Shown in pieces: positions 1-36,563 of a stretch of DNA of 36,563 bases; the stretch's first letter is position 1, and each line of letters begins with the position of its first letter. The translations under genes and the position numbers were made by a program. Where the stretch lies: assembly GCF_000235885.1 (NCBI RefSeq), contig NZ_JH379411.1, forward strand, positions 1,755 to 38,317. Reading direction: 5' to 3'. This stretch comes from Leyella stercorea DSM 18206. GTDB taxonomy: Bacteria; Bacteroidota; Bacteroidia; Bacteroidales; Bacteroidaceae. Under the pieces are notes generated by a model. The model made no database searches. It was not told the origin of the DNA and saw only the letters and a list, made by a program, of their open reading frames with translations.

Positions 1-81
1 TGGTGAGGTGGTGAGGTGGTGAGATGGTGAGATTTGCAATTCTCAACACCTCAACACCACAACACCACAACACCTCAACAC
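1..81. repeat. Inverted arrays of 8-bp repeats upstream of fkp
   Basis: Positions 1-32 are four copies of an 8-mer (TGGTGAGG or TGGTGAGA). After a short spacer around TTTGCAAT, positions 42-81 hold five copies of an 8-mer of type CTCAACAC or CACAACAC. The right array is close to the reverse complement of the left (GTGGTGAG against GTGTTGAG), so the whole block could fold into one long imperfect hairpin. The left end may extend beyond the window. No ORF crosses it. It could be a terminator or REP-like element for an upstream gene, or part of the fkp leader; the function is not known. Confidence 0.75.
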
Positions 82-121
82 ACCTTATTATATATATACT
101 TAACACAAATACAGACAGCAA

Positions 122-3007
122 ATGAAGAAACTTTTATCGCTGCCCCCAAATCTTGTGGGCAGTTTCCACGAGATAACCGAACTGCCACGTAGTGAGTGGT
201 TCTGTACAAACGACCCTGTGGGCAAGAAACTCGGCTCGGGCGGTGGCACTACATGGTTGCTGCGCGCAGCTTACGAAGACTACAAGGCGCAAAACGCTGA
301 CACTATGAGCTTCGATGAATGGTTGGCTGCCGACAAGCGACTGCTCTTGCACGCCGGCGGACAGAGTCGCCGACTGCCGTCTTACGCTCCGTCGGGCAAG
401 ATACTCACGCCGCTGCCGGTGTTCCGTTGGGAGCGCGGACAGAGTCTGAACCAGAACCTGCTGTCGCTGCAGGTGCCGCTCTACAAGCGCATCATGGACA
501 TCGCCCCACGCGGTCTGAACACGATGATAGTGAGCGGCGACGTGTACATACGCTCCACCGAACCGCTGCAGCCGATACCCGAGGATGCGGACATCGTATG
601 CTACGGTCTGTGGCTCGGTCCGGAGATTGCGAAGGACCACGGCGTGTTCGTCAGTACGCGCGAAAAGCCAACCGAGCTGAAGTGTATGCTTCAGAAGCCG
701 TCGGTGGAGACACTCTCGTCACTGCTCACCGACCACTTCTACCTCACCGACATCGGTGTATGGATTCTCTCCGACCGCGCCGTGAAGGTGCTCATGCAGC
801 GTTCTACCAACGGAACGGACATAGCCACGGGCGAGGTGGTGAACTACGACATGTACGGCGAGTTCGGCTGCGCTCTCGGCTATGAGCCGGGCGTGAAGGA
901 CGAGGCGGTCAACGCGCTGAAAACCGTGATACTGCCGTTGCCGGGTGGCGAGTTCTACCATTTCGGTACATCGCACGAGTTGCTTTCGTCGATGCTCGCC
1001 ATACAGAACATCGTGAACGACCAGCGCGAGATTATGCACCACGACCGCAAGCCACATCCGTCTATCTTCGTGCAGAACACCGAACTGAAGCCAAAGTGGA
1101 CACAGCAGAACCGCAACGAATGGGTGGAGAACGCATACGTAGGCGAGCAGTGGACGCTGACGCAGGACAACATTGTGACAGGTGTGCCCGAGAACGACTG
1201 GACGCTGACGCTCAGCGAGGGTCAGTGTGTCGACATCGTGCCCATAGGCGCAGACAGTTGGGCTGTGCGCCCGTACGGTTTCAACGACAAGTTCCGCGGC
1301 GATTTGGCGGACGTAGAATACCTCGGTCGCCCGTTCGCCGAATGGGCAGCAGAGCGCGGCATTGACCTCAACGCAATAGAAGGTCGCCACGACCTGCAGG
1401 CAGCACGCATCTTCCCCATTGTTGACAACACCGACGACATGGGCATCGTGCTGCGCTGGATGCTCGGCGAGAGCACACTCGCAGAGGGCAAGGCGATATG
1501 GGAGAAGGCGAAGCGCATGAGCGCCGACGAGATAAGTGCCGAGGCTAACCTCCGCCGCCTTGTAGATCAGCGTACTAAGTTGCGCCTGAAGAACCTGCCT
1601 ATGATTGCGAAGAACTGGCAGCATAGCGTGTTCTACCAGAGCGACCTGCAGACCGTAGCACACGAGTACGGCAAGTACGACGTAGCACTGCCCAACGCCC
1701 TACCCGAATCGGCTTCGCTCCTGACACGCACCTGCGACGCCATGTTCCGCTCGGAAGCCGAACGCCAACGCACGAATGGCGGTACACAGAGCAGCGAGCT
1801 GGCTAAGAAGTACGAAGCAGCAGCGTTCTCGTTGCTGCGCGAAGGACTCACCACCGAGGCACTGCGCGTAAAGCAACGCCCCCAACTGTCGGTGTATGCC
1901 GACCAGATTGTATGGGGACGCTCGCCCGTGCGCATAGATATAGCCGGCGGATGGACCGACACACCACCATTCTGCCTCATGGAGGGCGGCAACGTTGTCA
2001 ATCTCGCTATCAACCTCAACGGACAACCACCGCTGCAGACATACGTGAAGCCCTGCGCTGAGCCACACATCATACTTAGAAGTATCGACCTCGGTGCATC
2101 GGAAGTAATCACTACATACGAAGAACTCTCGGCATACAACACTGTAGGTTCGCCATTCTCAATACCGAAGGCAGCCCTCTCGCTCGCCGGCTTCCTGCCG
2201 CGCTTCTGCAAGGATAGCTACCGCTCGCTCGAAGAGCAGTTGCGTGCGTTCGGTTGTGGCATCGAAGTGACGCTGCTCTCGGCTATACCAGCCGGAAGCG
2301 GACTCGGCACCAGCTCGCTGCTCGCATCAACCGTGCTCGGAGCACTCAGCGACTTCTGCGGACTGGGCTGGGACAAGACCGAGATCGGACACCGCACACT
2401 CGTGCTCGAGCAGCTGCTCACCACAGGTGGCGGTTGGCAAGACCAGTACGGTGGACTCCTGCCTGGCATAAAACTGCTGCAGACGGAGCGCGGATTCAGT
2501 CAGAGTCCGGATGTGCGCTACCTGCCTGGCGACCTCTTCCAACAGCCCGACTACCGCGAGTGCCACCTATTATATTATACAGGCATCACACGCACGGCGA
2601 AGACGATACTCGCCGAGATTGTGCGCCGTATGTTCCTCAACGAGCACGACGAACTGCTGCAACTGCGCGAGATGAAAGCACACGCACTGGAGATGTTCGA
2701 CGCCATACAACGCCTCGACTTCGAGCGCATGGGACGCCTCGTTGGCAAAACATGGCAGCAGAACCAACTGCTCGATGCCGGCACCAACCCGCCCGCTGTG
2801 GAAGCACTCACAAAACAGATTGACGACCTCTGCCTCGGCTACAAGTTGCCTGGCGCAGGTGGCGGTGGCTATCTCTACATGGTGGCTAAGGATGTTGAAG
2901 CTGCGGCACGCATACGCTGCATACTCAACGAGAATCGCCCGAATGACAAGGCTCGCTTCGTAGAGATGAGCCTGTGCAAGAACGGATTTCAAGTGAGCAG
3001 AAGCTAA
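122..3007 (+). CDS. fkp: Bifunctional L-fucokinase / GDP-L-fucose pyrophosphorylase
   Basis: Fkp makes GDP-L-fucose from free L-fucose in two cytoplasmic steps: ATP-dependent phosphorylation to fucose-1-phosphate, then guanylyl transfer from GTP. The product is used for capsule and for protein O-fucosylation in Bacteroidales. The 961-aa length is close to the roughly 950 aa of the family. The N-terminal half is the pyrophosphorylase, with a Gly-rich GSGGGTTW at residues 38-45 and AGGQSRRLPSYAPSGK at about 78-93. The C-terminal part is a GHMP kinase: substrate-side motif GRSPVRIDIAGGWTDTPP at about 599-616, ATP-loop PAGSGLGTSS at about 723-732, and GAGGGGY near 911-917. It is a single plus-strand gene bounded by a repeat block and a strong terminator. 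No TAnnTTTG promoter is evident in the 40 bp upstream. Recognition is by strong family resemblance of both halves. Confidence 0.95.
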   Translation: MKKLLSLPPNLVGSFHEITELPRSEWFCTNDPVGKKLGSGGGTTWLLRAAYEDYKAQNADTMSFDEWLAADKRLLLHAGGQSRRLPSYAPSGKILTPLPVFRWERGQSLNQNLLSLQVPLYKRIMDIAPRGLNTMIVSGDVYIRSTEPLQPIPEDADIVCYGLWLGPEIAKDHGVFVSTREKPTELKCMLQKPSVETLSSLLTDHFYLTDIGVWILSDRAVKVLMQRSTNGTDIATGEVVNYDMYGEFGCALGYEPGVKDEAVNALKTVILPLPGGEFYHFGTSHELLSSMLAIQNIVNDQREIMHHDRKPHPSIFVQNTELKPKWTQQNRNEWVENAYVGEQWTLTQDNIVTGVPENDWTLTLSEGQCVDIVPIGADSWAVRPYGFNDKFRGDLADVEYLGRPFAEWAAERGIDLNAIEGRHDLQAARIFPIVDNTDDMGIVLRWMLGESTLAEGKAIWEKAKRMSADEISAEANLRRLVDQRTKLRLKNLPMIAKNWQHSVFYQSDLQTVAHEYGKYDVALPNALPESASLLTRTCDAMFRSEAERQRTNGGTQSSELAKKYEAAAFSLLREGLTTEALRVKQRPQLSVYADQIVWGRSPVRIDIAGGWTDTPPFCLMEGGNVVNLAINLNGQPPLQTYVKPCAEPHIILRSIDLGASEVITTYEELSAYNTVGSPFSIPKAALSLAGFLPRFCKDSYRSLEEQLRAFGCGIEVTLLSAIPAGSGLGTSSLLASTVLGALSDFCGLGWDKTEIGHRTLVLEQLLTTGGGWQDQYGGLLPGIKLLQTERGFSQSPDVRYLPGDLFQQPDYRECHLLYYTGITRTAKTILAEIVRRMFLNEHDELLQLREMKAHALEMFDAIQRLDFERMGRLVGKTWQQNQLLDAGTNPPAVEALTKQIDDLCLGYKLPGAGGGGYLYMVAKDVEAAARIRCILNENRPNDKARFVEMSLCKNGFQVSRS

Positions 3008-3026
3008 CACTGCTTTAGTTGAAATA

Positions 3027-3068
3027 AAAAAAACACGAGCTGGAATGATTTCCAACTCGTGTTTTTTT
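3027..3068 (+). terminator. Intrinsic terminator after fkp
   Basis: The arms are 3031-3045 and 3050-3064 with a 4-nt loop and one internal mismatch (C3040/A3055), about 14 bp paired. An A-run precedes the stem and seven T follow from 3062, so it may work in both directions. It starts about 20 nt after the fkp stop. Confidence 0.9.
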
Positions 3069-3081
3069 GTGATTGAGCTTA

Positions 3082-3236
3082 GGCCGAAATAAGCCTCTTT
3101 AGGCCTTTCTAAGCCGAGAAAGAACTGCTAACTAAGCCGAACTAAGCCTCTTTAAGCCTTTCTAAGCCGAGAAAGAACTGCTAACTAAGCCGAACTAAGC
3201 CTCTTTAAGCCTTCCTAAGCCTCTTTAAGGCAAACT
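3082..3236. repeat. AAGCC-rich tandem repeats, including two 53-bp copies
   Basis: The stretch between the fkp terminator and the next gene is made of AAGCC-containing words. A 53-bp unit beginning AAGCCGAGAAAGAACTGC occurs at 3111-3163 and again, nearly identical, at 3164-3216. Shorter partial copies (AAGCCTCTTTAAGG type) lie on both sides. No coding potential was seen. Confidence 0.8.
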
Positions 3237-3239
3237 AAG

Positions 3240-3258
3240 CCCTCCCCGACGGGGAGGG
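3240..3258 (-). repeat. GC-rich perfect palindrome, REP-like
   Basis: CCCTCCCC at 3240-3247 pairs perfectly with GGGGAGGG at 3251-3258 across a 3-nt loop, and a further GGGAGGGG follows at 3261-3268. It sits immediately downstream of the stop of the minus-strand surface protein. It could stop or stabilise that transcript, but it lacks a T-run on the minus strand, so a dispersed REP-like element is as likely. Confidence 0.6.
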
Positions 3259-3270
3259 TTGGGAGGGGCT

Positions 3271-6200
3271 TTACTTGCGAACGACCTTCTTGCCGTTCAC
3301 GATGTAGAAGCCACGTGCTATGCCGTCGAGCGATGTAACGCCCTTAGCAATGCGCTTGCCATCGACGGTGTAGACATCGAATGTGCCGTTATCCACACTC
3401 ACGCCATCGATAGCAGTAACAACAGCCGACTTTGTAGCCTCCGACTCGCCACCGGCATAGATTGTAGACACGGCGTAGGTATGCTTGCCGCTCGGAGCAT
3501 TGTCGGTGATACGAAGTTCGGCGTTCGGTTCGATACGCTTCAGCAGCTTGCCGTCGCGATAAACGTTGTAGCCGAGCACCTTACCGCAACCAGCAGTGTA
3601 TGTAACATCGTCGAGCATAAACATATATGTGTCGGCAGTGTTGTTGTGGATAGCGAAGTAGGTTGTGCCCTCAGGCAGATTAACCGTGTACTCTTTCCAC
3701 TCGCCGGTAGTAGCCTCAAACTTCTTGCCTGTAGACTTGAAGTCGTCGAGAGCTATACCCGATGTAGAGTAGAGCACCTCGAAGTTCTCCGTGTACTTAG
3801 TGCCCTGCGAATTGAAGTTGTTAGCCCAGAAGCTGATAGTCTGCGCTTCGCCAGGCAGAGCAGGCGAAATAAGCCAATTGTCAGCAGGGATGAACTGAGA
3901 GTTTTCAACGCTGTAGAACGAAGCTAAGTAGTGCGTACCAGAGTGAGGCTTCAAGCATGCATACTTGTCGAGAATCTCTGCATTAAGCCAAGTGTTCGGT
4001 TCTACGAGCGTGTAAGCGAAGCGTTTATTCTCGTTAGGATGCGGATAAGACTTGCTGAACGGACCCTTAGCGATACCCTTCTCTACGTAATTAGAAGTCC
4101 AATCGCCGAAGTAATCCATGCTCCATGCTGCGTATGTCTCGAAGTTTTCAGTAACACGCTCCGACGATTCGTCCACCTTAGTCCACTCTACAACCACGTT
4201 CTTCTCATCAGCAGTAGAAGCGGTAACGCTCTCCGGCGCTGTCAGAGTAGAAGCAGTGAGATCTACCTCTGCAGCATCCTCATTGTCCTCAGGTGTTGCC
4301 TCACCATCTATAACCACCTCAGCCTTCAGCTTCAGTGGTGACGGATCAACAACCGAAGTCTTGTATGTAAGTTCCTCTGTCTGCGAAGCGTAAGGAGCGA
4401 GACTCGTTGTTACGTTCTTTGTCGCAACCTGCTTGTCACCGACATAGAGGTTAACGGTGTATTTATCGACAGTCGTGCTACCCATATTGGTAACCATTAC
4501 ACGCGCTGTTACATTGTCGCCCTTGCGTACCTTTGACGGAACAGAGATTGTAGCACGCATATCCTTAGCCACTACGTCGCGAACGTAAATCTGGTCGAAG
4601 TAGACACTCTCGCCCTTATCAGCCGAAGCCACGAATGTGAACATCACATAAGGCAGCGACTTGTATTCAGCCGGAATAGTGACAGACGTAGTGCGCCACT
4701 CCTTAGCCGAGTTGTCGAGCTTGCTATAGTCGACAACGCAGAGCTGCTTCTCAGAGAGGTCGGGCTTGCGGATGTAGACCACCACCTTGCCCTTAGCCTC
4801 AGCCAATGTCGACTTTGTAGAGAATACGAGTATCGGGTTAGTAGCACCATTGAGCGAAATCTTACCCGAACCGAGCAGCGCGCTATCATCAGCAGAAGCC
4901 GCTACATATCCGGCACAACCACCGTCGCCGTCAGCAGAGAAGCCCTGCATGAGGCTGAATGTCGACTCCTCGCTGCTCAGCTCTGTGATAAACCACATCT
5001 TGTTATCAAGAGCACCACCCTTGAAGTGCTCCTCGAACGGCAGCTCGTACGGTTTACCCACGATGATGCCTGGCGACATTGCGCGCGGACCCTCACCGAT
5101 TGAGTTAGAAGCACTAAGAGCATAGTTGATCATATCCTGATCGCCGGTATTAACATCATAGTCTATATTAACCGTTGTCGTCTTTACCTCATCAATCAGA
5201 TCCAAGTCGACACCAGTGCCACTCTCGTTTATTTGGTAAACTTTATAGGAGATTGGATCATTAGGCATTACACCACCATGCTCACCCTTAGTGACGGGAT
5301 CCCAAGAAAGTGTGATGCCCTTATCGCCAACAGAAGCCTTTATGTTCTCAACCTTTGCAGGATAGTCCTCGCCTACGTAAGCCTCAACCGACTTACTCTC
5401 GCGACCTACTCCGTGCTCATTGTTCACAATGATGCTGTAGTTGTTGTATCCTTCCTTAGCGAAATTGTCGATATAGTAACACTTCTCACCTGGCGCAATA
5501 GCAGCCATCGACTGTATCTCCTCGCCATCGCGCATGATGCGCACATCAAGTTCAGAATAAGGGTCGAGCTTGCTGCCATCGATAGCCTTCGACGGAGCTG
5601 TGAAGTCAACGCGCACCTTGAGCGATCCGTCGGTAGCTGCGGTTGTTGATATCTCGGTGACAGCATCCGGAGCCTTCAGCGAGTTGCCAACAACAGCAAA
5701 GTCCTTGAGTATGAGTTGGTAGCACCAGTCAGGATTACTTACGCAGTGGAAACCGATGTAAACTACCTGATCCTTATCCACTACCAGTTCATTCTTAATG
5801 GTAGAGAATTCCTGATTTGAATACTCTTTCTTCGCCGCAATCTCGTGAACCATAGCAGCAGCTGTAGGCTCAGAGCCATACTTCACTTCAAGCAACTCCG
5901 GATAGTTCTGACCCATTGTTGCGAGACGATAGGTGAGATTGTAGAGCACACCAGCCTTCAAGCTAAGTGCAGGCAGAATAAGCCAGTCGTCGTGTGTCAC
6001 TTCGCCATTAGAAATCTCTATTGCCGGAAGATTAGATCCGTCGTTCTGCAGATACTTCCATGTAACACCGTCGTTGTTTGCGTCGAGAATTGTGCATACA
6101 TTGACAGAGTTTTCGTTAGTGATAGTCAATGTATATGGTGGTTCAACCGGCTTGCCAAACGAAACACTGTTCGACTTCACCGCTTCGCTCTTACGAGTTC

Positions 6201-7560
6201 CGCTCACAGCCTGCACAGTATAGTAGTATCCAGTGAAATCGCCATTAGGCAGGTCGTCGTTTAGAGACGTAACAGTTGTGGCTGTTGCGATAGCTTTCTT
6301 GTCAGGATAGCGCACTACGTTGTATGTAATATCGCCTACATATCCATTGTTGATACCCTTCGTAACAGCATCCCATGAGAGCTGCACCTTACCCGTTGTT
6401 ACATTCACTGTAGCCTTCACGTTTGCAGGCTTGAGTGGCGTGTCGTCGCCTATGAAGCCGTTGACATATGCCTTCGGTCCGTTACCTGCCGAGTTAGAGC
6501 AGATGACAGAAATAGAATGGATGCCACGCTTTGTTGTTACCGATGCACTTACCTTCTCGCCAGCGTTGACTGTGCCCTTCGTTGCCTCCTTGCCGTCTAC
6601 GCTTACCACATAATCGAGCGAGCCGGTGAGCTTACCGCCAGCGTATGTTGTTGTAGGCGCAGTGAAATTGACATTACCCGTGAGCGAAGCCTTGTCGAAG
6701 GCGAGGCTCATGTTTGAAGCGAGTGCTGGAGCTGTGCCCTTCACTGTCTCCTTCGGGATTGAGAGCATCGCAATCTGCTCGTTGTTCATGAAGTCGCCAA
6801 TCTTTGTTGCCTTACCCGTTGTAAGGTCTACGGTGTAGAGTGCCGACTTACCCTTCACGTCTGTACAAGCCCAGTAGAAGATGCCGGTCTCGTGGTCGAT
6901 TTCGCCACTCTGCACATTAAACTGTGTGGTAGCATCGCTCACGATGACACCCGTAGAGCCTACGAGCGTTTCCTTTGCGGTGTTTACATCTATCTTGTAG
7001 AGGTTGCCGTTGTCGCCGATACCATAGAGTCTGTTATCCTTTGTGATACCCATAGCCACATAATAGCGGTTCAGCGTGCCGATGGAGCTACGTGTGTTGT
7101 TGGCATAGTCGGCAATACCAAGCTCTACACTCTCAGCATCTCCAGTGAAGAACGCACCATACACCTTGCCGTCTGCCGACACGGCTGTCTCGGTAGCCCA
7201 CAAGAAGTAGTCGGTAAGATATGTCATGTCGTCACACTCGCCAGTTGAAACGCTATACTTATAGTGCAACATAGAACTCGTGGAGCGGTCGAATTTTATC
7301 ACGTCGAGGCGGTCGCCTACCAGTGCACCACTTGCATTGGCGTACATATTAGCGTCGGTGAACATCTCGTTCACGTCGATTGACTTTGATACGCCGAACG
7401 AATAGAATCCGTACTCCTTATCGCCGTCTTGCCAGCGATTGCTGTGTACGACATTGCCCCATAGCTCTCGTCCGAGAGGCACCTGTTGGGCATTTGTCTG
7501 ACCGGGCACGAATGCGAGAGTAGCAAGTGCCGCAGTGGAAATAAGTTGTTTAATATTCAT
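3271..7560 (-). CDS. Large secreted multidomain surface protein with T9SS type A sorting domain
   Basis: A 1429-aa protein with a signal peptide (MNIKQLISTAALATLAFVPG, cleavage probably after TNA near residue 24). Residues about 30-275 look like a repeated beta-rich or propeller-like region (VSADGKVYG, ITKDNRLYGIGDNGNLYKID). Several fibronectin type III-like modules follow (about 277-375, 375-470, 625-730, 731-835), separated by beta-jellyroll segments. A CARDB-like segment lies at about 995-1100. Residues about 1120-1330 resemble a cleaved-adhesin/MAM-like domain (DNWLISPALPG). The C-terminus (FDVYTVDGKRIAKGV to GKKVVRK) is a type A T9SS sorting signal. Expected export is by Sec and then the T9SS, with attachment at the cell surface. 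The role (adhesion, or binding of glycan or protein) cannot be assigned. The ATG at 7560 directly precedes the signal peptide. It lies 102 nt downstream of the DPP gene, with a hairpin between. Confidence 0.85.
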   Translation of the reverse strand: MNIKQLISTAALATLAFVPGQTNAQQVPLGRELWGNVVHSNRWQDGDKEYGFYSFGVSKSIDVNEMFTDANMYANASGALVGDRLDVIKFDRSTSSMLHYKYSVSTGECDDMTYLTDYFLWATETAVSADGKVYGAFFTGDAESVELGIADYANNTRSSIGTLNRYYVAMGITKDNRLYGIGDNGNLYKIDVNTAKETLVGSTGVIVSDATTQFNVQSGEIDHETGIFYWACTDVKGKSALYTVDLTTGKATKIGDFMNNEQIAMLSIPKETVKGTAPALASNMSLAFDKASLTGNVNFTAPTTTYAGGKLTGSLDYVVSVDGKEATKGTVNAGEKVSASVTTKRGIHSISVICSNSAGNGPKAYVNGFIGDDTPLKPANVKATVNVTTGKVQLSWDAVTKGINNGYVGDITYNVVRYPDKKAIATATTVTSLNDDLPNGDFTGYYYTVQAVSGTRKSEAVKSNSVSFGKPVEPPYTLTITNENSVNVCTILDANNDGVTWKYLQNDGSNLPAIEISNGEVTHDDWLILPALSLKAGVLYNLTYRLATMGQNYPELLEVKYGSEPTAAAMVHEIAAKKEYSNQEFSTIKNELVVDKDQVVYIGFHCVSNPDWCYQLILKDFAVVGNSLKAPDAVTEISTTAATDGSLKVRVDFTAPSKAIDGSKLDPYSELDVRIMRDGEEIQSMAAIAPGEKCYYIDNFAKEGYNNYSIIVNNEHGVGRESKSVEAYVGEDYPAKVENIKASVGDKGITLSWDPVTKGEHGGVMPNDPISYKVYQINESGTGVDLDLIDEVKTTTVNIDYDVNTGDQDMINYALSASNSIGEGPRAMSPGIIVGKPYELPFEEHFKGGALDNKMWFITELSSEESTFSLMQGFSADGDGGCAGYVAASADDSALLGSGKISLNGATNPILVFSTKSTLAEAKGKVVVYIRKPDLSEKQLCVVDYSKLDNSAKEWRTTSVTIPAEYKSLPYVMFTFVASADKGESVYFDQIYVRDVVAKDMRATISVPSKVRKGDNVTARVMVTNMGSTTVDKYTVNLYVGDKQVATKNVTTSLAPYASQTEELTYKTSVVDPSPLKLKAEVVIDGEATPEDNEDAAEVDLTASTLTAPESVTASTADEKNVVVEWTKVDESSERVTENFETYAAWSMDYFGDWTSNYVEKGIAKGPFSKSYPHPNENKRFAYTLVEPNTWLNAEILDKYACLKPHSGTHYLASFYSVENSQFIPADNWLISPALPGEAQTISFWANNFNSQGTKYTENFEVLYSTSGIALDDFKSTGKKFEATTGEWKEYTVNLPEGTTYFAIHNNTADTYMFMLDDVTYTAGCGKVLGYNVYRDGKLLKRIEPNAELRITDNAPSGKHTYAVSTIYAGGESEATKSAVVTAIDGVSVDNGTFDVYTVDGKRIAKGVTSLDGIARGFYIVNGKKVVRK

Positions 7561-7600
7561 TATTATTGTGTTTATTTTGTTTTGCGGTTTGGGGAAAAGA

Positions 7601-7654
7601 TGGTGCAGTTCTTGCTATGGCAAGCGGCAAAGCCGAGCGGAGACAACTGCACCA
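7601..7654 (-). terminator. Branched stem-loop between the DPP and surface-protein genes
   Basis: TGGTGCAGTT at 7601-7610 pairs perfectly with AACTGCACCA at 7645-7654. The interval holds two smaller hairpins (CTTGC/GCAAG and CGGC/GCCG). Read on the minus strand it follows the DPP stop and is followed by TCTTTT. It is a plausible terminator or processing structure; the T-run is weak. Confidence 0.55.
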
Positions 7655-7662
7655 CCTGATTG

Positions 7663-9867
7663 TTACTTCAATTCGGTTTGGAAGAACTGTGCCACCTGTC
7701 TGAGCAAGTGGTTGCGTGTGTTGCCTCCGTAGATGCTGTGGTTGCGGTTGGTGTAGTAGATTTCGCGGAAGTCCTTGTCAGCCTGTACGAGAGCCTCCGA
7801 GTACTCGTATGCGTTCTGCGGATGCACATTGTCGTCGGCAGTGCCGTGGCAGATGAGCAGCGCACCGTGCAGCTTAGCCGCACGCTCTATCGGGTTGGTG
7901 GCATATCCGTCGGGGTTCTCCTTCGGTGTGCGCATGTATCGCTCGGTATAGACGGAGTCGTAGAACTTCCAGTTGGTAGGTGGAGCGATAGCTACACCAG
8001 CGCGGAACACGCCACGACCCTCCGACATACTCATCAGCGTATTAAATCCACCGTAGCTCCAGCCCCAGATGCCTATGCGATTCTTGTCTACATAGGGCAG
8101 TGTGCCGAGGTAGAGCGCAGCCTCAACCTGGTCTTTCGACTCGAGGTCGCCGATGTTCAGGTATGTACACTTCTCGAACTCGGCTCCGCGTCCGCCCGTT
8201 CCGCGTCCGTCAACGCATACGCAGATGAAGCCCTGCTGCGCAAGGTAAGAGTCGAAGGCTCCGCCCGAGCCCATAGAGCCTGCGCTCCAATCGTCCTTAA
8301 CCATCTGGCTGCCCGGTCCGCTGTACTGGTGCATGATTACCGGATAGCGCTTCGACGGGTCGAAGTTCTGCGGCTTCAGCATCCATCCGTTGAGCTTCAC
8401 ACCCTCTGAGGTAGTGAACTCGAACGGCTCGCGCTTGCAGAAGCCATACTCGGCGGCGAGTTTTTTCAGTGCTGCGTTGTCCTGAAGAGTGGAGATGACC
8501 TTACCCTCGCGAGTGCGAGTAGTATATACATAAGGTGTGTTATAGTCGCTCCATGTATTGATGAAGTACTGATAGTCGCCTGAGAAGAGCGCCGAGTTCC
8601 ATCCCTTCTGGTTTGTGAGGCGCTGTGTCTTGCCATTCTTGTGCGCCACGAACACCTGACGATCGGCTGCTCCGAGCGCTGCTGCCTGATAGTAAACGTC
8701 GCCGGTCTTTGCGTCGTAGCCGTACACAGCGGTTATGTCGTAGTTGCCGTCGCCGATGGTGCGCAGCAGCTGTCCGTTCATGTTGTAGACGTATAGCTTC
8801 ATATAGCCCGAGCGGTCGCTCGGCAGCAGTATGTTGTTGCCTACGAATTTCACACCCTCCATGGCTTCCTCCTTCACGTACTTAGGCACCGACTCCTTCA
8901 CGATGAGCTGCGCCACGGTGCTGCGCGGGTTCACGCTGTAGAGGCAGAGCTGGTCCTGATGGCGATTCATGGTGTAGACTACCACACGCGCCGGGTCGTC
9001 GGTCATCTTGATGCGCGGCATGTAGCCGTCAGCATCGAGCGGCACTTGCAGCTTTGAAATCTTGTGCGACTTGATGTCGTAGCTCCATGCCGACATGAGA
9101 CTGTTGTCCTCGCCCGCCTTCGGGTACTTGTACTCGTAATAGCCGGGATAGAGAGCATTCTCCGTCTTCTCCGGATCCATTCCATTGTACATCTGCAACG
9201 AGTATGTCTTCACGCGCTTTTCGTCGTAGCGCAGCCAACAAATCATCGTGCCGTCGGCGTTGAAGGTGAGCGCACGGTTGAAGCCGAACTCCTCCTCGTT
9301 CACCCAGTCGGGCAAACCATTTATCACCTCGTTGCGTTTGCCGTCCTTCGTCACCTGAATCTCTGCATTGTCGTAGAGCAACTTTACGACGAAGATGTTA
9401 TTATCGCGCACGAAAGCCACCTGCAGTCCGTCCGACGACCACACCGGCACCTGCTGCTTGTCGCCGTCAGAGAGGCGTGCCAACTTGTGCGAAGCAATGG
9501 TGTAGATGTAGTATGTAGCGCGGAACGAGCGGCGATAGATGCGCTCCGTCTCGGTCTGTATGAGCATACGTGTGCCGTCGGGCGAGAGGATATATCCGTC
9601 GAAGTCCTTTATCTTCTGCCCCATCGTGTTGTCGACGTCGAAGAGTGTAGCTATCTTCTTGCCCGTCTTGAACGAGTAGCTCTCCACACGCTTGCCGTCG
9701 TCGCTGATGCGTGCGTAAGTGTCTGTGCCTTCAATGGGGTTTATACCATTTACGGTTTTAGCCGCAAACTTACCACTCGTGATGTCCTTAATCGACAGTT
9801 TCCCAGCTGCCGACATGCTTGTAACACACATGATTAATGCTGTAAAAATAAATATTAACCGTTTCAT
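7663..9867 (-). CDS. Secreted S9 family peptidase, dipeptidyl peptidase IV type
   Basis: A serine exopeptidase of the prolyl oligopeptidase clan, expected in the periplasm or on the envelope, where it would release N-terminal dipeptides (often X-Pro or X-Ala). From the ATG at 9867 it is 734 aa with signal peptide MKRLIFIFTALIMCVTSMSA. The N-terminal beta-propeller (DPPIV_N type) carries the double-Glu motif in DWVNEEEFGFNRA, which in S9B enzymes holds the substrate amino terminus. The C-terminal alpha/beta-hydrolase domain has the nucleophile in GWSYGG (Ser about 604), Asp in GTADDNVH and His about 710 in NRNHS. The reading frame opens upstream at a TTG (9891) and another ATG (9873), but 9867 gives the cleanest signal peptide. 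The exact DPP subtype (IV, V or 7-like) is not settled. A TAnnTTTG promoter box lies just upstream. Confidence 0.9.
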   Translation of the reverse strand: MKRLIFIFTALIMCVTSMSAAGKLSIKDITSGKFAAKTVNGINPIEGTDTYARISDDGKRVESYSFKTGKKIATLFDVDNTMGQKIKDFDGYILSPDGTRMLIQTETERIYRRSFRATYYIYTIASHKLARLSDGDKQQVPVWSSDGLQVAFVRDNNIFVVKLLYDNAEIQVTKDGKRNEVINGLPDWVNEEEFGFNRALTFNADGTMICWLRYDEKRVKTYSLQMYNGMDPEKTENALYPGYYEYKYPKAGEDNSLMSAWSYDIKSHKISKLQVPLDADGYMPRIKMTDDPARVVVYTMNRHQDQLCLYSVNPRSTVAQLIVKESVPKYVKEEAMEGVKFVGNNILLPSDRSGYMKLYVYNMNGQLLRTIGDGNYDITAVYGYDAKTGDVYYQAAALGAADRQVFVAHKNGKTQRLTNQKGWNSALFSGDYQYFINTWSDYNTPYVYTTRTREGKVISTLQDNAALKKLAAEYGFCKREPFEFTTSEGVKLNGWMLKPQNFDPSKRYPVIMHQYSGPGSQMVKDDWSAGSMGSGGAFDSYLAQQGFICVCVDGRGTGGRGAEFEKCTYLNIGDLESKDQVEAALYLGTLPYVDKNRIGIWGWSYGGFNTLMSMSEGRGVFRAGVAIAPPTNWKFYDSVYTERYMRTPKENPDGYATNPIERAAKLHGALLICHGTADDNVHPQNAYEYSEALVQADKDFREIYYTNRNHSIYGGNTRNHLLRQVAQFFQTELK

Positions 9868-9895
9868 TATCATTATAATAATTGTTTTCAACTTA

Positions 9896-9927
9896 CAAAA
9901 TTACACTTATTTCTGCACATTAAGAAA
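9896..9927 (-). promoter_or_regulatory. Promoter of the DPP gene
   Basis: On the minus strand there is a -7 box TAATTTTG (9903-9896), a 20-nt spacer and TTTC (9927-9924) in place of the -33 TTTG. This places the transcript start about 20-25 nt before the chosen ATG. The upstream TTG codon at 9891 would then lie at or before the start of the RNA, which supports the inner ATG. Confidence 0.6.
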
Positions 9928-9984
9928 GAACGCGCGCGTTTTTTAGGCTTTTTATTAATATTCAACATGTTATATGCGGAGCGC

Positions 9985-10090
9985 GCATCGGTCGATGCAG
10001 ACATCCGCATCGGTCGACGCAGACATCCGCAACGGTCGACGCAGACATCCGCATCGGTCGACGTAGACGTCCGCAACGGTCGGCGCAGAT
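9985..10090. repeat. 22-bp tandem repeat, four full copies and one partial
   Basis: Copies start at 9985, 10007, 10029, 10051 and 10073 (partial). Each begins GCATCGGTCGA or GCAACGGTCGA and ends GACATCC or GACGTCC, with a GTCGAC palindrome in the centre of most copies. The array occupies the divergent intergenic region between the DPP and dcp genes. A short AACGCGCGCGTT palindrome lies at 9929-9940. No conserved ORF spans the array. It is not a CRISPR array, since the copies abut without spacers. Confidence 0.9.
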
Positions 10091-10167
10091 GACAACAGCT
10101 TAACTTCTACACGATTATAATATAAGTTAAAAACCCTAAGGACGGAACGCATCTGTGATATTTTCTG

Positions 10168-10189
10168 TAAATTTGCAGTGATATATCAC
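10168..10189 (+). promoter_or_regulatory. -7 box and 12-bp palindrome upstream of dcp
   Basis: TAAATTTG at 10168-10175 fits the Bacteroidetes TAnnTTTG box. No good TTTG is found about 20 nt further upstream, so the promoter is weak or activator-dependent. Immediately downstream, GTGATATATCAC (10178-10189) is a perfect palindrome at the expected transcript start. It could be an operator or a small 5' hairpin. Confidence 0.5.
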
Positions 10190-10206
10190 ACATTTTTGAA
10201 TTTAGT

Positions 10207-12285
10207 ATGTTAGAGAATAACACAACACAAACGGAGCGCAAGAATCCGTTTTTTGAACCTTATAACACCCCACACGACACCGTTCCGTTCAACCGCATCG
10301 AGATTGGCGACTACGAGGAGGCTTTTCTTGAGGGCATACGCCGCGATGACGAGGAAATAGAGAAGCTCGTGAACGACCCCGAAGCTCCCACTTTTGAGAA
10401 CACCATCGTGCGTGTCGACAATGAGAACGGCGAGAATTACTACGACCTGCTCTCGCGCGTGTCGACCGTATTCTCGTGTATGCTCAGTGCCGAGACCTGC
10501 GACGAACTCGACGCTTTGGCGCAGAAGATGAGCCCAATACTCACAAAGCACGCCAACGACGTGAAGCTTAACAAGCGCCTCTTCGAGCGCATCAAGTACG
10601 TGTACGAGAACCATCGCGAGCTGACAGCCGAGGAGCAGATGCTGCTCGACAACTGCTACGACGGCTTCGTGCGTAGCGGTGCGCTGCTCGACGACGAGGG
10701 CAAGGAGCGCCTGCGCAACCTCACGGAAGAGGCAAGTCTGCTCTCGCTGCAGTTCTCGCAGAACCTGCTGAAGGAGAACAAGGCGTTCACGCTGAACATA
10801 ACCGACGAGGCACAGCTCGACGGACTGCCCGAGACGGCACGCGAGGCGGCTGCTCTCGCAGCAAAAGAGGCAGGTAAGGAGGGCTGGCTCTTCACACTCG
10901 ACTATCCGAGCTACTCGCCCTTTATGACCTACTCCACTCAGCGCGAACTGCGTCGCCAGCTATACATGGCGCGCAACACCGAGGGCACACACGACAACAC
11001 GGAGAACAACCTCGAAATATGCAAGCGACTCATCAACCTACGCCGCGAGATAGCGCAGCTGTTAGGCTACGAAACATACGCCGACTACGTGCTTGTGCAC
11101 CGCATGGCATCCAACGCCAAGAACGTGTACAAGCTGCTCAACGACCTCATCGACGCATACCGACCCACAGCCGTTGAGGAGGTGAAGGCACTGGAGCGCG
11201 AGGCGAAGCAGACCGAGGGCGACGACTTCGTGATGGAACCGTGGGACTTCAGCTTCTACTCGCACAAGCTACAGATGCGCGAGTACAACCTCGATGCCGA
11301 GATGCTGCGCCCCTACTTCGAACTGTCGAAGGTAATAGACGGCGTATTCGGACTGGCAACGCGCCTGTACGGCATCACGTTCAAGGAGAACAAGGACATC
11401 CAGGTGTACCATCCCGACGTGAAGGCTTACGAGGTGTTCGACAAGGACGGCTCGTTCCTCGCCGTGTTCTATGCCGACTTCCACCCGCGCAAGGGCAAAC
11501 AGGGCGGTGCCTGGATGACCGAGTTTCAGGGTCAGTGGATAGACCGCAAGGGCGTGAACGTGCGTCCGCACGTGAGCGTGGTGATGAACCTCACGAAGCC
11601 CACCGACGAGAAGCCGGCACTGCTCACCTTGGGCGAGGTGGAGACCTTCCTGCACGAGTTCGGCCACTCGCTGCACGGCATGTTCGCCAACACACGCTTC
11701 GAGAGTCTCAGCGGCACCAACGTGTGGTGGGACTTCGTAGAGCTGCCATCGCAGTTCATGGAGAACTACTCGGTAGAGAAGGAATTCCTGCGCACGTTCG
11801 CCTTCCACTACAAGACGGGAGAACCGATGCCCGACGACCTCATCGAACGCATCGTGCGCTCGCGCAACTTCATGGCGGCTTACGCCTGTCTGCGTCAGGT
11901 GAGCTTCGGACTGCTCGATATGGCTTACTACACACAGAAGGAGGAGTTCGCAGCCGACATCATTCCGTTCGAGAAGAAGGCATGGGAGAAGGCTATGGTG
12001 ACGAAGCAGCTGCCCGACACCTGTATGACAACACAGTTCTCGCACATCATGGCGGGCGGATACGCTGCCGGCTACTACAGCTACAAATGGGCAGAGGTGC
12101 TCGATGCCGATGCATTCAGCGTGTTCAAGAAGAACGGCATCTTCGACCAAAAGACGGCACAGAGCTTCCGCGACAATATACTCTCGAAGGGTGGCACCGA
12201 GCACCCGATGACGCTCTACAAACGCTTCCGCGGACAGGAGCCAACCATCGATGCCCTGCTCGAACGCAACGGCATCAAGAGATAG
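10207..12285 (+). CDS. dcp: M3 family zinc peptidase, peptidyl-dipeptidase Dcp type
   Basis: A thimet-oligopeptidase-clan metallopeptidase that trims dipeptides from the C-terminus of short peptides. The 692-aa length is typical of Dcp/OpdA. The zinc motif HEFGH lies at about 483-487 (FLHEFGHSLHGMF), and the third ligand Glu is expected in WWDFVELPSQFMENY shortly after. The C-terminal substrate-site region with MAGGYAAGYYSYKWAEVLDA is typical of the family. There is no signal peptide (start MLENNTTQTERKNPFFEPY), so it is probably cytoplasmic, although some Bacteroidales homologues are exported. It is the first gene of a plus-strand run; the next start is 53 nt away. Dcp against oligopeptidase A specificity cannot be separated by eye. 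Confidence 0.9.
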   Translation: MLENNTTQTERKNPFFEPYNTPHDTVPFNRIEIGDYEEAFLEGIRRDDEEIEKLVNDPEAPTFENTIVRVDNENGENYYDLLSRVSTVFSCMLSAETCDELDALAQKMSPILTKHANDVKLNKRLFERIKYVYENHRELTAEEQMLLDNCYDGFVRSGALLDDEGKERLRNLTEEASLLSLQFSQNLLKENKAFTLNITDEAQLDGLPETAREAAALAAKEAGKEGWLFTLDYPSYSPFMTYSTQRELRRQLYMARNTEGTHDNTENNLEICKRLINLRREIAQLLGYETYADYVLVHRMASNAKNVYKLLNDLIDAYRPTAVEEVKALEREAKQTEGDDFVMEPWDFSFYSHKLQMREYNLDAEMLRPYFELSKVIDGVFGLATRLYGITFKENKDIQVYHPDVKAYEVFDKDGSFLAVFYADFHPRKGKQGGAWMTEFQGQWIDRKGVNVRPHVSVVMNLTKPTDEKPALLTLGEVETFLHEFGHSLHGMFANTRFESLSGTNVWWDFVELPSQFMENYSVEKEFLRTFAFHYKTGEPMPDDLIERIVRSRNFMAAYACLRQVSFGLLDMAYYTQKEEFAADIIPFEKKAWEKAMVTKQLPDTCMTTQFSHIMAGGYAAGYYSYKWAEVLDADAFSVFKKNGIFDQKTAQSFRDNILSKGGTEHPMTLYKRFRGQEPTIDALLERNGIKR

Positions 12286-12338
12286 CAAGGATACACACGC
12301 TGCCTCTGGCAACAAGCAAATACAAACAACATATCATT

Positions 12339-12803
12339 ATGCCAACAAACGAAACAAACGAGAGCAAGCAGCTCAACCTCGACCTGCGCTATCTGCGCAT
12401 GGCACGCATCTGGGCGGAGAACAGCTACTGCCAACGTCGCAAGGTGGGCGCACTGGTGGTGAAAGAGAAGATGATCATCAGCGACGGCTACAACGGCACA
12501 CCGAGTGGGTTCGAGAACGTATGCGAGGACGAGACGAACACCACTAAACCCTACGTGCTGCACGCCGAAGCGAACGCCATAACCAAACTGGCACGCAGCT
12601 CCAACAACAGCGAAGGCGCAACACTCTACGTAACGGCATCGCCCTGCATCGAGTGCGCAAAGCTCATCATTCAGGCTGGCATAAAGCGCGTGATATATGC
12701 CGAACAGTACCGCCTTACCGACGGCATCGACTTATTGCGCCGCGCCAATATAGAAGTAACTTATCTCAATCCAGACGATTATGAACACAAAGAAACAAAA
12801 TAG
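12339..12803 (+). CDS. Deoxycytidylate (dCMP) deaminase family protein
   Basis: A zinc hydrolase that deaminates dCMP to dUMP, feeding thymidylate synthesis. It is 154 aa, usual for the ComEB/dCMP deaminase family. The active site is visible as HAEANAI (His75, Glu77) and PCIECAK (Cys103, Cys106). RRKVGALVV and DGYNGTPSGF are characteristic nearby blocks. The frame stays open far upstream, overlapping dcp, but the ATG at 12339 gives a standard N-terminus (MPTNETNESKQLNLDLRYLR). The 3' end overlaps the start of the S41 peptidase gene by 23 nt, so the two are probably translated from one mRNA. Confidence 0.9.
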   Translation: MPTNETNESKQLNLDLRYLRMARIWAENSYCQRRKVGALVVKEKMIISDGYNGTPSGFENVCEDETNTTKPYVLHAEANAITKLARSSNNSEGATLYVTASPCIECAKLIIQAGIKRVIYAEQYRLTDGIDLLRRANIEVTYLNPDDYEHKETK

Positions 12804-14415
12804 GTTCATGCCGTTGATAATGGCACTCTGCGTGATTGTGGGCATACTCATTGGCACATTCTACGCAAACCATTTCTCTGGCAATCGACTAAATATCATC
12901 AACTCGGGTTCTAACCGATTGTCCAACTTGCTGCACATCATCAACGACCAGTACGTGGACAAGGTAGACATCGACTCGCTTGTCGACGTTGCCATACCGC
13001 AGATTCTTGCCGACCTCGACCCCCACTCCGTGTACATCACAGCAAAGGATGCGCAGGCGGTGGCTGACGACTTGAAAGGCTCGTTCTCGGGCGTAGGCAT
13101 CGAGTTCACCATACGACAGGACACCATACGCGTGCAGAACGTAGTGAAGAACGGACCGGCACAACGTGCTGGCATACTCGCCGGCGACAAAATTGTGAGT
13201 GTCGATGGCAAGCCGTTCGTGGGCAAGATAGTGACCAACGAGGAGGCTATGCGCCGACTGAAGGGTCCGAAGGACACGAAGGTGAAGCTCGGTGTGGTGC
13301 GCTACGGTCAGAAAGCAGTGAAATACATAACCGTTACGCGTGGCGACATACCGCAGAAGAGCATCACTGCTGCATACATGCTTGACAAGAACACGGGCTA
13401 CATCAAGGTGAGAAGTTTCGGCGAGACTACCTATCCAGAAATGCTTATCGCGCTGGCTCAGCTCTCGCAGGAGAACTTCAAGAGCTTAGTTATCGACTTG
13501 CGCGACAACACGGGCGGATACATGAACTCGGCGGTGCAGATGGCTAACGAGTTCTTGCCGAAGAACAAGCTCATCGTGTACATGGAGGGACGCAAGTCGC
13601 CACGTCAAGACTTCCGTTCAGACGGCCACGGTTCGTATCAGAAACTGCCACTCTGCGTACTCATCAACGAGGGGTCGGCATCGGCATCGGAGATCTTCGC
13701 CGGAGCCATACAGGACAACGACCGCGGCACAATCATCGGACGACGCTCGTTCGGCAAGGGATTGGTACAGCAGCAGCTCGGTTTCCCCGACGGCTCGATG
13801 ATACGCCTCACCATAGCACGCTACTACACCCCGTCGGGTCGTTGCATACAGAAGCCGTTCACCGCGGGCGACACCAAGGACTACGAGAGCGATATCGTGA
13901 CACGATACGAGCACGGCGAGTTCTTCTCGCAGGATAGCATAAAGCATCAGGGACCGGCTTACCACACCGGCATCGGTCGCACGGTGTACGGCGGTGGTGG
14001 CATTACGCCCGACATCTTCGTGCCAGAGGACACGCTCGGCATGACAAGCTACTACAAGCAGGCTGCCATGTCGGGACTCATACTGCAGTTCGCCTTCACC
14101 TACACCGACAACAACCGCCCAAAGCTGAACACCTTCGTCGATATGATGTCGCTGTCGAAGTATCTCGTACAACAGAACACGGTGGAGCAGTTCGCTGCAT
14201 ACGCCGACAAGAACGGACTGAAGCGCCGCAACCTGATGATACACAAGTCGCATAAGTTGCTCGAGAAGTTCATCAACTCGCGCATCATATACAACATCAT
14301 GGACGACCAGGCGTGGACGGCATACATCAATCTCGATGACCCGACGATAGAGAAGGCTCTCAGCGTGTTCAAGAACAACGAGGCATTCCCAAAGAAGCCG
14401 GGTATCAAGAAATAA
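12781..14415 (+). CDS. S41 family C-terminal processing peptidase (CtpA/Tsp type)
   Basis: A PDZ-containing serine protease acting on periplasmic or envelope proteins and recognising C-termini. It has 544 aa. Residues about 10-28 form an uncleaved or signal-anchor hydrophobic segment (PLIMALCVIVGILIG). The PDZ domain is at about 95-180 (GIEFTIRQDTIRVQNVVKNG, GDKIVSVDGKP). The S41 core has Ser in GSASASE (residues 298-304) and the catalytic Lys in SFGKG (Lys326), the Ser/Lys dyad of this family. The extra C-terminal region of about 130 aa is common in Bacteroidetes copies. The start at 12781 lies inside the end of the dCMP deaminase gene (23-nt overlap). Confidence 0.92.
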   Translation: MNTKKQNRFMPLIMALCVIVGILIGTFYANHFSGNRLNIINSGSNRLSNLLHIINDQYVDKVDIDSLVDVAIPQILADLDPHSVYITAKDAQAVADDLKGSFSGVGIEFTIRQDTIRVQNVVKNGPAQRAGILAGDKIVSVDGKPFVGKIVTNEEAMRRLKGPKDTKVKLGVVRYGQKAVKYITVTRGDIPQKSITAAYMLDKNTGYIKVRSFGETTYPEMLIALAQLSQENFKSLVIDLRDNTGGYMNSAVQMANEFLPKNKLIVYMEGRKSPRQDFRSDGHGSYQKLPLCVLINEGSASASEIFAGAIQDNDRGTIIGRRSFGKGLVQQQLGFPDGSMIRLTIARYYTPSGRCIQKPFTAGDTKDYESDIVTRYEHGEFFSQDSIKHQGPAYHTGIGRTVYGGGGITPDIFVPEDTLGMTSYYKQAAMSGLILQFAFTYTDNNRPKLNTFVDMMSLSKYLVQQNTVEQFAAYADKNGLKRRNLMIHKSHKLLEKFINSRIIYNIMDDQAWTAYINLDDPTIEKALSVFKNNEAFPKKPGIKK

Positions 14416-14416
14416 A

Positions 14417-14447
14417 TTGAGAGTTGAGTACATATCTCAACTCTCAA
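14417..14447 (+). terminator. Perfect 12-bp stem-loop after the S41 peptidase gene
   Basis: TTGAGAGTTGAG (14417-14428) pairs with CTCAACTCTCAA (14436-14447) around a 7-nt loop, beginning one base after the stop codon. It is followed by TAAATCAAACTT, not a T-run, so it may only partly terminate or may protect the mRNA end. The following gene starts 22 nt later. Confidence 0.55.
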
Positions 14448-14468
14448 CTAAATCAAACTTCAGTTTAT

Positions 14469-15011
14469 ATGAAAAAATCAGAACTCCGCAAGGAGATAAA
14501 GAACCGCAAACGACAGTTCACGAGCCAGCAGCTCAGCGAACTGTCGTTTGTTGTAGTTATGCGTCTGCTCGCACACCAGCGACTGAAAGATGCTCGCACC
14601 GTAATGCTCTACTACTCGCTGCCCGACGAGGTGTACACACATACGCTCGTCGATGCGCTGCTGGCAAGCGGCAAGCGCGTACTGCTGCCTCGCGTAACAG
14701 GCGAGGGAACAATGGAACTGCGCTGCTACACCGGTCCGCAGAGCCTCGAACAAGGCGCTTACAACATCATGGAACCCGTGGGCGAAGTGTTCAGCGACTA
14801 TGCACAGATTGACCTCGCCGTAATCCCTGGCGTGGCTTTCGACCGCCAACTCAACCGCATGGGACGCGGCAAGGGCTACTACGACCGACTGCTGCCACAG
14901 CTCGGCTGTGCCTACAAGATTGGCATCTGCTTCGATTTCCAACTCGTGGAGAGCATTGAGTGCGAGGAGCACGACATCAAGATGGACGAAGTAATATCCG
15001 GAAAAAACTAA
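14469..15011 (+). CDS. 5-formyltetrahydrofolate cyclo-ligase
   Basis: This enzyme (EC 6.3.3.2, MTHFS) uses ATP to convert 5-formyl-THF to 5,10-methenyl-THF in one-carbon metabolism; cytoplasmic. It is 180 aa from the ATG at 14469 (MKKSELRKEIKNRKRQF); the frame opens upstream at 14424 within the preceding hairpin, which is unlikely to be used. Family signatures are the basic N-terminus, LPRVTG near the middle, and DLAVIPGVAFD followed by GRGKGYYDRLL (about 132-142), the phosphate-binding and folate-site motif. Twelve nucleotides separate it from the next gene. Proximity to dCMP deaminase (dTMP supply) is metabolically sensible but may be coincidence. Confidence 0.92.
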   Translation: MKKSELRKEIKNRKRQFTSQQLSELSFVVVMRLLAHQRLKDARTVMLYYSLPDEVYTHTLVDALLASGKRVLLPRVTGEGTMELRCYTGPQSLEQGAYNIMEPVGEVFSDYAQIDLAVIPGVAFDRQLNRMGRGKGYYDRLLPQLGCAYKIGICFDFQLVESIECEEHDIKMDEVISGKN

Positions 15012-15023
15012 CAATCATATAAC

Positions 15024-16070
15024 ATGAGCATAAAACTAAGCATCGCCCCACACACGCTCCACTTCAAGCAACCTGCCGGCACATCGCGCGGAGTGTACAC
15101 CACACGTCAGTCGTGGTTCGTCACGGCTACCGACGACGCACGGCCCGGTGTGCGTGGTGTGGGCGAATGTGCTCCGCTACCCGACCTTAGCTGCGACGCT
15201 ACACCCAACTATGAGGAGCGACTAAAAGAGTTGTGCAGCATGGTTGAAGCGAAGGGCAGCATCTGCTACGACGCATTGCGCCCCTACCCCTCTGTACTGT
15301 TCGGACTCGAAACGGCTCTGCTCGACCTCAAGCGTGGCAGAACGGGCGTGTTGTTCGACAACAGCTTCGCACGTGGCGAAACAGGAATACCTATCAATGG
15401 ACTGGTGTGGATGGGCAACTACGACGAGATGCTGCAACGCCTGGAGGAGAAGATGCGTGCCGGATTCAGATGCGTGAAGCTGAAGATTGGTGCCATCGAC
15501 TTCGACCGCGAGCTCGACCTTGTACGCCACATACGCAGCGCATTCACGAAAGAACAGATTGAACTCAGAGTGGATGCCAACGGCGGATTTACAGCCGACT
15601 GTGCACTCCAACGTCTCGAACAGCTTGCGCAATATGACATTCACTCCATTGAACAGCCAATACGCCAGCACCAATGGGAGGAGATGGCAGCACTATGCAA
15701 GGCTACGCCGATACCAATCGCACTCGACGAGGAGCTGATTGGCGTGAATGATAAAACGGAAAAGGAAGAGTTGCTCGACCGTATACGCCCACATTATATA
15801 ATACTGAAGCCGTCGCTGCACGGCGGAATGTACGGTTCGCGCGAATGGATAGCACTCGCTGGCAAGCGCGGCATCGGTTCGTGGATAACAAGTGCGTTGG
15901 AGAGCAACGTAGGACTGAACGCAATAGCACAGTTTGCTGCCGATGTCTATGGCGAAAGCATAACCATGCCGCAAGGACTTGGCACGGGCCAACTTTTCAC
16001 CGACAACATACCTATGCCGCTCGAAATACGTGGCGATAAATTGTGGCGGACTTTCAAGGTAGCCAAATAA
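15024..16070 (+). CDS. menC: o-Succinylbenzoate synthase (enolase superfamily)
   Basis: MenC dehydrates SHCHC to o-succinylbenzoate in menaquinone synthesis. The 348-aa protein has the enolase-superfamily catalytic set on the barrel: KLK (Lys152, Lys154), metal ligands Asp184 (VDANGG), Glu210 (SIEQP) and Asp235 (ALDEEL), and Lys262 (ILKPSLHGG). The last strand carries TSALESNVGLNAIAQ, as in o-succinylbenzoate synthases, and lacks the Asp-x-Asp of Ala-Glu dipeptide epimerases, so MenC is preferred. No other men gene is in the window; the neighbours are a folate enzyme and a MATE transporter. The start at 15024 follows the previous stop by 12 nt. The family is certain; the exact reaction is probable. 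Confidence 0.82.
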   Translation: MSIKLSIAPHTLHFKQPAGTSRGVYTTRQSWFVTATDDARPGVRGVGECAPLPDLSCDATPNYEERLKELCSMVEAKGSICYDALRPYPSVLFGLETALLDLKRGRTGVLFDNSFARGETGIPINGLVWMGNYDEMLQRLEEKMRAGFRCVKLKIGAIDFDRELDLVRHIRSAFTKEQIELRVDANGGFTADCALQRLEQLAQYDIHSIEQPIRQHQWEEMAALCKATPIPIALDEELIGVNDKTEKEELLDRIRPHYIILKPSLHGGMYGSREWIALAGKRGIGSWITSALESNVGLNAIAQFAADVYGESITMPQGLGTGQLFTDNIPMPLEIRGDKLWRTFKVAK

Positions 16071-16081
16071 GAACAACAAAG

Positions 16082-17380
16082 ATGCAGAACATAGACAAAC
16101 GCATACTCAGCATAGCACTGCCATCGATTGTGGCTAACATCACCGTACCTCTATTGGGGCTCGTCGATATGGCGGTGTCGGGACATTTGGGCAACGCCGT
16201 GTACATCGGAGCGGTGGCTGTCGGCTCTATGATATTCAACGTGGTCTACTGGGTGTTCGGTTTTCTGCGCATGGGCACAAGCGGAATGACCTCGCAGGCA
16301 CTCGGCAGACGCGACATGAACGACGTGGCAACAACGCTCGCACGCTCCATAGTGGTGGCAATGGCGGTGGCAGCGTTCATCATCATCTTACAAAAACCGC
16401 TTGGCTCAGTCGCTCTCGCTCTTGTCGGGGCATCCGCAGAGATTAACGCCGAGGCGTGGCACTACTTCCGCATTTGTGTGTGGGGTGCTCCGGCTATGCT
16501 CTGCCTTTACAGTCTGACGGGTTGGTACATCGGTATGCAGAACACGCGTCTGCCGATGTTCATCTCCATAATGCAGAACGTGGTGAACATCGTAGCCAGC
16601 TGCACGTTCGTGTATGCGTTCGGCATGAAGGTGGAGGGCATCGCATTAGGTACGCTCGTAGCTCAATATGCCGGTCTGCTCGTCAGTATCACACTGTGGG
16701 CTACGACCTATGGCAAGCGCATCTTGCGCCATGTGCAGTGGCAAAGGATAATGGAGGGTACGGCGATGCGACGCTTCTTCAGCGTGAACCGCGACATCTT
16801 CCTGCGCACGCTGTGCCTCGTGGCAGTCAACTTCTACTTTCTCTCGGCAGGTGCAGCGCAGGGCGCAGTGGTCTTGGCGGTGAACACACTGCTCATGCAG
16901 CTCTTCACGCTCTATTCGTACGTGATGGATGGCTTCGCCTTTGCGGGTGAAGCGTTGTGCGGAAAGCATTACGGAGCAGGCAACCATGTGGAATTCAGCC
17001 GAACGGTGCGCCGACTATTTGGTTGGGGTTTCGCACTCACTGTAGCTTACACAATGGTGTATGCGGTGGGCGGAACAGGATTTCTACGGCTGCTCACTGA
17101 CGATATTGAGGTCGTAGCAGCCTCAGCCGAATATGCGCCGTGGGCTGTGCTGATACCCATCTGTGGTTTGGCGGCATTTATCTGGGATGGTGTTTTCATT
17201 GGTACAACAAACACACGTGGCATGTTCGCAGCAACGGCTGCGGCTATGCTCGTCTTCTTCGGTGTGTACCTGTCGCTACGCAGCGAGTGGCAAAACCATG
17301 CTTTGTGGTTGGCGTTTCTCACTTTTCTGCTAACCAGAGGGGCGGTGCAGAGCATTATCTATTGGAGAAACGGCAAATAG
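16082..17380 (+). CDS. MATE family efflux transporter (DinF/NorM-like)
   Basis: A polytopic inner-membrane antiporter expected to export drugs or metabolites using Na+ or H+. From the ATG at 16082 it has 432 aa with about 12 hydrophobic segments in two halves, each a MatE domain. The first helix begins ILSIALPSIVANITVPLLGL, followed by VDMAVSGHLG, typical of the DinF-like branch. An in-frame ATG at 16043 lies inside menC and would add 13 hydrophilic residues; the inner start, 11 nt after the menC stop, is preferred. It is the last gene of the plus-strand run and ends at a strong hairpin. Substrate unknown. Confidence 0.92.
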   Translation: MQNIDKRILSIALPSIVANITVPLLGLVDMAVSGHLGNAVYIGAVAVGSMIFNVVYWVFGFLRMGTSGMTSQALGRRDMNDVATTLARSIVVAMAVAAFIIILQKPLGSVALALVGASAEINAEAWHYFRICVWGAPAMLCLYSLTGWYIGMQNTRLPMFISIMQNVVNIVASCTFVYAFGMKVEGIALGTLVAQYAGLLVSITLWATTYGKRILRHVQWQRIMEGTAMRRFFSVNRDIFLRTLCLVAVNFYFLSAGAAQGAVVLAVNTLLMQLFTLYSYVMDGFAFAGEALCGKHYGAGNHVEFSRTVRRLFGWGFALTVAYTMVYAVGGTGFLRLLTDDIEVVAASAEYAPWAVLIPICGLAAFIWDGVFIGTTNTRGMFAATAAAMLVFFGVYLSLRSEWQNHALWLAFLTFLLTRGAVQSIIYWRNGK

Positions 17381-17388
17381 CGGATATG

Positions 17389-17425
17389 TTTAGGGGCTGC
17401 AGTCAAAGCAACTGCAGCCCCTAAA
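17389..17425. terminator. Bidirectional hairpin between convergent genes
   Basis: A perfect 15-bp stem (17389-17403 with 17411-17425) with a 7-nt loop lies between the MATE gene (+) and the secreted protein gene (-). Tails on both sides are A/T-rich but not T-runs. Its placement suits a shared terminator. Confidence 0.75.
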
Positions 17426-17443
17426 TATTATTGTATAAACGTA

Positions 17444-18748
17444 TTACTTCACAAGCTGAAGGCTACGCTTAACCGGCACTACGGCTGTGCGCTTGGCTGC
17501 TTTCTTCGCAGCTACGCGCTTCGGGAGCGATACAACCTTAGCAGGAGCTACGCCAGAAGGAGCTGCACCTGTTGTAAACTCGTGCTTTGTGAGCGGACCC
17601 CACTCGCCCTTAGCGTTCTTTGCGAGAGCAAGAGCGTAGTAGGCAGTGTTAGGAGTTGCCTCGAAAATATATTTGTCTACCCCATACTGATTCCAGTTCG
17701 GATCCTGAGAATCATCATTCTTGAGTAATTCGGTAGCCCACTTGTCGCCACCGTTCTTCTCGTATTCACTCTTAAGGCAGATAAGGTCGTGGAAGAGGAG
17801 AGTCTGGTCGTTCGGTGTGAAGGTTACGGTCTGCACATATGAACCACCACTATTCTCATACTTACCTACGGTTACGCCTACCTGAGCAACACCGTCGCCA
17901 CCCTGCGCCTTTGTCGTTACGTAGATGTAGACGAGATCGCCGAAGTTGCCCTCAACGTCAACAGGCAACACTGCTACCTCATAGTCGGTACCTGGAGCAA
18001 GTTCTTTCCATGTGTTTGTAGCCTCATCAGAGTAAGGTTTGCCACTGAACTGCTTGATCATAGCCTCAATGTTGGAAAAGCCCATCATCGGTCCCCACTG
18101 CTCAAACTGCTCCTGTGCCTTACCCTTCTCGAACATGCACCAGTAGAACTCCTCGCAGTCCTTGTTAGGAGTGACGGTGAGTGTGAAGCTGTTTGATGTG
18201 GTCTCGTCGATAGTGTATGTCACAGACGGAGTGCCCACTGTAGGTACCTTCGGAGTGGTGAAATTAGCGCGAGACACCTGGCACGGCACGCCATACTCGT
18301 CGTAAGCAAGGGTCACAACAGTGTACGGAGTGTTGGCTGTGAACTCACGTGCGAAGCCGGAGAGCTTGCCCTGTGCAAAGTCTTCTGCGAGTTTCTGAGA
18401 AGTAGACTGTTGCTCGAAGTAGCGTGCGAAGGTGATATCGTCGTACCGCTTTGCGGTGTTTGTAGGCAGAACGTCAATCTTGAAAGTACTTTTTGGGTCA
18501 GTACGTGTCACCTTTACGTACACGATGTCGCCCTCGTCCTCGTTCTTCTCATAAGAGATGAATTCTACGTTTGCCTTTACCTCGCCCTCTTTGCGTGCGA
18601 AATAGATGCTGTCTACGTGTTCTACTGCATACGCCTTGCTGTCAACTTTCGAGCTGACAATCATACGGTTGGGTACTACGTCGGTCTGAGCCTGTACGCC
18701 TGTTGACATCGCTAATGCGAGTGCCGCTATAGAGAAAAATTTCTTCAT
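17444..18748 (-). CDS. Secreted hypothetical protein with basic C-terminal tail
   Basis: A 434-aa protein with signal peptide MKKFFSIAALALAMSTGVQA. No lipobox Cys follows, so it is periplasmic, outer-membrane or secreted. Near the N-terminus, YAVEHVDSIYFAR is a motif frequent in small secreted Prevotella-type proteins. The rest looks like two or three beta-sandwich, fibronectin-like units (about 170-285 with LAPGTDYEVAVLPVD, about 290-395 with ATPNTAYYALALAKN). The last 34 residues are strongly basic (10 Lys/Arg, including AAKKAAKR) and end SLQLVK, unlike a standard T9SS sorting domain. Its ATG overlaps the stop of the upstream 159-aa gene (ATGA), so translation is probably coupled. Function not recognised. 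Confidence 0.75.
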   Translation of the reverse strand: MKKFFSIAALALAMSTGVQAQTDVVPNRMIVSSKVDSKAYAVEHVDSIYFARKEGEVKANVEFISYEKNEDEGDIVYVKVTRTDPKSTFKIDVLPTNTAKRYDDITFARYFEQQSTSQKLAEDFAQGKLSGFAREFTANTPYTVVTLAYDEYGVPCQVSRANFTTPKVPTVGTPSVTYTIDETTSNSFTLTVTPNKDCEEFYWCMFEKGKAQEQFEQWGPMMGFSNIEAMIKQFSGKPYSDEATNTWKELAPGTDYEVAVLPVDVEGNFGDLVYIYVTTKAQGGDGVAQVGVTVGKYENSGGSYVQTVTFTPNDQTLLFHDLICLKSEYEKNGGDKWATELLKNDDSQDPNWNQYGVDKYIFEATPNTAYYALALAKNAKGEWGPLTKHEFTTGAAPSGVAPAKVVSLPKRVAAKKAAKRTAVVPVKRSLQLVK

Positions 18749-19224
18749 TTCTTTACAAATTTAATTGACTTGTTGTTTACTTTCAGAATATACACACCAC
18801 TGCTGAGCGCATCGGTGCTGACCGGTGTGCCGTCCCAAGCCTTGAGGCTCATGGCACGCTGTCCGCTGATGTTGTAAATGGCTGCATGGGCAGGACTGGT
18901 GAGTCCAGTAGCCGATACAAAGCCACCCTGATACATCACTTGCAAGCCTTCGGCTCCGCCTACGACCTGCGTCACGCTCGTCGGTTCGCCTTCGAAGTAC
19001 AGCACGGTAGAGTTGGTGAACGCAAGTTCGCGTGTGGTTTTGTCGGCGAACCTTACTTCCATCTTGCCGTCCTTGAAGCAGATACGACTCACTGTGCTCA
19101 GCTTCCCCTCCAACTGCTTTTTGCCCGTGTTCGAGTCTTTCACGACAAAACTGTTGTCGGCATGACCCTGACCCACTGCAAGCAGAGCGAGAATGGCTGA
19201 TGTCAGAATTGTTTTTCTCTTCAT
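18745..19224 (-). CDS. Small secreted protein with T9SS type A sorting domain
   Basis: From the ATG at 19224 it is 159 aa: signal peptide MKRKTILTSAILALLAVGQGHA, about 60 residues with the ICFKDGKMEVRF pattern, then a full T9SS type A C-terminal domain (AAIYNISGQRAMSLKAWDG to SGVYILKVNNKSIKFVKK). It is almost only export signals, so it is either a miniature surface protein or a partner or anchor for the coupled downstream protein. The frame opens further upstream, but a good promoter and hairpin occupy that stretch, which supports the inner start. It shares an ATGA junction with the 434-aa gene. Function unknown. Confidence 0.8.
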   Translation of the reverse strand: MKRKTILTSAILALLAVGQGHADNSFVVKDSNTGKKQLEGKLSTVSRICFKDGKMEVRFADKTTRELAFTNSTVLYFEGEPTSVTQVVGGAEGLQVMYQGGFVSATGLTSPAHAAIYNISGQRAMSLKAWDGTPVSTDALSSGVYILKVNNKSIKFVKK

Positions 19225-19250
19225 AGTTGTTACATTATTTATGGTTTCAA

Positions 19251-19307
19251 CAATCGTTTTTGCAACGATTGATATTGCAAAAGTACACAAATATATTTAT
19301 TTACAAA
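19251..19307 (-). promoter_or_regulatory. Promoter and 5' inverted repeat of the secreted-protein pair
   Basis: On the minus strand there is TTTG (19307-19304), an 18-nt spacer and TACTTTTG (19285-19278), a good match to the Bacteroidetes promoter. The expected start of transcription is near 19271, exactly where a perfect 8-bp inverted repeat begins (CAATCGTT at 19251-19258, AACGATTG at 19264-19271, 5-nt loop). The mRNA would therefore start with a hairpin. Confidence 0.7.
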
Positions 19308-19475
19308 ACACTTTACTACAAAAATCTTACAACTAATTTCTGTTTGCGTATATCAATTTACGCTTACACATTATCGAGGCGAGGAATGAAATGTAACAAC
19401 ATCGTAACACTCTTGACACGTAGTGACAAAACCGAATGACGACCTTTGCACTCGGAAATAATAACCGTACAAACA

Positions 19476-20534
19476 ATGAAGACATTCATCACAACAGCTC
19501 TGCTGTGTCTTGCTGCCACAACAGCAATGGCACAGGAGACCGCGCAGAAAAGCGAACCCGAAGCAAAGGCAAAGGCAAAAGCTTCAATCAACGTCCACGG
19601 AACAATACGCTCAAAGTACGAACTGCAGACCGAGGAGGGCGAACACCGCTTCGAGGTGCGCAACGCTCGCGTGAGTATCGACGGAGTGCTCTCACCTATT
19701 ATATATTATAAGGCAGAGATTGACCTCTGCGACGAGGGCAAGATAAAGATGCTCGATGCCTACACACGCCTGAAACCCTGGCAGACGATGCAGTTCACCA
19801 TCGGACAGATGCGCGTGCCGTTCACCATCGATGCCCATCGCTCGCCCCACCAGCAGTACTTCGCCAACCGCTCGTTCATAGCAAAGCAAGTGGGCAACGT
19901 GCGCGACGTGGGTGCCGCATTGGGCTATACGTTCAACGTGGGCTTCCCGATAGTGCTCGAAGCCGGACTCTTCAACGGCTCCGGACTGACCAACCAGAAG
20001 GACTTCTGGACAAAGAACGTCAATTTCTCTGCAAAAGCGCAACTGCTCATGCCTCACGGCTTCAACCTCACGCTGAGCACGCAGAAAATAAAGCCCGACG
20101 CTACGGACATCATGATGTACGATGCCGGAGCCTACTGGCATCAGAAGGGTTGGCACATCGAGGCGGAATATCTCTACAAGCATTATGCCGACGACGCATT
20201 CAAAGCCGTACACGCCTTCAATTCGTTCGTGAGCTACGACATAAAGGTGAGGAAGGGACTGATAAGATACATCACGCCGCTCGTGCGCTACGACTACATG
20301 AGCGACCACAGCGACGGCACTCGATACGCCGACGGCAAGGCGAACACGGAGGGCAAACTCATCGTGAACGACTATCAGCGCTCGCGATTGACCGGCGGCG
20401 TGACGCTGAGTCTGAAGAAGCCGTTCGTCAGCGACATACGTCTCAACTACGAGAAGTATTTCTATCGCGACGGCGGCATAGCTCATCGCTCGGAAAGAGA
20501 CAAGATTGTAGTGGAATTTATGACGCGCTTCTAA
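19476..20534 (+). CDS. Phosphate-selective porin O/P-type outer-membrane protein
   Basis: A 352-aa outer-membrane beta-barrel of the OprO/OprP superfamily, likely taking up phosphate or another small anion. From the ATG at 19476 it has signal peptide MKTFITTALLCLAATTAMAQ and then a short Lys/Ala-rich segment (EPEAKAKAKAS). The barrel has alternating strands (FEVRNARVSIDGVLSPIIYYKAEIDL shape; FTIGQMRVPFT is the typical porin O/P block) and ends in Phe (VEFMTRF), the usual outer-membrane assembly signal. It is shorter than Pseudomonas OprP (about 410 aa) but normal for Bacteroidetes members. No clear TAnnTTTG box was found upstream; GACCTTTG at 19441-19448 is a weak candidate. Confidence 0.88.
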   Translation: MKTFITTALLCLAATTAMAQETAQKSEPEAKAKAKASINVHGTIRSKYELQTEEGEHRFEVRNARVSIDGVLSPIIYYKAEIDLCDEGKIKMLDAYTRLKPWQTMQFTIGQMRVPFTIDAHRSPHQQYFANRSFIAKQVGNVRDVGAALGYTFNVGFPIVLEAGLFNGSGLTNQKDFWTKNVNFSAKAQLLMPHGFNLTLSTQKIKPDATDIMMYDAGAYWHQKGWHIEAEYLYKHYADDAFKAVHAFNSFVSYDIKVRKGLIRYITPLVRYDYMSDHSDGTRYADGKANTEGKLIVNDYQRSRLTGGVTLSLKKPFVSDIRLNYEKYFYRDGGIAHRSERDKIVVEFMTRF

Positions 20535-20645
20535 GCAAACGTTTACACACACGCCTACACACTAACACTTTTGTTACATTTAATAACACAATTCTTCCAA
20601 ATCGTCACTTCTTGCTCTAAATCAAGCAAAAAAAGTAGAAAAAGA

Positions 20646-20677
20646 TTTGGAACGAATTGTATTTATTCGTAATTTTG
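20646..20677 (+). promoter_or_regulatory. Consensus promoter in the porin-GH97 intergenic region
   Basis: TTTG at 20646-20649, a 20-nt spacer and TAATTTTG at 20670-20677 match the Bacteroidetes sigma consensus at both boxes. The predicted start is near 20684. No ORF follows before a strong terminator at 20767-20798. Confidence 0.75.
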
Positions 20678-20683
20678 CCATCG

Positions 20684-20798
20684 TAATAAGAACAATAACG
20701 CATAATTTCGCATATAAGATATTTTGATTTGTTTTAGTAGATTAGTTTTTAAGTAGTTTGTTTTTGAAAATCGGATGTCGTGAGACACCCGATTTTTT
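20684..20798 (+). ncRNA. Candidate small RNA (about 115 nt)
   Basis: The interval between the consensus promoter and a textbook intrinsic terminator has no start codon followed by a usable frame. The body is U- and A-rich (TTTAGTAG and TTTTAAGTAG motifs) and ends in the terminator stem. The 5' end is inferred from the promoter spacing. The alternative reading is a terminated leader (attenuator) of the GH97 gene, which begins 140 nt further on but has its own -7 box. No known RNA family was recognised. Confidence 0.55.
20767..20798 (+). terminator. Intrinsic terminator of the candidate small RNA
   Basis: The arms 20767-20779 and 20784-20796 form 12 bp with one mismatch (A75/C88) and a GTGA loop, followed by a run of six T (20793-20798). 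It lies 230 nt after the porin stop and 140 nt before the GH97 start. Confidence 0.85.
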
Positions 20799-20854
20799 CG
20801 TTTATAGACCACGCACTGCAAACGTTTTCATACACACATTACATATATTAATAG

Positions 20855-23074
<2,220 letters not shown>

Positions 23075-23131
23075 GCAGCAACAAAGTCTGGCACAGTTTT
23101 TTTTGCCAAGACGATATTTGCACGATTTGCA

Positions 23132-23194
23132 CGCTCATAACCCGCGAAAAACCGACAACGGATTTTGTTTTCCATTTTTCGCGAGTTTTGAGCG
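23132..23194. repeat. Imperfect 20-bp inverted repeat
   Basis: The arms 23132-23151 and 23175-23194 match in 18 of 20 positions (outer CGCTCA/TGAGCG, inner CGCGAAAAA/TTTTTCGCG), with a 23-nt loop. No T-run follows, so it is not a simple terminator of the GH97 gene 58 nt upstream. Confidence 0.75.
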
Positions 23195-23298
23195 TACAAG
23201 CGTAAACAAATGATTCAGAAGCCTTTGCGGCGTTCTGCGCAAAAGTGTGCAATTTCCGTTTCGAGCCAACCAAACTTATCGTGAGACTTTTATATGTA

Positions 23299-23437
23299 AA
23301 AGCATAGGTTTTACCGAATAAAGTCTCAAGAGTTACCAAATAAAGTCTCACGAAAAGTTTGTAAAATCTCACGAAAAGCGGTGCAAAATCTATCGTTTTA
23401 CATCGAAAAGTCTCAAGTTCTCTGTTTTTCAGTCTGC
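23299..23437. repeat. Degenerate 22-nt periodic repeat
   Basis: An AAAGTCTCA-like core recurs at 23321, 23343, 23364, 23386 (AAATCTA) and 23408, and weakly at 23430 (CAGTCTGC) and 23299, giving spacings of 22, 21, 22, 22 and 22. Several cores are followed by CGAAAAG or AAGAG. The copies are too diverged to be recent duplications. Confidence 0.65.
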
Positions 23438-23542
23438 ACCGAACCGCAAAACCGCGCGTTTTATGTTCAGCAAATCTATAGAATGAGAATTTTCGTGGGA
23501 GTTTTCAAGTACGATATTTGCATCGGAAAAGGAGGAAAGTAA

Positions 23543-23574
23543 TTTGCAAAAATCATAATTTTATTATACCTTTG
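23543..23574 (+). promoter_or_regulatory. Consensus promoter of the nuclease-SLOG gene
   Basis: TTTG (23543-23546), a 20-nt spacer and TACCTTTG (23567-23574) match the Bacteroidetes consensus. The transcript should start near 23581, leaving a leader of about 115 nt that contains a GCATAG...CTATGC pair (about 23589 and 23639). Confidence 0.75.
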
Positions 23575-23695
23575 CACATATTTTTTAGCATAGAGCAAAA
23601 TTATATTGTGCCCGATTGGACACCTTAGCAATGTTTTTCTATGCATTTAAGTTCAATTTTTATTTCATTCAACTTACAAATGAAGAAATCTTTTT

Positions 23696-25318
23696 ATGAA
23701 TTCAGCTACTAGTTTAAACACAAATGAAAGTAATGCTAAAGGGAAAACATATTCTCCGGAACATACTCTTTATCATTATGCCGCCATTGATTATGTTAAT
23801 GGCGAATTATGTTCAATTGAAGATATCACCACAGAATTCAGAAAACTCCACAAGTTTTACTGCCTTTCTTGTGGTGAAGAAATGGTTGCCAACCTAAAGG
23901 ACGATTGTCATAGACGCCATTTCAAACATAAGAACAAGACCGAGTGTAGCAATGAAACCTATTTGCATAACTTGGCAAAGAAAAAGATTGCAAGACATTT
24001 CTTGGAGTCTGAACATTTTTATGTCTCTTATAATCTAATAGAGAGTTGCCCAAAACACCCGAACTGTAAATACTCATCTTATTATTCTTGTGTTCGTAGT
24101 GAGCGTAAAAGGCAAGTTGATTTGAAACAGTATTACCAATATTGCGAGATAGAAAAACAAGTCAAAGACAGCAATGGCAACATTTATGTTGCTGATATTT
24201 GCTTGATAAGCAACAGACCCAAAGTGCCACCTATGCTTATTGAGATATTCGTGTCGCATGCCTGCTCGGAAGAGAAAAAGAATTCAGGGCTTTGGATTAT
24301 GGAAGTTCCAATAACTTCTGAAGATGATATAGAAAAGTTCTGTAAAACCGACTCGTACGACGAAGAAAACGGTCCTGCTTTTGAATTATTCAACATCTCA
24401 AAAGAAAAGAAAGCAGAATTGGTAAACGATCAAGTCTTGAGGTATATACATTTTCCAAACAAGAACTCTGAAATCAAGCGAATATCTTGCAAAGAGACGA
24501 ATGTTATACAATCTCAAGAATCTGATATAGAATTGAATATATTGAAAGATTGTTACGATTGTTATCCTGAAGATTATAACGAATTGATTAAAGCTGTTGA
24601 CTTCTTACTTTATGATAAAAAGAACACTCAAAATGAAGTAACCAATTGTGAAGATTGCGTACATTATAACCCTTATATGGGCCCCCAAGAGGCTGACAAT
24701 CACCGCTGTGATTTGGACTTTTTGAGAAGAAGACCCGAAGGAGCATGCACGGATTTTCATAGGAAAGTGGGCGAGAATCACTCTTTGATATCAAGCAAAA
24801 TAAAGTTAGAATACATTAAAGGATCAAAGCCCAAAGTATATTTGTTAGCAATCATTGGCCCGCAGAAATTCTATAATACACAGTTGATAGAAGAAGTCTG
24901 TAGCAAACGACTATCCGAGTTGAGCAATCGCAATCTTGCTTTGGGTGCTCAAAAAATCGGGGCTTTAGATTTTGTAGCAAGTGTGTTAAATTATGCCGAC
25001 TACAACAACATCCCCTTTAATATATTTAATGTCGATTGGAATACAAAAGGAAAATCAGCCGGTTATCAAAGTAACGATGAAGTGGTAGCCTGTGCTGATG
25101 AACTGATTGTGTTCAACGATTCTAATGATAAGTTAACGCAAGACATAATACAAAAGGCAAAAAGCAAAAACATACCAATAAAGATTGTTGACCTAGCACA
25201 GCTCGCACATGACATGAATATATGTCCGAAATGTGGAAGTACGTTAGTTAAAAGAGTCGGACGCTATGGAGAATTTTGGGGATGCAGCAATTATCCTGAA
25301 TGTAAATATATAGGTTAG
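23696..25318 (+). CDS. Four-module protein: CoiA-like nuclease, Cys cluster, SLOG/YspA-like domain, topoisomerase zinc finger
   Basis: This 540-aa cytoplasmic protein combines modules that are usually separate. Residues about 53-200 resemble CoiA-like PD-(D/E)xK nucleases: a zinc-ribbon-like part (YCLSCGEE, Cys56/Cys59; HFKHKN and Cys84), then NETYLHNLAKKKIARHF (Glu87), ADICLI (Asp167) and IEIFVSH (Glu183). A Cys cluster follows (Cys318, Cys321, Cys338, Cys351). Residues about 378-500 look like a SLOG/YspA (DUF2493-type) Rossmann domain: LGAQKIGALDFVA, then DWNTKGKSAGYQSNDEV and CADELIVFND. The last 33 residues are a topoisomerase-type C4 zinc finger (Cys510, Cys513, Cys530, Cys536). Family knowledge: SLOG domains bind nucleotides or nucleotide-derived signals and occur in several immune systems. 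A ligand-gated nuclease is inferred, not shown. The gene is AT-rich compared with its neighbours, has its own promoter and terminator, and looks horizontally acquired. Confidence 0.75.
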   Translation: MNSATSLNTNESNAKGKTYSPEHTLYHYAAIDYVNGELCSIEDITTEFRKLHKFYCLSCGEEMVANLKDDCHRRHFKHKNKTECSNETYLHNLAKKKIARHFLESEHFYVSYNLIESCPKHPNCKYSSYYSCVRSERKRQVDLKQYYQYCEIEKQVKDSNGNIYVADICLISNRPKVPPMLIEIFVSHACSEEKKNSGLWIMEVPITSEDDIEKFCKTDSYDEENGPAFELFNISKEKKAELVNDQVLRYIHFPNKNSEIKRISCKETNVIQSQESDIELNILKDCYDCYPEDYNELIKAVDFLLYDKKNTQNEVTNCEDCVHYNPYMGPQEADNHRCDLDFLRRRPEGACTDFHRKVGENHSLISSKIKLEYIKGSKPKVYLLAIIGPQKFYNTQLIEEVCSKRLSELSNRNLALGAQKIGALDFVASVLNYADYNNIPFNIFNVDWNTKGKSAGYQSNDEVVACADELIVFNDSNDKLTQDIIQKAKSKNIPIKIVDLAQLAHDMNICPKCGSTLVKRVGRYGEFWGCSNYPECKYIG

Positions 25319-25394
25319 TTGCTTACTTTTACATACAAAAAAGACACTGCATAAATGTTCGCAACAGCAACATTTCATTTTGAAACTGACAGAT

Positions 25395-25440
25395 AGGCTG
25401 ATAGATATCGCCTCGAAAAGCGACATCTATCAGCCTTTAT
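25395..25440 (+). terminator. Intrinsic terminator of the nuclease-SLOG gene
   Basis: A stem of about 16 bp (25395-25411 with 25420-25436, one mismatch) with an 8-nt loop is followed by TTTATT. It begins 77 nt after the stop codon, with no ORF between. Confidence 0.8.
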
Positions 25441-25526
25441 TCTGCTTATAATGTGAGTATTACGAGGATGCAGACAGATATGATGGATTATTTCTGTAGA
25501 CATATATTTCTGTCAGACTTGGTGCT

Positions 25527-25547
25527 GCGGAGGCCAGAGACCTCCGC
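25527..25547. repeat. Short GC-rich hairpin
   Basis: GCGGAGG (25527-25533) and CCTCCGC (25541-25547) form a perfect 7-bp stem with a 7-nt loop, just downstream of the minus-strand lipoprotein gene. It is probably a dispersed REP-like unit or a weak terminator. A looser inverted repeat (GACAGATATG at about 25473 against CATAT..CTGTC at about 25501) lies beside it. Confidence 0.5.
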
Positions 25548-25568
25548 TACGGATAGCTGCGAAACCGC

Positions 25569-26207
25569 TTATCTTCTGCGCAGCATCACTGGTGCATCGC
25601 TAATTTCAAACTGCTTGCCCTCGCCCTTGCCGAAGCTAACGGTAGCGGTAGAGTCGGCACTCTTCAGCTTGTGCGGTGCGCTGTAGCCACGAACACGATA
25701 GAGATCGAAGAAGACGAACTCGTCGTTGTTCACACCCTCCATCACTCCGTTGAAGCGACTGTTGTCGAGCGAGAAGCCTGAGTACTTGCTGTTGCCGTTG
25801 GCATCGAGCAGGAAGCGGTAGCCACTTTCAGTGTACTCTACATAAACATTGCCGGTGCGATAGTCGACATACCACTTGAAAGGCAACGTCTGCTTACGAC
25901 CCGTGCCGTCGTAGTCGGTCTCGTAGCCCGTGCCGTTGATGGCATCGTAGCGATACTGTACGAAAGTGAAGTCGGCACTGCATTGTGTCTGCTGACGTAT
26001 GCCGTTGTCGTTGGTGTACTCGTTGATGATGGTTCCGGTCCATGTGCCGTTGAGTGTCTGCGCGAGAGCTATGGCGTTCTCTGTAGCATCATAGTATGGC
26101 TTGTCGTACCAATCGTAACCATCGTACCAATCGTCGTCACAACTGGTGAATGTGAATGGCAGTGCTGCCATAATCAGGAGTGTTAGGAAAGAGCTGAAGC
26201 GTTTCAT
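25569..26207 (-). CDS. Probable surface-exposed lipoprotein, unknown function
   Basis: A 212-aa protein with a type II signal peptide ending at FTSC (Cys23), followed by DDDWYDGYDWYD. Acidic residues directly after the lipidated Cys match the lipoprotein export signal of Bacteroidetes, so display on the outer face of the outer membrane is likely. The body has a short Tyr/Asp-rich linker and then a compact beta-rich domain (LNGTWTGTIINEY, FKWYVDYRTGNVYVEY, FNGVMEGVNNDEFVFFDLYRV), a lipocalin-like pattern seen in many small Prevotella lipoproteins. The C-terminus is basic (VMLRRR). It is a single gene with its own promoter, which overlaps the terminator of ugd. Function not recognised. Confidence 0.85.
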   Translation of the reverse strand: MKRFSSFLTLLIMAALPFTFTSCDDDWYDGYDWYDKPYYDATENAIALAQTLNGTWTGTIINEYTNDNGIRQQTQCSADFTFVQYRYDAINGTGYETDYDGTGRKQTLPFKWYVDYRTGNVYVEYTESGYRFLLDANGNSKYSGFSLDNSRFNGVMEGVNNDEFVFFDLYRVRGYSAPHKLKSADSTATVSFGKGEGKQFEISDAPVMLRRR

Positions 26208-26279
26208 AATATTCGATATTTTAAATGTTTCACTTTTTGTTTAGCGTAAGCCGAACGATATACGTCTTACTTACGCTTG

Positions 26280-26311
26280 CAAAATTATAAAAAGAAATCC
26301 CTACCTGCAAG
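26280..26311 (-). promoter_or_regulatory. Promoter of the lipoprotein gene, overlapping the ugd terminator
   Basis: On the minus strand there is CTTG (26311-26308), a 20-nt spacer and TAATTTTG (26287-26280). The start of transcription, near 26273, falls on an 8-bp inverted repeat (AGCGTAAG 26243-26250, CTTACGCT 26270-26277), so the mRNA may begin with a stem-loop. The upstream half of the promoter lies inside the terminator of ugd. Confidence 0.65.
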
Positions 26312-26340
26312 TGAAAAACCATATTCGCAGGTAGGGATTT
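26295..26340 (-). terminator. Intrinsic terminator of ugd
   Basis: The perfect 14-bp arms 26295-26308 and 26327-26340 have an 18-nt loop. Read on the minus strand they come 6 nt after the ugd stop and are followed by a T-rich tail (CTTTTTATAATTTTG). Confidence 0.85.
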
Positions 26341-26346
26341 TCCTAT

Positions 26347-27669
26347 TTAGTCGCGGCGGAAGATGTCGCGTGTGTACACCTTATCCATCACATCATCCAA
26401 ACACTCGTCGTAGCGGTTGGCGATGATGGCATGGCTCTGCGCCTTGAAGGCTTCGAGGTTGTTCACCACACGGCTGCCGAAGAATGTTGTGCCGTCTTCG
26501 AGTGTCGGCTCGTAGATTATCACCTCTGCACCCTTCGCCTTGATGCGCTTCATGATGCCCTGTATAGCCGACTGGCGGAAGTTGTCGGAGTTCGACTTCA
26601 TGGTGAGTCGGTACACGCCGATCACACAGGCGTTCACCTCTGCGCCGTACTGGTTGTTCTCGCTATAGCCGTACCATCCTGCCTTGCGCAGCACAGCGTC
26701 GGCGATGTAGTCCTTGCGTGTGCGGTTGCTCTCTACGATTGCCTCGATGAGGTTCTCTGGTACGTCGGCGTAGTTGGCAAGCAGCTGCTTCGTGTCCTTC
26801 GGCAGACAGTAGCCGCCGTAGCCGAACGATGGGTTGTTATAGTGGGTGCCGATGCGTGGGTCGAGACCTACGCCGTCGATGATTGCCTTTGTGTCGAGAC
26901 CCTTCATCTCGGCGTATGTGTCGAGCTCGTTGAAGTAGCTCACGCGCAGTGCCAGATAGGTGTTGGCGAAGAGTTTCACCGCCTCTGCCTCCTTCATGCC
27001 CATGAAGAGCGTGTCGATGTTCTCCTTCAGCGCGCCTTCCTGCAGCAATGCAGCGAAGGTCTTTGCAGCCTCCTTCATGCGCTCCACGTCGGTGACGGTA
27101 CGGATTGCTTCGTTCTCCTCTGCGTAGCCCTCGCCATCAATCAGCTTCGGGTAGCCCACGATGATGCGGCTCGGGTAGAGATTGTCGTAGAGTGCCTTGC
27201 TCTCGCGCAGGAACTCGGGCGAAAAGAGCAGATTGAACTGCTTCACGCCCTTCGCAGCATACTTCAAGTAAAGGTTGCGTGTGTACCCCACTGGTATTGT
27301 ACTCTTGATGACCATCACTGCGTCGGGGTTCACTTCGAGCACGAGGTCGATAACCTCCTCTACGTGCGTCGTGTCGAAGTAGTTCTTCACGGGGTCGTAG
27401 TTGGTAGGAGCGGCTATCACCACGAAGTCGGCATCCTTATACGCTGCCTTGCCGTCGAGAGTAGCCACGAGGTCGAGCGGTTTTTCTGCCAGATACTTCT
27501 CTATATATTCGTCCTGTATAGGCGAGATGCGCTTATTCAGTTTCTCCACCTTCTCGGGTACAACATCAACGGCTGTGACGTGATGGTGCTGTGCGAGCAG
27601 TGTTGCAATGCTTAGTCCGACATAACCAGTGCCGGCTACAGCTATCTTTATGTCCTTAAATTCTTTCAT
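26347..27669 (-). CDS. ugd: UDP-glucose 6-dehydrogenase
   Basis: This enzyme oxidises UDP-glucose twice with NAD+ to UDP-glucuronate, a precursor for capsule and lipopolysaccharide sugars. It has 440 aa in the usual order: N-terminal Rossmann NAD domain with GTGYVG (about 13-18) and APTNYD, central dimerisation helix ([19 protein letters not shown]), catalytic Cys288 in [15 protein letters not shown], and a UDP-binding C-terminal domain ([20 protein letters not shown]). The short type (about 390-440 aa) is common in Bacteroidales. Substrate could be another UDP-sugar of the same superfamily (for example a WecC-like UDP-ManNAc), but the KSNSDN segment fits UDP-Glc. Single gene with its own terminator. 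Confidence 0.92.
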
Positions 27670-27706
27670 CGCTATATTTATAGGGTAATATTAGTTATGA
27701 TGTGGG

Positions 27707-27714
27707 CAAAGATA
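27707..27714 (-). promoter_or_regulatory. Probable -7 box for ugd
   Basis: TATCTTTG on the minus strand fits TAnnTTTG and would give a leader of about 30 nt. The nearest upstream TTG is 22 nt away. A second TATCTTTG lies at 27787-27780, within a small TATCTT/AAGATA inverted repeat. Confidence 0.45.
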
Positions 27715-27796
27715 GTGCAAGCCGAAGGCAGAACATCAAGCTTGCTTGAATGTTATGCTGAGGTGCAGCCTATCTTCTGCAAAGATACAAATTAAA

Positions 27797-27826
27797 ATTG
27801 AGAGTTGAAAATTTTCAACTCTCAAT
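27797..27826 (-). terminator. 30-bp perfect palindrome after sprA
   Basis: ATTGAGAGTTGAAAA (27797-27811) is followed directly by its exact complement, giving a 15-bp stem. It starts 4 nt after the sprA stop on the minus strand and is followed by TTTTAATTTG, so it is a good terminator. The stem shares TTGAGAGTTGA with the hairpin at 14417-14447. Confidence 0.8.
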
Positions 27827-27830
27827 TCGT

Positions 27831-30800
27831 TTATCTTGTCAATGAGAACTTCATGCTCAATCCGAAGTCCTGCGTCGTTGTCGGATACGAGCTCGACGAG
27901 AGCAGCGGTGTGTTGGTCTGTCGGTCGTAGTAGAAGCTCATGGTGAGCAGTCGCGACACGGTGTAGTCGGCAGAGAACGCGAGCTTAAACGCCGTGTTGC
28001 CGCTGTTAGCCGACGAGGTCATCGTGGCGATGTCGCGACTTATCGACGCCTGCTTGCGCAGACTGAGGTCGAGACGCAACCTCAAGTCGTTGTTCACACC
28101 ACCGGTCGAGCGCGAACGGTTCGACGAACTGTTGTTGTTGGCGTTCTTCGACTTCACGCGGCGATGCTTGTTGCTGCCACCACCTCCGAAGAGTCGGAAG
28201 TTGTTGATGGTGTAGCCGGCACCAATCACCCAGTCGTTCGACGACGACTCGTTCACCTGTACCGATGTCATACTCAGGCTCAGCACGCGTGTCTTGCGAT
28301 ACTCCGCCTTAATGGTCATGTTGTTGTTCAGCGTCACGTCCACGCCAAGCAGTGGCGAGAACGACTCGTTGATGCTCACTGTCGACACGTTGTACATAGA
28401 GTTAGGTGTCGGCATACCGGTGGTGGCATCGGTGATGAAGCCGAGTCCGCCCATGTACTCCATGAACGTGCTGTACGACGAGTAGGAACCTACGGCGTAC
28501 ACGCTCTTGTACGAGTGGTTGATATTGACACTCTTGAACACGTCGCGGAACCACGGCAGCTTCGACAGACCGCTGTACTTTATCGACCAGTTGGGCAGCA
28601 GGTGAGCCAGCGTCGGGAATATCGACATCTGCGAGCCCATATTGGTGTAGGCTGCGAGGAACGCCGGCACCATCACATCGGAGCTGTACTTGTTCACTCC
28701 GCCGTTGGCAGCGTCGAACTTCTTGCCTGCGAGTGGTGAACCGGCAGGATATACCGCACCGGCATACCGCGCCTCTACACGCTGACGGAAGCCTTCGAGC
28801 GAGTTGCAGAAGCGTTCAAACGATGCCGACTTGTAGCCGTTCTTTGCGCTGCCCGAGCCCTCGAACGCACTGCGCAGCGAGAGCGTTGTCATGGTGAACG
28901 TACCGCTCTCGGTGGTCGGGTTGCCGGCATACATATACTGCACCTGGCGTGCCGTTGTCTTGGCACGCGATGCCGTGAGGTCAATCTTCAAGTTGCGCAC
29001 AGGCTCAAGCGTTGCTCTTAGCTGCAGGTCTTCGGTCTGATTGGTAGCAGCAGGCGTAGCAAGCGAGTCAGCCACCATCAGCCAGCCGTTCTCGCGTGCC
29101 TTGTCTATATACGAGTCGCCCACGAAGCCGAACGCAAAGTCTAAGCCTGGCGACAGCGGACCGTAACCCGAACCCTGTCCGAACATATTGCCAACCATCG
29201 GCTTGAAGCCTGGTATCGACATCGAGTACTGGTTGCGATAGCTGATGCTCACGTTGCGCACCATCATCATCAAACGTGCCACGCTCTGCGCTGCACGATA
29301 CCACTTCTGGTTTTCAAGTGGTTCCTTTGCCAGAACCGACACCTTTATCTTCGTAGCCGAGTCTACCTTATTCAATATCAAGATATTGTTGTCGTCGACA
29401 CGCTTGTACTTCAATTCGAAGACTCTGCCAGCCTCCGTGCGTCCGCTTACGATGATGCGCTTCGTGCGCTTACCGTGGTTCACCTTTATAGTAGTGTCTG
29501 GCATGAGCGTTATTTCCTTCTCAAAGCCCTTCTTCTTTTTGCTCAGCAGGTCGCGTGGGTTGAGATCTTTTGCCAGTGCAGGCTTCTTCTTCGATTTGAG
29601 GTCGCCACCCTTTGCGTCTTCCTCACGTTTCTTCTTAGCCTCCTCACGTTTCTTCCTTCGCGCCTCCTCTGCCTTCTTGCGGTTGGCTGCCGAGTTGTCT
29701 TTCTTGAAGCGGTCGTTCACCTTCTTCAAGAACGGAACATGGTTGTAGAGTTTCTCCAGGTTCCACTGGCTGTTGAGGTTTATCTGTCGGTTGTTGGCGA
29801 TAGTGTTACCAAGCGACGTGCCGTCCTCAAGGTCCGAACCGCGCATCCAGTTGTATGTAGCGTTGTACGAGCCGTCGGCTGTAAGCCAGTCGAACACCGG
29901 AATGAGGTTGATAGGTACCTTATACGATGCCTGGAACGATTGGTTGTACTTCAGCGGTCTGCCCAAATGCTTGATGGATGTCCACACGGAGTCCTTCCAT
30001 GCCTGATAGCTGTCGGGATAGAGGTCTTTGTTCACCGGTGTGTACGGTTCCTCAATCTCTGCGTTTGTGGCACTTTGAAAGTTCATGTGCAAGTTCTTAG
30101 TGAGGTCCCAACGCAGGTTGAACTCGCGGTTCCACAAGAACTGTGACGAGAACGTGAGCGGCAGCTTCTGGTTCTCGGTCGACTCCATGTCGCGCTCCTG
30201 CAGCTCATAGTAGTTGCGTGTGATGTCTGTGTTGAACGCCACATTCTGCGGCAGCCAGTTCAGTCCGAACTTCTTCGGCAGATCGAGCCACTTTGAGCGT
30301 TTCTTTATCTTCTTGAATGGCTCCCATGCCTTGTACACCGGCGACCACGAATAGTTGAATGCACCGCGCCAGTTGTCCTCGCGCTCGTAGATGGTTGTCT
30401 CGCCCGTGGTGTAGCTGTGGCTATGACTGTACGAGAACGAGAAGTTTGCTGGGTCGTAAGGCATCGGGTGGCGCTTGTTCTGTATGCCGACACGCACGTT
30501 CGACAGCGAGAAGTTGGTCTGCGTCACTTTCGTCACGGCGAGACTCTCAATCGAGTCGCGCTCGTGCTTAGAGCCAGCCGCTTCGAGAGCGTCGTCGAGC
30601 TCCATGTCGGTGTCAAGCGGATTATACTTTGGCGATGTCTTCTCCTTAGTCACCGAGTAGTAGAGCGGTGCCGTCACCTTCGCCTTGTCGGGGAAGAACT
30701 TGCCGAGCTCTACGTTTGCCGTAACGGTGTAGTTGGAGTAGTTGTCGGTAGAACGCTGTGCCACGCCCTCCTCCAGTCCGCCGAAGCCTGCCGAGCTATA

Positions 30801-33800
30801 TTTGCCCTGCACGTTGACGGTGCCGAGGTCGGAGAGTTGCAGGTTGAGCGTGCCCTGTGCAGCCCAACCGCCCGAGTTGTTGAATTCCTTCAGTCGGAGT
30901 TCGTTCACCCAGACCTCACCACTCTTCACCTCGCCCGAGTTGTTGCGCACACCGATGACCATTGTCTTCACCTCGCCCAGCGTCGGATTACCCATCACCG
31001 AGATGCGGTTCTTAGGCTGGTCGGGGTCGTATGCCGAGTAGAGTCGGTTGAACGAAGCCTGTCCGTGCGCCTTCGCCTTGTTGCGTTCCTTTTTCAAGCC
31101 AGTGAGCTTAGAGAGAGCTATGTCGAGCATATTCTCCTCGGGCCACACGGCGCGGGCATCGGTAACCGAGAAGCGTCCGTACTTGCCGGGCTCGGTCAGC
31201 TTCAGCGGTATCTCGTACTCGTAGAAGTTGCTCTTGTAGTCGGAACCGAGACGAATGAACACCGACAGCTGTCCGTCCTCAAGGTTTGTCTGGTTGGGCT
31301 GGAAAGCATTGGCGTGCACGAACATCTGCAGGCGCTTGTACTGTCTGAGGTCGAGCGATGTGTTCTTGTACACCGCCTTCGCCTCACCTGTGCCGAGCGT
31401 GGTGACGCTCATCGAGAGTGCCTGCTCGTTGTTCTCAACGAGCTGTGGCTGCGTGGGGTCCTGTCCGCGCTTGATGCCCGGCGGCAGGATATAGTTGACG
31501 GGCTGTTTGTCGTTGTTCTCCTCGATGTTCACGGCACTCACCACGAGCTTGCCCGATGTTGAAGCCGAGTTGTCGAGGTTCTGCTCGTAGACGCGCCACT
31601 CGCCACGCACGAGGTCGAGTGTGCCGAAGCGCAGCACGATAGGATGCTTGAAGCCGGTGAGGAACATACGCATGAAGCGCATAGATGTGAAGTCGTTGAT
31701 TGCGCCGAACTTCTTCTCGTACTCGCGCAGTGGGATGCGGAACTGGTACCAGTTGACTGTCTCTGTCTTGTTGTTGCGCAACTGGTGGGTATCCTCGCGC
31801 TTGTCTACGATGTAGTTCTTGCCAACCTCAAGGTCTTCGGGGCGGATAGACACGCGATACTGGAAGAACTTCTCGTACTCGTTGAGTGTGTAGTCCTGGT
31901 TGATATCCTCAACGTCGGGTGTCGACTTGTACGATGTGTCGTAGCTCTCGGTGCGCGAGTCGTTGTCGGGCGAGTTGCCCTGCGGGTTGTTTATGTACTT
32001 GTAGCGGCGCAGGATGGGTGCCTTTATCTTGTCGTAGTCGGAACCGCGGAAGTAGTGGTAGTTGTCGCCTGCCGGGTCTGCCCAGATTGAGTCCCACACG
32101 GCAGGGTTCACCTTGCCCTGCACCTCGCGCAGGAAGTCCTGATAGCTCTCCCACTTCTGCTCCTCCTCGTCGTTGAGTCCGTTGAAGCCCACGTCCTGCA
32201 GCGCACGCGAGCCCTTCGATGTTGCGAAGGCGTACACGACGGTAGCCTGGTTGGGCACCTTACCCCACTGCGTTGTGGTGAAGTTCTGCGAGCCGTCTAC
32301 GGGCATTCCGCTCTCGTAGAACTTCTTGCCGTCGCGCAGAATGTCCTCGCTCATCTCGCCGAGGTTGATGTAGAAGTCGCCGCCGTAGTCGGCAGCCACG
32401 CCCTGCTCGCGTGTATAGATGAACGGGTCGAGCATCCAGAACTCGATGTACTCGATGTTGGCAGCCTCGAAGTCGTTGGTGTCGAGCTTGCGCATCATAC
32501 CGCCCCAACGCTTCTGCGGATTGTTGAGTGTGCCGTCGTAGTTGAGGTCGGGGTCGAAGTTGTACGGGCCGCGCTCGTTCGGGTAGTAAGCGAGGTTAAG
32601 GATGTTGAGCATCGACGAGTTGCCGTTGTATGCGCTCTGGTCGCGGGCTGGGAACAGCTCGCTCACATAGAACTCGCGAACGTAATGGTTAGACAGCTGG
32701 TCGAGGTCGCTCTTGATGTGGCTCGGCGTGAGCGACGAAGAGCGGCGTGTGAAGAGCGGGTCGATGGTGTACCACGCCAGGCGCGAGCGGTTGAAGCCCG
32801 AGCGCAGCGTAGACTTGTCGCCCGACTCGGGGAACATCGACGGCACCGACGAGATTATCCACGACGTAGGTGTAGACACGTCGATGGTGTTCTTGGTGTT
32901 CTCGAAGTCGTCGATGTACGAGGCGTTGTCCTGCGTGCCGCTGCTCTGTCCGGCTATGAGTTGCGCGAACTCGCCCGAGAACGAGATGCTCGAAGGTTGT
33001 GTGAGATGCAGGAAGGGCAGCTTGTCGAGCATATTCGTAAGCCACTGGCTCTGCTTCTTCCAGTTGATGTTCAAGCCCCAGATGGTGTTGTTGAGCGGCT
33101 CCGAGCCCATGTTCACCTTGTTGGTGAGAGCCTGTTCGGAGAGGTGTTGGAACGTACCCGAGAGCTGGAAGTCCTTCGAGAAGTCGTACTCCCAGTTCAT
33201 ACCGAACATCGTCTTGCGCTCCTGTCCGTAGTCGGTATTGCTTTCGAGCGACACGTTCACGGCGGTGCCGGCGTCGATGATGCTCTGGTTGAGGATGGTC
33301 ACCTCGCCACCCGAGTAGTCTACCGAGTAGTCGGTGCCTTCGGCGAGCGTCACGCCGCCTGCCGTAACCACTACAGAGCCTTGCGGAATGTTGTATGCGC
33401 CGAGCGAGATGACGTTAGCCGATGTGCCGCGGAACTGACCCATAAGCACATACTTGTCCTTCTCGGCTATCTGTTTAGCCACGATTTTCGTAGAGTCGTA
33501 AAGCTCGGTGAAGGCATACTTCGCAGCCTGCTCTGCCGCCACACCGTTCTTCAAGAGCGTCTCGTACATATAGCTGCCGAACGGTTCGGCAACGGGGAAG
33601 AACACGCGTCCGTTCGTCACGGTGTAGCCCTCCACGTAGTCGAAGTAGCCGTTGGGGTGCGCCTTGTTGTTATTGTCAAGTCGGTCGGCTCCGAGGAGCT
33701 TTATGAGGGTCTGGTTCTTCACCTGTGGCTCGGGTATGTACGTGAGGTAGACACCGGCGGTGTCGCTCTGGAACTTCACATCCAAGCGGAACTTCTCCTT

Positions 33801-35519
33801 CTCCACCGACGATGCGAGGTAATACACGTTCTTCATCATCAAGCCCCAGTTGCCCTGATGTGGGTTGTTGCTGGTGTTCTTCAACGCCTTCACGTAGAGT
33901 GCCTTGTTCGAGTCGGTGATGTCCGAGGCGAACTCGCCCACCTGGTATGTCACGCCGCCGTATGTGTACTCGTAAGCCACGGCGAGCACCTGGTCGGTCT
34001 GCAGCGATGTCTTCAGCGAGATGTAGCCTAAAGCCTTGTTCACGGTGTACTCCGACGAGTTGAGCAGGCGCGCACGCTCCAGCTTCTCGTAGTCGGATCC
34101 GCCCACGAAGCCGGCTATTCCGTCGAGCACGGTAGAGGTCTGGTCGATGTCGCGTGCGGCGGCGTACTGCGATGTCATGGCTGCATACTCCGAGTTGGCA
34201 GCATTGGCAGGCACGGGCTGACCCGTGATGCCCCACAGATTGTTCGACACGCGGTTGTTCTCGCCCAAGTCGGTGAGGGCGATGATGTTACGTGTGTTCG
34301 ACGTTACGCCCGACTTGTTCGTCACCCACACCTCCACGCGGTTGATAGTGATGCCCGATGTGAGGTTGGGCAGCGAGCGCATCGACTCGTCGTAGCGGTC
34401 GTGGAAGTACTGTGCGAGGAAGAAGTGGCGGTTCTCTTCGTAGTTGGCTGCGTCTATCTCGAATGGTGTGAACTGCTTGCCGCCCTTCGACGACACCGAC
34501 TTCGACGACGACTTCTTCTGCGAGGCTACGAGCTGCAGCTTGAGCTTACCGAACTGCAGGTCGGTGCGCAGACCGAAGAGCGAGGAAGCTCCGCGCACGA
34601 GCGACGAGTTGGAGGGGAACGACACGTTGCCAGCCTCGATGAGCTTCACAATCTCGTCCTCCTTGCCGTCGTACTTCAACTTGAGGCTCTGCGCGTCGAA
34701 GTCGAACGTAGCATCGGTGTTGTAGTTGAGGTTCATGTTCACCTTGTCGCCCACACGTCCGTTCAGACTAACGTTTATCTTCTCGTCGAAGTCCATCGTG
34801 GTGGTCTTGCGGTTGCGCACGGGCAGCGACGGGTTGTCGATGCTCTTCATCGTGGCGCCGAACTTCAGCTCGGCAGTACCCTGCGTCTTGATGCGCACAC
34901 CGCCCGGACCGAATATTTTCTCAGCCGGTCCGAGGTCGAAGTGCATGTCGGTAAAGTCGAACTTCTCCTTGCCCTTAGCCTGGTATATCTCGTCGTTCTT
35001 CTTGCGGAAGAACTGGTTCATCATGCGTCGCTCGCTCCACTTGCGATACTCCTCCTGCGTCATCATAAACGGGGCGTTGATGTACGAGTCGGATATCTTC
35101 GAGCCGATGATGTAGCGGTCGAGCGAGTCGTTGTACACCACGTCCTGCTTCAGGTTGTCGGGACGCTTCAGGTCGGCAGCACTCTGGTCGAGATCGTCGA
35201 GCGTTATGGGCAGCGTGCGCTGTATCTTCCAGCGCGGATGCAGCAGCGAGTCGGGTATCGAGTCCTCGTTCTCGAGCTTCGGCTGCGCCTTGATAGCGAG
35301 CGTGTCGGGGCGGTCGGCATCGGCATCGCGCTGCGGAGCCGCGTCGCGCGTCTTGCGCACAGAGAGCTTGCGCTGCGGTCGTTGCGGTGTCTGCGTGATG
35401 GCATACGATGCCACAGCCGCCATAATCATTATGACGACCATCATGCGAGCCGTGCCGAGCGAGCGTATCGCCTGCAGCCTACACTTAAAAAATCGGTTTA
35501 TAATATTTATGAAATTCAA
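27831..35519 (-). CDS. sprA: SprA/Sov, outer-membrane translocon of the type IX secretion system
   Basis: SprA is the very large beta-barrel that carries T9SS cargo across the outer membrane; it is also needed for gliding in motile Bacteroidota. The 2562-aa length fits the family (about 2400-2500 aa). The N-terminal part has the SprA_N-type repeats (FGPGGVRIKTQGTAELKFGA, KVNMNLNYNTDATFDFD, and later LNNTIWGLNINWKKQSQWL). Long alternating beta-strand regions follow to the C-terminus (DFGLSMKFSLTR). Residues about 1936-2001 are an extremely charged insert (40 of 66 Lys/Arg/Glu/Asp). The frame opens at a TTG (35519); an ATG at 35444 would begin right at the hydrophobic core (MMVVIMIMAAVASYA) and lose the basic n-region, so the start is uncertain. 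It follows ruvA by 61 nt, a pairing that I recall from other Bacteroidetes. Confidence 0.94.
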   Translation of the reverse strand: MNFINIINRFFKCRLQAIRSLGTARMMVVIMIMAAVASYAITQTPQRPQRKLSVRKTRDAAPQRDADADRPDTLAIKAQPKLENEDSIPDSLLHPRWKIQRTLPITLDDLDQSAADLKRPDNLKQDVVYNDSLDRYIIGSKISDSYINAPFMMTQEEYRKWSERRMMNQFFRKKNDEIYQAKGKEKFDFTDMHFDLGPAEKIFGPGGVRIKTQGTAELKFGATMKSIDNPSLPVRNRKTTTMDFDEKINVSLNGRVGDKVNMNLNYNTDATFDFDAQSLKLKYDGKEDEIVKLIEAGNVSFPSNSSLVRGASSLFGLRTDLQFGKLKLQLVASQKKSSSKSVSSKGGKQFTPFEIDAANYEENRHFFLAQYFHDRYDESMRSLPNLTSGITINRVEVWVTNKSGVTSNTRNIIALTDLGENNRVSNNLWGITGQPVPANAANSEYAAMTSQYAAARDIDQTSTVLDGIAGFVGGSDYEKLERARLLNSSEYTVNKALGYISLKTSLQTDQVLAVAYEYTYGGVTYQVGEFASDITDSNKALYVKALKNTSNNPHQGNWGLMMKNVYYLASSVEKEKFRLDVKFQSDTAGVYLTYIPEPQVKNQTLIKLLGADRLDNNNKAHPNGYFDYVEGYTVTNGRVFFPVAEPFGSYMYETLLKNGVAAEQAAKYAFTELYDSTKIVAKQIAEKDKYVLMGQFRGTSANVISLGAYNIPQGSVVVTAGGVTLAEGTDYSVDYSGGEVTILNQSIIDAGTAVNVSLESNTDYGQERKTMFGMNWEYDFSKDFQLSGTFQHLSEQALTNKVNMGSEPLNNTIWGLNINWKKQSQWLTNMLDKLPFLHLTQPSSISFSGEFAQLIAGQSSGTQDNASYIDDFENTKNTIDVSTPTSWIISSVPSMFPESGDKSTLRSGFNRSRLAWYTIDPLFTRRSSSLTPSHIKSDLDQLSNHYVREFYVSELFPARDQSAYNGNSSMLNILNLAYYPNERGPYNFDPDLNYDGTLNNPQKRWGGMMRKLDTNDFEAANIEYIEFWMLDPFIYTREQGVAADYGGDFYINLGEMSEDILRDGKKFYESGMPVDGSQNFTTTQWGKVPNQATVVYAFATSKGSRALQDVGFNGLNDEEEQKWESYQDFLREVQGKVNPAVWDSIWADPAGDNYHYFRGSDYDKIKAPILRRYKYINNPQGNSPDNDSRTESYDTSYKSTPDVEDINQDYTLNEYEKFFQYRVSIRPEDLEVGKNYIVDKREDTHQLRNNKTETVNWYQFRIPLREYEKKFGAINDFTSMRFMRMFLTGFKHPIVLRFGTLDLVRGEWRVYEQNLDNSASTSGKLVVSAVNIEENNDKQPVNYILPPGIKRGQDPTQPQLVENNEQALSMSVTTLGTGEAKAVYKNTSLDLRQYKRLQMFVHANAFQPNQTNLEDGQLSVFIRLGSDYKSNFYEYEIPLKLTEPGKYGRFSVTDARAVWPEENMLDIALSKLTGLKKERNKAKAHGQASFNRLYSAYDPDQPKNRISVMGNPTLGEVKTMVIGVRNNSGEVKSGEVWVNELRLKEFNNSGGWAAQGTLNLQLSDLGTVNVQGKYSSAGFGGLEEGVAQRSTDNYSNYTVTANVELGKFFPDKAKVTAPLYYSVTKEKTSPKYNPLDTDMELDDALEAAGSKHERDSIESLAVTKVTQTNFSLSNVRVGIQNKRHPMPYDPANFSFSYSHSHSYTTGETTIYEREDNWRGAFNYSWSPVYKAWEPFKKIKKRSKWLDLPKKFGLNWLPQNVAFNTDITRNYYELQERDMESTENQKLPLTFSSQFLWNREFNLRWDLTKNLHMNFQSATNAEIEEPYTPVNKDLYPDSYQAWKDSVWTSIKHLGRPLKYNQSFQASYKVPINLIPVFDWLTADGSYNATYNWMRGSDLEDGTSLGNTIANNRQINLNSQWNLEKLYNHVPFLKKVNDRFKKDNSAANRKKAEEARRKKREEAKKKREEDAKGGDLKSKKKPALAKDLNPRDLLSKKKKGFEKEITLMPDTTIKVNHGKRTKRIIVSGRTEAGRVFELKYKRVDDNNILILNKVDSATKIKVSVLAKEPLENQKWYRAAQSVARLMMMVRNVSISYRNQYSMSIPGFKPMVGNMFGQGSGYGPLSPGLDFAFGFVGDSYIDKARENGWLMVADSLATPAATNQTEDLQLRATLEPVRNLKIDLTASRAKTTARQVQYMYAGNPTTESGTFTMTTLSLRSAFEGSGSAKNGYKSASFERFCNSLEGFRQRVEARYAGAVYPAGSPLAGKKFDAANGGVNKYSSDVMVPAFLAAYTNMGSQMSIFPTLAHLLPNWSIKYSGLSKLPWFRDVFKSVNINHSYKSVYAVGSYSSYSTFMEYMGGLGFITDATTGMPTPNSMYNVSTVSINESFSPLLGVDVTLNNNMTIKAEYRKTRVLSLSMTSVQVNESSSNDWVIGAGYTINNFRLFGGGGSNKHRRVKSKNANNNSSSNRSRSTGGVNNDLRLRLDLSLRKQASISRDIATMTSSANSGNTAFKLAFSADYTVSRLLTMSFYYDRQTNTPLLSSSSYPTTTQDFGLSMKFSLTR

Positions 35520-35532
35520 AATCAGCTTATTT

Positions 35533-35565
35533 ATAGGAGGCTACGGCATCCCTGCCGTAGCCACG
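35533..35565. repeat. Dispersed hairpin repeat, copy 1
   Basis: GGCTACGGCA (35539-35548) pairs perfectly with TGCCGTAGCC (35553-35562); the flanks are TAGGA and ACGC. It lies between ruvA and sprA on the minus strand and could influence read-through. A second copy with compensating changes is at 36532-36563. Confidence 0.75.
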
Positions 35566-35580
35566 CAGCCACCAACTTAT

Positions 35581-36195
35581 TTACTTAATCTGCTTCAACG
35601 CCAACTTCACCACCTGCTCAACGGGCAGCGTAGCATCGTCGGTGAGTATCGCCGTAACCACCTTAGCCGTTGGCGCAGGCGAAAAGCCGAGCATGGTGAG
35701 CGCAGCTACCGCCTCGTCGCGCACATCGACGGGTATTGTGCTGTCGGCAGCCGTGCCGGCAGACACCTCCTGCGCTATACCTAGCGAGAGAATCTTGTCT
35801 TTCAGGTCGACGATAATGCGCTGCGCAGTCTTCAGACCGATGCCCTTCACACTCTTCAGTACGCGCTCGTTGCCCGTAGAGATGGCATTGCAGAGCTCCG
35901 ACGGCGATGCCGACGAGAGAATCATACGCGCCGTGTTGGCTCCCACACCCGACACGGTGATGAGCAGACGGTAGAGGTCGCGCTCCTGCTTCGACGCAAA
36001 GCCAAAGAATGTGTAACTATCGTCGCGACCGCCAGTGACAAGTGCCTCGTGCACAAACAGTTTCACGTTCTGCTTGCCCTGTATCGCCTCGTATGTATTC
36101 AGCGAAATATTCAGCGCATAACCCACGCCGTAAGCCTCAACAATGGCTTGCGCCGGAGTGAGTTCTGCCAGTTCGCCCTTTATGTAATCAATCAT
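35581..36195 (-). CDS. ruvA: Holliday junction branch migration complex subunit RuvA
   Basis: RuvA binds four-way DNA junctions as a tetramer and loads the RuvB motor during recombination repair; cytoplasmic. The 204-aa length is standard. Domain I is an OB-fold (MIDYIKGELAELTPAQAIVE, GVGYALNIS). Domain II has two helix-hairpin-helix motifs (ITVSGVGANTARMIL at about 78-92 and VKGIGLKTAQRIIVDLKDK at about 116-134). Domain III, which contacts RuvB, is the C-terminal three-helix part (DEAVAALTMLGFSPAPTAKVV to the end). No ruvB or ruvC is in the window. The ATG at 36195 is directly preceded by a tandem 23-bp duplication. It is likely co-transcribed with sprA downstream. Confidence 0.96.
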   Translation of the reverse strand: MIDYIKGELAELTPAQAIVEAYGVGYALNISLNTYEAIQGKQNVKLFVHEALVTGGRDDSYTFFGFASKQERDLYRLLITVSGVGANTARMILSSASPSELCNAISTGNERVLKSVKGIGLKTAQRIIVDLKDKILSLGIAQEVSAGTAADSTIPVDVRDEAVAALTMLGFSPAPTAKVVTAILTDDATLPVEQVVKLALKQIK

Positions 36196-36241
36196 TTCTC
36201 AGTACGTTTTATTCGTTGTTCTCAGTACGTTTTATTCGTTG
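36196..36241. repeat. Two 23-bp tandem copies touching the ruvA start codon
   Basis: A 23-bp unit beginning TTCTCAGTACGTTTTATTCG occurs at 36196-36218 and, identically, at 36219-36241. On the minus strand this places two copies of the same leader (ending CGTACTGAGAA) before the ruvA ATG, so any ribosome-binding element in it is duplicated. Confidence 0.85.
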
Positions 36242-36317
36242 TTTTGTTGTCAACATTAAGCCCTCAAAGTGCTTAACGTTTATTAATAACGTACCTTTCC
36301 GCAATTTATTATATACG

Positions 36318-36405
36318 CAGGCGCAGTTTGTTGCAAATACAGGTGCAGTTTGTTGAATGTGTTAGTGCGGTTTATTGCAGATACAGGCGCAGTTTGGTCG
36401 CTCTT
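36318..36405. repeat. Degenerate 22-bp tandem repeat, four copies
   Basis: Copies start at 36318, 36340, 36362 and 36384; each holds a GTGCAGTTTGTTG or GCGCAGTTTG core (GTGCGGTTTATTG in the third). The interval upstream of it (36242-36317) is A/T-rich, with an ACGTT/AACGT inverted repeat near 36276-36292 and no clear TAnnTTTG promoter for ruvA. Confidence 0.8.
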
Positions 36406-36430
36406 CACCACATGTTTTGTCATCGTTGCG

Positions 36431-36532
36431 CGTCCGCCACCCGATCAGATTCCGTCCGCCACCCAATCAGATTCCGTCCGCCATCCAATCAGATTCCGTC
36501 CGCCGCCCGATCATATTCCGTCCGCCGCCCGT
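36431..36532. repeat. 22-bp tandem repeat, four full copies and one partial
   Basis: Copies start at 36431, 36453, 36475, 36497 and 36519 (partial). The unit begins CGTCCGCC and contains GATCA or AATCA followed by GATTC or TATTC. The copies abut directly and differ at a few positions. No ORF of note crosses them. Confidence 0.9.
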
Positions 36533-36563
36533 AGGAGGATATGGCATCTTGCCATATCCACGC
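36532..36563. repeat. Dispersed hairpin repeat, copy 2
   Basis: GGATATGGCA (36537-36546) pairs perfectly with TGCCATATCC (36550-36559); the flanks TAGGA and ACGC are the same as in the copy at 35533. It runs to the window edge. Confidence 0.75.

Follow-up and report, generated by a model that had tools for sequence, protein, structure and literature searches.

ThsA of the Thoeris system joins an N-terminal Sir2 effector to a C-terminal SLOG domain, and in the CARF nucleases Can2 and Card1, a single chain carries both a Rossmann-like sensor and a PD-(D/E)xK nuclease. Firmicutes use CoiA as well as DprA, the latter from the SLOG superfamily, in natural transformation; DprA binds ssDNA through its Rossmann-type domain. 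A CoiA-domain system is among the validated anti-phage systems obtained by selection from the E. coli pangenome (PMC9519451). Phages frequently encode SLOG-domain proteins, whose proposed role is the destruction of ADP-ribose signals in host immunity; where phages fuse SLOG domains to nucleic-acid enzymes, regulation by ADP-ribose derivatives was proposed (PMC9503650).

Architecture of the gene

The window, i.e., the whole stretch of 36,563 nucleotides from Leyella stercorea DSM 18206 analysed here, contains a gene for a 540-aa protein which may sense as well as cut, resembling in its logic Can2, Card1 and ThsA. Length and named motifs of its ORF at 23696-25318 are the same as in an earlier note on this DNA. 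The following parts were assigned:

23696..25318, + strand: coding sequence, CoiA-like nuclease core, SLOG and Top1 zinc ribbon, 540 aa (ORF list, homologues)
23861..23947, + strand: N-terminal zinc knuckle in the CoiA_N region, residues 56-84 (C56, C59, H78, C84; CoiA_N matches, alignment)
23951..24310, + strand: PD-(D/E)xK-like core, residues 86-205 (E87, D167, E183, H188, K194; alignment, structure model)
24647..24748, + strand: Cys cluster, residues 318-351 (C318, C321, C338, C351), probable zinc site (alignment)
24830..25204, + strand: SLOG-fold domain with altered pocket motifs, residues 379-503 (PHROG, Pfam on the homologue L005, predicted fold)
25220..25312, + strand: topoisomerase-I-type C4 zinc ribbon, residues 509-539 (PF01396)

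The placement of the effector N-terminally and of SLOG C-terminally is shared with ThsA, from which the window protein differs by a nuclease-like core instead of Sir2 (Pfam yielded no Sir2 match within the protein) and by its altered pocket. Both parts of Can2/Card1 are structurally matched, but the window protein has SLOG, not CARF, and the domain order in Can2/Card1 is presumably reversed. The E. coli system shares the CoiA domain, being likened here by description and not by sequence, and SLOG is absent from its text (PMC9519451). SLOG-less CoiA-like proteins of ~360 aa, some of them annotated as "competence protein CoiA family protein", possess the same zinc knuckle, core and Cys cluster, lack both SLOG and Top1 ribbon, and are mostly low in GC too (more than 5 points under their flanks in 35/41 loci).

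The C-terminal Top1 zinc ribbon (Zn_ribbon_Top1, PF01396, residues 509-539; 1.5e-14, 53.9 bits versus a cut-off of 32) is the only Pfam domain over cut-off in the window protein; of the 53 proteins aligned below, 2 match it. None of the PDB sequence searches, run with the whole protein and with profiles of SLOG and of the family, returned more than weak or chance rows, topoisomerase ribbons reaching a best E of 0.23. The gene occurs as a single copy in the host genome, where the sole further match is a zinc ribbon. Taken together, conservation, predicted folds and Pfam support the presence of nuclease-like core, SLOG fold and zinc ribbon as read in the earlier note.

Distribution and horizontal transfer

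The 301 genomes of the family (own included) contain 44 with a match at E <= 1e-5, many via the ribbon alone; five besides the own genome encode the CoiA-like part and SLOG in one frame, without the ribbon. At genus level, 31 of 398 genomes match at E <= 1e-10, many of the genomes being incomplete (17 matches among the 175 that are at least 90% complete), and the whole architecture is present in 2 (own genome and G653). Sixteen of 344 order genomes match; besides the own genome, the matches listed carry either the CoiA-like part alone or SLOG alone, and no further clear CoiA-SLOG fusion is among them.

A profile scan of named genomes retrieved 58 loci, 11 of which (L070-L080, all Bacteroidales by title) extend over SLOG, the remaining 47 matching no further than residue 331. 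The latter belong mostly to Bacteroidota, in addition to Cyanobacteria, Aeromonas, Stutzerimonas and others. Six of the 11 SLOG-covering loci encode proteins also found by the family and genus scans, and L071/L073 as well as L077/L080 are pairs of near-copies. L070 (Prevotellaceae UBA3627) is the sole one of the 11 with a ribbon, its protein being identical to that of L032 in G653. These 11 and the window make up the 12 fusion loci considered below, all of which (12/12) have open frames of 466-540 aa. L213, considered as a broken fusion, was rejected as such and represents a free-standing YAcAr protein. Relatives in viral contigs were not found. A literature search for CoiA-SLOG fusions, covering mostly papers outside subscription journals, yielded no relevant paper among those listed.

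The GC content of the gene is 0.362 versus 0.535 in the rest of the window, and lies 8-24 points below that of the flanks in 12/12 fusion loci. Sporadic distribution and low GC therefore point to a horizontally moving accessory gene. The transfer suggested in the earlier note is thus supported by foreign composition together with the full architecture in 2 of the 398 genus genomes, a frequency that does not fit a core gene at a conserved syntenic place. The interval between the GH97 and lipoprotein genes, for which the same note had proposed a comparison across related genomes, was compared by way of gene homologues. No CoiA-SLOG gene was found in the regions of 20 UGDH homologues, 14 GH97 homologues and 12 distant relatives of the lipoprotein that flanks the gene (several of these regions being shortened by contig ends). 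No exact empty site is demonstrable, because the local gene order of the window is not kept across the lipoprotein, UGDH and GH97 homologue regions; nearest in gene order is L129, with a distant GH97 paralogue (27%) beside a lipoprotein homologue.

Transcription signals and gene neighbourhood

Signals on both sides of the gene agree with the own promoter and terminator proposed earlier:

23543..23574, + strand: match to the Bacteroides-type promoter TTTG-N20-TAnnTTTG, ~120 bp 5' of the start codon (consensus match, predicted)
25396..25441, + strand: terminator-like hairpin (25396-25435) followed by a TTTATT tail (folding)

TTTG-N20-TAnnTTTG is the promoter consensus of Bacteroides. The window contains three matches to it versus 0.29 expected (1/100 shuffles reach as many), the expectation being computed for the whole window and the present stretch being AT-rich. 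A scan for sigma-70 promoters remained at chance level (10 versus 7.6 expected, sd 2.9). In case of the terminator, the 155-nt stretch folds with a z of -3.64, equalled by 0/200 shuffles; a simple terminator scan did not flag the hairpin at 25396-25435. The gene is likely to form a single-gene transcription unit. The intergenic region 5' of the gene (23127-23420) is densely filled with imperfect direct and inverted repeats, including 33-nt arms at 23127-23199 (82% complementary) and AAAGTCTCA-type repeats at 23311-23418.

By eye, most genes near the 12 fusion genes have a housekeeping look. The numbers of PADLOC models matched were 81 for 106 fusion-locus neighbours, 3 for 106 control genes and 158 for 114 neighbours of SLOG-less loci, whereby the models overlap heavily, the figures are not gene counts and, where examined, few genes account for the matches. 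The scan covered 106/109 fusion-set, 106/137 control and 114/127 SLOG-less genes, small doubtful ORFs and a 95-gene GH97 control being left out. One clear defence operon, AbiEii with AbiEi near L078, was found in the 12 loci, 25 of the 81 matched models being listed, AbiEi among them; of ten hand-picked fusion neighbours, this AbiEii alone is clear, the rest being generic-looking helicases/ATPases, weak, without a match, or PDC-S27, which was also matched in the control set. Enrichment of defence genes around the fusion genes, as would be expected from the defence role proposed earlier, is therefore weak. Close to the fusion gene of L074 (4346-7173) are two ATPases, one with weak similarity to PDC-S06 and one of PDC-S27 type, and, by eye, a macro-domain fragment. 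Two small genes (L080, 8386-9517) lie directly upstream of the L080 fusion gene, one of them weakly PDC-M66A and, by eye, HipA-like; the near-twin L077 has different, doubtful ORFs at the corresponding place, which marks this site as variable.

In case of the SLOG-less relatives, AbiE models are each matched by two neighbour genes. On a plasmid of Enterobacter hormaechei (L200, 6953-9975), the ends of a CoiA-like gene and of a gene for an ATP-dependent helicase share a few bases, the two genes possibly constituting a nuclease-helicase system, and a type I restriction endonuclease gene lies beyond an insertion sequence. An Acinetobacter plasmid carries the CoiA-like, SLOG-less gene after genes for an HNH endonuclease and a methyltransferase, a third plasmid relative follows a DUF3427 gene, and near a fourth, an endonuclease gene lies two genes off. 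In 4/18 loci of Top1-ribbon proteins (many of the NERD type), a CoiA-like frame is found within ~1.5 kb of the ribbon protein (L039, 1195-2298, - strand; L048, 1-1161, - strand; L049, 1741-3156, + strand; L051, 1-1416, - strand); the frames of L048 and L049 pass, by eye, from the CoiA-like part into a UvrD-type helicase.

Nuclease-like core and zinc sites

The nuclease part was aligned for 53 proteins, i.e., the window protein and 52 of the 58 profile-scan loci. C56, C59, H78, C84, H91, C118, C132, E153, D167, E183, K194, C318, C321 and C351 are invariant (53/53), and E87 (51), H188 (52) and C338 (52) are nearly so; H78, C84, E87 and H91 sit inside the locus-retrieval patterns, which biases their counts, the other conserved residues lying outside. 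Glu87, Asp167 and Glu183, named earlier as nuclease residues, are thus conserved in 51, 53 and 53 of the aligned rows, and the Cys318/321/338/351 cluster in 53, 53, 52 and 53. The further conserved Cys pair 118/132 is absent from the earlier note, and Lys194 is newly added here as the probable third catalytic residue, judged from its conservation. It is located 11 residues past Glu183 and not at the E-x-K position, which suggests a migrated-Lys variant of PD-(D/E)xK.

CoiA_N (PF25164) is matched by residues 47-85 of the window protein (2e-4, below the Pfam cut-off) and in 52/53 rows at E <= 0.01. CoiA_nuc (PF06054), which together with CoiA_N makes up CoiA proper, is matched in 0/53 rows at E <= 0.01 and by nothing in the host genome at E <= 1. 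Because CoiA_N is matched but CoiA_nuc never, the family is termed CoiA-like and not CoiA. The CoiA_N matches would agree with a competence or recombination protein that represents a fused version of CoiA and DprA functions. Considering the missing CoiA_nuc, a SLOG domain of the YAcAr type (see below) and the sporadic, foreign-looking occurrence of the gene, such a role appears highly improbable.

The model of the nuclease domain has a mean pLDDT of 92.4. Foldseek with this model gave no match at E <= 0.001. In VIA-align, the top row is a restriction-endonuclease-like protein (Z 6.2), followed by Bax1, another restriction-endonuclease-domain protein, TT1808, I-Bth0305I and VRR_NUC, with Can2, Card1 and NucC ranking lower. 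The structural matches are thus mostly restriction-endonuclease-like folds. A nuclease fold is accordingly predicted, more weakly than that of SLOG. With its invariant D, E and K and with Z values that alone prove no fold, the core is likely a PD-(D/E)xK-like nuclease, and the window protein presumably cuts DNA.

SLOG domain and its altered pocket

Pfam makes no SLOG call, YAcAr included, on the window protein. Residues 377-505 match the phage family PHROG 289, which bears the label "GTP-binding domain" (2e-9), and YAcAr (PF10686) is matched by the fused homologue L005 (2.5e-8, 34.1 bits versus a cut-off of 28.2), at 17.5 bits by L003, and by 5/53 rows at E <= 0.01. The model of the full protein has a mean pLDDT of 82.1. 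Residues 379-503 reach structural Z values of 11.4 with a molybdenum-cofactor binding protein, 11.0 with YpsA of B. subtilis (128 residues aligned, 3.4 A) and 10.5 with TM1055. ThsA (9.4), the BcThsA SLOG with 3'cADPR (9.2) and the CARF domains of Cam1 and Card1 (7.9-9.5) rank below YpsA and TM1055. A SLOG fold is hence clearly predicted; the sequence link to YAcAr via L005 matters, because POFUT1, of unrelated fold, also attains a Z of 10.1.

Free-standing YAcAr proteins occur in phages and Bacteroidales and share their domain length with the fused SLOGs, as well as the segments W-x-x-Y-G, AG, N-x-E-M and ADALIAFWDG-like with most fused copies. The window protein and L070 retain W-x-[KR]-Y-G and the ADALIAFWDG-like segment less well. 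Pocket motifs were compared between 12 free-standing loci (four phage and eight Bacteroidales, including the near-copies L195/L196) and ten divergent fused copies; L073 and L080, near-copies with the same picture, are not counted among the ten. In the fused set, the G-x-A-x-G-x-D loop is broken in 10/10 (an Asp at or near the place of the loop Asp being present in the window, L070, L075 and L076), the Arg of A-G-x-x-R-N is lost in 10/10 with the Asn kept in 8, and the first-loop Arg (GxR) is lost in 9/10 and retained in L075. In the free-standing set, by contrast, loop and RN motif are intact in 12/12 and the first Arg in 11/11 loci covering that position. We take the altered residues (GxR, GxAxGxD, RN) to be contacts of the ligand pocket. 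The notion that the SLOG part senses a nucleotide is therefore not supported, and the usual YAcAr ligand is unlikely to be the activating cue.

L194 and L210, free-standing proteins of Bacteroidales, are very similar to the fused SLOGs outside the pocket motifs; this similarity suggests that the fused SLOG was captured from such free-standing stock and that the pocket was lost later. Free-standing YAcAr was not found in the host genome and is present in 5/121 family genomes; 133 phage records were matched, and each of the 40 listed aligns with the SLOG part.

In two divergent pairs, which had all three segments computable and enough change, dN/dS amounts to 0.14-0.17 for the nuclease, 0.19-0.21 for SLOG (dS near 1.9) and 0.41-0.44 for the middle segment. 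The near-copy pair L071/L073 has a SLOG dN/dS of 1.77, derived from 8 changes. The fused SLOG domain thus seems to be constrained despite its broken pocket.

Broken motifs, together with the Top1 ribbon added in the window protein and L070, might also reflect a SLOG that has lost ligand sensing and serves with the ribbon as a DNA-binding or oligomerising module, in the manner of the ssDNA-binding domain of DprA. The protein would then be a nuclease of the Mrr or McrA kind, in which foreign or modified DNA is recognised directly and no messenger takes part. The CoiA-like genes near ribbon proteins in 4/18 loci agree with this, since both parts may act together elsewhere. We consider this explanation rather unlikely, given the apparent constraint on the SLOG domain and the YAcAr segments retained by most fused copies, less so by those of the window and L070.

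The nuclease tree groups the window with L070 (support 98/96) and the other ten fusion rows with L098 (99/99); it needs three changes, but a topology that unites all 12 fusion rows and L098 in a single clade is not rejected (p-AU 0.375). L098 (9986-11053) lies within the SLOG clade without having a SLOG, and no remnant is present in the next 450 bases. This absence, the broken SLOG motifs and the low frequency of the gene could be taken to indicate an accessory gene in decay, either selfish or without function, that brings its host no benefit. Open frames in 12/12 loci, invariant catalytic residues and dN/dS values of 0.14-0.44 in two pairs make such decay very unlikely.

Proposed function and implications

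As best explanation, we propose a horizontally moving stand-alone effector gene, i.e., a nuclease directed against phages or plasmids and kept under control by an altered SLOG, and give this reading about an even chance. The PD-(D/E)xK-like core would cleave DNA, zinc sites and ribbon would keep it on the DNA, and the SLOG domain would hold the nuclease off until an infection cue arrives. This cue would be either a partner (DNA or protein) or some ligand that differs from the usual YAcAr one; as a result, phage or plasmid DNA would be destroyed, or the infected cell would kill itself. The proposal is favoured by D167/E183/K194 in 53/53 rows, the nuclease model, the SLOG fold, low dN/dS, low GC and the occurrence in 2/398 genomes, furthermore by the defence-type neighbours of SLOG-less relatives and by the CoiA-domain anti-phage system of E. 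coli (PMC9519451). Against it stand the broken pocket, the lack of any PADLOC 2.0.0 model matching the window protein at E <= 10, the housekeeping-like neighbours and the lack of viral-contig relatives, as well as the nuclease Z of only 6.2, the missing Foldseek match and the SLOG dN/dS of L071/L073.

Because the pseudo-SLOG resembles free-standing proteins and its pocket is disarmed in every divergent copy, one may also speculate that the fused SLOG is an integrated decoy, whose mixed assembly with a phage SLOG counter-defence protein releases the nuclease. We regard this as distinctly unlikely; if true, the decoy would be a guard sensing the virus's own anti-immune enzyme.

In case of the proposed SLOG-controlled effector, the union of nuclease and SLOG in a single polypeptide would represent a minimal sensor-effector defence gene unmatched by PADLOC 2.0.0. 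The pocket loss across divergent copies raises the question whether an effector can be under SLOG control when the canonical nucleotide site is missing and, if so, through which cue. The window gene would then be a host-side counterpart, with an altered pocket, of the phage fusions between SLOG domains and nucleic-acid enzymes.
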